A stretch of DNA of 64,000 bases from Streptococcus sp. 1643 (GTDB lineage Bacteria > Bacillota > Bacilli > Lactobacillales > Streptococcaceae). The first letter of the stretch is position 1. Every line of letters begins with the position of its first letter. This document shows positions 1 to 64,000 of this stretch, piece by piece. The position numbers were made by a program, and so were the translations under genes. The notes under the pieces were generated by a model. That model worked only from the letters and a program-made list of their open reading frames with translations, was not told the DNA's origin and did no database searches. The stretch lies in contig NZ_CP040231.1 of the NCBI RefSeq assembly GCF_006228325.1, positions 1,127,001 to 1,191,000 on the forward strand, written 5' to 3'.

Positions 1-17
1 TTAAAATCACGAGTCAT
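1..17 (-). CDS. 5' end of a gene running off the left edge
   Basis: Only the first codons (M-T-R-D-F) are inside the window. A strong GGAGG ribosome site lies 7 nt before the ATG. An extended -10 (TGA-TACAAT) at 49-57 gives a short leader, so this is a real gene start. The first residues would fit an O-acetylhomoserine sulfhydrylase-type enzyme, but five residues cannot establish that. Confidence 0.6.
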
Positions 18-48
18 ATGACGACCTCCAAATAGCTTCATTAGGGAT

Positions 49-57
49 ATTGTATCA
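49..57 (-). promoter_or_regulatory. Extended -10 promoter of the left-edge gene
   Basis: TACAAT at 49-54, preceded on the minus strand by TGA. No good -35 is visible, as is usual for extended -10 promoters. Confidence 0.55.
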
Positions 58-134
58 TCTTGTGCTAGTCTTTTCCAATACCGTTTTTCTATATTTTGAT
101 ATAAGGAACAACTATGACTAGTCTTACACATCAA

Positions 135-168
135 ACAAAAAAGCACGATTCACTCGTGCCCGTTTTTT
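135..168 (-). terminator. Terminator of the FNT channel gene
   Basis: GCACGA/TCGTGC stem (143-148 with 154-159) followed on the minus strand by a T-run. It begins at the channel gene's stop codon. Confidence 0.8.
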
Positions 169-964
169 AATCGACATAAGTATCTTCGTTTTTATTGAGG
201 AAAGCGTATGGCAAGCCCATCAAGAGACCTCCTCCGATAAAGTTTCCGACAAAGGTTACACCCCAGTGACGAAGAATATTAGGTATGTCAAAGTTAGCAA
301 TTGAATCTGCTGCAACGCTGAACTTAACAATCGCAAAAGAAGCAAAGTTCGCAGCAATGTGTTCGTTTGTTAAGAATACAAACATGTAAATTGCTGACAA
401 AACAAGCCAAAGTTTTGCGCCACCGTCTTTCACCAAAACGAATGAAAGAATGGCAATGTTTACAAAGATATTGGCTAAAATACCTTCAAGCAAGACTAAT
501 TCATTTGAACGGCCTAACTTCATCTCTACAACCCCTGAAATGAAGCTATCATGTGTTAGATTTGCATAGGCTGCTGAGTGGGCAAAGCCCCAACCTGCTA
601 TCAAAGCTCCGATGAGATTGAACAAGGTACAGTAAAGTAAGATCTCAGCTGTTCTTCTCCAAGAGATTTTTTTCAAGAAACTACCAGCTGTCAAGAACAT
701 CATATTTGAAGTTACCAGTTCAGCATTTAAGAAAACAATGTAGGCCAATCCCCAAGCAAAAACAAATGGGAAGAGGAAACGTCCACTACCTGGAGCGATC
801 TTATTAATCAAGTCAGCCCCAACTGCGCCCGCAGCCGTACTAAATGTCAGAAAAGCACCTGCAAACATGGAACGAATCGCATACTTAAACTTACTTTGAC
901 TATAAAGACTTTCTTTCTTTTTGCAAGCAAATTCAATCTTTGAAATAAATTCTGAAGAGACCAT
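167..964 (-). CDS. Formate/nitrite transporter (FNT) family channel
   Basis: 265 aa, the usual FNT length, with about six membrane segments. FNT hallmarks: the N80-A-E-L-V-T-S-N stretch corresponding to the FocA/NirC selectivity loop, and N200-E-H-I-A-A-N, whose His202 matches the central pore histidine. FNT pentamers pass small monovalent anions (formate, nitrite, lactate, hydrosulfide). In a fermentative streptococcus, formate export linked to pyruvate formate-lyase is the likely role, but the substrate cannot be read from sequence. Start ATG has an AGGAG site 7 nt upstream. Single-gene transcript with its own promoter, cre-like site and terminator. Confidence 0.9.
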   Translation of the reverse strand: MVSSEFISKIEFACKKKESLYSQSKFKYAIRSMFAGAFLTFSTAAGAVGADLINKIAPGSGRFLFPFVFAWGLAYIVFLNAELVTSNMMFLTAGSFLKKISWRRTAEILLYCTLFNLIGALIAGWGFAHSAAYANLTHDSFISGVVEMKLGRSNELVLLEGILANIFVNIAILSFVLVKDGGAKLWLVLSAIYMFVFLTNEHIAANFASFAIVKFSVAADSIANFDIPNILRHWGVTFVGNFIGGGLLMGLPYAFLNKNEDTYVD

Positions 965-994
965 AAAAAACTCCTAAAACTTTTATTTGTGATA

Positions 995-1032
995 ATTATA
1001 ACATAATTCTCGTTTTCTCGAAAGCGTTTTCT
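995..1032 (-). promoter_or_regulatory. FNT promoter with candidate cre (CcpA) site
   Basis: Extended -10 TGT-TATAAT at 995-1003. At 1019-1032 the minus strand reads AGAAAACGCTTTCG, which matches 12 of 14 positions of the cre consensus TGNAARCGNWWWCA and covers the -35 region. That position predicts repression by CcpA when sugar is plentiful. The motif match is seen; the regulation is inferred. Confidence 0.5.
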
Positions 1033-1133
1033 GTAAAATTCTAAAATATTTATCTTAAAAATCTTTTTCAAAATCTTTATCGTGAGGCTTACAAACCTTT
1101 TTCATAAGAACTATTTTGATTCTATTTGTTCAT

Positions 1134-1166
1134 ATAAAAAACCAGTGAAATAGCACTTCACTGGTT
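1134..1166 (-). terminator. Terminator of gyrA-srtA
   Basis: Stem AACCAGTGAA/TTCACTGGTT (1140-1149 with 1157-1166), then a T-run on the minus strand, just past the srtA stop. Confidence 0.85.
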
Positions 1167-1175
1167 CATTCATTC

Positions 1176-1931
1176 TTAATATCGTTGTCTATACGGTTGA
1201 TTAAAGGCCTTCAAAATATCCTCAGAAGTCTCAGAATAAGCTTTTGATTCTTTAAAGATTCCTTTGACGATTATACGCTCAGTCGCATTATAATCAACAC
1301 AGGTAACCAAAGTAATCTCTTTTACGCCATCACGATCTTCGATTTCATCTACACGGTCTGGTGTAACACGTTTAACTTCTGTAATCTCATAAGTATAAAC
1401 TTTATCCTTATCCGTCAGGTAAATTTTCATACCTGCTTTGGCATTGACCAAAGGTGAGAAGAGCATTTGACTGGCATTTTCAGCAGTAAAGATATGGTGA
1501 CTAGCTAGAGAATAGTTCCCTTCTCCCATTCTTTGGTCTGGTTTCATGGTCCCTGCTCCGTAGAACAGGTTTACATTATCCAACCCTTTAAAAATCGGTA
1601 AGTTAATCTCCACTTCGGGAATAGCAATACCTCCAATAACGGGAAGTTTCTGAGCATCCCATTGAGAAGCCAATACAGCTTCAGATGAAATAGACTTAAC
1701 AGAGTCAAAATCAAAATTTCCTTCTGTTTTTAGATTTTCATCTATATTTTCCTTAGTGACTTGATTGACTTGGTATTTATTGGTATTCCAGACCAAAAAG
1801 ATATCACGAATCTTTGAATTAAAAATCAAGGCTAGGGAAAGAAGAATTAAGAAACCTGCTAAAATATTGATAAATAGATTTCTGCGCTTGTTTTTCTTAC
1901 TCTTTTTATTTTTCGTTCTTCTATGAGACAT
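1176..1931 (-). CDS. srtA: Class A sortase SrtA
   Basis: Membrane transpeptidase that cuts LPXTG surface proteins between Thr and Gly and joins them to lipid II. 251 aa: basic cytoplasmic N-terminus, one membrane anchor (about 19-38) and the sortase barrel. Catalytic triad: His145 (in SLASHHIF), Cys211 (in TLVTC) and Arg219 (in ERIIVKG), each offset by three from S. pyogenes SrtA H142/C208/R216. Its ATG overlaps the gyrA stop (TAATG), so translation is probably coupled to gyrA. This is the pneumococcal arrangement and ties the housekeeping sortase to a constant, growth-linked transcript. Confidence 0.96.
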   Translation of the reverse strand: MSHRRTKNKKSKKNKRRNLFINILAGFLILLSLALIFNSKIRDIFLVWNTNKYQVNQVTKENIDENLKTEGNFDFDSVKSISSEAVLASQWDAQKLPVIGGIAIPEVEINLPIFKGLDNVNLFYGAGTMKPDQRMGEGNYSLASHHIFTAENASQMLFSPLVNAKAGMKIYLTDKDKVYTYEITEVKRVTPDRVDEIEDRDGVKEITLVTCVDYNATERIIVKGIFKESKAYSETSEDILKAFNQPYRQRY

Positions 1932-4399
1932 TATGCTTCACCTTCTGTTTCAATTTCAGTCCCAACTTCTTCTTTTTCTGCCGCAGCAACCGTTGTAAAG
2001 GTCACAATCTTAGCATCCTGATCTAGACGCATCACCTTAACTCCCATAGTTGAGCGTCCCGTTTGTGAAATATTGGCAACGTTTGTACGGATCATGACAC
2101 CTGTATCTGTGATAATCATCAGGTCTTCATCTCCCTTAACAGTGAGGAGACCTGCCAGAGGACCATTCTTCTCAGCAACATTGGCTGTCTTCATCCCTTT
2201 ACCACCACGGCCTTTAGTAGGATATTCAGTAGCAAGTGTACGTTTACCATATCCTTTTTCAGTGATAATAAGAACCTCATCTTGGTTTGTAATCACGCTA
2301 GCGCCAACTACTGTGTCACCCTCACGAAGATTGACTCCTCGAACACCAGTCGCGATACGGCTCATGTCACGAACAGCTGATTGATTAAAGCGAACAGCAT
2401 AACCAAACTTGGTACCAATGATAATATCCGTATCTTCTTCTGTCAGCAAGACATTAATCAATTCGTCTTCATCCTTGAGATTCAAGGCTTTCAGTCCATT
2501 TTGACGAATATTAGCGAACTCTTTAACACTGGTTCTCTTCACAATACCGTGACGAGTTGTAAAGAAGAGATAGGCGTCATCACTACGTTCAGACTCAACG
2601 TTGATGATGGTCTGAATGCTCTCACCTTCGTCCAACTTCAATAGATTGACAACTGGCAAGCCCTTAGCAGTACGACCGTATTCAGGTATTTCATAACCTT
2701 TTAGTCGGTATACGCGTCCTTTATTGGTAAAGAAGAGCAAATGATCATGGGTGCTGGTTGAAACCAACTCACGCACAAAGTCATCATCCTTAACTCCCGT
2801 ACCTTGAACTCCACGGCCACCACGTTTTTGAGCAGTGAACTCACCTTGGTCCAAACGTTTGATATAGCCCTTGTTAGATAGGGTAATCAAGACATCCGTT
2901 TCTTCAATCAAATCTTCATCTTCAAGAGTTAAGACTTCTCCAATCATCAACTCCGTACGACGCTTGTCACCAAACTTGCGTTTGACTTCGTCCAATTCCT
3001 CTTTGATAATTTGCGCCACGCGCTCAGGTTTGGCAAGAATATCAGCCAAATCTGCAATCAAAGCAATTAAGTCATCATATTCAGACTGAATCTTATCACG
3101 TTCCAATCCTGTCAAACGACGAAGACGCATATCAAGGATAGCTTGACTTTGACGTTCAGAAAGCTTGAACTTGCTCATCAACTCAGCTTGCGCTTCCGCA
3201 TCTGTTTCACTGGCACGAATGATACGAATCACTTCGTCGATATGGTCAAGTGCAATTAAAAGACCTTCTAAGATGTGCGCACGCGCTTCTGCTTTTTCCT
3301 TGTCAAAACGAGTACGGCGAACAACCACTTCTTTTTGGTGCTCGATATAAGCATCCAAAATTTGACGAAGGGACAAGATTTTTGGCACGCCATTTTGAAT
3401 CGCGAGCATGTTGAAACCAAAGTTGGTTTGCATCTGGGTCATCTTGAAGAGGTTGTTAAGGATAACGTTGGCAGACGCGTCGCGTTTAACCTCGATTACA
3501 AAGCGAACGCCTTCACGGTTGGACTCATCACGTACGGCTGTAATGCCCTCAATTCGTTTTTCCTGAACTAAGCGAACAATATGCTCATGTACCTTGGTTT
3601 TATTAACCATATAAGGGAATTCCGTTACAACGATACGCTCACGACCCGTCTTAGTGGTTTCAATCTCTGTACGAGAACGAAGGACAATGGAACCTTTACC
3701 AGTCTCATAAGCCTTATGAATCCCTGATTTCCCCATAACAAGAGCACCAGTCGGAAAATCTGGACCAGGCAAGACTTCCATCAAGTCCTTAGTCGTCACT
3801 TCAGGATTATCCATAACCAACTTCACTGCATCAATGGTTTCACCCAAGTTGTGAGGTGGAATATTGGTTGCCATCCCAACAGCGATACCAGTTGCCCCAT
3901 TGACCAAAAGGTTTGGAAAACGAGCTGGCAAAACCAAGGGTTCACGTTCGTTAGCATCGTAGTTATCTACGAAATCAACGGTGTTTTTATTGATATCACG
4001 AAGCATTTCAAGAGCAATCTTGCTCATACGTGCCTCAGTGTACCGTTGCGCGGCTGCACCATCCCCGTCCATAGAACCAAAGTTTCCATGCCCATCAACA
4101 AGCATGTAACGGTAGCTCCACCACTGGGCCATACGAACCATGGCTTCGTAAATAGAGGAATCTCCGTGTGGGTGGTATTTACCCATAACATCCCCTGTAA
4201 TACGGGCTGATTTTTTATGAGGTTTGTCTGGTGTAACACCTAGTTCATTCATTCCGTAAAGAATACGACGGTGAACAGGTTTTAAGCCATCTCGAACATC
4301 AGGAAGGGCCCGCGCGACGATAACGCTCATGGCGTAGTCGATAAAGCTGGTCTTCATCTCCTTTGTCAGATTGACATTCACTAAGTTTTTATCCTGCAT
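1931..4399 (-). CDS. gyrA: DNA gyrase subunit A
   Basis: 822 aa, the same length as pneumococcal GyrA. Breakage-reunion domain with catalytic Tyr120 (AAAQRY), C-terminal beta-pinwheel with the GyrA-box ([10 protein letters not shown]). With GyrB it introduces negative supercoils. The quinolone-resistance region is wild type: Ser81 and Glu85. Residue 114 is Gly, which I recall as typical of viridans streptococci (Ser in most pneumococci). An extended -10 (TGG-TATAAT) at 4437-4445 precedes it. Followed without a gap by srtA. Confidence 0.98.
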
Positions 4400-4436
4400 T
4401 CATAAATGCCTCATTTCACTATTAGTAATTAGATAT

Positions 4437-4445
4437 ATTATACCA
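4437..4445 (-). promoter_or_regulatory. gyrA promoter, extended -10
   Basis: TGG-TATAAT on the minus strand, about 40 nt before the gyrA ATG. No clear -35. Confidence 0.6.
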
Positions 4446-4477
4446 TAATTCGTCCTTCATTTCAGCCTTCTGAAACC

Positions 4478-5581
<1,104 letters not shown>

Positions 5582-5584
5582 TGA

Positions 5585-5622
5585 AAAGAAGGTTCTCATC
5601 CATGGGAACCTTTTTCTTTTTG
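5585..5622 (+). terminator. ldh terminator
   Basis: AAGGTTC stem paired with GGGAACCTT around a short loop, then a T-rich tail. Confidence 0.85.
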
Positions 5623-5653
5623 TACAGAATCATAACTCAACTCTTCAAATAAA

Positions 5654-5703
5654 CAAAAAAAGCCTGTTGATCAAGCTAGGAAGCTTGATACAATAGGCTT
5701 TTT
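5654..5703 (-). terminator. Terminator of the HU gene
   Basis: Long hairpin: AGCCT and ATCAAGCT pair with AGCTTGAT and AGGCT, with a T-run at the minus-strand end. A T-run on the other strand may let it also back up ldh termination. Confidence 0.8.
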
Positions 5704-5712
5704 GAAAATTCA

Positions 5713-5988
5713 TTATTTAACAGCGTCTTTAAGAGCTTTACCAGCTTTGAATGCTGGAACTTTAGAAGCTGCGATTTTGATTTCTTTACCAGTTTGTGGG
5801 TTGCGACCTTTACGTGCAGCACGCTCACGAACTTCAAAGTTACCGAAACCGATCAATTGAACTTTTTCACCAGCTGCAAGGTATTCAGTTACTGCTGCAA
5901 ATACAGCGTCAACTGCTGCTGCTGAATCTTTCTTAGTCAATTCTGTAGCTTCTGCTACTTTAGCGATCAAATCTTGTTTGTTTGCCAT
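5713..5988 (-). CDS. hup: Histone-like DNA-binding protein HU
   Basis: 91-aa basic protein, the full HU fold. It contains the family signature [18 protein letters not shown], which forms the DNA-embracing arms. It bends DNA, compacts the nucleoid and assists replication and recombination. HU is essential in streptococci, which have a single copy. GGAGG site 8 nt before ATG, own promoter and terminator. Confidence 0.97.
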
Positions 5989-6028
5989 GTTAACAAATCC
6001 TCCAAATAATTTCTAATTAACAAATATA

Positions 6029-6057
6029 ATCATATCCTAAAATCGGCTATAGGTCAA
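6029..6057 (-). promoter_or_regulatory. HU promoter
   Basis: -35 TTGACC (6052-6057), 17-bp spacer, -10 TATGAT (6029-6034) on the minus strand. Confidence 0.75.
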
Positions 6058-6095
6058 GTCAAAAACACTATTTCGAACATTTTTTCTCTATTTTT

Positions 6096-6932
6096 TTAGG
6101 AATTGTAGCGAATTAGAATCGCCCAAGCATTCTCTCCAGTATGAGTTTGAATAATAGAGCCAGTTTCCAATACAGAGATTGGCTTCTCAACATAAGGTTG
6201 CAATAATGCCTTCATCTCATTCGCCCATTCGTTCGTTCCAGCATAGGAAATTCCAATTTCTGCAACTGATTTTTTGGAAAGCGTCTCGGTTAATTCCTCA
6301 AGCCACTTTTTGAACGTTTTCGCTCCACGTCCTTTGACGATTGGTTGAAGTTCGTGGTTTTTCATCTGCATTACTACACGAATGTTCAAGAGTGAGCTTA
6401 GTAATCCTGTCACACGTCCAATACGACCACCCTTAACTAAGTTTTCTAGCGTCGAAACACCGATATAGAGTTCTGTATGATTTTTGACGTCCTCTACATG
6501 AGCTAAGATCGTTTCTAAATCTTTACCTTCTTTAGCAAGTTTTGCGGCTTCAACAACTTGGAACTTCATCGCTTGATCTGTAAAGGAACTATCAATAACT
6601 GTTACATCAGCAGTTGAGAGGCTGGCCCCTTGGCGAGCAGCTTCCACAGTTCCAGACAAGGCATGGGACATGTGAATGGCGATAATTTGACTACCATCTT
6701 TACCTAGTTCTTCAAATACCTCAGCAAATACTCCTACAGGTGGCTGGCTTGTTTTAGGAAGATTCTTACTTTGTTGCATAAGATGAAGGAATTCTCCCTC
6801 TTTCAAATCTGCATCCGAATAAAGCACACTATCAATCATAACTGATAGAGGGACAACAGTGATATTTAATTCTTTAACTACTTCTGGTTCGATAGTAACA
6901 GAAGAGTCCGTTACAATTTTTACTTGTGTCAT
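6096..6932 (-). CDS. DegV-family fatty-acid-binding protein (FakB type)
   Basis: 278 aa, normal for the family. N-terminal VTDSS (residues 7-11) and the SQPPVGVF segment are standard DegV landmarks around the bound fatty acid. In Firmicutes such proteins (FakB) present fatty acids to the kinase FakA so that host lipids enter phospholipid synthesis. Which chain type this paralogue binds cannot be told. An extended -10 (TGA-TATAAT) lies about 45 nt upstream. The ribosome site is weak. No clear terminator before the HU promoter. Confidence 0.85.
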
Positions 6933-7037
6933 AATTCAATCTTTCTATTCTTCTTGATAGGATTGGGATTTTCTCCTTTATTATATCAAAAAAATGATAA
7001 AAAATCATAAGTGATCCGATGAAAAGAACTGAATTTT

Positions 7038-7046
7038 TGGTATAAT
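7038..7046 (+). promoter_or_regulatory. Extended -10 promoter of the YitT-family gene
   Basis: TGG-TATAAT, 27 nt before the ATG. The gene also has a GAGG ribosome site. Confidence 0.65.
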
Positions 7047-7073
7047 CTATCTATAGAAAAGTGAGGAACAGCC

Positions 7074-7922
7074 ATGATTCGAAAACTTCAACCGATTATC
7101 ACCATTATTCTTGGAGCTGCTATCTATGCCTTCGGTCTTACCTACTTTGTTGTTCCTTATCATTTATTTGAGGGAGGGGCGACAGGTATTACCTTGATTA
7201 CCTACTACCTTTTTAAGATTCCTGTCTCATTGATGAACCTCTTGATTAATATCCCTTTATTTATCCTGGCTTGGAAAATATTTGGACCTAAGACCCTCTA
7301 CTCCAGCCTTCTTGGATCTATTTCACTTTCCGTTTGGCTAGCAATTTTTGAGCGTATTCCTTTGCACATCGACTTGCAAGGTGATCTCATCATTGTTGCT
7401 TTAGTCTCAGGAGTCTTACTGGGGGTTGGTTTAGGGATTATCTTTAATGCTGGTGGAACCACTGGTGGCTCTGATATCGTTGCCCGTATCCTCAACAAAT
7501 ACACTAATATTTCGATTGGGAAATTGCTCTTTGGGATTGACTTTTTTATCCTAATGTTGATTTTGATTATCTTCCAGGACCTTCGTCTAGTTACCTATAC
7601 CCTCTTGTTTGACTTTATCATCGCTCGTGTTATCGACTTGATAGGCGAAGGAGGTTATGGTGGTAAAGGATTTATGATTATTACCCAATATCCTGATCAA
7701 TTGGCCAAAGAGATTAACGATGAACTCGGACGTGGCGTTACCTTTATATCTGGTCAAGGATACTACAGCAAAAAGGATTTAAAAATTATCTACTGTATCG
7801 TCGGTCGAAACGAAATCGTTAAAATGAAAGATATGATTCACAAAATTGATCCTCAAGCCTTTATCACCATCACTGAGGCTCATGAAATTCTGGGTGAAGG
7901 ATTTACTTATGTGAAAGAATAA
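7074..7922 (+). CDS. YitT/DUF2179 family membrane protein
   Basis: 282 aa: about five to six membrane helices (residues 8-200) with the family's G-G-x-T-G repeats (F-E-G-G-A-T-G-I-T and N-A-G-G-T-T-G-G-S), then a cytoplasmic DUF2179 domain (about 205-275). Widespread in Firmicutes, often in several copies, with no firm biochemical function. Single gene, convergent with the permease gene; the stop codon sits inside their shared palindromic terminator. Confidence 0.88.
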   Translation: MIRKLQPIITIILGAAIYAFGLTYFVVPYHLFEGGATGITLITYYLFKIPVSLMNLLINIPLFILAWKIFGPKTLYSSLLGSISLSVWLAIFERIPLHIDLQGDLIIVALVSGVLLGVGLGIIFNAGGTTGGSDIVARILNKYTNISIGKLLFGIDFFILMLILIIFQDLRLVTYTLLFDFIIARVIDLIGEGGYGGKGFMIITQYPDQLAKEINDELGRGVTFISGQGYYSKKDLKIIYCIVGRNEIVKMKDMIHKIDPQAFITITEAHEILGEGFTYVKE

Positions 7923-7950
7923 AAGCTGGGAATTCCCAGCTTTTATTCTT
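7915..7950. terminator. Bidirectional terminator, 36-bp perfect palindrome
   Basis: Every base of 7915-7950 pairs with its mirror base around AATT at 7931-7934. It contains the stop codons of both convergent genes, and A/T runs give each strand a T-tail. Confidence 0.9.
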
Positions 7951-9340
7951 CTTCTGCGAGGGTTGAATGGCGGAACCCGTAAGTAAAGTAAATAACTAGA
8001 CCAACTACAAGAGCAATGCCAAAGGCAATCCAGGTATCTAAACTATATTGAAGCATAAAGGAAACACAGATAAGAATGGAAAGAATTGGCAAAAGTGGCA
8101 CCAAGGGAGTTTTAAACTCTCCCTCTTTTGGCATCCCCTTATTCTTTCTGAGTTTTATTATTCCGTAGGCTAGCAAAATCAGATAAGCTAGCGTACAGAT
8201 ATTTAAGAAGGCTGCAATACTGGCTAGAGGAAACACTCCTGCAGCAATGGCTGAAGCAACTCCTGTTAGGAGGGTCGCATTTTTAGGAACACGACTAGTC
8301 TTGCTTAATTGTTTGAAACTTTGGGGTAAAAGTCCATCACGTGCTAAGCTGTAAATCATCCGAGACAAAGCGTAAGTCATGGAGATACATACGGTTATCA
8401 GGGTTAGAATGGCTACAAGCGAAACATAATTTGCCGCCCAGCCTATACCAATACTCCGTAATGAAAATGCTACTGCGTCGTCCACATTGAGCTTACTGTA
8501 GTGAACAATCCCTGTCAATACTAAGGTTACCAAAGCATAGAGAATGGTGACGATTGTCAGAGAAAGGACAATTCCGCGAGGAATATTTTTTTGCGGACTT
8601 TGAATTTCATCAACTGCCATGGAAATAGACTCAAATCCGAGAAATCCAAAGAACATCAAAGATGCACCCGCCATAATCCCAGTACTTCCACCATATAGTT
8701 GACCAAAACCGAATGGAGCAAAATCTGTCCAATTTTCTGGCTTGATGTACCAAATACCAACTAGGATAAATAAGGCGAGAGCTGAGAATTTCAAGACCAC
8801 TAAAAGCGAATTAAAGCGTAAGGCTGCCTTGGAATTTAATAAAACCAATCCCGTTACCAATGTCAGTACTAAAATAGGTAGAAGATCGATATAGGTTCCC
8901 TGTTCAGGATTAAAGGTTCCATTCAAGGCTTGCGGCATGGAGATACCATAATTACTGAGCAATCCCTTAAAGTAAGCTGCCCAGCCAGACGCCACACCTG
9001 AAACAGCCGTCATGAATTCCATAATGGTCAACCAGCCAGCAATCCAGGCTGGCAATTCTCCTAGAATCGCATAGAGGTAACTATAAGCACCACCAGTAGC
9101 AGGCACACGAGAGGCAAATTCTGCGAAAAAGAGTGCTGATAGAGAAACACACAGGGCAGAAATCACAATGGAAATCACTAGTGATGGACCAGCTAGGGTA
9201 GCCGCTGCTGTTCCGGTAATGGTGAAAATCCCAGTCCCCACCATGGCACCAATCCCTAGAAGAATCAAATCCCACAATTTCAAATGGCGATGCATCTCTG
9301 TCTGTCTCAGACTCACATCCTTGGTTCTAAAAATATTCAT
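7943..9340 (-). CDS. APC-superfamily amino-acid permease (cationic transporter type)
   Basis: 465 aa with about 12 membrane helices. The G-T-G-I-F motif at the helix-1 break (GAMVGTGIFT) and the GFLGFES segment in helix 6 mark the amino-acid/polyamine/organocation family; overall it resembles YfnA/CAT-type permeases. Imports an amino acid by proton symport or exchange; the substrate is not deducible. GGAG site 7 nt before ATG. Transcribed alone. Confidence 0.88.
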   Translation of the reverse strand: MNIFRTKDVSLRQTEMHRHLKLWDLILLGIGAMVGTGIFTITGTAAATLAGPSLVISIVISALCVSLSALFFAEFASRVPATGGAYSYLYAILGELPAWIAGWLTIMEFMTAVSGVASGWAAYFKGLLSNYGISMPQALNGTFNPEQGTYIDLLPILVLTLVTGLVLLNSKAALRFNSLLVVLKFSALALFILVGIWYIKPENWTDFAPFGFGQLYGGSTGIMAGASLMFFGFLGFESISMAVDEIQSPQKNIPRGIVLSLTIVTILYALVTLVLTGIVHYSKLNVDDAVAFSLRSIGIGWAANYVSLVAILTLITVCISMTYALSRMIYSLARDGLLPQSFKQLSKTSRVPKNATLLTGVASAIAAGVFPLASIAAFLNICTLAYLILLAYGIIKLRKNKGMPKEGEFKTPLVPLLPILSILICVSFMLQYSLDTWIAFGIALVVGLVIYFTYGFRHSTLAEEE

Positions 9341-9418
9341 ACTTCATCTCCACTAAATGTAATTGTTTTATTTTACCATATAAAAGTTTTTTTGTGAATA
9401 TTTATTAGGTACTTATTT

Positions 9419-9458
9419 GAAAAAAATTCTGAACAGAAAGGATTCCTGTTCAGAATTT
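9419..9458 (-). terminator. Terminator of the suf operon
   Basis: Stem ATTCTGAACAG/CTGTTCAGAAT (9426-9436 with 9446-9456), then seven T on the minus strand. It lies after the sufB-like scrap, so it was probably the original end of the suf transcript. Confidence 0.85.
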
Positions 9459-9484
9459 GCATTTTTACCCACTGATTGTTTCAA

Positions 9485-9535
9485 TTAGTTACTCATCAAG
9501 CGAGTAAGCTCAACAGTACACTCCATTGAAAGGTT
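9485..9535 (-). pseudogene. Degenerate 3'-end fragment of a second sufB
   Basis: Read on the minus strand, this ends ...N-L-S-M-E-C-T-V-E-L-T-R-L-M-S-N-stop. The C-terminus of intact SufB ([16 protein letters not shown]) is identical at 9 of these 16 positions, and the DNA match is also clear (CAATGGA, GTTGAGCT, CGCTTGAT in register). It has no start codon or ribosome site of its own. It sits between the unknown 189-aa gene and the suf terminator. Short length limits certainty. Confidence 0.6.
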
Positions 9536-9551
9536 TTGGGGATTTGGGATT

Positions 9552-10121
9552 TTAAACTTCAAAGTAAGGGAACGGACGGTCACTATCTAAAGGACGATTT
9601 GGAACTTCTTGTTCCAAGATAGCACGCCAACCAGATACCAATTCTTCAAAAGTCAGTTGTGCTTCTGGAGAAGCTGTTGTCAGCTTCCGACCAAACCAAG
9701 CCATGGTTGCAGTTTCAAACTGAAGCATTACGTATTCAATGACTGGAACCTTCGCTTCTTCGTAATTTTCATTTACTGCTTGAGCTACCTCTGGTGCTTG
9801 AGGAAGTAGTTGATTGCTAATCTTAGCGACAATACTTTCATCCATCTCTTTCCACGAAAGGAGCTGACCGTTTATTTGATAAAAGAGCTCAAAAGTTTCT
9901 TGGTTTTCTTTGAAATTAGCGAGAACAAAAGCACGTTCTACTGCCTCAGGACCACCAACAGCTTTTACAGCGTTTATCAAAAGAAGCTCTTCCGTTTGTC
10001 TCCAATAATCATCAGCTTCTTCTGCAAGATCAATTGTAAAAGGTGGAACAATTTCCTCAACAGGAATTTCGCCTTTATTTGCTTTTTCGACATTACCGAA
10101 TAATTTTTTTAAAAATCCCAT
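9552..10121 (-). CDS. Hypothetical protein, 189 aa, last gene of the suf transcript
   Basis: I do not recognise the family. The N-terminus MGFLKKLFG is a short amphipathic, membrane-binding type helix. The rest is acidic, soluble and mostly helical, without cysteines or obvious catalytic motifs, and ends in a Pro/Asp-rich tail. Such proteins are often immunity or accessory proteins, but nothing here proves it. It starts 18 nt after the sufB stop with its own AAGGAG site and no terminator between, so it is co-transcribed with suf. The sufB scrap behind it suggests it was inserted there. Confidence 0.75.
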   Translation of the reverse strand: MGFLKKLFGNVEKANKGEIPVEEIVPPFTIDLAEEADDYWRQTEELLLINAVKAVGGPEAVERAFVLANFKENQETFELFYQINGQLLSWKEMDESIVAKISNQLLPQAPEVAQAVNENYEEAKVPVIEYVMLQFETATMAWFGRKLTTASPEAQLTFEELVSGWRAILEQEVPNRPLDSDRPFPYFEV

Positions 10122-10139
10122 TTGCTTCTCCTTTTTCTT

Positions 10140-11552
10140 TTATCCGACAGAACCTTCCATTTCATAGCTAATCAAGCGGTTCAGCTCAACTGCATATTCC
10201 ATTGGTAGCTCTTTAGTGAAGGGTTCGACAAATCCCATGACAATCATCTCGGTTGCCTCAGATTCTGACAATCCACGACTCATGAGATAGTAGAGTTGTT
10301 CCTCTGAAATCTTAGATACCTTGGCCTCGTGTTCCAAAGCAACTTGCGAGTTGTGAATTTCATTAAACGGAATGGTATCTGACGCTGATAAGTCATCCAT
10401 GATAATGGTATCACACTCGATGTGAGAAACAGATTTCTTAGAGTTCTTGTTAAAGGTTACTTGTCCACGATAGTCCACCTTTCCTCCGCCTTTAGCAATG
10501 GATTTAGACACGATAGACGAGCTTGTATGTGGAGCGTTGTGGATCATCTTGGCACCCGTATCTTGGTGTTGCCCTGCATTGGCAAAGGCGATAGAGAGCA
10601 TGGTTCCACGCGCTCCTTCTCCATCAAGGTAAACAGACGGGTATTTCATGGTTGTTTTAGCACCCAAGTTACCATCAATCCACTCAACAGTCGCATCTTT
10701 CAAAGCTTTGGCACGTTTTGTTACCAAGTTATAGACATTATCAGACCAGTTTTGGATGGTTGTATAACGCATATAAGCTCCGTCCAAAGCGAAAATTTCT
10801 ACAATGGCAGCGTGCAAGCTGTTACTTGAATAAGTTGGCGCTGTACAGCCTTCTACGTAGTGGACGCTTGCTCCTTCATCGACAATAATCAAGGTACGTT
10901 CGAACTGACCTGTATTTTCGTTGTTGATACGGAAGTAGGTTTGAAGCGGAATATCTACCTTGACACCTTTTGGTACGTAGATAAATGTTCCACCTGACCA
11001 TACTGCTGAGTTGAGGGCAGCCAACTTGTTATCTGTCGGCGGTACCAACTTGGCAAAGTATTGTTTAAATAAGTCTGGGTATTCCTTGAGGGCAGAATCC
11101 GTATCTGTAAAGATAATCCCCAATTTCTGGAACTCTTCCTTCATGTTGTGGTAAACCACTTCTGACTCGTACTGGGCAGAGGCACCGGCTAGATAAGCAC
11201 GCTCAGCTTCTGGAATCCCGATACGTTCAAAGGTTTCTTTGATTTTTTCAGGAACTTCGTCCCATGAACGGGCAGGTTTATCAGAAGGTTTTTGGTAGTA
11301 GATCAAATCATCAAAGTCAATCTCTGACAAGTCTGCTCCCCAGGTTTGCATAGGCATTTTTTTGAAGGTTTCATAAGACTTCAAACGGAATTCTAACATC
11401 CACTCAGGTTCTCCCTTAGCAGCTGATAATTCGCGAATGACTTCTTCGTTCAATCCTTTTCCTGTCGATAGGACAGGCTCTACATCGTCATGGAAACCAA
11501 ATTTATATTCACCAAGGTCAATTGGTTTTGGTTCTACTCTTTCTTCAGCCAT
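10140..11552 (-). CDS. sufB: Fe-S cluster scaffold subunit SufB
   Basis: 470 aa from the ATG with an AAAGGA site (M-A-E-E-R-V-E-P). An upstream in-frame start (to 11597) lacks a good site and is not the family N-terminus. With SufC and SufD it forms the SufBC2D scaffold on which Fe-S clusters are built from SufS/SufU sulfur. Residues expected in the core are present (conserved Cys in VEGCTAP, and the C-terminal beta-helix region ending [10 protein letters not shown]). Last of the five canonical suf genes, in the Gram-positive order C-D-S-U-B. Confidence 0.96.
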
Positions 11553-11609
11553 AATATCCTTTCTTTCATTCTTCATTTCTACTGATTCGTAAGACAAAAG
11601 AAACTTGTC

Positions 11610-14536
<2,927 letters not shown>

Positions 14537-14563
14537 TTACTTCTCCTAAAAGATACGAGGGAA

Positions 14564-15334
14564 TTACAATTCTTCCTTGTAGTCGTAGCCAAGTTCTTCA
14601 GCTAGTTTTGCGTATCCTTCACGTTCCAAACGGGCAGCCAATTCTGGACCACCAGAAAGGACCACACGACCTTCCATCATCACGTGTACCACGTCAGGAG
14701 TGATGTAGTTCAAGAGACGTTGGTAGTGAGTAATAATCATGGCACCGAAGCTTTCACCACGCATAGCATTAACACCTTTAGAAACAACTTTAAGGGCATC
14801 AATATCAAGACCAGAGTCAATCTCATCCAAAAGTGCAAATGTTGGTTCCAACATCAAGAGTTGAAGAATTTCATTGCGTTTTTTCTCACCACCTGAGAAA
14901 CCTTCGTTGAGGTAACGCTCTGCCATTTCTTCTTTCATGTTGAGCAATTCCATTTTCTCGTCTAGTTTAGTGATGAACTCACGAACTGAAATCTTTTCAT
15001 CATCTTCTTTACCAGCATTCATGGCTGCACGAAGAAACTCTGCGTTGGTAATTCCAGGGATTTCAGATGGGTATTGCATAGCAAGGAAAAGACCCATACG
15101 CGCACGCTCGTCTACTTCCAATTCAAGGATGTTTACACCATCAAACAAGACCTCACCTTTAGTAACTTCATAGTTAGGGTTCCCCATGATAGCGGCAGAA
15201 AGAGTCGATTTACCAGTACCATTTGGTCCCATAATAGCTGCGATTTCTCCTGTTTTCAGAGTCAGATTGACCCCTTTCAAAATTTCTTTTCCTTCAATCT
15301 CAACGTGAAGATCTTTGATCTCTAATACTGACAT
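14564..15334 (-). CDS. sufC: Fe-S assembly ATPase SufC
   Basis: 256-aa ABC-type ATPase without membrane partner; drives conformational change of the SufBD scaffold. Walker A G-P-N-G-T-G-K-S-T, signature F-S-G-G-E-K-K-R, Walker B A-L-L-D-E-I-D-S-G-L-D. Start at M-S-V-L-E-I-K with an AAAGGA site; the upstream extension (to 15385) is not family-like. First gene of the suf operon. Confidence 0.96.
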   Translation of the reverse strand: MSVLEIKDLHVEIEGKEILKGVNLTLKTGEIAAIMGPNGTGKSTLSAAIMGNPNYEVTKGEVLFDGVNILELEVDERARMGLFLAMQYPSEIPGITNAEFLRAAMNAGKEDDEKISVREFITKLDEKMELLNMKEEMAERYLNEGFSGGEKKRNEILQLLMLEPTFALLDEIDSGLDIDALKVVSKGVNAMRGESFGAMIITHYQRLLNYITPDVVHVMMEGRVVLSGGPELAARLEREGYAKLAEELGYDYKEEL

Positions 15335-15434
15335 GATAGTTCCTTTCTTTTTCTGGCCTACTTCCTTTATTTTTAGCGAAATCACTTACATTTCTCTAAA
15401 AAATACAAGAAAAGGTCCATAAATATACTCTACT

Positions 15435-15443
15435 AGTATAACA
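15435..15443 (-). promoter_or_regulatory. suf operon promoter, extended -10
   Basis: TGT-TATACT on the minus strand, about 100 nt before the sufC ATG. The T-run of the preceding terminator touches it, so the two signals are packed back to back. Confidence 0.6.
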
Positions 15444-15467
15444 AAAAAAAGCCTAAAAGGCTTTGAT
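15442..15467 (-). terminator. Terminator of the dnaX-DUF3272 unit
   Basis: Stem AAAGCC/GGCTTT (15448-15453 with 15459-15464) followed by eight T on the minus strand. Confidence 0.8.
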
Positions 15468-15486
15468 TTTGTTTAGAAGCTAGTGA

Positions 15487-15681
15487 CTAATCCTTGCGGT
15501 TTAGGTGCTGATCAATGGCATCTACTATTTTCCCCATTACATAACTTAACCTAAAATTTCGAAAAAGAAGAATGGCCCAAAAGGCTGCCATGAAATAGCG
15601 ACCCGTCATCCAAGCTTCATTGAAAAAATAAGTCTCAGCAGCGGTAAATAGTGCTATCACGATAAATTGTTGTCTAGTCAT
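15487..15681 (-). CDS. DUF3272 family small membrane protein
   Basis: 64 aa with one or two hydrophobic helices (5-20, 27-42) and a polar C-terminus. Matches the streptococcal DUF3272 family, function unknown; in pneumococcus it also lies next to dnaX. There is no Shine-Dalgarno. Instead TGG-TACAAT at 15688-15696 ends exactly 6 nt before ATG, so a transcript from this promoter would start at the A of the start codon. Read-through from dnaX (27 nt upstream) is also possible. Confidence 0.82.
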   Translation of the reverse strand: MTRQQFIVIALFTAAETYFFNEAWMTGRYFMAAFWAILLFRNFRLSYVMGKIVDAIDQHLNRKD

Positions 15682-15687
15682 AGGATT

Positions 15688-15696
15688 ATTGTACCA
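15688..15696 (-). promoter_or_regulatory. Leaderless-type promoter of the DUF3272 gene
   Basis: Extended -10 TGG-TACAAT; 6 nt to ATG; no ribosome site. Confidence 0.55.
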
Positions 15697-15708
15697 TGAA
15701 ATCCACTT

Positions 15709-17367
15709 TTAGTCTTCTTCGACCATGACTTTATCAGCCAGAAATTCAAATCCTTCTGGAATTAGGCTTTCTTCTTCCGCCTCTTGATCAGCTTGAGAAG
15801 ACTTGTTTCTAGCTGAAAATGCTGCACGAACCTCTTTCCATTCCTCTAGGGAAATTGCCAGGATTTCAGGTGAAAATCCAGCCGCCTGGCTGAGAATATT
15901 GCCAAACATGGTATTGAGGTTATCCCGTTTCATGGTTTGCCCTGCATTGAAATTAGACTCAAAGGCTAAAATAGCATGGTGTTCGTTTGCCGCAACTGGT
16001 TGAGAACCAACAAGCAGAGCCTTATCAGGTCCAGCTAAGCTTTCGATCACTTCCCCCCATGCATTCTGGAGGCGAATCAAGTTTTGCCGTGCCAATTCAG
16101 GATTTTCAACAGCTTCTTGTAGGATAGCCTGAACCTTATTACGGTCTACTCGATAGACTGTCTTGGAAGTGGCTGGACGGCTAGGGACTGGCGCCACTTG
16201 TTTAGGAGCTGTTTCAACATTGGCAAGTTCTTGTTTAAGACGGGCGACTTCCTGTCTCAGTTCAGAAATTTCACTTTCAACAGTTCCCGAAACCGCAGAT
16301 TCAGGCTTAATCTCAGCTAAACGAATAGTCATCATCTCAGCATAAATCTTAGGTTGCAGGCTAGCTTTCATATCCGCCAAGCTCACAGTCGCTATTCGAA
16401 TCATTTCAAAGAGACTTTCCTGAGAAAGAGCTAGATTGTCCATAAAAACTGGACTATGATGAGTATTTTCGCCACCTGTCTGAACAACTAGTAGATCACG
16501 CAAATACCGCAAGAGGTCCGTCACAAAACGAGTCATGCTCTTGCCATTTTCAAACAAAAGATTCAAAGAATCAAGAGCTTTTGAAACATCCTGCTGAGAC
16601 AAGGCGGCTACATAGTCATCAAGCGCTGATAGACTAATGGTGCCTGTAATCTCCTCAGAGATAGCTGTAGTTAAAGCATTCCCTTGAGTCAAACTCAAGG
16701 CTTGGTCCAGAATAGACAAGGCATCCCGCATTCCACCTTCAGCCCGTCTAGCAATGATTTCCACGGCATCTGGTTCAGAACTGATATGTTCTTTTTCTAA
16801 AATATGATGAATATGTGCTGTGATATCTTGCGTTCTAATCGATTTAAACTCAAAACGTTGGACACGCGATAAAATAGTTGCTGGAATCTTGTGCAATTCG
16901 GTAGTCGCTAAGATAAAGACAACATTTTGAGTTGGTTCTTCTAGAGTCTTTAAAAGCGCATTAAAGGCTCCCGTAGACAACATATGAACCTCGTCTATGA
17001 TATAGACCTTATAACGTGCCAAACTAGGAGCATAGGTGGATTTATCACGAATTTCTCGGATTTCATCAACTCCGTTATTCGAAGCCGCATCCATTTCGAT
17101 AACATCTTCTAAGCTACCTTCTGTCACTGCTTGGCAGATATAGCAGTTATTACATGGTTCTCCGTCCACTTGGTTCGGACAGTTCATAGCCTTGGCAAAA
17201 ATCTTAGCCACACTAGTCTTCCCAGTCCCACGAGGGCCTGAGAAAAGATAGGCATGACTAATCTTTTTCTGCTCGACCGCTTGTTTTAGGGTTTTAGCCA
17301 CAACTTCTTGACCTACTAGTTGTGAAAAAGTCTGGCTTCTATATTTTCGATAAAGTGCTTGATACAT
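15709..17367 (-). CDS. dnaX: DNA polymerase III subunit gamma/tau
   Basis: 552 aa. Clamp-loader AAA+ domain (about 1-240) with Walker A G-P-R-G-T-G-K-T-S, a four-cysteine zinc finger (C-P-N...C-N-N-C-Y-I-C), Walker B/D-E-V-H and sensor segments, then domain III and a long tau-type tail. Loads the beta clamp and tethers polymerase cores. ATG overlaps the stop of the fRMsr gene (TAATG), so it is translationally coupled to it. I did not look in detail for a programmed frameshift site. Confidence 0.96.
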   Translation of the reverse strand: MYQALYRKYRSQTFSQLVGQEVVAKTLKQAVEQKKISHAYLFSGPRGTGKTSVAKIFAKAMNCPNQVDGEPCNNCYICQAVTEGSLEDVIEMDAASNNGVDEIREIRDKSTYAPSLARYKVYIIDEVHMLSTGAFNALLKTLEEPTQNVVFILATTELHKIPATILSRVQRFEFKSIRTQDITAHIHHILEKEHISSEPDAVEIIARRAEGGMRDALSILDQALSLTQGNALTTAISEEITGTISLSALDDYVAALSQQDVSKALDSLNLLFENGKSMTRFVTDLLRYLRDLLVVQTGGENTHHSPVFMDNLALSQESLFEMIRIATVSLADMKASLQPKIYAEMMTIRLAEIKPESAVSGTVESEISELRQEVARLKQELANVETAPKQVAPVPSRPATSKTVYRVDRNKVQAILQEAVENPELARQNLIRLQNAWGEVIESLAGPDKALLVGSQPVAANEHHAILAFESNFNAGQTMKRDNLNTMFGNILSQAAGFSPEILAISLEEWKEVRAAFSARNKSSQADQEAEEESLIPEGFEFLADKVMVEED

Positions 17368-17864
17368 TAGGCTTTCTCCTCAAACATCGTAAAGTCCCAT
17401 TCTGTCTTCTCAAGCAAAATAGCGACAAATTGTTCCAAGTAATCGCGGTCAATTGCATTATAATCATCAATAAGTGAAGAATCCAGGTCTAAGACACCCA
17501 GCAATTGACCATTCTTGAGCATAGGAACCACGATTTCACTCTTGGCCATACTATCACAAGAAATGTAGTTTGGATAGGTGCTCACATCGCCAACTAAAAC
17601 AGTCTCTTGAAACTCAGCAGCTTCTCCACAAACGCCTTTCCCAAGCGGAATGCGAATACAAGAAACACCACCCTGAAAAGGCCCTAAAACCAACTCGCTA
17701 CCATCAAACAGATAAAACCCTGCAAATACAGTATTCGGAAAGCGAGATTTTAGGAGGGCACTAGCATTCGAAAGATTGGCAAGAACATTGCTCTCACCTT
17801 CAAGTAAATAAGAGAGTTCCTCATTTAACAATTGATATTGTGATTGTTTTTCTGAATCTAACAT
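17367..17864 (-). CDS. Free methionine-(R)-sulfoxide reductase (GAF domain)
   Basis: 165-aa single GAF domain. The three fRMsr cysteines are present with exact family spacing: Cys69 (GGVSCIR), Cys79 (GKGVCGE) and Cys103 (ISCDS), corresponding to E. coli Cys84/94/118. The SEIVVP motif follows. It reduces free methionine-R-sulfoxide and so belongs to oxidative-damage repair. Its ATG is preceded only by TGA-TATAAT and six bases, with no ribosome site, predicting a leaderless mRNA that also carries dnaX. Confidence 0.93.
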
Positions 17865-17870
17865 AGAACT

Positions 17871-17879
17871 ATTATATCA
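17871..17879 (-). promoter_or_regulatory. Leaderless-type promoter of fRMsr-dnaX
   Basis: Extended -10 TGA-TATAAT; exactly 6 nt (AGTTCT) separate it from the ATG. Confidence 0.65.
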
Positions 17880-17892
17880 AAAATGAGAAAGA

Positions 17893-17931
17893 GACAAAAG
17901 AAAAATCCCTTGTTTTAAACAAAGGATTTTG
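17893..17931 (-). terminator. rpsA terminator
   Basis: 13-bp stem AAATCCTTTGTTT/AAACAAGGGATTT with one mismatch, then a T-rich tail on the minus strand. Confidence 0.85.
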
Positions 17932-17946
17932 TGATTATCAATTTGA

Positions 17947-19149
17947 TTAAAGTTCGATATCACCAAACAAGTCAGCCATTGAGAATCCTGTTTGTGTTTC
18001 TGGAAGTTCGAAATCACGTTTTTCTTGACGTTTTGGACGACGTGGACGAGCAGCACGTTTTTCTTCTTTTTGTCCTTCTTCTTGAGCTGGACGTTCTTCA
18101 AGAGCTTTGATAGAAAGAGATACGCGTTCTGCGTCAGCGTTAACATCAAGTACTTTAACAGTAACTTCTTGACCAACAGTAAGAGCTTCTTTTGGATTTT
18201 CGATACGTTTGTGTGAAATTTGTGATACGTGAACAAGTCCATCGATACCTGGCAATACTTCAACAAATGCACCGAAGTCAGTCAAACGTTTAACTGTTCC
18301 TTCTACTACATCACCTTTAGCCAATTTTTGCTCAACACCATCCCATGGTCCAGGTGTTGTTGCTTTAAGTGAAAGTGATACGCGTCCTTCTTCTTCGTTA
18401 AGATCAAGGATCTTCACTTCGATTTCTTCACCAACAGTTACAACTGATTTAGGTGATACGTTACGTTCGTGTGACAATTCAGTCAAGTGAACCAATCCGT
18501 CAACACCACCAAGGTCGATGAAAGCACCAAAGCTAGTGATACGAGCAACTTTACCAGTTACGACATCACCAACAGCCAATTTACCGAATACTTCAGCACG
18601 AGCCGCTGCAGTAGCTGCTTCAACAACTTCACGACGTGAAAGGATGAAGCGGTTTTCTTTAGGATCAACTTCTTTGATTTTAGCATCAAATTCTTGACCT
18701 ACGAAACGCTCAGTGTTACGTACGAAACGAGTATCCAACATTGAAGCTGGGATGAATCCACGAACACCTTCAAATTCTACTGAAAGTCCACCTTTAACGG
18801 CACGAGTTCCTTTAACAGTAACAACTTCTTCTTCGCGTCCTACAAGTTTGTCCCATGCTTTGCGAGCTTCAAGGCGTTTTTTAGATACAAGGTATGTAAC
18901 TGTATCAGTATCTTTACCAACTACTTGACGAAGTACAAGAACATCCAATACTTCTCCTACTTTCACAAAGTCATTGATATCTGCATCGCGATCGTTTGTC
19001 AATTCGCGAAGAGTCAAGACACCTTCAACACCAGTCCCAGAGATTGCAACGTTAGCTTGAGTCGCATCAACTGTCAATACTTCAGCACTAACAACATCAC
19101 CAGGCTCAACTTGGCTAACGCTATTTAGCAAATCTTCAAATTCGTTCAT
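17947..19149 (-). CDS. rpsA: 30S ribosomal protein S1
   Basis: 400 aa with four S1 RNA-binding repeats (about 16-85, 103-170, 190-258, 275-343) and a charged tail ending in an F-S-M-A-D-L-F-G segment. Firmicute S1 is shorter than the six-repeat E. coli form and less tightly ribosome bound. Promotes translation initiation and mRNA binding. Strong GGAGG site 9 nt before ATG. Preceded by about 160 nt of leader containing two hairpins. Confidence 0.94.
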   Translation of the reverse strand: MNEFEDLLNSVSQVEPGDVVSAEVLTVDATQANVAISGTGVEGVLTLRELTNDRDADINDFVKVGEVLDVLVLRQVVGKDTDTVTYLVSKKRLEARKAWDKLVGREEEVVTVKGTRAVKGGLSVEFEGVRGFIPASMLDTRFVRNTERFVGQEFDAKIKEVDPKENRFILSRREVVEAATAAARAEVFGKLAVGDVVTGKVARITSFGAFIDLGGVDGLVHLTELSHERNVSPKSVVTVGEEIEVKILDLNEEEGRVSLSLKATTPGPWDGVEQKLAKGDVVEGTVKRLTDFGAFVEVLPGIDGLVHVSQISHKRIENPKEALTVGQEVTVKVLDVNADAERVSLSIKALEERPAQEEGQKEEKRAARPRRPKRQEKRDFELPETQTGFSMADLFGDIEL

Positions 19150-19270
19150 CTAAAAAATCCTCCAACAATCAAGTTTTTCCAAACTTGACATACTTATAAT
19201 TTTTTTCCTAAGCACCCGCAAAGACATGTTCATATCGTTCACGTCTTTCAATTATAAAAATAAAATACCC
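19150..19270 (-). promoter_or_regulatory. rpsA leader: two promoters and two hairpins
   Basis: On the minus strand: TATAAT near 19250-19256; then a 9-bp hairpin AAAGACGTG...CATGTCTTT (about 19223-19251); then a second promoter TTGCGG-17-TATAAG; then TCAAGTTT-GGAA-AAACTTGA, an 8-bp stem with a tetraloop just above the GGAGG site. Only transcripts from the upper promoter carry the first hairpin. A role in S1 autoregulation is inference. Confidence 0.45.
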
Positions 19271-19311
19271 TAAGATATTTTTCTTTTTATCTTGAATTTA
19301 TTACCTAAGAA

Positions 19312-19383
19312 CTGGGGTAGCTGGATTCGAACCAACGCATGAGGGAGTCAAAGTCCCTTGCCTTACCGCTTGGCTATACCCCA
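19312..19383 (-). tRNA. tRNA-Gln (TTG)
   Basis: 72 nt cloverleaf: acceptor TGGGGTA/TACCCCA, discriminator G, anticodon loop with TTG between GGGAC and CTCCC arms, T-loop GGTTCGAATCC. CCA is not encoded. Nine nt after tRNA-Tyr, in the same transcript. Confidence 0.95.
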
Positions 19384-19391
19384 TTGATGAA

Positions 19392-19472
19392 TGGAGAGAG
19401 AGGGATTCGAACCCCCGAACCCGAAGGAGCGGATTTACAGTCCGCCGCGTTTAGCCTCTTCGCTATCTCTCC
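19392..19472 (-). tRNA. tRNA-Tyr (GTA)
   Basis: 81 nt class II tRNA: acceptor GGAGAGA/TCTCTCC, discriminator A, anticodon GTA in the CTGTAAA loop, long variable arm and T-loop GGTTCGAATCC. CCA is not encoded. Confidence 0.96.
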
Positions 19473-19489
19473 AATGTTTAACGAGAACT

Positions 19490-19498
19490 ATTATATCA
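19490..19498 (-). promoter_or_regulatory. Promoter of the tRNA-Tyr/tRNA-Gln pair
   Basis: Extended -10 TGA-TATAAT, 17 nt before the tRNA-Tyr 5' end. Confidence 0.6.
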
Positions 19499-19521
19499 TG
19501 AAATTTTCAATAAAACAAGTA

Positions 19522-19752
19522 TTATTTTGTCAAATTATAGTTTTCAATCAAAATTTCCACAGCTTTTTCAAGTTTTTTATAAAAACTATCGACATTTCCA
19601 TTCTTTATGATGGCAAATTGGCTATCTAATTCGGCAATTTCCCCAATAACCTTTTTCCCGATCGTCAAAACGTATCCTTCATAACTGTCTTTTCCAACAG
19701 TCACTTTTGCATCGGTTAATTGGATTTCAATTTTCTTATCTTTTTTACTCAT
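19522..19752 (-). CDS. DUF2969 family protein
   Basis: 76-aa soluble protein with a lysine-rich start and beta-strand-rich middle, matching the streptococcal/lactobacillal DUF2969 family of unknown function. AGAGG ribosome site; a TACAAT -10 lies just upstream. Followed by the tRNA pair. Confidence 0.8.
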   Translation of the reverse strand: MSKKDKKIEIQLTDAKVTVGKDSYEGYVLTIGKKVIGEIAELDSQFAIIKNGNVDSFYKKLEKAVEILIENYNLTK

Positions 19753-19804
19753 ACTCTACCTCTTTTCACTTTTTCTATTGTACAAGAAAATGCTCAAACT
19801 AGCA

Positions 19805-19848
19805 AGAAAAAACTCCATTTCAGCACTTACAACTGCTATGGAGCTCTT
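19805..19848 (-). terminator. ilvE terminator
   Basis: CTCCAT and AGCA pair with TGCT and ATGGAG, followed by six T on the minus strand. Confidence 0.8.
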
Positions 19849-19864
19849 CTTTATTTCATGTCTT

Positions 19865-20887
19865 TTAGTCCACTTTGACAATCCATCCTTCAGGCGCTTC
19901 TACATCACCAAATTGGATACCGGTCAATTCATCATAAAGTTTACGTGTAACAGGACCTACTTCTGTTTCACTATAGAAAACATGGAAATCATCGCCATGT
20001 TGGATACCTCCAATTGGCGAAATGACCGCTGCTGTACCACAAGCTCCTGCCTCTACAAAACGATCCAAATTATCAATTGGGACATCGCCTTCAATCGGAG
20101 TCAAGCCCAAGCGGTGTTCTGCCAAATAAAGCAAAGAATACTTGGTAATAGATGGCAAGATGGATGGACTCAATGGCGTAACAAATTCATTGTCTGCCGT
20201 GATTCCAAAGAAGTTAGCTGATCCGACTTCTTCAATCTTTGTATGTGTAGATGGGTCTAAGTAGATAACATCTGAAAATTGGCGTGACTTGGCCATTTTA
20301 CCTGGGAGGAGACTAGCAGCATAGTTTCCACCTACCTTGGCCGCACCTGTACCATTCGGAGCTGCACGGTCGTATTCATCCTGAATCAAGAAGTTGGTTG
20401 GGACTAAACCACCTTTAAAATAGTTACCAACTGGCATAGCAAAGATGGTGAAAATATACTCTTCTGCTGGTTTAACCCCGATAATATCCCCAACACCAAT
20501 CAAAAGTGGACGAAGATAAAGGGTTCCACCTGTTCCATATGGTGGGACGTATTCTTCATTTGCACGCACAACTGCTTTACAAGCTTCTACAAACATTTCT
20601 GTCGGAACTTGTGGCATCAAAAGACGGTCACAAGTACGTTGCAAACGCTTGGCATTTTCGTCAGGACGGAACAATTGAACACTGCCGTCCTTGGTACGAT
20701 AGGCTTTCAATCCCTCAAATGCTTGCTGTCCATAGTGGAGACTTGGAGAAGACTCTGAAATATGCAAGGTTGCATCCTCTGTCAATTCTCCTTGATCCCA
20801 TTGACCATTTTTGTAGTGAGCGATATAACGGTAAGGTAGTTTCATATAAGCAAAACCAAGATTTTCCCAATCAATTGCAACTGTCAT
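19865..20887 (-). CDS. ilvE: Branched-chain amino-acid aminotransferase
   Basis: 340-aa fold-type IV PLP enzyme that interconverts Ile/Leu/Val with their 2-oxo acids using glutamate. PLP lysine Lys184 (GAAKVGGNY) and the class-IV signature E-V-G-S-A-N-F-F-G are present. Start at M-T-V-A-I-D-W with AAAGGAG 6 nt away; an in-frame start eight codons earlier has no site. Own promoter and a perfect CodY box upstream, which fits control by branched-chain amino-acid supply. Confidence 0.97.
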   Translation of the reverse strand: MTVAIDWENLGFAYMKLPYRYIAHYKNGQWDQGELTEDATLHISESSPSLHYGQQAFEGLKAYRTKDGSVQLFRPDENAKRLQRTCDRLLMPQVPTEMFVEACKAVVRANEEYVPPYGTGGTLYLRPLLIGVGDIIGVKPAEEYIFTIFAMPVGNYFKGGLVPTNFLIQDEYDRAAPNGTGAAKVGGNYAASLLPGKMAKSRQFSDVIYLDPSTHTKIEEVGSANFFGITADNEFVTPLSPSILPSITKYSLLYLAEHRLGLTPIEGDVPIDNLDRFVEAGACGTAAVISPIGGIQHGDDFHVFYSETEVGPVTRKLYDELTGIQFGDVEAPEGWIVKVD

Positions 20888-20923
20888 GTGTTTCTCCTTT
20901 ATACTATTCAAACTATGTGTTCT

Positions 20924-20977
20924 ATTCTACACTTTTCTAGTAAAATTTCAAGTATTATTTGTAATTTTCTGAAAATT
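20924..20977 (-). promoter_or_regulatory. ilvE promoter with perfect CodY box
   Basis: -35 TTGAAA (20946-20951), 16-bp spacer, -10 TAGAAT (20924-20929). At 20963-20977, AATTTTCAGAAAATT matches the CodY consensus AATTTTCWGAAAATT at all 15 positions, 11 bp above the -35. Confidence 0.85.
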
Positions 20978-20982
20978 TTTCA

Positions 20983-21018
20983 ACATAAAGAAATCAGCCC
21001 TCTGGACTGATTCTTTTT
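20983..21018 (-). terminator. parC terminator
   Basis: GAATCAG...CTGATTTC stem around CC-aga-GG, with T-runs; it covers the parC stop codon. Confidence 0.8.
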
Positions 21019-23497
21019 ACGAATTTGTTTTGTCCTCTTTAAAGACTTCTTTGAGGTAAGCATCGAAAACTTCCTCATCTGAAATCGTGTCTGAAATAAA
21101 GCTTCCATTGCTAGTACGTTCTGACAAGTTGAGGTCTTGCAATCGGCTTTCATAGATTGTTCCCTTGTTCGATTGGACAAGTAACGTTTGGTCGTTTTCT
21201 TCTACTTCTGTACTAAAAAGATCACCAACGAAACCTTGCTCTGCAACTGCTCCAGCCAAGAAGACACGGTGCGGTTTGTTTTTCAACTCACGCAAAACTT
21301 GTAGGCCTCGTTTGGCACGGCTGGTCGCTGGAATTTCCTCAATGGAAACGCGTTTCAAGCTTCCACGTTGGGTCAAGAGGTAGAAGGATGAGGTGTTACA
21401 GATAAAGGCTGCCTGAAGCGCATCATCTGCTTTCAGGTTCATAGCCTTGACACCTGCAGCCTTGGCACCGACAACGGGAACCTCTTCGATATTGAAACGA
21501 AGGGCATAACCATTTTGACTAATCAAGAGTACATCATCAAGTCTAATCGGAGCCACTGCTACAATTTGGTCTGTCTCGTCTTTGAGCTTAGCATACTTGA
21601 CAGACTTCGACTTGTAGGTCCGCCATGGAGAGAATTCTTTGCGTTCTACGCGCTTGATTTGACCAAGTCGAGTTGCTGCAAAGTAGGTTGTCGCATCATC
21701 AAACTGATCCACTACTTCTGCATAGAGGATTTCTTCGTTAGTTTCAAAGTTTGTAATCGTTTGGCTCAAGTGCTCTCCGATGTCCTTCCAGCGAATGTCT
21801 GCCAATTCATGGATTGGTCGATAGATGACATTCCCAAGAGTTGTGAACATCAAGAGGTGCTGGGTTGTCTTGGCAGTTTGCACAAAGATCAAACGATCAT
21901 CATCACGCTTGCCAATTTCTTCCAGAGTGGATGCCGCAAAAGAACGTGGGCTAGTACGCTTGATATAGCCTGCCTTAGTCACGCTGACATAGGTATCTTC
22001 CTCGGCAATCAAACTAGCTGTGTCAATCTCGATTACTTTTGCTGTATCTTCCAAAGTACTCAAACGTGGAGTCGCAAATTTCTTTTTAACCTCACGGAGT
22101 TCTTTCTTCATGAGATTGTACATAGTCCGTTCGTCACCGATGATCGCCGCGAGCATTGCAATCTTCTCACGAAGTTCTGCTTCTTCTTCCTGCAAGACAA
22201 CCACGTCTGTATTGGTCAAACGGTAAAGTTGTAAGGTCACGATAGCTTCAGCCTGCTCTTCTGTAAAATCATAGCTGACCTTGAGGTTTTCCTTGGCGTC
22301 AGCCTTATTCTCAGAAGCACGGATAAGGGCAATGACTTCGTCCAAAATCGAAATCACGCGAATCAAACCTTCAACGATATGCAGACGTTTCTCAGCCTTT
22401 TCCTTATCAAAGCGGGAACGTGCCAAAATCACTTCACGACGGTGGGCGATGTAGCTAGACAGGATTGGGACAATTCCAACTTGACGAGGAGTGAAATTAT
22501 CAATCGCTACCATGTTAAAGTTGTAGTTGATTTGTAAGTCGGTGTATTTGAAAAGATAGTTGAGAACAAGCTCGGTATTAGCGTCTTTCTTGAGTTCGAT
22601 AGCAATGCGAAGACCGTCACGGTCAGACTCATCACGAACCTCAGCAATCCCCGCTACTTTGTTATTGACACGAACATCATCGATTTTCTTGACGAGATTA
22701 GCCTTATTGATTTCATAAGGAATCTCAGTGATAACGATTTGCTCCTTACCGCCTTTTAGCTTTTCAATCTCCGTCTTAGAACGAACAACCACGCGCCCTT
22801 TCCCAGTTTCATAGGCTTTCTTGATTTCATCACGCCCTTGAATGATAGCCCCTGTAGGGAAGTCTGGCCCAGGCAAGAATTCCATGAGTTTGTCCACCTT
22901 GGCTGTCGGATGGTCAATCATGTAGACTGTCGCATCGATAACCTCAGCCAAATTATGGGGAGGAATGTCTGTGGCATAACCAGCCGAAATTCCAGTCGAA
23001 CCATTAACCAAGAGGTTTGGAAAGGCTGCTGGCAAAACCGTCGGTTCTTTCTCGGTATCGTCAAAGTTCCAAGCAAAGGGAACTGTCTTCTTTTCGATAT
23101 CTTGAAGAAGATAACCAGCAATCTCAGACAAACGGGCCTCGGTATAACGCATAGCAGCAGGCGGATCCCCGTCCATAGAACCGTTGTTACCATGCATTTC
23201 AACTAGAATCTCACGGTTTTTCCAGTCCTGAGACATACGGACCATGGCATCATAGATAGAAGAATCTCCGTGTGGGTGGAAATTCCCCATGATGTTACCG
23301 ACAGACTTGGCTGACTTACGGTAGCTCTTATCAAAAGTATTGCCATCTTTATTCATAGAATAAAGAATACGACGTTGAACCGGCTTCAAGCCATCACGAA
23401 TATCTGGCAAAGCCCGGTCTTGAATGATGTATTTGGAGTAGCGACCAAAGCGCTCTCCCATGATGTCCTCCAGGGACATGTTTTGAATGTTAGACAT
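21017..23497 (-). CDS. parC: DNA topoisomerase IV subunit A
   Basis: 826 aa (pneumococcal ParC 823). Catalytic Tyr118 (AAMRYTEAR). Quinolone positions Ser79 and Asp83 are wild type. Gly52 and Asp91 are residues I associate with viridans streptococci and mosaic alleles (Ser52/Asn91 in most pneumococci). Decatenates daughter chromosomes with ParE. The first ATG, used by homologues and by standard numbering, has almost no ribosome site. An internal ATG at codon 13 has a perfect GGAGG. A palindromic element ends about 10 nt upstream. Confidence 0.97.
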   Translation of the reverse strand: MSNIQNMSLEDIMGERFGRYSKYIIQDRALPDIRDGLKPVQRRILYSMNKDGNTFDKSYRKSAKSVGNIMGNFHPHGDSSIYDAMVRMSQDWKNREILVEMHGNNGSMDGDPPAAMRYTEARLSEIAGYLLQDIEKKTVPFAWNFDDTEKEPTVLPAAFPNLLVNGSTGISAGYATDIPPHNLAEVIDATVYMIDHPTAKVDKLMEFLPGPDFPTGAIIQGRDEIKKAYETGKGRVVVRSKTEIEKLKGGKEQIVITEIPYEINKANLVKKIDDVRVNNKVAGIAEVRDESDRDGLRIAIELKKDANTELVLNYLFKYTDLQINYNFNMVAIDNFTPRQVGIVPILSSYIAHRREVILARSRFDKEKAEKRLHIVEGLIRVISILDEVIALIRASENKADAKENLKVSYDFTEEQAEAIVTLQLYRLTNTDVVVLQEEEAELREKIAMLAAIIGDERTMYNLMKKELREVKKKFATPRLSTLEDTAKVIEIDTASLIAEEDTYVSVTKAGYIKRTSPRSFAASTLEEIGKRDDDRLIFVQTAKTTQHLLMFTTLGNVIYRPIHELADIRWKDIGEHLSQTITNFETNEEILYAEVVDQFDDATTYFAATRLGQIKRVERKEFSPWRTYKSKSVKYAKLKDETDQIVAVAPIRLDDVLLISQNGYALRFNIEEVPVVGAKAAGVKAMNLKADDALQAAFICNTSSFYLLTQRGSLKRVSIEEIPATSRAKRGLQVLRELKNKPHRVFLAGAVAEQGFVGDLFSTEVEENDQTLLVQSNKGTIYESRLQDLNLSERTSNGSFISDTISDEEVFDAYLKEVFKEDKTNS

Positions 23498-23505
23498 AGG
23501 ATACT

Positions 23506-23597
23506 AAGCCCGTAAAATGCAAAGTGAAAATAGGAAATTATTGCAGTGAGCGATGCTCACAAGAGAATTTATTTTTTTCACACAGCATTTAGGGCGT
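23506..23597. repeat. Imperfect palindromic element upstream of parC
   Basis: About 92 bp with ends GCCCGTAAAATGC-AAAGTGAAAA (23508-23530) and TTTTTTTCACACAGCATTTAGGGC (complement GCCCTAAATGCTGTGTGAAAAAAA), roughly 20 of 24 positions paired, and an inner perfect stem GTGAGC-gat-GCTCAC (23546-23560). Resembles a MITE-like intergenic element. Only one copy is in this window, so repeat status is inferred from architecture. Confidence 0.5.
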
Positions 23598-23647
23598 GTT
23601 CAACTCCTTTCAAAGAATGTAGAGTATGTGTAATGATAAAAGGATGT

Positions 23648-23700
23648 AGAAAGGATTAGTCCCGTGTTCAGTTACGATAAGTAACCAAACGACCCTTTCT
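23648..23700. repeat. Second long inverted repeat between ANT(6)-like gene and parC
   Basis: Outer arms AGAAAGG/CCTTTCT and inner arms GTTAC/GTAAC around a 5-nt loop, with partial pairing between. No T-tail, so not an obvious terminator. Confidence 0.4.
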
Positions 23701-23727
23701 GTAGTTTAAAATACGTTGCTTAAGTAT

Positions 23728-24582
23728 TTAGCGATTAGGAAGTTTCTCCTCAGCATACTTAATCATCTTCTCCGCCACTTCCTTATCGTAGGCAAAGCCT
23801 ATCTTTCGAGCAAGGATTTGAGCTTCTCTGTGGAAAAGTTGCATCGTAGCAAACAATGACTGAGTAAGTTTCTCTACACTTGAAAAATCAAGTAGAGCTG
23901 AGAATTCCTTCTCTTTCTCTGTAGGTAAATACTGGAAAAGATACTTGTAGTTCTTGCCGATATCGACCTCTCCCCTATCACTTGCGACCTGCCAAGCAAA
24001 GACTTTTAACAACTCTTGCTGACAAATCCCGTAGAGATGATTCGTGGCATAGATGGCTTGCTTGCGACAAATCCCTTTAACCACATAGGCTGACACCCAC
24101 CAAAATTCATTGCAGGCTTTGTCAAACTCTATTGCACTAGCTGGGCTTGTCCAGTAACGTTGAGGACTTGGAAAGTAGGGTTCAAATAAACCCTTCTTAT
24201 CTTCTAAAACGGTGAACCCTGCTTCACTATCTACCCACTCTTGAATATGGTCTTTGGGGCAGAGGGTCAAATCAATCCGATTGCCATCTTCAAAGAGCAT
24301 GAGATAGAGGTGGCGATGGTCAAGTACGTTATGCTGCTCAATCATGCGCTTGCCAAACTGATCCAGCCAAGACAAGTCTGAAATTAGGTTTTCAAGATTA
24401 TCAACAAGATAAACAACATCATAGTCTTGAAATTCATCTTTTGGTGCTTTTGTATCCGTTCGTGAACCAGACATGGCGACAGCCTCGACTTGTAAAGTTT
24501 TAGCAGTCTGTGAAATCAACCTCAGCATTTGCGCTTCACTTCTATGTTGTCTGCACATATCTTTTATAGAATTATTTTTCAT
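23728..24582 (-). CDS. ANT(6)-type aminoglycoside 6-adenylyltransferase-like protein
   Basis: 284 aa. Nucleotidyltransferase motif G-S-R (39-41) followed by F-Q-D-Y-D-V (Asp53, Asp55), then the family landmarks K-x-I-D-L-T-L, C-N-E-F-W-W-V, Y-V-V-K-G-I-C-R-K and G-K-N-Y-K-Y-L. These identify the AadK/ANT(6) family, which adenylates streptomycin at O-6. Chromosomal relatives do not always confer resistance, so phenotype is open. The N-terminus carries about 10 extra residues compared with the usual M-R-T-E-Q start. Overlaps the upstream membrane-protein gene by 11 bp. Confidence 0.85.
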   Translation of the reverse strand: MKNNSIKDMCRQHRSEAQMLRLISQTAKTLQVEAVAMSGSRTDTKAPKDEFQDYDVVYLVDNLENLISDLSWLDQFGKRMIEQHNVLDHRHLYLMLFEDGNRIDLTLCPKDHIQEWVDSEAGFTVLEDKKGLFEPYFPSPQRYWTSPASAIEFDKACNEFWWVSAYVVKGICRKQAIYATNHLYGICQQELLKVFAWQVASDRGEVDIGKNYKYLFQYLPTEKEKEFSALLDFSSVEKLTQSLFATMQLFHREAQILARKIGFAYDKEVAEKMIKYAEEKLPNR

Positions 24583-25099
24583 TGCCGTCTAGCTCCTCTT
24601 GTTTTTGGATGCCTCGTATTCTTTTTATCTCAAGTTCGCCTACGATCAATTGGATAGTTGAACAAATCCCCAAAACGATTAAAATAAAATAAAACAAATT
24701 CATATCGTTTCTATGATATATTTGAAAGCTTCTCCATAATACAAAAGTATTTACTAATGAAAGAAGGAAAAGTAAAATAGCATTAAATAGGAGTGTTATA
24801 GCAAACTTACTCTTAAAATACCTATAATGTTTTCCAATCCGATAGAGAGTATATAGTGAGAAAACAATCATCAAAGGTGTGTAGGCAAGTGCATAAAATA
24901 AGATAAACCCTATTCCTGAGTATGGTTTACTTTCCATGGGTAGATCTAATAGACAGATACCAATAGTGAGGATGTTCAATATAAACAAGGATACTGTGCG
25001 AGCACACTCTTTTCTACCTTTATTGGTCATTAAATCATATATAATTCCAAAAATGGCCAAGAGAACAAGGAAAAAAGGCATCATTAATAACGTAATCAA
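24572..25099 (-). CDS. Hypothetical membrane protein, 175 aa
   Basis: About four to five hydrophobic helices (3-22, 36-54, 62-85, 100-120, 136-155) and a charged C-terminus. No family recognised. Start is TTG with GGAGG 7 nt upstream; the next in-frame ATG pair (five codons in) has no site. Overlaps the ANT(6)-like start, so the two are probably translated together. It lies between the intact ANT(6)-like gene and an ANT(6)-like 5' fragment, consistent with insertion. Confidence 0.7.
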   Translation of the reverse strand: MITLLMMPFFLVLLAIFGIIYDLMTNKGRKECARTVSLFILNILTIGICLLDLPMESKPYSGIGFILFYALAYTPLMIVFSLYTLYRIGKHYRYFKSKFAITLLFNAILLFLLSLVNTFVLWRSFQIYHRNDMNLFYFILIVLGICSTIQLIVGELEIKRIRGIQKQEELDGNEK

Positions 25100-25264
25100 T
25101 CCAGCACCTCCAATAGTTTTAGCGATTGTTTACCTACAAAAGATAATCATCACCTTTACTTGAACTTTACAACTCCCCTGTCTGGTATAGGTTATACCCT
25201 TAAAGAAACAGGTCTGAGTAAGGTCATCCGTCAGATTATTGAGGAGGAGATACTTGAGTTCTTA
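25100..25264. other. Intergenic stretch without a clear gene
   Basis: Beyond the ribosome site of the TTG-start gene I see no convincing promoter. A plus-strand open frame (about 25170-25319, containing S-G-I-G-Y-T-L-K-E-T-G-L-S) ends at TGA and has no start signal; it may be chance or debris. Confidence 0.4.
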
Positions 25265-25332
25265 CCAGCGTCAACTTTTAAAGTTTTAACTGTCCCTAAA
25301 ATCAGTCCAAGTATTTCCTGATCTGTTCTCAT
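25265..25332 (-). pseudogene. 5'-end fragment of an ANT(6)-like gene
   Basis: From ATG at 25330-25332 the minus strand encodes M-R-T-D-Q-E-I-L-G-L-I-L-G-T-V-K-T-L-K-V then D-A. This aligns residue for residue with R-S-E-A-Q-M-L-R-L-I-S-Q-T-A-K-T-L-Q-V-E-A of the intact gene (residues 14-34) and carries the canonical M-R-T-x-Q start of the family. DNA also matches (TAAAACTTTA-AAGT-GA-GCTG). After about 22 codons homology stops and the frame soon ends. Confidence 0.7.
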
Positions 25333-25457
25333 ATTTCACTTCTTCATCACTTAGAGCTGTTTGAAATTATTTTTCATTATAAATCGTAAACCATTTGCCA
25401 TCTCTGACATAATCTAAGCAATTAATCACTATACCCAACCAAAAAGTATTCTGTGTC
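25333..25457. other. Intergenic stretch with a short open fragment
   Basis: Minus strand 25378-25440 reads an unlabelled fragment ending R-D-G-K-W-F-T-I-Y-N-E-K-stop, with no start signal. It looks like the tail of a lost gene but I cannot name it. Confidence 0.3.
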
Positions 25458-25934
25458 TTACTGATTTCGTTTGGTGTAATGGAGATAGAGAGGAGGAAGA
25501 TAGGAAACAAGAATCATCAAAATCATTACCAAGAATGTCAACAGATGGATCTGAACTAAATTTACCACATACCATCCCAGAATACCTACAGATAGGGGGC
25601 CTAAAACATAAGATAGGAAAATCAAAAAAGCCTTCCACCGTTTCTCCGGATAGACGTAACACAATCGAATAAGTGTGTATACTAAGGCTCCTGCTATCAA
25701 AGGAAAACCAATAAACAGCATAATAGCAGTCGCTACTAAAGCACTGGATTCTGAGGAATCCATATTAAATAAAAGCATCAAGATCATAAATAAAGTAAAT
25801 ACAATCGGTGCGTATAATCCTTGGAAACTTTTTTTTCGACTGTTAATGTAGAATGCAAGAATAGCCGAGGGTAAAGAAACTAAGAAAATCAAACCCAAGT
25901 AACTACCAAAAATCGAATGTCCTGAATCAACCAT
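25458..25934 (-). CDS. Hypothetical membrane protein, 158 aa, downstream of parE
   Basis: Four to five hydrophobic helices (12-30, 40-57, 66-90, 103-122, 127-148), no charged motifs typical of transporters. Family not recognised; pneumococci also carry small hypothetical genes between parE and parC. GGAGT site before ATG, 12 nt after the parE stop, so co-transcribed with parE. Confidence 0.72.
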   Translation of the reverse strand: MVDSGHSIFGSYLGLIFLVSLPSAILAFYINSRKKSFQGLYAPIVFTLFMILMLLFNMDSSESSALVATAIMLFIGFPLIAGALVYTLIRLCYVYPEKRWKAFLIFLSYVLGPLSVGILGWYVVNLVQIHLLTFLVMILMILVSYLPPLYLHYTKRNQ

Positions 25935-25946
25935 TATTCATACTCC

Positions 25947-27890
25947 TTAAAACACTGTCGCTTCTTCCAGCGTAAACTTGACATTATCCTCAATCCACTT
26001 ACGGCGTGGTTCGACCTTGTCTCCCATGAGGACGTTTACGCGACGTTCTGCGCGTGCTAGGTCTTCGATTGTAACACGGATAAGAGTACGGGTTTCTGGA
26101 TTCATGGTTGTTTCCCAGAGTTGGTCCGCGTTCATCTCACCAAGACCTTTATATCGTTGGAGGGTGGCGCCTTTGCCAAACTGCTTGCGGAGTTCTTCTA
26201 GCTCTCCGTCCGTCCAAGCGTAGACCACTTCTTCTTTCTTTCCTTTCCCTTTGGACATCTTGTAAAGAGGCGGAAGGGCGATATAGACATGGCCTGCCTC
26301 AACTAGGGGACGCATGTAGCGGTAGAAAAATGTCAAGAGCAAGGTCTGGATATGGGCACCATCGGTGTCCGCATCGGTCATGATAATGATCTTATCATAG
26401 TTGGCATCTTCAATAGAGAAGTCTGCTCCGACACCCGCTCCGATGGTATAAATCATAGTGTTGATTTCTTCATTTTTAAGGATATCCGCCATCTTAGCCT
26501 TGGCTGTATTAATCACCTTACCACGAAGGGGCAAGATAGCCTGGAATTTACGGTCACGACCTTGTTTGGCAGAGCCACCGGCAGAGTCTCCCTCGACCAG
26601 ATAGAGTTCGTTCTTGGCTGGATTCTTGGACTGGGCCGGAGTCAACTTACCAGACAATAATCCCTTATCTTTTTTATTTTTCTTTCCATTTCGGCTTTCA
26701 TCACGCGCTTTACGTGCTGCTTCACGAGCGTCACGAGCCTTGATAGCCTTGCGGATGAGATTGGAAGCTAGTTCTCCATTTTCCATGAGGAAGAAAGTTA
26801 ATTTTTCTGCGACAATGCTATCAACAATCGGGCGAGCCAGTGGACTGCCTAGTTTGTCCTTAGTCTGTCCTTCAAACTGGAGGTGTTCTTCCGGAACTAG
26901 GATAGAAAGGACGGCAGCAAGTCCCTCACGATAGTCTGATCCTTCAAGATTTTTATCTTTTTCCTTGAGAAGACCTGTCTTACGAGCGTAGTCATTCATG
27001 ACCTTGGTAATGGCTGACTTGAGTCCTGTCTCGTGCGTCCCCCCATCCTTCGTGCGAACGTTATTGACAAAAGATAGAATATTATCTGAAAATCCATCAT
27101 TGTACTGGAGGGCAACTTCCACTTGAAATCCATTGTCTTCGCCTTCAAAGTATAGAACTGGCGTCAAGGTTTCCTTGTCTTCGTTGAGGTAAGAAACAAA
27201 GTCCTGCACCCCATTTTCATAGTGAAACTCGATCGCTTCTTCTGTTCGCTTGTCAGTTAGAGACAAGGTCACATTTTTCAAGAGAAATGCTGACTCATTG
27301 AGGCGCTCTGAAATGGTATTGTACTTGAAGTCTGTCGTAGAAAAGATACTGGCATCTGGCATGAAGGTCACCTTGGTACCTGTCTTCGACTTAGCTGCTG
27401 TCCCAACCTTTTGAAGAGTTGTTACTGGTTTCCCACCATTTTCAAAACGTTGCTTATAGACTGTTCCATCACGGGTGATTTCAACTTCCAGCCAACTTGA
27501 TAGGGCATTAACGACTGAAGATCCCACCCCGTGGAGACCACCAGATGTCTTATAGCCGCCTTGACCGAATTTTCCTCCAGCGTGGAGAATGGTAAAGATA
27601 ACCTCAACAGTTGGAATTCCCATGGCGTGCATCCCAGTTGGCATCCCACGACCATGGTCTTGAACCGTTAAACTGCCGTCTTTATTAATGGTCACATCAA
27701 TACGGTCACCAAATCCAGACAAGGCCTCATCGACTGCATTGTCCACAATTTCCCAGACTAGGTGATGGAGACCGGCACCGTCAGTTGATCCGATATACAT
27801 CCCCGGACGTTTACGGACTGCATCCAACCCTTCTAGCACCTGAATGGCGTCATCATTGTAGTTATTAATATTGATTTCCTTTTTTGACAC
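25947..27890 (-). CDS. parE: DNA topoisomerase IV subunit B
   Basis: 647 aa. GHKL ATPase domain (D-N-A-V-D-E-A, G-R-G-M-P, G-L-H-G-V-G), transducer, and TOPRIM domain (E-G-D-S-A-G-G, D-A-D-T-D-G-A-H). Supplies ATP hydrolysis for ParC-driven decatenation. Starts at GTG with AGGAGG 6 nt upstream. Separated from parC here by three genes/fragments, whereas the pair is close in pneumococcus with only small hypotheticals between. Confidence 0.97.
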   Translation of the reverse strand: MSKKEININNYNDDAIQVLEGLDAVRKRPGMYIGSTDGAGLHHLVWEIVDNAVDEALSGFGDRIDVTINKDGSLTVQDHGRGMPTGMHAMGIPTVEVIFTILHAGGKFGQGGYKTSGGLHGVGSSVVNALSSWLEVEITRDGTVYKQRFENGGKPVTTLQKVGTAAKSKTGTKVTFMPDASIFSTTDFKYNTISERLNESAFLLKNVTLSLTDKRTEEAIEFHYENGVQDFVSYLNEDKETLTPVLYFEGEDNGFQVEVALQYNDGFSDNILSFVNNVRTKDGGTHETGLKSAITKVMNDYARKTGLLKEKDKNLEGSDYREGLAAVLSILVPEEHLQFEGQTKDKLGSPLARPIVDSIVAEKLTFFLMENGELASNLIRKAIKARDAREAARKARDESRNGKKNKKDKGLLSGKLTPAQSKNPAKNELYLVEGDSAGGSAKQGRDRKFQAILPLRGKVINTAKAKMADILKNEEINTMIYTIGAGVGADFSIEDANYDKIIIMTDADTDGAHIQTLLLTFFYRYMRPLVEAGHVYIALPPLYKMSKGKGKKEEVVYAWTDGELEELRKQFGKGATLQRYKGLGEMNADQLWETTMNPETRTLIRVTIEDLARAERRVNVLMGDKVEPRRKWIEDNVKFTLEEATVF

Positions 27891-27919
27891 AAGGAACCTC
27901 CTATTTGTTCATCTTTACT

Positions 27920-27949
27920 ATTTTACAGGTTTTCTAGGGATTTTGCAAA
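27920..27949 (-). promoter_or_regulatory. parE promoter
   Basis: -35 TTTGCA (27944-27949), 18-bp spacer, -10 TAAAAT (27920-27925) on the minus strand. Confidence 0.6.
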
Positions 27950-28010
27950 GTTTTTCCCATTCAGCTGTCACAATTTCACAAGATAATCTCTGACTTTCCA
28001 CAGCATTTCA

Positions 28011-28019
28011 TGGTATAAT
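28011..28019 (+). promoter_or_regulatory. Leaderless-type promoter of plsY
   Basis: Extended -10 TGG-TATAAT; exactly 6 nt (AGGTCT) to the ATG. Confidence 0.65.
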
Positions 28020-28025
28020 AGGTCT

Positions 28026-28667
28026 ATGATGACATTTGTATTATTAATTCTAGCTTATTTGCTAGGTTCGATTCCGTCTGGTCTTTGGATTGGACAAGTT
28101 TTCTTTCAAACAAATCTGCGTGAACACGGTTCTGGAAATACTGGAACGACCAATACTTTCCGTATTTTAGGTAAGAAGGCAGGTATGGCAACCTTTGTAA
28201 TTGACTTCTTTAAAGGGACCTTGGCCACCCTACTTCCTATTCTTTTCCACCAACAAGGTGTATCACCTCTCGTCTTTGGACTTTTGGCCGTAATTGGACA
28301 CACCTTTCCTATCTTTGCAGGGTTTAAAGGGGGCAAGGCTGTCGCAACAAGCGCTGGAGTTGTTTTCGGATTTGCGCCTGTCTTCTGTCTCTACCTGGCA
28401 ATCGTATTCTTTGGAACCCTCTATCTAGGCAGTATGATTTCCCTGTCTAGCGTTACTGCTTCTATCGCAGCCGTTATCGGAGTTCTGATTTTTCCACTAT
28501 TTGGTTTTATCCTAAACAGCTATGACCCTCTCTTCATTTTGATTATCCTAGCACTTGCTAGCTTGATTATTATTCGTCACAAGGATAATATCACACGTAT
28601 CAAAAATAAAGCTGAAAATCTTGTCCCTTGGGGATTGAACCTAACCCATCAAAATCCTAACAAATAA
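28026..28667 (+). CDS. plsY: Glycerol-3-phosphate acyltransferase PlsY
   Basis: 213-aa membrane enzyme that transfers acyl from acyl-phosphate (made by PlsX) to glycerol-3-phosphate, the first step of phospholipid synthesis. Conserved motifs: GSIPSG (14-19), [10 protein letters not shown] and F-K-G-G-K-A-V-A-T. About five helices. There is no Shine-Dalgarno; ATG-ATG follows an extended -10 by 6 nt, so the mRNA should be leaderless. Divergent from parE, monocistronic. Confidence 0.96.
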
Positions 28668-28695
28668 AACGCCAGTTTAAACTGACGTTTTTTTG
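28665..28695. terminator. Bidirectional terminator plsY / nucleoside operon
   Basis: AAACGCCAGTTT/AAACTGACGTTT, 12 bp with one mismatch, T-run on the plus strand and a shorter one on the minus strand. Lies between convergent ends. Confidence 0.85.
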
Positions 28696-28700
28696 TATGC

Positions 28701-29657
28701 TTATTTTGATTTGATGTAGTTGATACCGTCTGCCTTAGGTGCGACTGCTTTTCCAAAGAAGGCTGCTAAGACAAGGATGGTCAAGACATAAGGTGCGATT
28801 TGAAGGTAAACCGCTGGCACTCCTTGTAGGAAAGGCAATTGAGAACCGATAACTGCCAAACTTTGTGAAAGTCCAAAGAAAAGACTAGAAAGCATAGCAC
28901 CGATTGGGTTCCATTTACCAAAGATCATCGCAGCAAGAGCGATAAATCCAGGACCGACAATAGTTGTCACTGAGAAGTTAACTGAAATGGATTGAGCATA
29001 AATCGCTCCCCCAATTCCCCCAAGGAAACCTGAAATAATAACTCCAAGATATCGCATCATGTAGACATTGATCCCCAAGGTATCCGCTGCTTGAGGGTGT
29101 TCCCCGACAGAGCGAAGGCGAAGACCAAATCGGGTCTTGAAGAGGATAAACCAAGCAAGGAATGAGAAGGCAATGGCCAAGTAGCCAAGAAGACTTGTTG
29201 ACTTGAAGAAGATATCTCCAATCACAGGGATATCAGCCAAAACTGGGAAATCAAAACGTCCAAAAGTCTGGCTTAAGTTATCCGTTTGCCCTTTGTTATA
29301 AAGAACTTTAACCAAGAAAACTGCTAGGGCAGGAGCCATCAAGTTCAATACTGTACCACTGACAACATGGTCTGCACGGAAATGAACCGTTGCGACAGCA
29401 TGGATGAGGGAGAAAATAGCTCCCACGATACCAGCAACTAACAAGGAAATCCAAGGAGTCGCTGCTCCAAGTTGTTCTGCAAACTCAAGGTTAAAGACAA
29501 CCCCAGAAAAGGCTCCCATAACCATAATTCCTTCAAGACCGACGTTAACGACACCACCACGTTCAGAGAAAACTCCTCCGATACTCGTAAAAATAAGTGG
29601 TGCTGAGTAAATCAGCATAGAAGAGACCAAGAGGGTGAGCAATGTTGTAATAGACAT
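28701..29657 (-). CDS. Nucleoside ABC transporter, permease 2
   Basis: 318 aa, about nine helices, of the branched-chain-permease-like family used by BmpA/PnrA nucleoside importers (NupQ/YufQ type). G-L-E-G-I-M-V-M-G and G-E-H-P-Q-A-A-D-T-L-G are the conserved coupling regions. Two bases separate it from permease 1. Last gene of the nucleoside operon. Confidence 0.9.
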   Translation of the reverse strand: MSITTLLTLLVSSMLIYSAPLIFTSIGGVFSERGGVVNVGLEGIMVMGAFSGVVFNLEFAEQLGAATPWISLLVAGIVGAIFSLIHAVATVHFRADHVVSGTVLNLMAPALAVFLVKVLYNKGQTDNLSQTFGRFDFPVLADIPVIGDIFFKSTSLLGYLAIAFSFLAWFILFKTRFGLRLRSVGEHPQAADTLGINVYMMRYLGVIISGFLGGIGGAIYAQSISVNFSVTTIVGPGFIALAAMIFGKWNPIGAMLSSLFFGLSQSLAVIGSQLPFLQGVPAVYLQIAPYVLTILVLAAFFGKAVAPKADGINYIKSK

Positions 29658-29659
29658 CC

Positions 29660-30718
29660 TTACTTACCTCCTTTAACTTGTTTTTTAGGTTTGACAAAGC
29701 GTTCGATAATGTAGTGAACGCTGACAAAGAAGATAATAGACGCTGTTACAATGCTGACAAGCTCAGACGGAACTTGTGCTGCATTCATACCCGGTGCTCC
29801 TACTTGCAAAACTCCAAATAAGAAGGCTGCAAAGAGAATTCCAATTGGTGAATTTCCAGCAAGCAAACTAACTGCCATCCCGTTAAATCCGATAGCCAAT
29901 GATGATCCCTGAACGTAAACGTTTTGGAAAGTTCCAAGACCTTCGACAGCTCCACCAAGACCAGCCAAGGCACCAGAGATAATCATTGATAGGATGATTG
30001 TACGTTTTGCTGAAATACCAGCGTACTCTGAAGCGTGGGGATTAAGACCAACTGCACGAATTTCAAAACCGAGAGTCGTTTTCTTGAGCAAGAACCAAAT
30101 CACGCCAACAGCAATGATTGCAAAGAAGATTCCGATATTCATACGGGAATTTCCAGTCAACTCTGATAACCATGGTGTCTGGTATGTAGCATTGGCACTA
30201 ACACGAATCGTTGAATCTGTACTTTGCATAATATCTTTAGGAAAGGCATGAATAAAGGCATTTCCCACATACAATACAATGTAGTTCATCATGATGGTCA
30301 CGATAACCTCTGACGTACCGAGATAGGCTCTGAGGATACCTGGAATCGCACCAACAATTCCACCTGAGATCAAAGCAATAATCACTGTTAATGGAATCAA
30401 AACGAGACGAGGCATATCTGGATTTGACAAGGCAAACCAACCACTGAGAATCCAGCCTGCAAGTGCTTGACCAGGAAGTCCAACGTTAAAGAAACCTGCT
30501 CGACTGGCAACTGCGAAACCAAGACCTATCAAGACAAGAGGACCCATGGCACGGAAAATTTCTCCAATCCCACGGAGGCTACCAAAAGCTGTATAGAACA
30601 ACTCCTCATAACCCCAGATAGCATCATATCCGAAGATCCACATGACAATGGCTCCGAGCAAGATTCCTAAGAATACGGAAATCAAGGGAACCGAAATTTG
30701 TTGTAATTTTTTAGACAT
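29660..30718 (-). CDS. Nucleoside ABC transporter, permease 1
   Basis: 352 aa from M-S-K-K-L-Q-Q, the start used by pneumococcal homologues; an earlier in-frame start (30745) lies inside the ATPase gene. Paralogous to permease 2 (NupP/YufP type), with G-L-P-G-Q-A-L-A-G and G-L-N-P-H-A-S-E-Y coupling motifs. Overlaps the ATPase end by 8 bp. Forms the channel half-pair with permease 2. Confidence 0.9.
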   Translation of the reverse strand: MSKKLQQISVPLISVFLGILLGAIVMWIFGYDAIWGYEELFYTAFGSLRGIGEIFRAMGPLVLIGLGFAVASRAGFFNVGLPGQALAGWILSGWFALSNPDMPRLVLIPLTVIIALISGGIVGAIPGILRAYLGTSEVIVTIMMNYIVLYVGNAFIHAFPKDIMQSTDSTIRVSANATYQTPWLSELTGNSRMNIGIFFAIIAVGVIWFLLKKTTLGFEIRAVGLNPHASEYAGISAKRTIILSMIISGALAGLGGAVEGLGTFQNVYVQGSSLAIGFNGMAVSLLAGNSPIGILFAAFLFGVLQVGAPGMNAAQVPSELVSIVTASIIFFVSVHYIIERFVKPKKQVKGGK

Positions 30719-32246
30719 CACTCTTCTCCTTTCCCAAGTTTCCACCTGCCATCAAGACACCAAGTTCTTGTTTGTTAGTTGTTTCTGGCGATACAATACC
30801 TTGAATCTTTCCATCGTGAATAACAGCAATTCGGTCTGAGACATTTAAAATCTCATCCAATTCAAAGCTGACAACAAGGACAGCCTTCCCGTTATCACGC
30901 TCTTCAATCAAACGTTTGTGGATATATTCAATGGCACCGACATCCAAACCACGAGTTGGCTGGCTGACGATAAGGAGATCAGGATCACGATCAATCTCAC
31001 GAGCGATAATCGCTTTTTGTTGATTTCCTCCTGAAAGAGCTGCTGCAGGAACAAATTCACTGGCAGCACGGACATCAAATTCTTCCATCAATTTCTTAGC
31101 ATGCGAAGTGATATTGGCATAGTTCAAGATACCATTCTTGCTGAGTGGTTCTTTGTAGTAGGTTTGAAGAGCGATATTTTCTGAAATCATCATCTCCAAA
31201 ATCAAGCCATCACGGTGACGGTCTTCAGGAACATGCCCCACACTGAGTTCTGTAATTTGTCGAGGATGCATCCCTACGATTGATTTGCCTTTTAATTCAA
31301 CGCTACCTGACTCAACCTTACGAAGACCAGTAATGGCTTGAATGAGTTCAGACTGACCATTGCCATCAATACCTGCAATACCGACAATTTCACCAGCACG
31401 AACATCCAAAGAAAGATTCTTCACAGCTGGTACACCGCGGTTTTCATTGACAACCAAGTCTTTGATAGACAAGACCACTTCTTTGGGTTGTGGTGCTTGT
31501 TTTTCCGTTTTAAAGGAGACTGAGCGTCCAACCATCATTTCTGCCAAGTCCGCATTTGTTGCCCCTGCGATTTCAACTGTCTGGATTGATTTCCCACGAC
31601 GGATAACCGTGACTCGATTGGATACCGCACGAATCTCATCCAGTTTATGGGTAATCAAAATGATAGACTTCCCTTCTTTGACAAGGTTTTTCATGATTGC
31701 CATCAACTCATCAATCTCTGAAGGAGTCAATACGGCTGTAGGTTCGTCAAAGATAAGGATATCAGCACCACGATAGAGTGTTTTCAAGATTTCTACACGT
31801 TGTTGGGCTCCAACGGAAATATCCGCCACCTTAGCAGCAGGATCCACTGCCAAACCATAACGTTCAGAAAGAGCCTTGATTTCTTTAGTAGCACCAGCTA
31901 TATCTAGAACACCATTTTTAGTGATTTCACTCCCTAAAATGATATTCTCAGCTACTGTAAAAGCTTCAACCAACATAAAATGTTGGTGAACCATCCCAAT
32001 TCCAAGACCAGCGGCTTTAGATGGTGAGTCTAGTTTTACAACCTGACCATTCACCACAATTTCACCACTTGTTGGTTCAAGAAGTCCTGCCAGCATATTC
32101 ATCAGAGTGGATTTACCCGCTCCATTTTCTCCTAAAAGTGCATGAATTTCACCTTTTCGCAGTTGCAAGTTGATTTTGTCGTTTGCTACAAATTCACCAA
32201 ACACCTTGGTAATATCCCGCATCTCAATGACATTTTCGTGTGCCAT
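30711..32246 (-). CDS. Nucleoside ABC transporter, double ATPase
   Basis: 511 aa with two ABC domains. N-terminal half: Walker A G-E-N-G-A-G-K-S-T, signature I-S-V-G-A-Q-Q-R (variant), Walker B I-L-I-F-D-E-P-T. C-terminal half: degenerate Walker A (G-I-D-G-N-G-Q-S-E) and signature L-S-G-G-N-Q-Q-K. This asymmetric layout is normal for sugar/nucleoside importers (NupO/YufO). A hairpin in the gap to pnrA probably reduces its expression relative to the lipoprotein. Confidence 0.93.
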   Translation of the reverse strand: MAHENVIEMRDITKVFGEFVANDKINLQLRKGEIHALLGENGAGKSTLMNMLAGLLEPTSGEIVVNGQVVKLDSPSKAAGLGIGMVHQHFMLVEAFTVAENIILGSEITKNGVLDIAGATKEIKALSERYGLAVDPAAKVADISVGAQQRVEILKTLYRGADILIFDEPTAVLTPSEIDELMAIMKNLVKEGKSIILITHKLDEIRAVSNRVTVIRRGKSIQTVEIAGATNADLAEMMVGRSVSFKTEKQAPQPKEVVLSIKDLVVNENRGVPAVKNLSLDVRAGEIVGIAGIDGNGQSELIQAITGLRKVESGSVELKGKSIVGMHPRQITELSVGHVPEDRHRDGLILEMMISENIALQTYYKEPLSKNGILNYANITSHAKKLMEEFDVRAASEFVPAAALSGGNQQKAIIAREIDRDPDLLIVSQPTRGLDVGAIEYIHKRLIEERDNGKAVLVVSFELDEILNVSDRIAVIHDGKIQGIVSPETTNKQELGVLMAGGNLGKEKSDV

Positions 32247-32311
32247 ATGCTCTTCCTTTCAGAGGTTTATTTTATTTCAATAAAACCTGCTAATCACATT
32301 AACAAGCTCTA

Positions 32312-32362
32312 TTGAGACAAAAATTGCCTCAATCCTTAAAGAAGCGACCAATGGCCGCTTCC
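32312..32362 (-). terminator. Attenuating hairpins between pnrA and the ATPase gene
   Basis: GAAGCGGCC-attg-GGTCGCTTC type stem at 32341-32361 with TTTAAGG after it, then a second stem TTGAGGC/TCTCAA at 32312-32332. The weak T-run suggests partial termination, giving more lipoprotein than transporter. Inference. Confidence 0.5.
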
Positions 32363-32382
32363 TAAGAAATGACTTTTATCCA

Positions 32383-33438
32383 TTATTTTTCAGGAACTTT
32401 TACGCTTCCGTCAAGGATTTTAGCTTTTGCATCTTCAACAGCTTTTTTACCTTCTTCTGAAAGGTTTGTTACTGCTAGCTCAACCCCTTTATCTTTCAAT
32501 GAGTAAACAATCACTTGTCCACCAGGGAATTCACCTTTTTCTGTTTTGTTGGCAATATCTTTTACAGTTGTACCAACTTGTTTCAATGTAGATACAAGAA
32601 CGAAGTTAGATTCTTTACCATCTTTAGAAGTGTATTTACCTTCTGCTGCTTGGTCACGGTCTACACCGATAACCCAAACTTTTTCGTTTTCATTTTTGTT
32701 TTCGTTCAATGATTTTGCTTCAGCAAAGACACCAGCACCTGTACCTCCAGCTGCTTGGTAGACAACGTCTGCACCGGCAGCGTATTGAGCTGCTGCGATT
32801 GTTTTACCTTTGGCAGCATCACCAAATGAACCAGCGTAGTCAACTTGGACTTTGATAGATGGGTCTACTGATTCAACACCAGCTTTGAATCCAGCTGCAA
32901 AACGTGAAATAACTTCAGATTCGATACCACCTACAAAACCAACTTGTTTTGTTTTAGTTGTTTTAGCTGCTGCAACACCAGCAAGGTAAGCTGCTTCGTT
33001 ATCCGCAAATCTTACGCTCGCAACATTCTTTTGACCTTCAATCACATCATCAATCAAGACATAGTTTAGGTCAGAGTGGTCTTTCGCTGCTTCCTCAACT
33101 GCATTGTGAAGGGCAAAACCAACACCGAAGATCAGGTTGTAACTTCCAGCCGCTTGTTGCAAGTTGTTAGCATAGTCTGCTTCGCTTGTTGATTGGAAGT
33201 AAGTGTAACCTTTATCTTTAGAAAGATTGTGTTCTTTACCCCAGTCTTGCAAACCTTCCCAAGCTGATTGGTTAAATGATTTATCATCAACACCACCAGT
33301 ATCTGTTACGATTGCTGCTTTGGTCTTCATTTCTGATGAAGATGAAGCTGCGTTACGAGAAGAGCGGTTACCACATGCAGCAAGTCCAACTGCTGCTACT
33401 GCAACTAGACCAAGGCCTAGCCATTGTTTCTTGTTCAT
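32383..33438 (-). CDS. pnrA: Nucleoside-binding lipoprotein (BmpA/PnrA family)
   Basis: 351 aa from M-N-K-K-Q-W-L-G with AGGAGG 7 nt upstream; the longer frame to 33510 is non-coding leader. Signal peptide with lipobox L-A-A-C (Cys22), a Ser-rich linker, then the BMP-family periplasmic fold (T-D-T-G-G-V-D-D-K-S-F-N-Q). Pneumococcal PnrA/TmpC binds purine and pyrimidine nucleosides for the ABC importer encoded just downstream. Confidence 0.93.
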   Translation of the reverse strand: MNKKQWLGLGLVAVAAVGLAACGNRSSRNAASSSSEMKTKAAIVTDTGGVDDKSFNQSAWEGLQDWGKEHNLSKDKGYTYFQSTSEADYANNLQQAAGSYNLIFGVGFALHNAVEEAAKDHSDLNYVLIDDVIEGQKNVASVRFADNEAAYLAGVAAAKTTKTKQVGFVGGIESEVISRFAAGFKAGVESVDPSIKVQVDYAGSFGDAAKGKTIAAAQYAAGADVVYQAAGGTGAGVFAEAKSLNENKNENEKVWVIGVDRDQAAEGKYTSKDGKESNFVLVSTLKQVGTTVKDIANKTEKGEFPGGQVIVYSLKDKGVELAVTNLSEEGKKAVEDAKAKILDGSVKVPEK

Positions 33439-33504
33439 TACTGAACCTCCTAAATAAGATGTGCAACGATGTTGCAAGTATGGATTGGTTGGCCACAAGG
33501 ACCG

Positions 33505-33525
33505 CGTCACTCAGAGAGTGACTCA
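33505..33525 (-). other. Hairpin between cdd and pnrA
   Basis: GTCACTC-aga-GAGTGAC, 7-bp perfect stem directly after the cdd stop and without a T-run. Probably an mRNA processing or stability element in the operon. Confidence 0.45.
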
Positions 33526-33527
33526 GA

Positions 33528-33917
33528 CTAGTTTAAGTCTGTAAATGAGTATGGAAGTAACTCCCCGACCGTCATCTCGACCGTCGATTTATCTTTAGCG
33601 ACTAAAGTCACTTTTAGATCTTGTTCAAAAAATTCAACCATGACCTGGCGACAAGCACCACATGGCGAGATGGGTTTTTCAGTTTGTCCGTAGACAATCA
33701 ATTCTGAAAACTCCCGTTGCCCCTCCGAAACTGCTTTAAAAATAGCAGTACGTTCTCCACAATTAGTCAAGGGATAACTAGCATTCTCGATATTGACACC
33801 CGTATAAATGCTACCATCCTTGGCAACTAAAACAGCTCCGATAGGAAAGTGAGAATAAGGCACATAAGCTTTCTTGCTAGTTTCAATTGCTAGTTCAATC
33901 AACTCAGTAGTCGCCAT
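33528..33917 (-). CDS. cdd: Cytidine deaminase
   Basis: 129 aa, tetrameric type. Zinc ligands Cys53, Cys86 and Cys89 and catalytic Glu55 ([15 protein letters not shown]). Deaminates cytidine and deoxycytidine to uridine forms, feeding the phosphorylase encoded upstream. Start overlaps the deoC end by 14 bp. Confidence 0.95.
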
Positions 33918-34566
33918 CTGCCAATTCTCCTTTTAAGATTGTTACACCAGCAGATGTTCCGATACGGGTAGCGCCTGCTTCCACAAAAGCGACAGCATCT
34001 GCATATGAACGAGCTCCACCAGCTGCCTTAACTCCCATATCTGGCCCGACTGTTTCACGCATCAACTGAACATCCTCAATAGTGGCACCACCAGTTGAAA
34101 ATCCAGTTGATGTTTTGACAAAGTCAGCGCCTGCTTTCTGGGATAATTGGCAGACCACAACCTTTTCATCGTCTGTCAACAAGCAAGCTTCAATAATGAC
34201 CTTAACCAACTTGTCACCACTTGCTTCTACGACAGCACGGATGTCCGATTCAACCAAATCCAGATTTCCTGATTTGAGGGCACCAACATTGATAACCATA
34301 TCAATCTCATCCGCACCGTTTTGAACAGCTTCTTTTGTTTCAAAAGCTTTCACAGCTGAAGTTGTTGCTCCCAAAGGAAAACCTACTACTGTACAAACCT
34401 TTACATCTGAGCTTTCAAGCCCTGTTTTCGCATGTTTAACCCATGTGGGATTGACACAAACACTGGCAAAGTCATACTCACGCGCTTCAGATAGCAAACA
34501 ATCAATTTGTTCTTGGCTTGCATCTTGCTTTAAAAGCGTATGATCAATATATTTATTTAACTTCAT
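33904..34566 (-). CDS. deoC: Deoxyribose-phosphate aldolase
   Basis: 220-aa class I aldolase splitting 2-deoxyribose-5-phosphate into acetaldehyde and glyceraldehyde-3-phosphate. Schiff-base Lys in F-V-K-T-S-T-G-F and second catalytic Lys in G-V-K-A-A-G-G. Lets deoxyribose from nucleosides enter glycolysis. Lies 19 nt after pdp. Confidence 0.95.
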
Positions 34567-34585
34567 ATTCGGATTCTCCCTGGTT

Positions 34586-35863
34586 TTATGAGATAATTTC
34601 TATAATTTCTCGTAAACTTTGCACTCCATCATTTATTTTAACATATTTTTGAAATTCTGTAACTAGTTCAGAAGAAATTTTTCCATTTGTATAAACTTTT
34701 GCAACAATTTCACCCTTTTGAACGGAGTCTCCAACTTTCTTTTCAAAAACAATCCCTGTTTCATAGTCCAAGTCATCAGACTTGACTGCACGACCAGCTC
34801 CTAGTCTCATGGCATAGAGCCCAAATTCCATAGCTGGAAGAGCTGAAATAACACCCGTTTCTTGAGCAGGGATTTCCACCACATGGGCAACTTTGACTGG
34901 GCGATAGAGATCTTCTAAATCACCACCTTGTGCTGCTACCATTTCTTCAAACTTAGCCAGTGCTTGGCCATTTTCCAGGTGTTGACAGATTTCCTTGATC
35001 GTTTTCTCAACATCAGCCAAGCCAAGCATAATCTGAGCTAGCTCGCAGATAAAGTGACTAATATCTTCTCGGCCATTTCCTTTGAGAATATCGATTGCCT
35101 CAAGGATTTCGAGACGATTGCCAATAGCTTTTCCCAAGGGTTGGCTCATATCGGTAATGACTGCTACCGTCTTTCGACCAACTGCCTTACCAAGATCCAC
35201 CATGGTTTGAGCCAATTCGCGCGCCTCATCAACCGTCTTCATGAAGGCCCCCTCACCGACCGTTACGTCTAGCAAAATGGCATCCGCTCCTGCAGCAATT
35301 TTCTTGCTCATCACCGAACTAGCAATCAAAGGAATCGTGTCGACAGTTGCTGTCACATCACGGAGGGCATAGAGAAGTTTATCTGCTTTAACCAGCTGAT
35401 CGGACTGCCCAATGACAGATACACCAATGTCCTGTACCTGACGAATGAAATCTTCTTGACTTCGCTCAACTTGATAGCCCTTAATGGACTCCAATTTATC
35501 AATTGTTCCACCAGTATGGCCGAGACCACGACCACTCATTTTAGCTACGGGAACACCGAAACTCGCAACAAGGGGAGCCAAGATTAAGGTCACCTTATCA
35601 CCTACACCACCAGTCGAATGCTTATCAACTTTAACCCCATCAATAGCTGACAAGTCAAACTCCTGACCTGTCTTGACCATATTCATCGTTAGATCAGAAA
35701 TCTCACGTGTGGTCATTCCTTTAAAATAAACAGCCATAGCAAAAGCAGACATCTGATAGTCTGGAACAGTTCCAGCCACATAGCCTTCTACCAACCATTT
35801 GATTTCAGCTGCAGTCAGTTCTTGACCATCTCGTTTCTTTTGAATTAAATCAACTGCTCTCAT
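34586..35863 (-). CDS. pdp: Pyrimidine-nucleoside phosphorylase
   Basis: 425 aa. Family signature [10 protein letters not shown] (phosphate site), [16 protein letters not shown], and the C-terminal PYNP domain. Cleaves uridine, thymidine and deoxyuridine to base and (deoxy)ribose-1-phosphate. Its ATG overlaps the methyltransferase stop by 4 bp. Confidence 0.95.
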
Positions 35864-36450
35864 TCTTTCACACTTCTAAGGATATAGTATCCCTTATCTT
35901 TCTTTACGATTTCACAATTTCCAAAAACGTCTTCCATCTTACTTTTAGCACTTGGAGCTCCTTGTTTTTTCTGAATGACGATGGTTAAATCTCCTCTGTC
36001 TTTCAAGAAATCTCTGCTCTTTTCGATAATCTCATGAACAACCTGTTTGCCCGCTCGAATCGGCGGATTGGAAATAACATGGTCAAACTTCCCTTCAACT
36101 TGTTCATAGATATTGGATTGGAAAATCGTTGCTTCTACTTTATTACGTTCAGCATTTTGTCGCGCTAGGTCCAAGGCACGATTATTGATATCGACCATAG
36201 TTGCCTGAACTCCGTAAGCCTTGACCAAAGTAATACCAAGGGGACCGTACCCACAGCCGACATCAAGGACCGTCTCTCCTTCATTTACCTCTAGACACTT
36301 GAGCAAGAGCTGACTCCCAAAGTCAACCATTTTCTTGCTAAAAACACCCGCATCCGTCAAAAAGGTCATGTTTTCTCCCAACAACTCCACTCTTAACTCA
36401 TGAATGTCGTGAGCAGCATCAGGATTTTCTGCATAATACATTTTACTCAT
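35860..36450 (-). CDS. RsmC/YbxB-type class I SAM methyltransferase
   Basis: 196 aa. SAM motif V-L-D-V-G-C-G-Y-G-P-L-G and catalytic N-P-P-I (I-S-N-P-P-I-R-A-G) typical of RsmC-like guanine-N2 rRNA methyltransferases; the exact target is not established. First gene of the nucleoside-salvage operon. No ribosome site: TGG-TAAAAT ends 6 nt before ATG, predicting a leaderless mRNA. Confidence 0.9.
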   Translation of the reverse strand: MSKMYYAENPDAAHDIHELRVELLGENMTFLTDAGVFSKKMVDFGSQLLLKCLEVNEGETVLDVGCGYGPLGITLVKAYGVQATMVDINNRALDLARQNAERNKVEATIFQSNIYEQVEGKFDHVISNPPIRAGKQVVHEIIEKSRDFLKDRGDLTIVIQKKQGAPSAKSKMEDVFGNCEIVKKDKGYYILRSVKE

Positions 36451-36456
36451 AAAACT

Positions 36457-36486
36457 ATTTTACCATAATTTGGCTTGAATTGTAAA
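36457..36486 (-). promoter_or_regulatory. Leaderless-type promoter of the nucleoside operon
   Basis: -35 TTTACA, 18-bp spacer, extended -10 TGG-TAAAAT (36457-36465), then 6 nt to ATG at 36450. Confidence 0.65.
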
Positions 36487-36652
36487 TCGTTTACAAAGTG
36501 ATGAGCAAATGAAAAAGACTGAAGAATCCTAGTCAAAAAACCTTTTCTTCAATCTCTTTCAATTATTAGAAATACATTACAATCTATCGGGAACTACAAA
36601 TTATCATAGTCAGGAAAAAACAGTTCGTCTGCAATCAGGCGCATTTTTATTA

Positions 36653-37057
36653 CTATTTCTTAACCTTAAAATACTTTATTATCAACAAGATTCCCAATAT
36701 GATGTTTAGATAAAAACCCAACTGATAAGTTTGTGTCAAGATTTCCAAACTTGTCCAAAGTCGTATCAAATCCTCTAGTGACATACGGAATAGATATCCT
36801 TCTGTAGCAATCCACAAAATCAAAAATAGATAACTACCAGCAGCAAGCCATTTCGTCCACTGCTTTTTTACTAGCCAAGCAATCAAGAGCGAACAGATAA
36901 AGACAACTGTTACAATGGCATGTTCCATCAAAAAAGTAAAACCGTAATAGATTTCCACAAAGCGTCTACCATTATCCGCATTCGCTCCCCTTATAAAAGG
37001 TAAGGCAAAACTTAAAATAAAACAGAGTTCCAATATATAACTTTTTAAGATTTTCAT
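36653..37057 (-). CDS. Hypothetical membrane protein, 134 aa
   Basis: Four hydrophobic segments (about 5-24, 40-62, 70-90, 110-130). No family recognised. AGGAGG site before ATG, and a promoter TTGATG-17-TATAAT at 37168-37196, so it is expressed alone. A short GC stem (CGCCTG/CAGACG, about 36630-36645) with T-run may end it. Confidence 0.7.
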
Positions 37058-37167
37058 GACACACCTCCTATAAGTTGTGAACCAAAAAGCCCACTTTCAA
37101 TAACTGATAAGTCTTCAGAAACCATTCCCTATCTCATTATTAAATTATTCAACCTCCATCTACCTCT

Positions 37168-37196
37168 ATTATACGATATTGACTTACTACCATCAA
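37168..37196 (-). promoter_or_regulatory. Promoter of the 134-aa membrane protein gene
   Basis: -35 TTGATG (37191-37196), 17-bp spacer, -10 TATAAT (37168-37173) on the minus strand. Confidence 0.65.
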
Positions 37197-37258
37197 GAAA
37201 CCGCTTTATCTTTTTAGCTTTTTATGGTATGATAAACAAAATATCTAGGGGAAAACAA

Positions 37259-38179
37259 ATGACCAACGAATTTTTACATTTTGAAAAAATCAGTCGCCAG
37301 ACTTGGCAATCATTGCATCGCAAAACAACCCCTCCCTTGACAGAGGAAGAGTTAGAATCCATCAAGAGTTTCAATGACCAGATTAGTCTACAGGACGTAA
37401 CAGATGTCTATCTTCCCCTAGTTCATCTTATCCATATTTACAAGCGCACCAAGGATGATTTGGCTTTTTCAAAAGGAATTTTTCTCCAACGTGAAAGCAA
37501 ATCCCAACCTTTTATTATTGGGGTTTCTGGTAGTGTTGCTGTGGGGAAATCGACCACTAGTCGCTTACTTCAGATTCTTCTATCACGCACTCTTCCAGAT
37601 GCTACTGTAGAATTGGTGACGACTGACGGTTTTCTCTATCCCAATCAAACCTTGATTGACCAAGATATCTTAAATCGCAAAGGTTTTCCTGAAAGTTATG
37701 ATATGGAAGCCTTGCTGAATTTTCTTGACCGCCTAAAGAATGGGCAAGATGTCGATATTCCTGTCTATTCTCATGAAGTGTATGACATCGTTCCTGGAGA
37801 GAAACAACGTGTCAAAGCTGCTGATTTTGTCATTGTCGAAGGCATCAACGTCTTTCAAAACCCTCAAAATGAGCGCCTTTACATTACTGATTTCTTTGAT
37901 TTCTCCATCTATGTGGATGCAGCAGTTGAAGACATTGAAAGCTGGTATCTGGATCGTTTCTTAAAGCTGCTCAGCTTTGCCCAAAATGATCCCAACAGCT
38001 ACTACCACCGCTTTACGCAAATGCCGATTGGAGAAGTTGAAGCCTTTGCTCACCAGGTTTGGACCAGCATTAATCTCACAAATCTACAAAACTATATCGA
38101 ACCGACAAGGAATCGCGCCGAGGTCATTCTCCACAAGACTAAAAACCATGAAATCGATGAAATTTACCTAAAAAAATAA
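37259..38179 (+). CDS. coaA: Type I pantothenate kinase
   Basis: 306 aa. P-loop [12 protein letters not shown] (88-99). Phosphorylates pantothenate, the committed step of CoA synthesis, and is usually feedback inhibited by CoA. Start M-T-N-E-F-L-H with AGGGG 8 nt away; an in-frame start ten codons earlier has no site. Extended -10 (TGG-TATGAT) about 30 nt upstream. Confidence 0.95.
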
Positions 38180-38186
38180 TTTCCCC

Positions 38187-38215
38187 TTGTCAAAACCTAA
38201 GTTTTCATATATAAT
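38187..38215 (+). promoter_or_regulatory. rpsT promoter
   Basis: -35 TTGTCA (38187-38192), 17-bp spacer, -10 TATAAT (38210-38215). Confidence 0.75.
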
Positions 38216-38246
38216 GGTATAGTTAGTAAATATGGAGGTAAGAACA

Positions 38247-38483
38247 TTGGCAAACATTAAATCAGCTATCAAACGCGCTGAATTGAACGTTAAACAAAAC
38301 GAAAAAAACTCAGCTCAAAAATCAGCTATGCGTACTGCTATCAAAGCTTTCGAAGCAAACCCTTCTGAAGAACTTTTCCGTGCTGCTAGCTCAGCTATCG
38401 ACAAAGCAGAAACTAAAGGTTTGATTCATAAAAACAAAGCAAGCCGCGATAAAGCTCGTCTTTCAGCTAAACTTGCTAAATAA
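38247..38483 (+). CDS. rpsT: 30S ribosomal protein S20
   Basis: 78 aa, basic, three-helix 16S rRNA binder. The start that fits is TTG, with GGAGG 8 nt upstream, giving (M)-A-N-I-K-S-A. An in-frame ATG five codons earlier is fused to the GGAGG itself and cannot be served by it. E. coli rpsT also starts with UUG, where the weak start is part of autoregulation. Confidence 0.93.
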
Positions 38484-38484
38484 G

Positions 38485-38511
38485 AAACAGTCCATAGAGG
38501 CTGTTTTTTTG
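38485..38511 (+). terminator. rpsT terminator
   Basis: AACAG(T)C...G(G)CTGTT 7-bp stem with eight T after it. Confidence 0.75.
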
Positions 38512-38535
38512 TCCTCTAATCAGAAAAGGAAGAAA

Positions 38536-39069
38536 ATGAAAATAGCAATCATCGGATATTCTGGAGCCGGCAAGTCCACTCTGGCAGAAAGGTTATCTAG
38601 CCACTACTCCATCCCCAAACTGCATATGGACACACTCCAATTTCAACCTGGTTGGCAAGACAGTGACCCCGAATGGATGTTGACCGAAATGAAAAACTTT
38701 CTCACAAAGCACGAAGCTTGGGTCATCGACGGCAACTACTCTTGGTGTTGCTATGAAGAAAGAATGCTGGAAGCTGACCAAATCATCTTTCTCAATTTTT
38801 CACCATGGACTTGTCTCTTTCGAGCCTTTAAACGGTATCTCACATACCGAGGCAAGGTCAGAGAAAGTATGGCTGCAGGTTGCCCTGAACGCTTTGACTG
38901 GGAATTTATCAGATGGATTCTCTGGGATGGGCGTACAATACCTGCTAAAGAACGCTATCAGCAGGTTCAAGAAACCTACTCTGAGAAAGTAATTGTCCTC
39001 CGGTCTCAAAAGGAGATGGACTACTTCTTAGAAAATCTCGTACATAACAAGAAAAACCAACGTGCCTAA
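38536..39069 (+). CDS. P-loop kinase-like protein (FlaR / DNA topology modulation type)
   Basis: 177 aa. Walker A G-Y-S-G-A-G-K-S-T (7-15), then M-D-T and I-D-G-N-Y landmarks of the adenylate-kinase-like FlaR family. Substrate unknown; the old name refers to L. lactis flanking-region work rather than a proven topology role. AAGGAAG site before ATG. The final codons and the stop are inside the terminator hairpin. Confidence 0.82.
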   Translation: MKIAIIGYSGAGKSTLAERLSSHYSIPKLHMDTLQFQPGWQDSDPEWMLTEMKNFLTKHEAWVIDGNYSWCCYEERMLEADQIIFLNFSPWTCLFRAFKRYLTYRGKVRESMAAGCPERFDWEFIRWILWDGRTIPAKERYQQVQETYSEKVIVLRSQKEMDYFLENLVHNKKNQRA

Positions 39070-39081
39070 CGTTGGTTTTTT
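39052..39081. terminator. Bidirectional terminator P-loop gene / metG
   Basis: AAAAACCAACG-tgcctaa-CGTTGGTTTTT, perfect 11-bp stem with T-runs on both strands, overlapping the P-loop gene's stop. Confidence 0.9.
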
Positions 39082-39085
39082 GCTA

Positions 39086-41083
39086 TTAGCCAATCACACT
39101 TCCGTTTGGTACAGCTGGATCAACTGTGAGAAGGGTTAATTTTCCATCATGTTCAGCTGAGAGGATCATTCCTTGACTGACATATTTTTTCATCATCTTG
39201 CGTGGTTTGAGGTTGGCAACGATTTGGACTTTCTTGCCGACCAATTCTTGCTCATTTGGATAGTATTTTGCAATTCCTGAGAGGATTTGACGGTCTTCGC
39301 CATCACCAGCATCTAGGCGGAATTGGAGCAACTTATCAGAATCTTCCACTTTAGAAACTTCTTTGACTTCTGCGACACGGATCTCAACCTTGTCAAAGTC
39401 TTCGAACTTGATTTCATCCTTGTTGAGTTTGAGTTCAACTTCGTCTGGATTCCATTCTTTTTCGACAGCTGGTTTGTTGCCTTCCATTTGTTCCTTGATA
39501 TAGGCAATCTCTTCTTCCATATCCAGACGTGGGAAGATTGGTGTTCCTTTGGCAACGACTGTTACACCTGCAGGGAAATCAGCCAAACTCAAGTTTTCAA
39601 GACTAGAAACTTCTGCTAAACCAAGTTGAGTCAAAACTGCACGACTGGTTTCCATCATAAATGGTTCAATCATGTGAGCTACAACGCGAAGGCTAGCTGC
39701 TAAGTGACTCATAACACTTGCCAATTGGTCACGGTGCTCTTCATCCTTAGCCAAGACCCATGGGGCTGTCTCATCGATGTATTTGTTGGTACGTGAGATA
39801 AGAGTCCATACTGCTTCTAAAGCACGTGGGTAATCAACGGCTTCCATGTGTGTATGGTAGTCTGCGATTGATTGTTCTGCAACCTCAGCAAGAGCATTAT
39901 CAAACTCTGTTACACCCTCTACATAGGCAGGGATTTGACCATCAAAGTACTTGTTGATCATGGAAACCGTACGGTTGAGGAGATTTCCAAGGTCATTGGC
40001 TAGTTCATAGTTGATACGGCCGACGTAGTCCTCAGGAGTAAAGGTTCCGTCTGAACCGACTGGAAGACTACGCATGAGGTAGTAACGAAGTGGATCAAGT
40101 CCATAACGTTCTACTAGCATTTCAGGATAGACCACATTCCCTTTAGACTTAGACATCTTGCCGTCTTTCATGACGAACCAACCGTGGGCAATCAAGCGGT
40201 CAGGCAATTTCATATCCAACATCATGAGAAGGATTAGCCAGTAGATTGAGTGGAAACGAAGAATGTCTTTTCCGACCATGTGGAAGACTGTTCCATTCCA
40301 GAATTTATCATAGTTAGCATGTTCGTCTTGACCGTAACCAAGAGCAGTCGCATAGTTGAGAAGGGCATCAATCCAAACGTAGACAACATGTTTTGGATTG
40401 GATGGGACTGGCACACCCCAGGTAAAGGTTGTACGAGAAACCGCTAAGTCTTCCAAACCTGGCTCAATAAAGTTACGAAGCATTTCATTAAGACGACCAT
40501 CTGGAGTGATGAAGTCAGGGTGAGATTTGAAAAATTCTACCAAACGATCTTGGTATTTGCTGAGGCGAAGGAAATAAGACTCTTCTGAAACCCATTCAAC
40601 CTCGTGACCTGATGGAGCAATACCGCCCGTTACATTTCCAGCTTCATCACGGAAAACTTCTGCAAGCTGGCTTTCTGTAAAGAATTCTTCATCTGAAACT
40701 GAATACCAACCAGAATATTCACCTAGGTAGATGTCATCTTGAGCAAGTAAACGTTCAAAGACTTGCGCCACTACTTTTTCATGGTAGTCATCCGTCGTAC
40801 GGATAAATTTATCGTACGAGATATCAAGTAATTGCCAGAGTTCTTTGACACCAACTGCCATCCCATCAACATAGGCTTGAGGTGTGATGCCAGCTTCTTC
40901 CGCTTTTTGCTGGATTTTCTGACCATGCTCGTCAAGACCTGTCAGATAAAAGACATCGTAGCCCATGAGGCGTTTGTAGCGAGCTAGGACATCACAAGCG
41001 ATGGTTGTGTAGGCAGAACCAATATGAAGTTTACCAGATGGATAGTAAATCGGTGTTGTAATATAAAAATTCTTTTCAGACAT
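39086..41083 (-). CDS. metG: Methionyl-tRNA synthetase
   Basis: 665 aa. HIGH-type motif K-L-H-I-G-S (18-23) and K-M-S-K-S loop. The family's zinc-knuckle cysteines are absent, as in the Bacillus-type subclass. A C-terminal Trbp111-like tRNA-binding domain (about 560-665) adds affinity and dimerisation. Start M-S-E-K-N-F with AAGGAA; the longer frame to 41125 crosses the leader. Extended -10 TGA-TATAAT at 41129-41137. No T-box seen in the short leader. Confidence 0.96.
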
Positions 41084-41171
41084 AATTTTTCCTTTCCAGG
41101 CAAATGAAACCTGTTTTTCTAACACTTCATTATATCATATTTTTAGTGATTTTCGATAGGAAAATCCATAC

Positions 41172-41208
41172 AAAAACAAGATAGACAAATGTCCATCTTG
41201 TTTTTTTC
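41172..41208 (-). terminator. Terminator of the MacAB-like operon
   Basis: AACAAGAT-GGACA/TGTCT-ATCTTGTT stem with one mismatch and a T-run on each side; lies 10 nt past the permease stop. Confidence 0.85.
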
Positions 41209-41219
41209 TGTTCTATATC

Positions 41220-42479
41220 TTATTCATAGCGAAGAGCTTCGATTGGATCAAGCTTAGAGGCTTTATTGGCCGGCAAGACTCCGAAAATCATCCCAACACT
41301 TGCTGACACAGCCAAGCTAAAGAGAGCGATTGGGAGGGAAACCCCAACTTCGATACCTGCAATCATGTTTTGAAGCAATACTCCAGCTAACATGGTCATT
41401 CCAGCAGCAATCCCAAGACCGATGACACCACCTAGCAAGGTCAAGATCATGGATTCAATCAAAAACTGTACCAAGATATTAGCCCGAGTAGCTCCGAGAG
41501 CTTTCCGCAGACCAATCTCACGCGTGCGTTCTGTCACCGAAACCAGCATGATATTCATAACACCAGTTCCCCCGACAAAGAGAGAGATTCCTGCGATGGC
41601 ACTGATAATGGTTGTCATAAAACCAAATAGTTGTTGTACCTCTTGGAAGGCGGCAGTTGCATCCGCAACTTGGTACTCCCCTTGTTGAAGACCTGCAATC
41701 TCAGTCAGTTTTCGAGCCAACTCTGGACCCAAGGTCTGCGTTAGACTAGTATCATTGACACGAAAGACGATGTTCGAGATTTCATCAGTATTAAAATTGG
41801 CTGCTAGAGAGATATTGGTCGTAATTGGAAGACCACCAATCCCAAAGGCTTTAGCAGTTTTAGCTTCATTGCTACTATAAACGCCAATCACACGGTAACT
41901 AAATTCATTGACAGAGATGATTTGATTAACCGCAGCTTCTGGACTATCAAACAAACTCTTGGCTAGTTCTTCATCCAGCAAAATCACACTGGCAAATTCC
42001 TTGTAGTCTTGCGGTCTTAGACTTCTACCCGCAACGATTTCATTTTCAACTGCGTTCATGTAGGTGCTATTTCCGCCTGTCAGAGTCGCTCGTTCAACCT
42101 TCTTATCCTTATAAGACAAGGTAACGTTGGTCGAGTTGGTGACATAGTAACTGTCTACTCCTTTAAGTTTAGCAGCCTCCTTGACCCAAGACTCCAGTGG
42201 TTTTGGTGGTTCAACATGAACATCCTCTTCTTTCCCACTGACTGTCAAAGCGGATTGTTTCTGCGTAAAGGAGCCGTCCTTGCTTTTGATAGGAGAGAAA
42301 AAGACGTGGATATCCTTCTGCGATTTGGTCATGTTTTTATTGACCTGACGCGACATGGAGTCTCCCAGAGCCATGATGACAACGACAGACGAAACTCCGA
42401 TGATAATCCCAATCATGGTGAGGAAGGAACGCATCTTGTGGGCCATGATGGATGAAAAGGCAAATTTCAGATTCTGCAT
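41220..42479 (-). CDS. MacB-type ABC efflux permease
   Basis: 419 aa: membrane helix 1 (about 15-38), large extracellular domain (40-285), then three helices with the FtsX fold (G-T-G-V-M-N-I-M-L-V-S-V-T-E-R-T-R-E-I-G-L-R-K-A-L-G-A). This four-helix layout defines MacB/YknZ permeases. Pneumococcal homologues form a MacAB-like pump linked to resistance to antimicrobial peptides and some antibiotics; substrate here is inferred. One base after the ATPase gene. Confidence 0.9.
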   Translation of the reverse strand: MQNLKFAFSSIMAHKMRSFLTMIGIIIGVSSVVVIMALGDSMSRQVNKNMTKSQKDIHVFFSPIKSKDGSFTQKQSALTVSGKEEDVHVEPPKPLESWVKEAAKLKGVDSYYVTNSTNVTLSYKDKKVERATLTGGNSTYMNAVENEIVAGRSLRPQDYKEFASVILLDEELAKSLFDSPEAAVNQIISVNEFSYRVIGVYSSNEAKTAKAFGIGGLPITTNISLAANFNTDEISNIVFRVNDTSLTQTLGPELARKLTEIAGLQQGEYQVADATAAFQEVQQLFGFMTTIISAIAGISLFVGGTGVMNIMLVSVTERTREIGLRKALGATRANILVQFLIESMILTLLGGVIGLGIAAGMTMLAGVLLQNMIAGIEVGVSLPIALFSLAVSASVGMIFGVLPANKASKLDPIEALRYE

Positions 42480-42480
42480 C

Positions 42481-43182
42481 TTAGTTTTCCTCCTTTTCTA
42501 CCTGAGCACTGTCAGACGAGATGATCCCATCACGAATAACAATCTGGCGTTTGGCATAGGCAGCAATCTCAGGTTCATGCGTGACCATGATAATGGTTTT
42601 CCCTTCCTTGTTTAACTCCACCAACAACTGCATGATTTGATTTCCTGTCTTGGTATCCAAGGCTCCTGTAGGTTCGTCTGCTAGGATGATAGAGGGATTA
42701 TTTACCAAGGCACGCGCAATCGCTACACGTTGTTTTTGACCACCTGATAACTCGGAAGGCAAATGATGACTGCGCTCCGTCAGCTCAACCTTTTCCAGAA
42801 ATTCCTCAGCCAATTTCCGACGTTTTGAAGCCGAAACACCAGCGTAAATCAAGGGCAATTCGACATTTTGAAGCGCATTGAGTTTGGACAAGAGAAAGAA
42901 CTGCTGAAAGACAAAGCCGATTTGCTGGTTGCGGACCTTGGCCAGTTGTTTCTCTCCAAGACCTGCTACTTCTTGGCCATCAAGATAATACTCTCCACTG
43001 GTTGGTGTATCCAACATTCCAATGGTATTCATCAAAGTGGACTTACCAGAACCAGAAGGTCCCATAATGGCAACAAACTCACCTTCATGAACTTCTAGAT
43101 TGATATTTTTAAGGACCTGCAGTTCTTGGTCACCATTTCGATAACTCCTGCAGATATTTTTGAGACTAATTAGTTTCTTCAT
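42481..43182 (-). CDS. MacB-type ABC efflux ATPase
   Basis: 233 aa. Walker A G-P-S-G-S-G-K-S-T, Q-loop V-F-Q-Q-F-F-L, signature L-S-G-G-Q-K-Q-R, Walker B I-I-L-A-D-E-P-T-G-A-L-D. LolD/MacB branch of ABC ATPases, which use ATP to drive mechanotransmission rather than alternating access. Overlaps the adaptor gene by 17 bp. Confidence 0.93.
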   Translation of the reverse strand: MKKLISLKNICRSYRNGDQELQVLKNINLEVHEGEFVAIMGPSGSGKSTLMNTIGMLDTPTSGEYYLDGQEVAGLGEKQLAKVRNQQIGFVFQQFFLLSKLNALQNVELPLIYAGVSASKRRKLAEEFLEKVELTERSHHLPSELSGGQKQRVAIARALVNNPSIILADEPTGALDTKTGNQIMQLLVELNKEGKTIIMVTHEPEIAAYAKRQIVIRDGIISSDSAQVEKEEN

Positions 43183-44350
43183 CAGCCTTCACCTCTTTTC
43201 CTTCTTCCAAGGAAGATGTTGGATTACTGATGACCTTGGCTCCGTCTGTCACACCTGAAGTAATTTCTTGATTGTCTGCATCCGCATTCCCCAAAGTAAC
43301 TTCTACCTTCTTCGCTTTTTTCTGGTCGTCAACGACCCAGACATAGTTTTTGTCATTTTCGGTAACAACACTTGTCAAAGGAACAAGGATGGCTTTACTC
43401 TTGTTTTTGACTTCCACACTGACAGAGAAGCCTTGTTTCAACTCACCGATATCGCTAGTCACATCAACAGTATAAGGATACTTAGATCCAGTATTCCCTC
43501 CAAGAGCTGCATTTGCTGCTTCTCCATTGTTCTTAGGATAATCAGAAATATAGCTGATTTTTCCTGTCCAGCTCTTATCTTGGTAAACCTTCGAAGTAAA
43601 GGTAACTTCTTGGCCTACAGAAAGGTTAGCAAGGTTGTATTCAGACAACTCCCCTTTGACCTGCAAGTTTTCATTACTTACGACATGTACTACCACTTGG
43701 CTGTTACCCGTTGGCGATTTGGAAACATTACGATTAACTTCAACTACAGTCCCTTCTAGTGTACTGAGGACAGTTGCAGCATCCAGCTGAGCTTGAGCCT
43801 TGTTGAGCTGAGCCACAGCATCTGCACGGTTATCCTTGGCATCACTGATTTGAGAATCAATAGAAGATACGGAAGAAGTCGCTGCTTGCGCTTGTTCTGG
43901 GAGTCCTGCTTCTGTTGGAACTTGTGGGGAAGCTGGTACAGCTGATGCATTTTCACGAGCTTTGTTTAACTCCTCGATATGACGGTCTGCCTTTGCAACT
44001 GCACGATCGGCTGCATCATAGGCAGCTTGAGCATCTGCACTGCTGTATTTGACCAAAGCTTGTCCTTCTTCGACCTTGTCTCCAACCGAAACGAGAATTT
44101 CATCTAAATCTCCCTTACTAGCATCAAAATAAACGTATTGTTCATTTTTTGCTGTAACCGTACCTGACAAGAGAACCGATGAAGCAACAGAACCTTCCTT
44201 AGCAGTAACGATATGAGAGGTTTCCTCCTTGACAGCTGACTGGGAAGGTTGTCTAAAAATCAAAATCCCCGCAGCACCGATAACAATAGCACTGGCAACA
44301 CCAATCGCTGTGTATAATTGCCATTTTTTTGCCTTCTTATTTCTTTTCAT
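43166..44350 (-). CDS. MacA-type membrane fusion (adaptor) protein
   Basis: 394 aa: N-terminal membrane anchor (about 12-32), barrel-sandwich/lipoyl halves around a helical hairpin with Q/A-rich coiled coil (about 110-195), then beta-barrel and membrane-proximal domains. In Gram-positives the adaptor guides substrate across the cell wall zone. First gene of the three-gene operon; AAGGAG site and a consensus-like promoter carrying direct repeats. Confidence 0.9.
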   Translation of the reverse strand: MKRNKKAKKWQLYTAIGVASAIVIGAAGILIFRQPSQSAVKEETSHIVTAKEGSVASSVLLSGTVTAKNEQYVYFDASKGDLDEILVSVGDKVEEGQALVKYSSADAQAAYDAADRAVAKADRHIEELNKARENASAVPASPQVPTEAGLPEQAQAATSSVSSIDSQISDAKDNRADAVAQLNKAQAQLDAATVLSTLEGTVVEVNRNVSKSPTGNSQVVVHVVSNENLQVKGELSEYNLANLSVGQEVTFTSKVYQDKSWTGKISYISDYPKNNGEAANAALGGNTGSKYPYTVDVTSDIGELKQGFSVSVEVKNKSKAILVPLTSVVTENDKNYVWVVDDQKKAKKVEVTLGNADADNQEITSGVTDGAKVISNPTSSLEEGKEVKADEETN

Positions 44351-44386
44351 TTTTAAGCTCCTTTATTCTTTTGCCTTACAAAAACC

Positions 44387-44447
44387 ATTATATCAGAAAC
44401 ACCAAGCCCAAACAATGTCAGTTCAGATGGAAACAATGACAATTCAG
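44387..44447 (-). promoter_or_regulatory. MacAB-like operon promoter with 21-bp-spaced direct repeats
   Basis: -35 TTGTTT (44410-44415), 17-bp spacer, extended -10 TGA-TATAAT (44387-44395). On the plus strand AAACAATGTCAGTTCAG (44410-44426) is repeated as AAACAATGACAATTCAG (44431-44447), 15 of 17 identical, exactly two helical turns apart. Looks like an operator for a dimeric regulator. Confidence 0.65.
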
Positions 44448-44558
44448 GATCATTATTTCGTTCGGTATTCGTTTATTGGATTATTGTGCTAGATATATAA
44501 TACAATATCTTTTTGAATTTGGCAAGCGTTTTTATAATTTTTTTATCGTAGCAGATTT

Positions 44559-44587
44559 TTGCATTCAAAAAATAAAAACGATAGAAT
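44559..44587 (+). promoter_or_regulatory. gor promoter
   Basis: -35 TTGCAT (44559-44564), 17-bp spacer, -10 TAGAAT (44582-44587). Another TATAAT lies upstream near 44493. Confidence 0.65.
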
Positions 44588-44616
44588 ATGACTATCAAAG
44601 CTATAAGGAGTTTTCT

Positions 44617-45963
44617 ATGAGAGAATATGATATCATCGCCATCGGTGGAGGAAGCGGCGGCATTGCCACTATGAACCGCGCTGGCGAACACGGTGCTAAA
44701 GCTGCTGTTATCGAAGAGAAAAAATTAGGTGGAACCTGCGTCAATGTCGGCTGTGTTCCTAAAAAAATCATGTGGTATGGAGCGCAAATCGCTGAAAGCT
44801 TCCACCACTACGGCCCTGACTATGGTTTTACAAGTTCAGATGTTCAATTTGATTTCGCAAAACTTCGTCAAAATCGTGAAGCCTACATCGACCGTGCCCG
44901 CTCATCTTATGATGGAAGTTTCAAGCGCAATGGGGTTGATTTGATTGAAGGTCGTGCTCATTTCGTTGATTCCCACACAGTCAGCGTCAATGGTGAATTG
45001 ATTCGTGCCAAGCATATCGTGATTGCGACTGGGGCTCGTCCAAGCATCCCAACTATTCCTGGAGCTGAACTCGGTGGCAGCTCAGACGATGTCTTTGCTT
45101 GGGAGCAACTTCCTGAATCCGTTGCGATTCTTGGAGCTGGCTATATCGCTGTTGAATTAGCAGGTGTTCTCCACGCACTCGGAGTAAAAACTGATTTGTT
45201 TGTCCGCCGTGATCGTCCCTTGCGTGGTTTTGACAGCTACATCGTTGAAGGACTTGTCAATGAAATGGAAAAAACGGGTCTACCTTTGCACACACACAAG
45301 GTACCCGTCAAGCTCGAAGAAACGGAGCAAGGTATTACCATTCATTTCGAAGATGGTTCTAGTCACACTGCAAGCCAAGTTATCTGGGCTACTGGACGCC
45401 GTCCAAATGTAGATGGTCTTGAGTTAGAAAAGGCTGGCGTCACACTCAACCAACGTGGATTTATCCAAGTGGATGAGTATCAAAATACTGTTGTAGATGG
45501 TATTTATGCCCTTGGAGACGTTACTGGTGAGAAGGAACTAACTCCAGTAGCCATCAAGGCAGGACGTACCCTATCTGAACGCCTTTTCAACGGAAAAACA
45601 AATGCCAAGATGGATTACAGAACTATCCCTACTGTTGTCTTCTCCCACCCAGCAATCGGAACAGTCGGTTTAACTGAAGATCAAGCTATCAAAGAATACG
45701 GCCAAGATAACATCAAAGTCTACAAGTCAAGCTTTGCATCTATGTACTCAGCCGTTACAAACCATCGTCAAGAATCGCGCTTCAAACTTATCACCGCTGG
45801 TGCTGACGAAAAAGTTGTTGGTCTTCACGGACTTGGTTACGGAGTGGATGAGATGATTCAAGGATTCGCTGTTGCCATCAAGATGGGTGCAACCAAGGCA
45901 GACTTTGATGCTACAGTAGCTATCCACCCAACTGCCTCAGAAGAATTTGTAACCATGCGCTAA
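44617..45963 (+). CDS. gor: Glutathione-disulfide reductase
   Basis: 448 aa. FAD motif G-G-G-S-G-G, redox disulfide Cys41/Cys46 ([11 protein letters not shown]), NADPH motif [10 protein letters not shown]-terminal dimer motif H-P-T-A-S-E-E. Recycles GSSG; streptococci of this group usually import glutathione. Start M-R-E-Y-D-I with AAGGAG; the upstream in-frame stretch to 44476 is leader. Own terminator follows. Confidence 0.96.
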
Positions 45964-45969
45964 TTATCA

Positions 45970-45997
45970 CAAGAGACCTCTTGAGGTCTCTTTTTAC
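45970..45997 (+). terminator. gor terminator
   Basis: AGAGACCTC/GAGGTCTCT 9-bp perfect stem, then TTTTT. Confidence 0.9.
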
Positions 45998-46021
45998 ATG
46001 CAAAATCGGCTGTTACAAAAA

Positions 46022-46105
46022 TTGTTACCTTAGTTAAAAGAATAGGTTGACTTTTGTTTCTGAATTAGTATAATAGTTACTATAATTTTGAAAAGAGGTT
46101 AACAG
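46022..46105 (+). promoter_or_regulatory. bioY promoter with two BirA-like operators
   Basis: -35 TTGACT (46047-46052), 16-bp spacer, -10 TATAAT (46069-46074). Site 1: TTGTTACC-N15-GGTTGACTT (46022-46053), whose right arm covers the -35. Site 2: TAGTTACT-N15-GGTTAACAG (46074-46105), between -10 and start, covering the ribosome site. Both follow the BirA layout TTGTTAACC-N(14-16)-GGTTAACAA. Confidence 0.55.
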
Positions 46106-46107
46106 TT

Positions 46108-46644
46108 TTGAAAAAAGCTCATATCTATGCTATCCCTGCTATCGGTGCTGCTCTCATTGCCGTTTTGGCACAAATCAGTCTCCCTATCGGTCCTGTACCC
46201 TTTACTTTGCAAAACTTTGCAATCGGTCTGATTGCTACTGTTTTTAGACCCAGAGAAGCTGTTCTATCTGTAGCTCTCTATCTCCTGCTTGGTTCCATTG
46301 GTTTACCTGTTTTTGCAGGGGGAGGAGCTGGTTTTCACGTTTTATTCGGTCCAAGTGCAGGCTATCTTTGGTTCGACCTTGTTTATGCTGGACTTACATC
46401 TTATCTCATTCATCAAAATAGTGGCTACATTCGCATTTTCCTGGCCAACCTCTTGGGTGACTCCCTCGTCTTTGTCGGAGGTATTCTCAGCCTCCACTTC
46501 CTTGCTGGGATGCCATTTGATAAGGCGCTTGCAGTAGGTGTCCTTCCCTTTATCCTCCCTGACCTTGGTAAGATCATTGCCATTAGTTTCATTGGTCGTC
46601 CCCTACTAGAACGATTGAAAAGCCTTCCATATTTTTCAAGATAA
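46108..46644 (+). CDS. bioY: Biotin transporter substrate-binding component BioY
   Basis: 178 aa, about six helices, with the BioY signature (P-I-G-P-V-P-F-T-L-Q-N-F, G-L-P-V-F-A-G-G-G-A-G, G-P-S-A-G-Y-L). S-component that captures biotin and docks with a shared ECF energizing module encoded elsewhere. Start is TTG with AGAGG 9 nt upstream, (M)-K-K-A-H-I-Y-A. No biotin synthesis genes nearby, consistent with auxotrophy. Confidence 0.93.
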   Translation: MKKAHIYAIPAIGAALIAVLAQISLPIGPVPFTLQNFAIGLIATVFRPREAVLSVALYLLLGSIGLPVFAGGGAGFHVLFGPSAGYLWFDLVYAGLTSYLIHQNSGYIRIFLANLLGDSLVFVGGILSLHFLAGMPFDKALAVGVLPFILPDLGKIIAISFIGRPLLERLKSLPYFSR

Positions 46645-46647
46645 AAG

Positions 46648-46680
46648 AATAGTCCAGAACAATTGTTCTGGACTATTTCC
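46648..46680 (+). terminator. bioY terminator, 30-bp perfect palindrome
   Basis: 46648-46677 is perfectly self-complementary around AATT, followed by a short T-run. Confidence 0.85.
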
Positions 46681-47035
46681 TTTCTAAGAATCAACTGTAC
46701 ACTATTTAGCTACTTGACTATTCTTATACCGGTATGAATATTAATCGTTTTATTCTTCAAATTATAGCTATTCACGATATGCAAAGTAGAAAAGTATTCT
46801 AATTGATTCAACCCAAATAAGCTTTCATTGATTTTGAAAGGTTAATAACTGTATATTTTCAGAAAACGCATTTTCAATAATAGAGCTATATTTTATAAAT
46901 TATTTGTGATACAATAGAGCTACCTAAAAGATTTAGAAAATTCAATGTTCATTGATTATTTATATTAACTTGAACATTTTGATTTCTTTTAATACAAAAA
47001 TAATTATAAATAATTATAAACAGAAAGGTAATTCT
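46681..47035. other. AT-rich region upstream of the TetR gene
   Basis: No gene seen. It holds a 10-bp palindrome ATACCGGTAT (46726-46735) after TTGACT, a CodY-like 12/15 match at 46854-46868, the repeat AATAGAGCTA twice (46879-46888, 46913-46922) and an extended -10 TGA-TACAAT at 46907-46915 for the TetR gene. The rest is uncharacterised AT-rich DNA. Confidence 0.5.
46879..46922 (+). promoter_or_regulatory. TetR-gene promoter with flanking direct repeats
   Basis: Extended -10 TGA-TACAAT (46907-46915). The 10-mer AATAGAGCTA occurs at 46879-46888 and again at 46913-46922, directly over the predicted start point. A candidate self-regulation operator; inference. Confidence 0.45.
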
Positions 47036-47593
47036 ATGGCAAAGAATACTCGTGAGCTAATCATTAGTTCTCTCATCACACTAGCTAAGAAAAATCCTCA
47101 ACGTAGTTCCTTTACAATGACTGAAATTGCTGCTGAAGCTGGTATTTCACGACAAGCGATTTATCAAAAGCACTTTAACAACTTTGAAGATATTATTGAG
47201 TACATTCACGAAGAGACCAATCAGCACATTTTTAGCGTCTTTAATAAGTACTGCCCTAACAATGATGGAGATCCTATCAGCTTTTTAGCAGACCATATAC
47301 TTCCTCTCATATACGAAAAAAGGGAAGTTATTAACACCTTGTATACCACACAAGCCGACCCATGTTGGAAGGAATTTCTGCGTGGAACATACTCAGAGTG
47401 GGTACTAAAGAATGTCAATTACCAACTGAAATATAATTTTAATAAAGAGGACATCGCTTATATCATTACGACCATGGCCATCTCTTTTATTGAAGTCTGG
47501 ATTCGTAAAGATAATCCAATGCCACCTGAAGAGTATAGAGAGACTTTCATTCAATTGGCTAAGACTTCTCTCTGTGACTATATTGTGTCCTAA
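47036..47593 (+). CDS. TetR-family transcriptional regulator
   Basis: 185 aa. N-terminal helix-turn-helix (about 28-48: F-T-M-T-E-I-A-A-E-A-G-I-S-R-Q-A-I-Y-Q-K-H-F) followed by a helical ligand domain with a conserved-looking W-V-R-K-D region. Start with AAAGG site; the frame extends further upstream but through AT-rich leader. No transporter or enzyme gene is adjacent in the same direction, so its target is unknown. Confidence 0.88.
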   Translation: MAKNTRELIISSLITLAKKNPQRSSFTMTEIAAEAGISRQAIYQKHFNNFEDIIEYIHEETNQHIFSVFNKYCPNNDGDPISFLADHILPLIYEKREVINTLYTTQADPCWKEFLRGTYSEWVLKNVNYQLKYNFNKEDIAYIITTMAISFIEVWIRKDNPMPPEEYRETFIQLAKTSLCDYIVS

Positions 47594-47629
47594 AAAAAGA
47601 ATCTTGAGTTCTACTCAAGATTCTTTTTA
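47592..47629. terminator. Bidirectional terminator TetR gene / ydbC
   Basis: AAAGAATCTTGAG-ttcta-CTCAAGATTCTTT, perfect 13-bp stem with runs of A and T on the two sides. Confidence 0.9.
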
Positions 47630-47845
47630 TTGTCCCCCTTTAAAGGCATCGACCATTACCTGAAATTCTTCATTGGAAAGGGTGATTCCTTTTCCCATTT
47701 TGGTATGGTCGGGGCTCCAAGCGCGAATGTCAAACTTTGCTGGAGCACCATTAAAGCTGACTCTATTTAGTTCTTTTGTCCATCCTTTGTCATTTTCAGA
47801 CAAGGTGAGCAAGTGTTCTTCGATCTCAAATGTAAATTCTGCCAT
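47627..47845 (-). CDS. ydbC: YdbC/PC4-like single-stranded nucleic-acid-binding protein
   Basis: 72 aa with the PC4-type fold seen in L. lactis YdbC: beta strands (F-T-F-E-I-E-E-H-L-L-T-L, W-T-K-E-L-N-R-V-S-F, K-F-D-I-R-A-W) and a C-terminal helix. Binds single-stranded DNA/RNA. The pneumococcal orthologue belongs to the late competence regulon, and a matching combox lies upstream here. AAAGGAG site before ATG. Confidence 0.87.
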   Translation of the reverse strand: MAEFTFEIEEHLLTLSENDKGWTKELNRVSFNGAPAKFDIRAWSPDHTKMGKGITLSNEEFQVMVDAFKGGQ

Positions 47846-47879
47846 TTTAACTCCTTTATGTGATATGCTTTCTATAGTC

Positions 47880-47887
47880 TATTCGTA
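47880..47887 (-). promoter_or_regulatory. ComX combox (CIN box) of ydbC
   Basis: TACGAATA on the minus strand preceded by TTTT, a perfect match to the streptococcal sigma-X promoter core, 34 nt before the ydbC ATG. Confidence 0.8.
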
Positions 47888-47893
47888 AAAATC

Positions 47894-47922
47894 TTGTGGT
47901 TTTTAAGAAAATTTTATATAAT
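47894..47922 (+). promoter_or_regulatory. Promoter of the 106-aa gene
   Basis: -35 TTGTGG (47894-47899), 17-bp spacer, -10 TATAAT (47917-47922). Confidence 0.7.
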
Positions 47923-47948
47923 GTGGATATATAAGAAGGGAGGATTCT

Positions 47949-48269
47949 ATGAGACAGACATTCAAACTAGTTCTAGATAAACTACATGGTTTTCTCAATG
48001 GGAATGATGATCATCCTCAAATTGAGGACAACTCCCTCACTGCTATGATTGAACAAGCCATCCAGAAAAAGACGGCTGTTCATGTCATACTTGCCGAGAC
48101 AAGTTTTACAGGTGATATTGTCAAACACGATGCTAATCGCCAACAAATTATCGTCAAAAATTTTTCAAAAAACGTGACCCGAATCATTCGTATCAGTGAT
48201 ATTAAACGACTTCGTTTTGTTCCCTCAACTGTACAAAAAGCTCAGAAAAGTCTATTTAAGAAAGAGTGA
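47949..48269 (+). CDS. Hypothetical protein, 106 aa, small beta-barrel-like core
   Basis: No family firmly recognised. The central part (T-A-V-H-V-I-L...F-T-G-D-I-V-K-H-D...I-I-V-K-N...I-R-I-S-D-I-K-R-L-R-F) has the alternating strand pattern of Sm-like or YolD-like small barrels, suggesting nucleic-acid binding; this is pattern resemblance only. GGGAGG site before ATG. Divergent from competence-type ydbC, as in pneumococcus. Confidence 0.75.
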   Translation: MRQTFKLVLDKLHGFLNGNDDHPQIEDNSLTAMIEQAIQKKTAVHVILAETSFTGDIVKHDANRQQIIVKNFSKNVTRIIRISDIKRLRFVPSTVQKAQKSLFKKE

Positions 48270-48297
48270 GATGTTCTTTGCATCCCACTCTTTTTCT
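48261..48297. terminator. Bidirectional terminator 106-aa gene / ATP-cone gene
   Basis: AAGAGTG-a-GATG/CATC-c-CACTCTT stem overlapping the stop of the 106-aa gene, with A- and T-runs on either side. Confidence 0.85.
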
Positions 48298-48635
48298 TAA
48301 CGGATTTGTTCAAAATGAAGATGAACTGCGATATGGTCACCATAGCCACTTCTCTCCAAATCGCGTTGCAAGCGATAAGAGATATAGTGTTCTGCAATGG
48401 TAATGTAGCCAGCTCCAAGTAAGCGGTGTTCAACCATTGATTGGATCATGCTGATAGTGGCACGTTCCACTTTTGCTTCTTCCAAGTCCAAAACGACTTT
48501 CTTAGTAACTTGAGCTAAGTTTTGACGTAAGTCATCAGTCAAAACATAAACTGTTTGAGCTGCTTTTAGGACAGCTTGGTAAATTTTATCTGGATCAAAT
48601 TCAGCAATTTCTCCATTACGTTTGATTACTTGCAT
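48297..48635 (-). CDS. Stand-alone ATP-cone domain protein
   Basis: 112 aa, nearly all one ATP-cone (M-Q-V-I-K-R-N-G-E-I-A-E-F-D-P-D-K-I-Y-Q-A start, then a four-helix bundle ending R-L-Q-R-D-L-E-R). ATP-cones sense ATP/dATP at the front of ribonucleotide reductases and NrdR. Here no reductase or zinc ribbon is attached, so it is either a trans-acting sensor or an orphan. AAAGGAG site, directly downstream of trmD in the same direction. Confidence 0.82.
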   Translation of the reverse strand: MQVIKRNGEIAEFDPDKIYQAVLKAAQTVYVLTDDLRQNLAQVTKKVVLDLEEAKVERATISMIQSMVEHRLLGAGYITIAEHYISYRLQRDLERSGYGDHIAVHLHFEQIR

Positions 48636-48646
48636 AAGGTTCTCCT

Positions 48647-49366
48647 TTATTCTTTGTTTTCTTTGATTTCAGCCAGCATCTTTTCTTCTTCGGCTGTCAG
48701 TTGATAGTTTTCTAGCAGGTCAGGTCTGCGCTCGTAGGTTTTCTTTAGACTCTCATAGAGCCGCCACTGGCGAATCTTTTCATGGTGCCCACTCATGAGC
48801 ACACCTGGCACGACCATGCCTCTATAGTCATAAGGGCGTGTATACTGAGGATATTCGAGAAGACCTGAAGAAAAGCTATCATCCTGGTGGCTAGACTCCT
48901 TACCAATCACTTCTGGTATCAAGCGCACGGTCGCATCAATCATGGTCATGGCCGCCAATTCTCCTCCAGTCAAAACATAGTCTCCTAGGGAAATTTCATC
49001 GGTTACCAAGGTCTTGATACGCTCGTCATACCCTTCATAGTGACCACAGATAAAGATTAGTTCCTCTTCCTGAGCCAAATCCTCAGCGTAAGCTTGATCG
49101 AACTGTTTTCCAGCAGGATCAAGAAGAATGACACGGGGATTTTTCTTTTCAATAGCATCAAAGGCATCGAAAATAGGTTGAGCCCGGAGCAACATCCCCT
49201 GACCGCCTCCGTATGGCTCATCGTCAACATGACGGGCCTTTTCAGCATATTCTCTGAAATTATGATACTGGATATCCAAGAGCCCTTTTTCTCGAGCTTT
49301 CCCAACAATCGAGTGTTCCAACGGAGAAAACATCTCTGGAAAGAGGGTTAAAATATCAATCTTCAT
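48647..49366 (-). CDS. trmD: tRNA (guanine-N1-)-methyltransferase TrmD
   Basis: 239 aa from the second of two tandem ATGs. SPOUT knot motifs: [16 protein letters not shown] and [12 protein letters not shown]. Methylates G37 in tRNAs and so prevents +1 frameshifts; essential. Overlaps the rimM end by 11 bp, a conserved pairing. Confidence 0.96.
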
Positions 49367-49874
49367 CATCTAACCCTTCTAAGATTTCCACTTGAACCCG
49401 CTTGTTTGGAATATCAACATTGAGAACTACTGGCGGAATATAAGGTAAAAGCAAATCACGCTTACCTTTTCGCTTGACCACCCAGACATCATTGGCACCT
49501 GGTTGTAGGATTTCCTTGATAGTTCCAATCAAGTTCTCTCCCTCGTAAACTTCCAAACCGATAATCTCGTGATAGTAGAATTCTCCATCGTCTAAATCGT
49601 TCAAATCTTCTTCAGCAACCTTGAGGCTATAACCCTTGTACTTTTCAATCGCATTGATATGGTACATATCTTTGAACTTGATAATGTCAAAGTTCTTCTG
49701 CTTACGGTGACTTGCGATGGTCACTGTTTGGACAAACTGATCTTTTTCATCAAATAAAGCCAGCTCTGCCCCTTTTTTAAACCGTTCCTCAGCAAAATCC
49801 GTCACAGACAAGACTCGCATCTCACCCTGTAGACCCTGCGTATTGACGATTTTTCCAACATTAAAGTAGTTCAT
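49356..49874 (-). CDS. rimM: Ribosome maturation factor RimM
   Basis: 172 aa: N-terminal RimM barrel ([16 protein letters not shown]) and C-terminal PRC-barrel (E-I-I-G-L-E-V-Y...). Assists assembly of the 30S head around S19. AGGAG site. Usually in an rpsP-khpA-rimM-trmD operon; here a hydrolase, a mazG-like gene and a terminator separate it from rpsP-khpA. Confidence 0.94.
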
Positions 49875-49904
49875 CTTGTCTCCTGTACTCTCCTTCTTTC
49901 CATC

Positions 49905-50693
49905 TTATTCTGACAATTCTCGAATAATATTCGCAATTTTTTCTGATTCTGACCATTGTAAATAATGGTGATTCCCTCCTAAAATGAGCTTAGTATTGGA
50001 AGTCCAATACTCTGATTCTCTGTACTCTTTTTCTCTATAAGCCTGACAAAAAATAAAAACGGGAATATGAGCTTCTATAGATACATTCTCAAAATCTTTC
50101 TCAGTAATCTCACAATATATATGAAATTCTGGAACTTGTCTTTCCAACTCTGAATCTTTTTCTTGCACTAAATCCCAGATTTCTTCATTAGTTTCAGAGC
50201 TAAATGCTGCTTGAGTTATGTTCTTAAAATAGACTTCGGGGCCACACTCTTCAATCAGTCTCATTTGCTCTTCCATTTCTGGATAAGGATTTTCTGAAAA
50301 ATCAGAAAACATTACTTTTTTAGTTGTTGGTTCAATTGCTACTAAAGCCTGACACTTAATTGATTTGTTCATCAATTTGCAAGCTAAAATTCCACTCAAA
50401 CTATGTGCACAAAGTATATATTCATAAATCGCCAATTCTTCAAGTACTTCATAAACCGCGTCTACAAGATTGTCCAGATTTTTTCCAGATTGGTCATGAA
50501 TCGGACTCCTACCTGTGTTTGGAAAATCAATTGTCAAATAACCAATTGTGGGAGGAAGTTTTTCAAGTATAAGTGAAAAATTTTCATAACTTGGTAGCAA
50601 ACCTGCGCCATTTAAACAAACAAGCACTTTCTTTTGCTTTTTATAAGTAACAGAGAGGCTGCCAATTTTTGTAGTTACTTCAAATCGTTTCAT
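49905..50693 (-). CDS. Alpha/beta-hydrolase family protein
   Basis: 262 aa from ATG (a GTG four codons upstream is possible but has no ribosome site). Alpha/beta-hydrolase pattern: L-N-G-A-G oxyanion region (about 29), nucleophile elbow A-H-S-L-S-G, and C-terminal H-H-Y-L-Q-W with the catalytic His. Likely acid is Glu/Asp before the last strand. Substrate unknown. It interrupts the ancestral rpsP-to-trmD cluster. Confidence 0.82.
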   Translation of the reverse strand: MKRFEVTTKIGSLSVTYKKQKKVLVCLNGAGLLPSYENFSLILEKLPPTIGYLTIDFPNTGRSPIHDQSGKNLDNLVDAVYEVLEELAIYEYILCAHSLSGILACKLMNKSIKCQALVAIEPTTKKVMFSDFSENPYPEMEEQMRLIEECGPEVYFKNITQAAFSSETNEEIWDLVQEKDSELERQVPEFHIYCEITEKDFENVSIEAHIPVFIFCQAYREKEYRESEYWTSNTKLILGGNHHYLQWSESEKIANIIRELSE

Positions 50694-50745
50694 AAAGAAA
50701 TCCACTCATTCTATAACAATGATTTATTAAAAACCCTTATCCTTT

Positions 50746-50774
50746 ATTTTATCACGTTCTAGGGATTTTCACAA
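50746..50774 (-). promoter_or_regulatory. Promoter between mazG-like and hydrolase genes
   Basis: -35 TTGTGA (50769-50774), 17-bp spacer, extended -10 TGA-TAAAAT (50746-50751). Drives hydrolase-rimM-trmD. Confidence 0.65.
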
Positions 50775-50791
50775 GTTGAAGAAAAAAGACA

Positions 50792-51124
50792 CTATAGATA
50801 TTTTCCCTCCAAAAATTCTTCCAAATCTCGTTCATGTTGGTACTTAATGGCAGCCTTCTTATCTTTGTCAAAGATGGTTTTGGTTAGATCAATGTCGTTT
50901 ATGGTCGCGATTGCGACGGTGTAGTGAATGATATCAGCTAGTTCTTTGGCTAGTTCCTCATTTGAGTCCTGGACAGACTCTTTTCGACCAGAGCGCCCGT
51001 TCAAGACCTCGGCTACTTCTCCGACTTCCTCCACTAGCTTGATAAAGAGACCTTCCTCAGTCCGAGATTGCTGGTAATGTTCGAGTAAGTAAGCTTGTAA
51101 TTGTCTAAACGTTAAATCCTTCAT
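50792..51124 (-). CDS. MazG-like nucleotide pyrophosphohydrolase
   Basis: 110 aa, all-alpha NTP-PPase of the single-domain type. Metal-binding E-x-x-E...E-x-x-D pattern: K-L-V-E-E-V-G-E-V-A-E and E-E-L-A-K-E-L-A-D-I-I-H-Y. Cleaves (d)NTPs to monophosphates, possibly cleaning non-canonical nucleotides. Strong GGAGGAG site; lies just after the khpA terminator. Confidence 0.85.
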   Translation of the reverse strand: MKDLTFRQLQAYLLEHYQQSRTEEGLFIKLVEEVGEVAEVLNGRSGRKESVQDSNEELAKELADIIHYTVAIATINDIDLTKTIFDKDKKAAIKYQHERDLEEFLEGKYL

Positions 51125-51137
51125 CTTCTCCTCCTCA

Positions 51138-51166
51138 CAAAAAAGCGAGACTTCTGTCCCGCTTTT
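51138..51166 (-). terminator. rpsP-khpA terminator
   Basis: AAGCGGGAC-agaa-GTCTCGCTT, 9-bp stem with one mismatch, T-run on the minus strand. Confidence 0.85.
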
Positions 51167-51167
51167 C

Positions 51168-51407
51168 TTATTTTTCGTCGATAACGATTCTTACTTTCTT
51201 GTCTTCAGTTGGGACAGAGTAGACAATCGTTCTTATCGCTGAGATAGTGCGACCTTTACGACCGATAACACGACCGACATCGCTTTGGTCAAGATCCAAG
51301 TGATACTCCAAAAACTCTGGTGTGTCTTCGATCTTGATAGTTAAGGCATCAGGTTGTGAAATCAAAGGTTTCACAATCGCAATAATGAGATTTTCAATCG
51401 TATCCAT
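51168..51407 (-). CDS. khpA: KH-domain RNA-binding protein KhpA
   Basis: 79-aa single KH domain with the G-x-x-G loop (I-G-R-K-G-R-T). In pneumococcus KhpA pairs with KhpB/EloR and influences cell elongation and division through mRNA binding. Nineteen nt after rpsP; this rpsP-khpA pairing is widely conserved in Firmicutes. The ribosome site (AGG-TTGACAG-ATG) is weak. Confidence 0.94.
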
Positions 51408-51426
51408 CTGTCAACCTACTTTAAAC

Positions 51427-51699
51427 TTATTTTGAGAATTTAGAATCGTGGAATTTTTTCAATACGCCTTCTTTTGAAAGGATGTTGCGAACTGTATCTG
51501 AAGGTTGAGCTCCATCAGCCAACCATGCAAGAACGCGGTCTTCTTTCAAAGTTACTTGGTTTTCAGCAACAAGTGGGTTGTAAGTACCAACTGTTTCGAT
51601 GAAACGTCCGTCACGTGGTGAACGTGAGTCTGCTACGTTGATACGGTAGAAAGGTTTTTTCTTAGAACCCATACGAGTCAAACGGATTTTAACTGCCAT
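51427..51699 (-). CDS. rpsP: 30S ribosomal protein S16
   Basis: 90 aa; [20 protein letters not shown] family signature. Assembly protein of the 30S body. First gene of rpsP-khpA, with a near-consensus promoter and a leader hairpin. Confidence 0.96.
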
Positions 51700-51736
51700 T
51701 TTTTAATGTCTCTTTTCTTATTTTTTTATTTCGGTG

Positions 51737-51808
51737 AAATAGCTGAGCTATTTAGCACATGTTCTATTATAGCAGATTTCTGACAGGTGTCAAGAAAAAA
51801 ACTTGACA
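51737..51808 (-). promoter_or_regulatory. rpsP promoter and leader hairpin
   Basis: -35 TTGACA (51788-51793), 16-bp spacer, extended -10 TGC-TATAAT (51766-51774). An inverted repeat TGTCAAG-N7-CTTGACA (51788-51808) spans the -35. The leader holds AAATAGCT-c-AGCTATTT (about 51738-51754). Confidence 0.75.
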
Positions 51809-51858
51809 GAGTTTTAATTTTTTTAACTCCTAGAAATTTTTAGTAAAATCATTAACAT

Positions 51859-51887
51859 TTGAAATCACCTCCCTTTTAGGGTACAAT
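51859..51887 (+). promoter_or_regulatory. slrA promoter
   Basis: -35 TTGAAA (51859-51864), 17-bp spacer, -10 TACAAT (51882-51887). Confidence 0.7.
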
Positions 51888-51916
51888 GGTAGAAATGAAT
51901 TTTTGAGAGGAAAACA

Positions 51917-52723
51917 ATGAAAAAACTAGCAACCCTTCTTTTACTATCAACTGTAGCCCTTGTTGGATGTACTAGTATCCAACGTAGTCTCCGTGGTGAT
52001 GAATATGTCGACTCCAGCATCTCAGCTGAAGAAAGCTCAAAAGCAGCTGCTCAGGCTGCCAAAGATTTGAATGACGCATTGACCAATGAAAATGCCAACT
52101 TCCCTCAACTTTCTAAGGAAGTTGCTGAAGATGAAGCTGAGGTCATTTTACACACAAATCAAGGCGATATCCGCATCAAACTCTTTCCAAAACTAGCACC
52201 TCTTGCGGTTGAAAACTTCCTTACTCACGCTAAGGAAGGCTACTATAACGGCATCACCTTCCACCGTGTCATCGATGGCTTTATGGTCCAAACTGGAGAT
52301 CCTAAGGGAGATGGTACAGGGGGCCAATCTATCTGGCATGATAAGGATAAAACAAAGGACAAGGGAACTGGTTTCAAAAATGAAATCTCTCCTTACCTAT
52401 ACAATATCCGAGGAGCCCTTGCTATGGCTAACACTGGTCAACCAAACACCAACGGTAGCCAGTTCTTCGTCAATCAAAACTCAACAGATATTTCAGCTAA
52501 ACTCCCTACAAGCAAGTATCCAAAGAAAATCATTGAAGCCTATAAAGAAGGTGGAAATCCAAGTCTAGACGGCAAACACCCCGTCTTTGGTCAAGTCATT
52601 GATGGTATGGATGTTGTTGACAAGATTGCCAAAGCTGAAAAAGATGAGAAAGACAAACCAACGTCTGCTATCACCATTGATAGTATAGAAGTCGTGAAAG
52701 ACTACGACTTCAGCAAAAAATAA
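51917..52723 (+). CDS. slrA: Cyclophilin-type peptidyl-prolyl isomerase lipoprotein SlrA
   Basis: 268 aa. Lipoprotein signal with lipobox L-V-G-C (Cys18), a short linker, then a cyclophilin domain (about 70-262) with F-H-R-V-I-D-G-F-M-V-Q-T-G-D, the N-G-S-Q-F-F-V-N segment and H-P-V-F-G-Q-V. Extracellular foldase; pneumococcal SlrA aids colonisation. GAGAGG site before ATG. Followed by a small zinc-ribbon gene 27 nt on. Confidence 0.93.
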   Translation: MKKLATLLLLSTVALVGCTSIQRSLRGDEYVDSSISAEESSKAAAQAAKDLNDALTNENANFPQLSKEVAEDEAEVILHTNQGDIRIKLFPKLAPLAVENFLTHAKEGYYNGITFHRVIDGFMVQTGDPKGDGTGGQSIWHDKDKTKDKGTGFKNEISPYLYNIRGALAMANTGQPNTNGSQFFVNQNSTDISAKLPTSKYPKKIIEAYKEGGNPSLDGKHPVFGQVIDGMDVVDKIAKAEKDEKDKPTSAITIDSIEVVKDYDFSKK

Positions 52724-52750
52724 GCCATCAACAGATAAGGAGACGATGAC

Positions 52751-52990
52751 ATGATTTTATTTTGGGGTTCTAAAGGTTATCAGAAAGATTTGGGACATAC
52801 GCAAACTGCGATCGAATGTGGTCACTGTAACAATGTTGACACTTGGGAGATTGTAGAAACTGGACGCAAGTTCACCCTCTACTGGATTCCACTTTTCCCT
52901 TATGGTAAGAGTTACTTCGTTTCTTGTCCGATTTGCCACTACGGTAAAGAAATTGAGAAATCTGAAGTTGAAAACTATTTAAATTACTAG
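52751..52990 (+). CDS. Zinc-ribbon protein, 79 aa
   Basis: Two Cys-x-x-Cys knuckles (C-G-H-C and C-P-I-C) bracketing a Trp/Tyr-rich middle (T-L-Y-W-I-P-L-F-P-Y-G-K-S-Y-F) typical of the streptococcal zinc-ribbon domain proteins. Function unknown. AAGGAG site, co-transcribed with slrA. Confidence 0.82.
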   Translation: MILFWGSKGYQKDLGHTQTAIECGHCNNVDTWEIVETGRKFTLYWIPLFPYGKSYFVSCPICHYGKEIEKSEVENYLNY

Positions 52991-52992
52991 TC

Positions 52993-53028
52993 AAAAAGGC
53001 CAAGTCATTTCGACTTGGCTTTTTTACT
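52993..53028. terminator. Bidirectional terminator slrA operon / ABC-F gene
   Basis: GGCCAAGTC-atttc-GACTTGGCT with A-run before and T-run after, between convergent genes. Confidence 0.9.
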
Positions 53029-53032
53029 GCTT

Positions 53033-54574
53033 TTAAGTTAGCTTGTTAAAGTCCCAGATTTGGTCCATCCAGCCTTCATAGAAGTCTGGTTCGTGACAAA
53101 CCATAAGAATGCTTCCTTTGTATTCTTTAAGCGCCCGTTTGAGTTCTTCCTTAGCATCCACATCTAGGTGGTTGGTCGGCTCATCCAGCACTAAAACGTT
53201 GTTTTCACGGTTCATCAAGAGACAGAAGCGTACCTTGGCTTGTTCTCCACCTGATAAGACCTGAATCTGGCTTTCGATATGCTTAGTTGTCAAACCACAA
53301 CGAGCAAGGGCCGCACGGACTTCTGCTTGGTTAAGTGCAGGAAAAGCATTCCAAACAGCTTCAAGAGGTGTTTGACGATTGCCACCTTCTACTTCTTGCT
53401 CAAAATAACCAAGTTCTAGGTAGTCGCCACGTTCGACTTCTCCAGCGATTGGTGGGATAATGCCCAAGAGAGACTTCAGGAGAGTTGTTTTCCCGATACC
53501 ATTGGCTCCAATTATTGCAACCTTTTGATTGCGTTCAAAGGTAAGATTTAAGGGTTTGGTCAGAGGACGGTCATAACCAATCTGCAAGTCCTTGGCTTGG
53601 AAGATAAAACGCCCTGGCGTACGAGCTGGTTTGAAATCAAAGGATGGCTTTGGTTTCTCGCTTTGGAGTTGAATGATATCCATCTTGTCGAGTTTCTTTT
53701 GACGGGACATGGCCATGTTTCGTGTTGCAACACGCGCTTTGTTTCGAGCGACAAAGTCCTTGAGGTCCGCTATCTCTTTCTGCTGACGTTCGTAAGCCGC
53801 CTCTAGCTGAGATTTCTTCATGGCATAGACTTCTTGGAACTGGTAGTAGTCACCAGAGTAACGTGTCAACTGTTGATTTTCCACATGATAAACGATATTG
53901 ATCACGTCGTTGAGGAAAGGAATATCATGCGAAATAAGGACAAAAGCATTCTCATAGTTTTGGAGATAACGCTTGAGCCAGTCAATGTGTTCGGCATCCA
54001 GATAGTTGGTTGGCTCGTCCAGCAACAAGATATCAGGCTTTTCAAGGAGAAGTTTAGCCAAGAGTACCTTGGTTCTTTGTCCACCTGACAAGGCTGTTAC
54101 GTCTGTATCTATACCATAGTCCATGACACCGAGGGCACGCGCCACTTCATCAATCTTAGCATCCAAAGTATAGAAATCTCGACTCTCCAAACGGTCTTGG
54201 AGTTCGCCAACTTCTTCCATCAGTGCATCAATATCCGCTCCGTCCTCTGCCATTTCCATATAGAGCTCATTGATACGAGTTTCTGCTTTAAATAGCTCAT
54301 CAAAGGCTGTACGCAAGACATCACGCACAGTTTGACCTTCCTTTAGCACAGCATGCTGATCCAGATAGCCAGCAGTCACATACTTAGACCACTCCACCTT
54401 TCCTTCGTCAGGTAACATCTTACCAGTCACGATACTCATAAAGGTTGATTTTCCTTCACCATTGGCACCGACTAAGCCGATATGTTCTCCCTTGAGGAGA
54501 CGGAAGGAGACATCTTCAAAAATTGCACGATCACCAAAACCGTGACTCAAATTTTTAACTTCTAAAATACTCAT
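53033..54574 (-). CDS. ABC-F family ATPase (YkpA/YbiT-like)
   Basis: 513 aa: two ABC domains in one chain, no membrane segment. Walker A G-A-N-G-E-G-K-S-T and G-A-N-G-I-G-K-T-T; signatures L-S-G-G-Q-R-T-K and L-S-G-G-E-Q-A-K; both Walker B segments read L-D-E-P-T-N-x-L-D. The charged linker (about 240-300) is the P-site tRNA interaction motif. Members act on the ribosome; housekeeping or stress role more likely than drug resistance for this subfamily. Last of the rlmN-vanZ-abcF unit. Confidence 0.92.
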   Translation of the reverse strand: MSILEVKNLSHGFGDRAIFEDVSFRLLKGEHIGLVGANGEGKSTFMSIVTGKMLPDEGKVEWSKYVTAGYLDQHAVLKEGQTVRDVLRTAFDELFKAETRINELYMEMAEDGADIDALMEEVGELQDRLESRDFYTLDAKIDEVARALGVMDYGIDTDVTALSGGQRTKVLLAKLLLEKPDILLLDEPTNYLDAEHIDWLKRYLQNYENAFVLISHDIPFLNDVINIVYHVENQQLTRYSGDYYQFQEVYAMKKSQLEAAYERQQKEIADLKDFVARNKARVATRNMAMSRQKKLDKMDIIQLQSEKPKPSFDFKPARTPGRFIFQAKDLQIGYDRPLTKPLNLTFERNQKVAIIGANGIGKTTLLKSLLGIIPPIAGEVERGDYLELGYFEQEVEGGNRQTPLEAVWNAFPALNQAEVRAALARCGLTTKHIESQIQVLSGGEQAKVRFCLLMNRENNVLVLDEPTNHLDVDAKEELKRALKEYKGSILMVCHEPDFYEGWMDQIWDFNKLT

Positions 54575-54575
54575 T

Positions 54576-55055
54576 CTAATTCCTTATCTTGTTTTTATGC
54601 AGTCCTTTATAGAGGAGCCAAGCCAAATAGCCTCCCAAGGTATTGGTCCACAAATCATCAATCTCAAAGACGCGATTAAAGTCGAAGAAAAAATCTAAAA
54701 CTAGTTGCGTACACTCAATTCCTAGACTTAGTAAAAAACTGAACAAAATCACTTTCTTAGTATTTCTTAGACCAGGCATAAGATAGAGAAGTTGGAAAAT
54801 CAGCGGGAAAAGCAAGAAGACATTTAAAATATTCTGCAAAAAGATCCAAAGGACTTGTCCCAAACTAGTCACTTCACCCAGATTCCAAAGGGAGTTTAAG
54901 GGAGTTAAAAGAAAAACCAGGCGTCCAAAAGTTTGAATACCTGGAGTTTCCACTCCTGTAGGAAGTTGAGGCTGGGGAGTGAAGCAAAAACAGACAATGC
55001 ATAGGCTGTAAACAGCCACTCCCAATCTTAAGATTAATTCTCTTTTTTTAGTCAT
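54576..55055 (-). CDS. VanZ-like family membrane protein
   Basis: 159 aa, four hydrophobic helices (about 10-25, 60-85, 97-112, 132-152) with the VanZ pattern (F-C-F-T-P-Q near the first helix; N-x-x-L-F-x-P; G-x-E-x-x-Q-x). VanZ from Tn1546 gives low teicoplanin resistance, but core VanZ-like proteins have no settled function. No ribosome site; start lies 1 nt past the rlmN stop, so translation is coupled. Confidence 0.87.
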   Translation of the reverse strand: MTKKRELILRLGVAVYSLCIVCFCFTPQPQLPTGVETPGIQTFGRLVFLLTPLNSLWNLGEVTSLGQVLWIFLQNILNVFLLFPLIFQLLYLMPGLRNTKKVILFSFLLSLGIECTQLVLDFFFDFNRVFEIDDLWTNTLGGYLAWLLYKGLHKNKIRN

Positions 55056-55056
55056 T

Positions 55057-56142
55057 TTATGGATTTACCGCTGCGACTGCCTTCTGGCGGTCACGTTTCA
55101 TTGTATTGGAGCGTAATTGTCCACAAGCTGCATCAATATCTGTACCATGCTCTTGACGAACAACACAGTTGACCCCTTTTTTCTTGAGGGTATCGTAGAA
55201 GGCCATCACGCGCTCTTTAGGACTACGGCTATATTGGTCATGTTCACTAACTGGGTTATAGGGAATCAAGTTGACATATGACAATTTCTTGATGTTTTTG
55301 AGCAATTCAGCCAATTCCAAGGCTTGTTCTACACCATCGTTGACTTCATTGAGCATGATGTATTCAAAAGTTACACGACGATTGGTTGTTTCGATATAGT
55401 ACTCAATAGCTGCAAAGAGCTTTTCAATCGGAAAGGCACGGTTGATCTTCATGATGCTTGAACGCAATTCATTGTTTGGTGCGTGAAGAGAAACAGCCAG
55501 ATTGACCTGTACGCCTTCATTAGCAAAGTCACGAATTTTATGGGCCAAACCTGAGGTTGAAACCGTGATGTGACGAGCACCGATAGCCATTCCCTTGTCA
55601 TCATTGATGGTACGGACAAAATTCAAAACATTGTTGTAGTTATCAAATGGTTCACCAATTCCCATGACAACGATATGGCTGACACGTTCGTCCTGACCAC
55701 GCTCATCAAAGTATTTCTGAACCAGCATAATCTGCGCTACGATTTCCCCGTTATTAAGATCACGTTGCTTTTTAATCAAGCCTGACGCACAGAAGGTACA
55801 ACCGATATTACAACCGACCTGAGTGGTCACACAGACTGACAAACCGTAGTGTTGACGCATGAGTACTGTCTCAATCAACATGCCATCTGGCAACTCGAAA
55901 AGATACTTAACAGTACCGTCAGCTGACTCTTGTACAATCCGTTGTTTCAAAGGATTTACCACAAACTGGTCATTGAGCTTAGCAATCAAATCCTTGGAAA
56001 GGTTGGTCATTTCTTCAAATGACTGGACACGTTTACGGTAAAGCCATTCCCAGATTTGATCTGCTCGGAATTTCTTTTCTCCTTGTTCTAATACCCATTC
56101 TTGCATGGTTTGACGTGTTAAACTATAAATAGACGGTTTCAT
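55057..56142 (-). CDS. rlmN: Dual-specificity rRNA/tRNA adenine-C2 methyltransferase RlmN
   Basis: 361-aa radical SAM enzyme. [4Fe-4S] cysteines Cys111, Cys115, Cys118 (C-N-I-G-C-T-F-C), methylene-carrier Cys in A-A-C-G-Q near the C-terminus. Methylates A2503 of 23S rRNA and A37 of some tRNAs; loss alters linezolid susceptibility in other species. AGGAGAAG site. Needs the Fe-S clusters made by the suf operon of this window. Confidence 0.96.
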
Positions 56143-56162
56143 CTCTTCTCCTTATTCTCTAT

Positions 56163-56693
56163 CTATTTCTGACGAATGACAAAATGGCGCTGTCCCTTGT
56201 CCTCTTTCTGAGACTTTTGGTCCTTATGACGACGTCTATTTCGCTTATCGGCATTTGGTTTTCTCTTATTTTGCGAAGGTTTCTTGCCTCTTCTAGGAAG
56301 GTTTTCCTCCTCTTTTTTACGCATTTTTTTGTCAAATGAAGCCCGTTTCGGTGCTTGATTTTCTAGGACAAAATAAGCACAACCATAACTACAATACTCT
56401 AAAAGATAATCCTGTAAGCGACTGATTTTTTCAATTTTTTCCTCTGTTCGGTCATCTTTATAAAAGCCACGTAGACGGAGCTGTTCATTGCTCCAGTCCC
56501 CCACGACATAATCAAACTTGGTCAACACCTCTGAAAAGCGTTGATTAAAGACTGTCACATCGAAAGCATCCTTGATATTTTCAACCAAGGTAAATGCAAT
56601 CCCTTCAGTCTCAACCTTATCCCCATTTACATGAAATTCTGGGCCAGGAAACTTGTTATAGTTGTATAATTCAGGTGCAATTTCTTTACGCAT
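56163..56693 (-). CDS. yutD: YutD-family protein
   Basis: 176 aa: globular N-terminal YutD domain (1-120, with D-Y-V-V-G-D-W-S and Y-C-S-Y-G-C-A-Y-F-V-L segments), then a highly basic, Arg/Lys-rich unstructured tail (125-176), suggestive of RNA contact. Function unknown. Conserved neighbour of rlmN (20 nt). Confidence 0.87.
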   Translation of the reverse strand: MRKEIAPELYNYNKFPGPEFHVNGDKVETEGIAFTLVENIKDAFDVTVFNQRFSEVLTKFDYVVGDWSNEQLRLRGFYKDDRTEEKIEKISRLQDYLLEYCSYGCAYFVLENQAPKRASFDKKMRKKEEENLPRRGKKPSQNKRKPNADKRNRRRHKDQKSQKEDKGQRHFVIRQK

Positions 56694-56769
56694 AGTCTTC
56701 CTTTTCCACGATTACTTAACACTCTATTTTACCATAATTTCTAGCAGTTAGCACGTTTCTCATAAAAAT

Positions 56770-56800
56770 GAAAAAAGTCTGACGATTTTGTCAGACTTCT
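56770..56800 (-). terminator. sodA terminator, distal
   Basis: AAGTCTGAC/GTCAGACTT perfect 9-bp stem, then T-run on the minus strand. Confidence 0.85.
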
Positions 56801-56811
56801 GCCATATAAAG

Positions 56812-56836
56812 CAAAAAAGAGAAGAATGACTCTTCC
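56812..56836 (-). terminator. sodA terminator, proximal (weak)
   Basis: GAAGA-gtcat-TCTTC followed by TCTTTTTT; 12 nt past the sodA stop. Together with the distal stem it forms a tandem terminator. Confidence 0.6.
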
Positions 56837-56847
56837 CTTCCTATTCA

Positions 56848-57453
56848 TTATTTTGCTGCTGCGTAGAGCTCGTCTACTTTGTTCCAGTTAATCACTGAGA
56901 AGAAAGCTTTGATGTAGTCAGGACGCACGTTGCGGTACTTCACGTAGTAAGCATGTTCCCAAACGTCCAATCCCAAGATTGGTTTTTTACCTTCTGAGAT
57001 TGGCGTGTCTTGGTTTGCTGTTGAAGTTACTTCAAGCTTCCCTTCTTTGTTGACAACCAACCATGCCCATCCAGAACCGAAGCGAGTTGTAGCTGCTGCT
57101 GTAAAGGCTGCTTGGAATTCTTCAAATGAACCAAATGTTGCGTCGATTGCTGCTGCAAGTTCTGCTGATGGAGCAGTTTTTTCAGGAGTCATCAATTCCC
57201 AGAAAAGAGCATGGTTCAAGTGTCCACCACCATTGTTGATAAGTGCTTGACGGATATCAGCTGGGATAGATTCTACATCAGCAAGCAAGGTTTCAAGGTC
57301 TTCACCAATTTCAGGGTGTTTTTCAAGAGCTGCATTTGCATTGTTTACATAAGTTTGGTGGTGTTTGTCATGGTGCAAGTGCATTGTTTCTGCATCGATG
57401 TATGGTTCCAAAGCATCGTATGCGTATGGAAGGTCTGGTAAGATAATAGCCAT
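56848..57453 (-). CDS. sodA: Manganese superoxide dismutase
   Basis: 201 aa. Metal ligands His27 (M-H-L-H-H-D-K-H), His in N-H-A-L-F-W, and the D-x-W-E-H-A-Y C-terminal pair. G-G-H and the Q-D-T-P region point to the Mn form. Detoxifies superoxide formed by pyruvate and NADH oxidases. GAGG site; own promoter. Confidence 0.96.
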
Positions 57454-57484
57454 CTGTAATACCTCTTTTTCTTTCTATAAGAAA

Positions 57485-57513
57485 ATGATAACGCAATCAT
57501 CCTCTTTTTTCAA
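57485..57513 (-). promoter_or_regulatory. sodA promoter
   Basis: -35 TTGAAA (57508-57513), 17-bp spacer, -10 TATCAT (57485-57490), in the 69-nt holA-sodA gap. Confidence 0.75.
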
Positions 57514-57522
57514 GTTTTTTGC

Positions 57523-58560
57523 TCAATTTGCTTCTGCCGCGATCTGCAAAAGTGCCTTTTCAAACAGGTACCCTTTTTCATAGACACCTGTCTTAATCTG
57601 GTAGTCCGTTTCAATTAAATAAAAAATCGCTCGCTTGAGAAAGGCCAAGGAAATCCCTCTCGAATCTCTCAATGCAAACTTGATTTGATAAGGATTAGGG
57701 TTGCGCCCCAAGTAAGTTCCCAGACTGCTTGCGATCTGCGATTCCGTCTGACCAGATTCTGATAAAATCTTCACTTGGGTAAAGGTGCGGAACTGTCCTA
57801 ACATGACAGCTATGAGCTTGATTTCATCTTCCCCTTGCAATGTCAAGTCTCTAACCAAGTCACGGGCCTGATCAATTTTCTTAGCTAAAATAAACTGAGT
57901 CAAATCAAAAATATTGTCCTGCAGAGTCTTAGGAATAGCTTCGACAATATCCTTCTCCTCAATCACGCCGTCTGATTTATAAGACTGTAAAAAAAGGAGG
58001 TTTTTCTGGATTTCACTAAATTGAAAACCAGATTTGAGAAGTAGATTTTCAAAGGATTGCCCCACAAACTGCAGACCTTGTGTCTGACTCCATTTTTGGA
58101 AATACTGGCGCAGTTCTTGTTCCTTGGGTTCAATAGCATCAAATACAGTCGCATCTCGTTTGAGCAATTTGACCAGCCGTCTCTTACTATCTAGCTTTCC
58201 TTCTGCAAATATCAATAACTTGGTTGTTGGCGAAGGGTTATCAAGGTATGCCTCAAACGACTTGAGCTCATCATCTGCTAAAAAGCGTTTCTTGGCTGTT
58301 GTGATATCGACAAAATGGTCTAATATCACGATTTTCTCATCCGCAAATAAAGGGAGACTGACCAGCTCCAACTCTAAGTCTTTATAAGCTACTTCTTTCA
58401 TATCAAAGTAAGCAAAATTGAGATCAGCTGGATCATAACCAATCTGTTTCAACACTTGACTCTTCATAACTTCAAACTGGCCCTGATCTGTCCCTGTAAA
58501 TAGATTCAAGCTAGATAGATTTGATAAAGTCAACGTCTGACTGTCTTCAATGGCAAGCAT
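57523..58560 (-). CDS. holA: DNA polymerase III subunit delta
   Basis: 345 aa from the second of two tandem ATGs (better spacing from AAGGAG). AAA+-like clamp-opening subunit: N-terminal domain with L-x-L-F-T-G-T-D-Q-G-x-F-E, central lid and C-terminal collar helix region (Y-Q-I-K-F-A-L-R-D-S-R). Works with the DnaX protein also encoded in this window. About 30 nt after pyrDA, same direction. Confidence 0.93.
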   Translation of the reverse strand: MLAIEDSQTLTLSNLSSLNLFTGTDQGQFEVMKSQVLKQIGYDPADLNFAYFDMKEVAYKDLELELVSLPLFADEKIVILDHFVDITTAKKRFLADDELKSFEAYLDNPSPTTKLLIFAEGKLDSKRRLVKLLKRDATVFDAIEPKEQELRQYFQKWSQTQGLQFVGQSFENLLLKSGFQFSEIQKNLLFLQSYKSDGVIEEKDIVEAIPKTLQDNIFDLTQFILAKKIDQARDLVRDLTLQGEDEIKLIAVMLGQFRTFTQVKILSESGQTESQIASSLGTYLGRNPNPYQIKFALRDSRGISLAFLKRAIFYLIETDYQIKTGVYEKGYLFEKALLQIAAEAN

Positions 58561-58592
58561 CATCTCTCCTTTCTTCTGATTTTTTATTAAAC

Positions 58593-59528
58593 TTAATCAA
58601 TATAGCGCAATTTCCCACGGAAATCTTCTAGGCTCTCGTATCCTTTTTCCGCCATGATTGCTTTTAGTTCATTGGTAATGCGTTCAAAAGCACTGATACC
58701 TTCTTTGTGAAGAGTGGTCCCTACTTGCACCATACTCGCACCGCAGAGGATATGTTCAAAGGCATCACGACCCGTAAGAACGCCACCCGTTCCGATGATT
58801 TGGATTTGGGGATTTAAACGTTGGTAAAAGGCGTGCACATTCGCTAGAGCAGTCGGTTTGATATACTCTCCACCAATGCCTCCAAAACCGTTTTTAGGGC
58901 GAATAACGACAGACTCATCTTCGATATAGAGACCATTCCCGATAGAGTTAACACAGTTAACAAATTTGAGTGGATACTTGTTAAAAATAGCTGCCGCTTG
59001 GTCAAAGTGGACAATATCAAAATATGGTGGCAACTTGATTCCAAGAGGTTTGGTAAAGTAGGCAAATACCTCTGACAAGATACGGTCTGTTGTTTCAAAA
59101 TCATAGGCAATCTGAGGTTTTCCTGGAACGTTTGGACAAGAGAGATTAAGCTCTGTCAGTCCTTTGAATTCACTCTCTTGAACTTTTTTCAAGATGGCAT
59201 GTGTTTCTTCTGGAGACATGCCAACTAAAGATAGTAAGAAAGTTCGGTTTGGCTCTTTTTCCTGCAAGTCCAAAAGATAGTCCAGATAGTAGTCTAAGCC
59301 ATTATTTGGTAAGCCCATGGAGTTGATAGAACCAAGTGGAACATCCTGGTAGCGTGGCTCAGGATTGCCCTGACGAAAGTCCAAGGTCGCAGTCTTCGTA
59401 ACAAAAGTACCCGCCGCTGAGTTTTTGACCCCTTCAAGCTCTTCTATCGTCATACAAGCCACACCCGCTGCATTCATCAAGCAATTGTCAAACTCAAAGC
59501 CAGCTATTTGTGTTTTCGTTGATACCAT
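58593..59528 (-). CDS. pyrDA: Dihydroorotate dehydrogenase, class 1A (fumarate)
   Basis: 311 aa, homodimeric cytosolic type. Active-site Cys131 ([13 protein letters not shown]), FMN-phosphate loop I-G-T-G-G-V. Oxidises dihydroorotate to orotate with fumarate as acceptor in pyrimidine synthesis. No electron-transfer subunit (PyrK) adjoins, agreeing with class 1A. GGAGG site and extended -10 TGG-TATAAT (59563-59571). Confidence 0.95.
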
Positions 59529-59637
59529 GATTCTGATCCTCCAGATTCCTTTTATTTCTAATATTATACCATACTTTAAGATTTTCTCTTTGAGAAACTA
59601 ATTTCTATATAAAACGTTCGGTTTTGTAAATTGAAAG

Positions 59638-61080
<1,443 letters not shown>

Positions 61081-61108
61081 TTAGTCAATACATCCTATCG
61101 GAGGACAA

Positions 61109-61597
61109 ATGATGAACTTACGGCCAATGGAAGTAAAAGACAATCCAGCTGTAGCACAACTCATTCGAGCTAGCCTTGAAGAATTCGGGCTTGACAAACC
61201 AGGAACTGTCTACTTTGATTCTCATCTAGATCATTTGGCCGACTATTATCAACAGCAAGAGAGAGCAGCTTACTTTGTTCTGGAAGATGAAGATCAGCTG
61301 GTAGGCTGTGGTGGCTTTGCACCAGTGTCCGATAAGATTGCTGAATTACAAAAACTGTATGTCACTAAAAACAGTCGTGGCAAAGGTTATTCCAGTAGGT
61401 TGATAAAGCGCATATTCCAGGAAGCCCGTCTAGCTGGTTATGAACAGCTTTATCTAGAAACCTCTACTGAGCTGGTTACGGCTGTGGCCATCTATCAACA
61501 CTATGGTTTTACAGCATTGCAACAACCACTTTCTAACGCCGCCGGCCACCCAGCTATGAATATCTGGATGATAAAATCTCTCTCATCAGGTGAATAG
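61109..61597 (+). CDS. GNAT-family N-acetyltransferase
   Basis: 162 aa. GNAT fold with acetyl-CoA loop K-N-S-R-G-K-G-Y-S-S (Q/R-x-x-G-x-G/A variant) and the C-terminal I-Y-Q-H-Y-G-F motif. Substrate unknown. GGAGG site; a second ATG at 61112 is equally placed. Sits 28 nt after gdhA and is followed by a decayed copy of the gdhA 3' end, so it appears to be inserted within the gdhA transcript. Confidence 0.87.
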   Translation: MMNLRPMEVKDNPAVAQLIRASLEEFGLDKPGTVYFDSHLDHLADYYQQQERAAYFVLEDEDQLVGCGGFAPVSDKIAELQKLYVTKNSRGKGYSSRLIKRIFQEARLAGYEQLYLETSTELVTAVAIYQHYGFTALQQPLSNAAGHPAMNIWMIKSLSSGE

Positions 61598-61612
61598 ATG
61601 GCAGTATACTAT

Positions 61613-61705
61613 GGTCGACTTGAGGACATCAGTATCAAGCTCCTCAAGACAGCTAAAACAACTTTTAAAAATGTAGCCAAGGCTATGATAGTAAAGGTAT
61701 TGTTT
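61613..61705 (+). pseudogene. Degenerate 3'-end fragment of gdhA
   Basis: Reads G-R-L-E-D-I...T-A-K-T-T-F-K-N-V-A-K-A-M-I, against G-R-L-K-D-I...T-A-K-T-T[18-residue gap]F-E-N-V-A-N-A-M-I at the end of intact GdhA. Exact DNA matches include ACAGCTAAAACAACT and AAGGTATTGTTT. It carries a 54-nt in-frame deletion, a 1-nt deletion near the end and loss of the TAA stop. The original terminator follows it. Confidence 0.88.
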
Positions 61706-61724
61706 CAGCACTATCACACTAGAA

Positions 61725-61762
61725 TAAATCCGACTGCTTATAAAAGCAGCCGGATTTTTATA
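61725..61762. terminator. Terminator of gdhA/GNAT, bidirectional
   Basis: AATCCG-a-CTGCTT/AAGCAG-c-CGGATT stem with T-run on the plus strand; also overlaps the stop of the convergent EXLDI gene. Confidence 0.88.
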
Positions 61763-62126
61763 TATCTAATTTTTCAAAAAATTTGCCTGCAGACTGCTTT
61801 TCTTTTAGCTTCTCAAGCAGCTCATTTTCCAGAAAAGGACTTAGTTCGTCAAAATCTTGACAAACCTTAAAAACAGTCTCTCTGTCCAACTGACCATAAA
61901 CTAGTTCGTAATAGTCCTTATTATGCTGCCAGTTCTGGTCATAGTTGATATCTGTCCGTTGATAGTAAACGATGTTTTGCTTCGGTGTCAGGTAAATCTT
62001 CTGTGTTAGAATGCTTTTCTGATCTTTAGATAACTTGCTACGGCTGAAAATCTTAACACCTTGAAAAATCTTACGCTCATGAATTCCTTGATCTGTCAGC
62101 TTCAATTCAATTCTTTTATAGTGCAT
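61758..62126 (-). CDS. EXLDI family protein
   Basis: 122 aa, soluble, lysine- and tyrosine-rich. It ends in F-F-E-K-L-D-I, the C-terminal E-x-L-D-I signature for which this family is named. Function unknown. Start M-H-Y-K-R-I-E with GGAGG 7 nt upstream; a longer frame to 62147 lacks that support. Confidence 0.8.
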   Translation of the reverse strand: MHYKRIELKLTDQGIHERKIFQGVKIFSRSKLSKDQKSILTQKIYLTPKQNIVYYQRTDINYDQNWQHNKDYYELVYGQLDRETVFKVCQDFDELSPFLENELLEKLKEKQSAGKFFEKLDI

Positions 62127-62188
62127 ACTATCACCTCCTGAAATCACCTACATTATATCATGTTCTGGCAAATTTTCAAACAAAAGTG

Positions 62189-63091
62189 TCATTTCCAAAA
62201 GTCTTTCGTCGCCTCTAAAATCTCTTCTGTTGGTGTTACTGTGGCCTCAACAATGCTCTTGCCTGTCCTTTTCAGATAAGCTTGTATCAGATGATAGCCG
62301 TAAGCATAGCCCGCAGCATAGGGCATACCAACCGGAATTTGACCCTGTATCTTCGCGATTTCATCACCGTATAGATAAGGAGCCATTTCCGCCATCCCCG
62401 TTAGCTGAAGCTGACTGGAGATGATGGGCTTAATCTCTTCTAACTGCTCTGGACTGGTTGAAGTAACCCAAGGCCCAATGAGATCCTTACCATAGAGCTC
62501 AGCCGCAAAAGACTCTGCCAAGCCTTCACTGACTACCCAGTCTGCTAGTGTCGTCTGCTGATTCCATTTGACAAATTGAAAGCGGACATTGTGATTGCAC
62601 TCATGAGCCAACGCAGCCTGCACACGTGGTAAAGTATAGTCATTTGGTAGCAGACTAAGCATGAGGTAGCCTGGAATTCCGCCATCTCCGCTATAACCCT
62701 TATTGAGCTGTAGCATAGGTTTTTCTGGATTGCCCAATAAAATAGTAAAATGGTAATCCTCAACCTCTAAGTCATAGCCAGCCTGCTCAAAAAGCCCAAT
62801 ACTCCTCTTGATGGTATCTTGACAATTTTGCCAGAGTTGATCAGAGCTCAGAGCGTCTATAGCTGGTCTATCCTTTTCTGAGAGAGTTGAGGGTAACTGA
62901 TTCATAAAACCAAGTAGGAATAGAGCGTCAAATCCTCCAGGATACTTTGCTTTCAGAGGGATGTGTTGCGTTTGGTATTTGGTTGCAAAAGGTGCTAATA
63001 TTTTCGCTCGAAAACAGCCTTCTCTCTTTTCTAAAGGAAGCTCGAGTATCTCTTGGTAAACTTTATCTGAACGAATCATATTGATTTGCAT
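62189..63091 (-). CDS. DUF2268 putative zinc metalloprotease
   Basis: 300 aa. Zincin motif L-A-H-E-C-N-H (HExxH) with a third ligand in the downstream E-G-L-A-E-S-F segment, as in DUF2268/YjaZ-type predicted proteases. No signal peptide, so cytosolic. Substrate unknown. AAAGGAG site. Same direction as the EXLDI gene, 62 nt apart. Confidence 0.85.
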   Translation of the reverse strand: MQINMIRSDKVYQEILELPLEKREGCFRAKILAPFATKYQTQHIPLKAKYPGGFDALFLLGFMNQLPSTLSEKDRPAIDALSSDQLWQNCQDTIKRSIGLFEQAGYDLEVEDYHFTILLGNPEKPMLQLNKGYSGDGGIPGYLMLSLLPNDYTLPRVQAALAHECNHNVRFQFVKWNQQTTLADWVVSEGLAESFAAELYGKDLIGPWVTSTSPEQLEEIKPIISSQLQLTGMAEMAPYLYGDEIAKIQGQIPVGMPYAAGYAYGYHLIQAYLKRTGKSIVEATVTPTEEILEATKDFWK

Positions 63092-63432
63092 AATAATCTC
63101 CTTTCTTATCTATTATTAGTATAATCCCTTCCCTAAGGTCAGAGTCAAGAAGAAAATTAAAATATCTATTAAAATTTCATTGAAATTACCTCAAACCGTT
63201 CGAAAATTACCTTCAATAAAGTTCTTTAATACTGAGATTATAATATCCAGAGTATCAATAAATTAAAAACTTACTTTTCTACTGTTCATAGGAATGATGA
63301 TACTAGAAAAAAATAAATCCTGAAGGGTAAAAACTTGTATCATTTTTTATGGAAAGCCTATTATTCAAAACTTGTTTGTCTCCTAGATAAACTATATAAT
63401 TAGTTCGCCCCTTTTTTGCCCCTTCTTGAACC
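63092..63432. other. AT-rich intergenic region between DUF2268 gene and rplL
   Basis: About 340 nt with no gene. The left end carries the promoter region of the DUF2268 gene. No repeats of the rplL 3' end were found. The paired CGCCCC-TTTTTT-GCCCC run near 63403-63421 is unusual for the base composition; otherwise I see nothing I can name. Confidence 0.5.
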
Positions 63433-63470
63433 AAAAGAAAAAACCGCTACTCCTAAGAATAGCGGTTTTA
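63433..63470 (-). terminator. rplJL terminator
   Basis: AAACCGCTA/TAGCGGTTT 9-bp perfect stem, then TTTTTTCTTTT on the minus strand. Confidence 0.9.
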
Positions 63471-63503
63471 TATGTTTTTTAAGCTACTAATGTAGTCGCT
63501 CTA

Positions 63504-63518
63504 TTATTTAAGAGTAAC
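63504..63518. other. Unoccupied ICE attachment site (attB) at rplL 3' end
   Basis: TTATTTAAGAGTAAC at the rplL stop is the 15-bp core used by ICESa2603-family elements. Only one copy is present, and no integrase or transfer genes follow, so the site is empty here. Confidence 0.7.
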
Positions 63519-63872
63519 TGAAGCTCCAGCTTCTTCCAATTTAGCTTTGATTTCTTCAGCTTCTGCAGTTGGAACGCCTTCTTTGATGACACCTGGTGCA
63601 CCATCAACAAGTTCTTTAGCTTCTTTAAGTCCAAGACCAGTGATTTCACGTACAACTTTGATAACGCCAACTTTTTTGTCACCAGCAGCTGTCAACTCAA
63701 CGTCAAATGAGTCTTTAGCAGCACCAGCGTCAGCAGCACCAGCTGCAGCAACAGCTACAGGAGCAGCTGCAGTTACACCAAATTCTTCTTCGATAGCTTT
63801 TACAAGGTCGTTCAATTCAAGGATTGAAGCTTCTTTAATTTCAGCAATAATGTTTTCAATGTTCAATGCCAT
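63504..63872 (-). CDS. rplL: 50S ribosomal protein L7/L12
   Basis: 122 aa: N-terminal dimerisation helix, Ala/Gly-rich hinge ([11 protein letters not shown]) and the C-terminal factor-binding domain ending [11 protein letters not shown]. Stalk protein that recruits and stimulates translational GTPases. Start M-A-L-N-I-E-N with GGAGG; the five-codon longer frame is leader. Follows rplJ after a spacer with alternative hairpins. Confidence 0.97.
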
Positions 63873-63917
63873 TGTTATTTCCTCCAAATAAGTTTTTAAT
63901 TTTATAATCGTTTTTCC

Positions 63918-63940
63918 GTAGCTAGGCTACGCTGCGTAGC
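63918..63940 (-). other. Alternative hairpins in the rplJ-rplL spacer
   Basis: GTAGC-tag-GCTAC (63918-63930) and GCTACG-ctg-CGTAGC (63926-63940) share the middle arm, so only one can form at a time. Confidence 0.45.
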
Positions 63941-63946
63941 TTAAGA

Positions 63947-64000
63947 TTAAGCTGCGTCTTCTTTGTTGTCTGCAACCGCTTTGACTGCAAGAGCAACGTT
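63947..64000 (-). CDS. rplJ: 50S ribosomal protein L10, C-terminal end (partial)
   Basis: Only the last 17 residues are present (N-V-A-L-A-V-K-A-V-A-D-N-K-E-D-A-A), a typical L10 tail, followed by TAA. Position directly before rplL supports the call. L10 anchors L7/L12 to the ribosome. Confidence 0.85.
   Translation of the reverse strand, partial: NVALAVKAVADNKEDAA

Follow-up and report, generated by a model that had tools for sequence, protein, structure and literature searches.

Gene content at the gdhA locus

The window, by which we mean the whole 64,000-nucleotide stretch of Streptococcus sp. 1643 DNA that we analysed, belongs to a streptococcal genome of 1.9 Mb. Its gdhA locus has the following layout:

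59728–61080, + strand: gdhA, NADP-specific glutamate dehydrogenase, intact; proposed left homology arm (NF006929, 750 bits against a cut-off of 536; Pfam ELFV_dehydrog)
61081–61108, + strand: 28-nt spacer with GGAGG and without a visible terminator (from sequence; fold z −0.03)
61109–61597, + strand: GNAT-family N-acetyltransferase, 162 aa (PF00583)
61598–61610, + strand: junction after the GNAT stop codon, recognisable in 43 of 43 copies, with 17 spellings (sequence comparison)
61611–61705, + strand: what is left of a gdhA 3' end (remnant) after deletions of 54 nt and 1 nt and loss of the stop; proposed right homology arm (alignment; relatives)
~61726–61757, + strand: terminator hairpin 3' of the remnant (−16 kcal/mol, z −5.92), closely similar to a hairpin directly after gdhA in locus L063

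The GNAT open reading frame (ORF) starts 28 nt past the gdhA stop codon (61080), with GGAGG ahead of its start. An earlier reading of the letters by themselves, here called the sequence-only reading, had placed the GNAT gene after intact gdhA with no terminator between them and a terminator behind the remnant. Both statements agree with our results: positions 61078–61120 folded no better than shuffled sequence, and the hairpin lies past the remnant. A terminator scan also gave no terminator-like site in the gdhA–GNAT gap, which is weak evidence from a scan that returned two sites in the region against 3.0 expected.

The GNAT protein scored 61.6 bits with PF00583, above the curated cut-off of 20.7, but none of the NCBIfam profiles reached its cut-off for this protein, and relatives by sequence in the PDB were weak (best E 1.8e-07). 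Further homologs were 39–67% identical, and no full-length homologs of 67% to 85% identity occurred among the matches listed (E limits 1e-20 and 1e-30). A donor search across 20 loci with diverged homologs (L104–L123, 6–7 kb each) found none with gdhA in the stretch; no donor was found. In the five of these loci with neighbours listed, the GNAT gene follows an ATPase gene, which we take to be an ABC-F gene, with presumably transporter-like genes nearby. Carriage by phages or plasmids was considered and set aside: three phage and 79 plasmid records match the protein, some of the plasmid matches labelled yjgM, and all are below 60% identity. We found no paper on a gdhA–GNAT locus in a literature search of titles and abstract openings.

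A gdhA-tail remnant behind the GNAT gene

At 61611–61705, the gdhA 3' end is present a second time in decayed form. The gapped alignment of this copy with the intact end scored 43.7, clearly above shuffled sequence (0 of 1000 shuffles reached it; maximum 19.3) and above real control stretches of the window (n = 1952; maximum 20.4). The sequence-only reading had recognised the end of the GdhA C-terminus here, to be checked against shuffled sequence, and the alignment bears it out in detail: it holds the 54-nt deletion, the 1-nt frameshifting deletion, the lost stop (gdhA TAA now TCA) and the exact matches of 15 nt (ACAGCTAAAACAACT) and 12 nt (AAGGTATTGTTT), differing only in its start, which that reading had put at 61613.

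A search for other gene-end duplicates covered the window (65 ORFs). Matches within 6 kb downstream at E 1e-3 were found for 3 of 65 ORF tails and for 0 of 65 shuffled tails. The gdhA tail was the only one of the 65 with two collinear matches near its own end; the two others had single short matches. The reverse search, with ORF heads against upstream sequence, gave matches for 3 of 65, one of them the remnant ORF matching gdhA. Lone short gene-tail repeats within 6 kb downstream were seen for 13274–14536 and 10140–11597 on the minus strand (24 nt at 96% and 37 nt at 78%).

Constraint on the remnant is much weaker than on gdhA. Its dN/dS was 0.42 in nine sanguinis-like copies and 0.21 in all usable full remnants (a set that leaves out L011, L020, L050 and L052), compared with 0.02–0.03 in intact gdhA tails.

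Distribution and remnant forms across the genus

GNAT genes whose products are at least 89% identical were present in 42 of 284 genomes of the genus, as 43 copies. One genome, G230, has two, with the match to its second copy covering residues 1–127 only. All 43 copies have a gdhA 3' end before them and a gdhA-tail remnant after them. Loci with GNAT among the 25 named loci looked at include S. oralis, S. sanguinis, S. cristatus, S. mitis, S. gordonii DD07, S. pseudopneumoniae 843 and S. hohhotensis, and S. oralis BCC10 carries an identical GNAT protein.

The junction after the GNAT stop codon was recognisably alike in every copy, which points to one origin. The remnant behind it occurs in three forms: 19 copies have about 150 nt, L052 among them with an insertion, 15 lack the 54 nt that are deleted in the window, and nine have the last ~40 nt only. 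Of the 34 remnants with their 5' part retained, 25 have TCCTC at positions 30–34, compared with none of 77 intact gdhA tails. For these comparisons, L124 was left out of the gdhA-tail set because its alignment stopped short of the stop codon, L052 was left out of the tail comparison and distances, and the automatic remnant end was wrong in L020, L050 and L052. With a shared junction in 42 genomes and the window's own deleted form in 15 copies, the insertion is not local to this strain; in this respect the history as told by the sequence-only reading is not supported.

Downstream contexts of the remnant

The remnant ends at the old gdhA stop or within a few nucleotides of it. We clustered the 90 nt past this point by single linkage at a score threshold of 32 (3000 shuffled pairs peaked at 19.5) and found four contexts: C1, which contains the window's terminator, in 23 of 43 copies, C2 in 15, C3 in four and C4 in one. 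The same stretch after intact gdhA was assigned in 87 GNAT-free loci, picked from the matches listed, and not at random, out of ~178 matching genomes without a close GNAT. Here C1 occurred once, C2 46 times, C3 seven times and C4 not at all, with the other 33 loci in nine further clusters. The sequence-only reading had expected gdhA to run straight into the window's terminator in strains lacking the GNAT gene. This is the case in G076 (L063), where intact gdhA leads directly into a flank with which the remnant is contiguous elsewhere, but this is the single instance among the 87 loci.

Remnant forms and contexts were combined in nine of twelve possible ways. Full remnants were followed by C1 in 12 copies, C2 in four, C3 in two and C4 in one; the 54-nt-deleted form by C1 in eight, C2 in five and C3 in two; and the short form by C1 in three and C2 in six. 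The window's 54-nt deletion thus lies beside three of the four contexts, each beginning at the old gdhA stop. Since one deletion breakpoint beside three contexts needs recombination close to the deletion, these sequences indicate that recombination has taken place near the remnant.

We also observed an insert of ~1.9 kb (insert X; L040 2783–4448 and L035 3274–4960, oriented) between gdhA or the remnant and the orf129 side, in genomes with and without GNAT. Its genes are, we assume, TetR-like and alcohol-dehydrogenase-like. In L048 (G128), extra sequence interrupts each of gdhA, orf129 and orf300.

Allele types and divergence

A mosaic pattern in gdhA of named relatives (16 loci) bears on a homologous join at one end. 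In the bin at 60850, identity to the window was 92–94% in SK1, SK49 and KO16 versus 87–88% in SK355, 2908 and BCC04. Among the alignment rows listed, S. sanguinis-like remnants were of a GGCAAAGACTA-like type, and the intact tails were of that type in some genomes and of the mitis type in others. A search for donor and recipient alleles along gdhA, suggested by the sequence-only reading, therefore succeeded for several S. sanguinis-like genomes, in which the intact tail beside GNAT and the remnant differ in allele type. The last 39 nt of the window's own remnant singled out no one resident allele.

The remnant of L057 looks mosaic from its edit distances. Its 5' 52 nt differ by one to two edits from the decayed remnants in L004, L007, L048 and L035 and by 11 from any intact tail, and its last 39 nt differ by two edits from an intact tail. 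The strain's own gdhA is matched exactly by the last 39 nt in L060 and L061, which gene conversion explains equally well.

GNAT dS to the window was 0.02–0.32 across the 29 GNAT-bearing loci listed. It was lower than gdhA dS in 17 rows (including all eight sanguinis-like ones), equal in two and higher in ten, so the least diverged part is not GNAT throughout. GNAT dN was 0–0.055, from which the gene looks maintained. Identity to the window in S. cristatus A53 and A52 and S. gordonii DD07 and DD10 was 74–82% in pyrD bins and 90–97% in gdhA bins (82% in the first bin of DD10). Four of the 15 GNAT-bearing loci that include pyrD gave no usable pyrD dS, and GNAT dS in these was 0.20–0.32.

These values bear on whether GNAT was inherited vertically from a common ancestor, with contexts changed later by ordinary rearrangement and the remnant playing no role in transfer. 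Such a history would accommodate the junction common to all copies, the presence of GNAT in all 12 genomes G185–G196 and the 12 of 29 rows in which GNAT dS is not below gdhA dS. We consider it unlikely, given the GNAT dS in the four loci without usable pyrD dS and the single 54-nt deletion joined to three contexts at the old gdhA stop.

Proposed origin and spread of the GNAT gene

We think it likely that one old GNAT insertion left gdhA-tail debris and that the gene then spread laterally by homologous recombination, with gdhA as the left arm and the remnant as the right arm. In a single, ancient founding event, GNAT would have come to lie between gdhA and its terminator, with the final ~150 nt of gdhA repeated behind it. 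Judging from general knowledge and from the papers cited below, transformation is the likely route here: incoming DNA may have paired with gdhA on one side and been joined without homology to the resident gdhA tail on the other, that is, by homology-facilitated illegitimate recombination. The history offered by the sequence-only reading, in which gdhA–GNAT DNA recombined in gdhA and left the resident 3' end as debris, fits this founding event but not an event in this strain.

Because gdhA sequence lies on both sides of GNAT, DNA carrying the gene could later enter by homologous recombination. With gdhA as the site of the left crossover and the remnant as that of the right one, such DNA could pass into other gdhA-bearing streptococci, whatever lies downstream. 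GNAT would then sit before the recipient's own terminator and would probably be expressed from the gdhA promoter. Deletion has caused the remnant to decay in the lineage of the window.

Several observations count against this proposal. C1 and C2 share orf129 downstream, so that a switch between them could use a crossover to the right of insert X, and C4 had no GNAT-free counterpart among the 87 loci. The nearest GNAT-free tail often comes from a different context, and some remnant arms are just ~40 nt. The last 99 nt of L057 are eight edits from any intact tail (L011 has no such value), so that part is not pristine.

Three loci show another event of this general type. In each, downstream orf300 is joined to gdhA at nt ~1033 and a gdhA tail comes next; past that tail, L034 has GNAT with C3, and L036 and L043 have a different flank. 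The joins, each with a second trapped gdhA tail and with differing right ends, are at (oriented):

L034, ~7050–7400: orf300–gdhA join
L036, ~6490–6840: orf300–gdhA join
L043, ~5896–6240: orf300–gdhA join

By inspection, orf300 and the window's gdhA share AAGGTGCTAA near this join, where homology-facilitated illegitimate recombination would call for 3–10 bp of microhomology. Tandem duplication of the gdhA 3' end might instead have come first, with GNAT entering between the copies later. Transformation can create partial duplications in pneumococcus (PMC3784515), but a bare duplicated tail without cargo was not seen in the loci tabulated (which leave out L125–L143), and the GNAT-less extra tails in L036 and L043 come after orf300; this order of events seems improbable to us. 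It is extremely improbable that the remnant persists because it is translated, as a small ORF coupled to GNAT. An ATG directly follows the GNAT stop in 41 of 43 copies, and among the 19 full forms 10 can be read as a 54-aa ORF and one further as 56 aa, but constraint is far weaker than in intact tails, and the window's form no longer has the original frame at its end.

Returning to a single insertion followed by lateral spread, we are evenly divided on a broader reading, in which a partial 3'-end duplicate of a housekeeping gene serves as a ready-made right arm. A lone gene would thereby become a cassette that can do without its own recombinase and settle behind that housekeeping gene in any competent relative, ahead of the local terminator. 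If so, the larger stretch up to orf300 in L034, L036 and L043 would make up another such cassette.

Relation to known systems

The minimal mobile element of Neisseria consists of cargo between core genes that is swapped by homologous recombination (PMC2784325). Like it, the gdhA locus has variable cargo flanked by conserved genes (GNAT is present or absent behind gdhA, with four contexts). Exchange by homologous recombination may apply here as well, but the left flank is gdhA and the right flank is a gdhA remnant, not a second gene. Both arms would therefore come from one gene, one of them as a partial duplicate, and downstream synteny would not be needed.

Homology-facilitated illegitimate recombination is reported for transformation of S. 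pneumoniae, with a homologous join at one end and an illegitimate one at the other (PMC3240628). As described there it is a single event, whereas the product at gdhA appears to have spread afterwards. Pneumococcal merodiploids resemble the proposed history in being partial duplications made through transformation. They differ in spanning ~100–900 kb and in depending on pre-existing repeats, and the first-characterised one was called unstable (PMC3784515).

If the proposed history is true, one imprecise transformation event can leave behind a scar through which later transfers become precise and no longer depend on the gene order downstream. It would also warn against reading a shared function into a gene's position next to gdhA, since that position may reflect the gene's vehicle.
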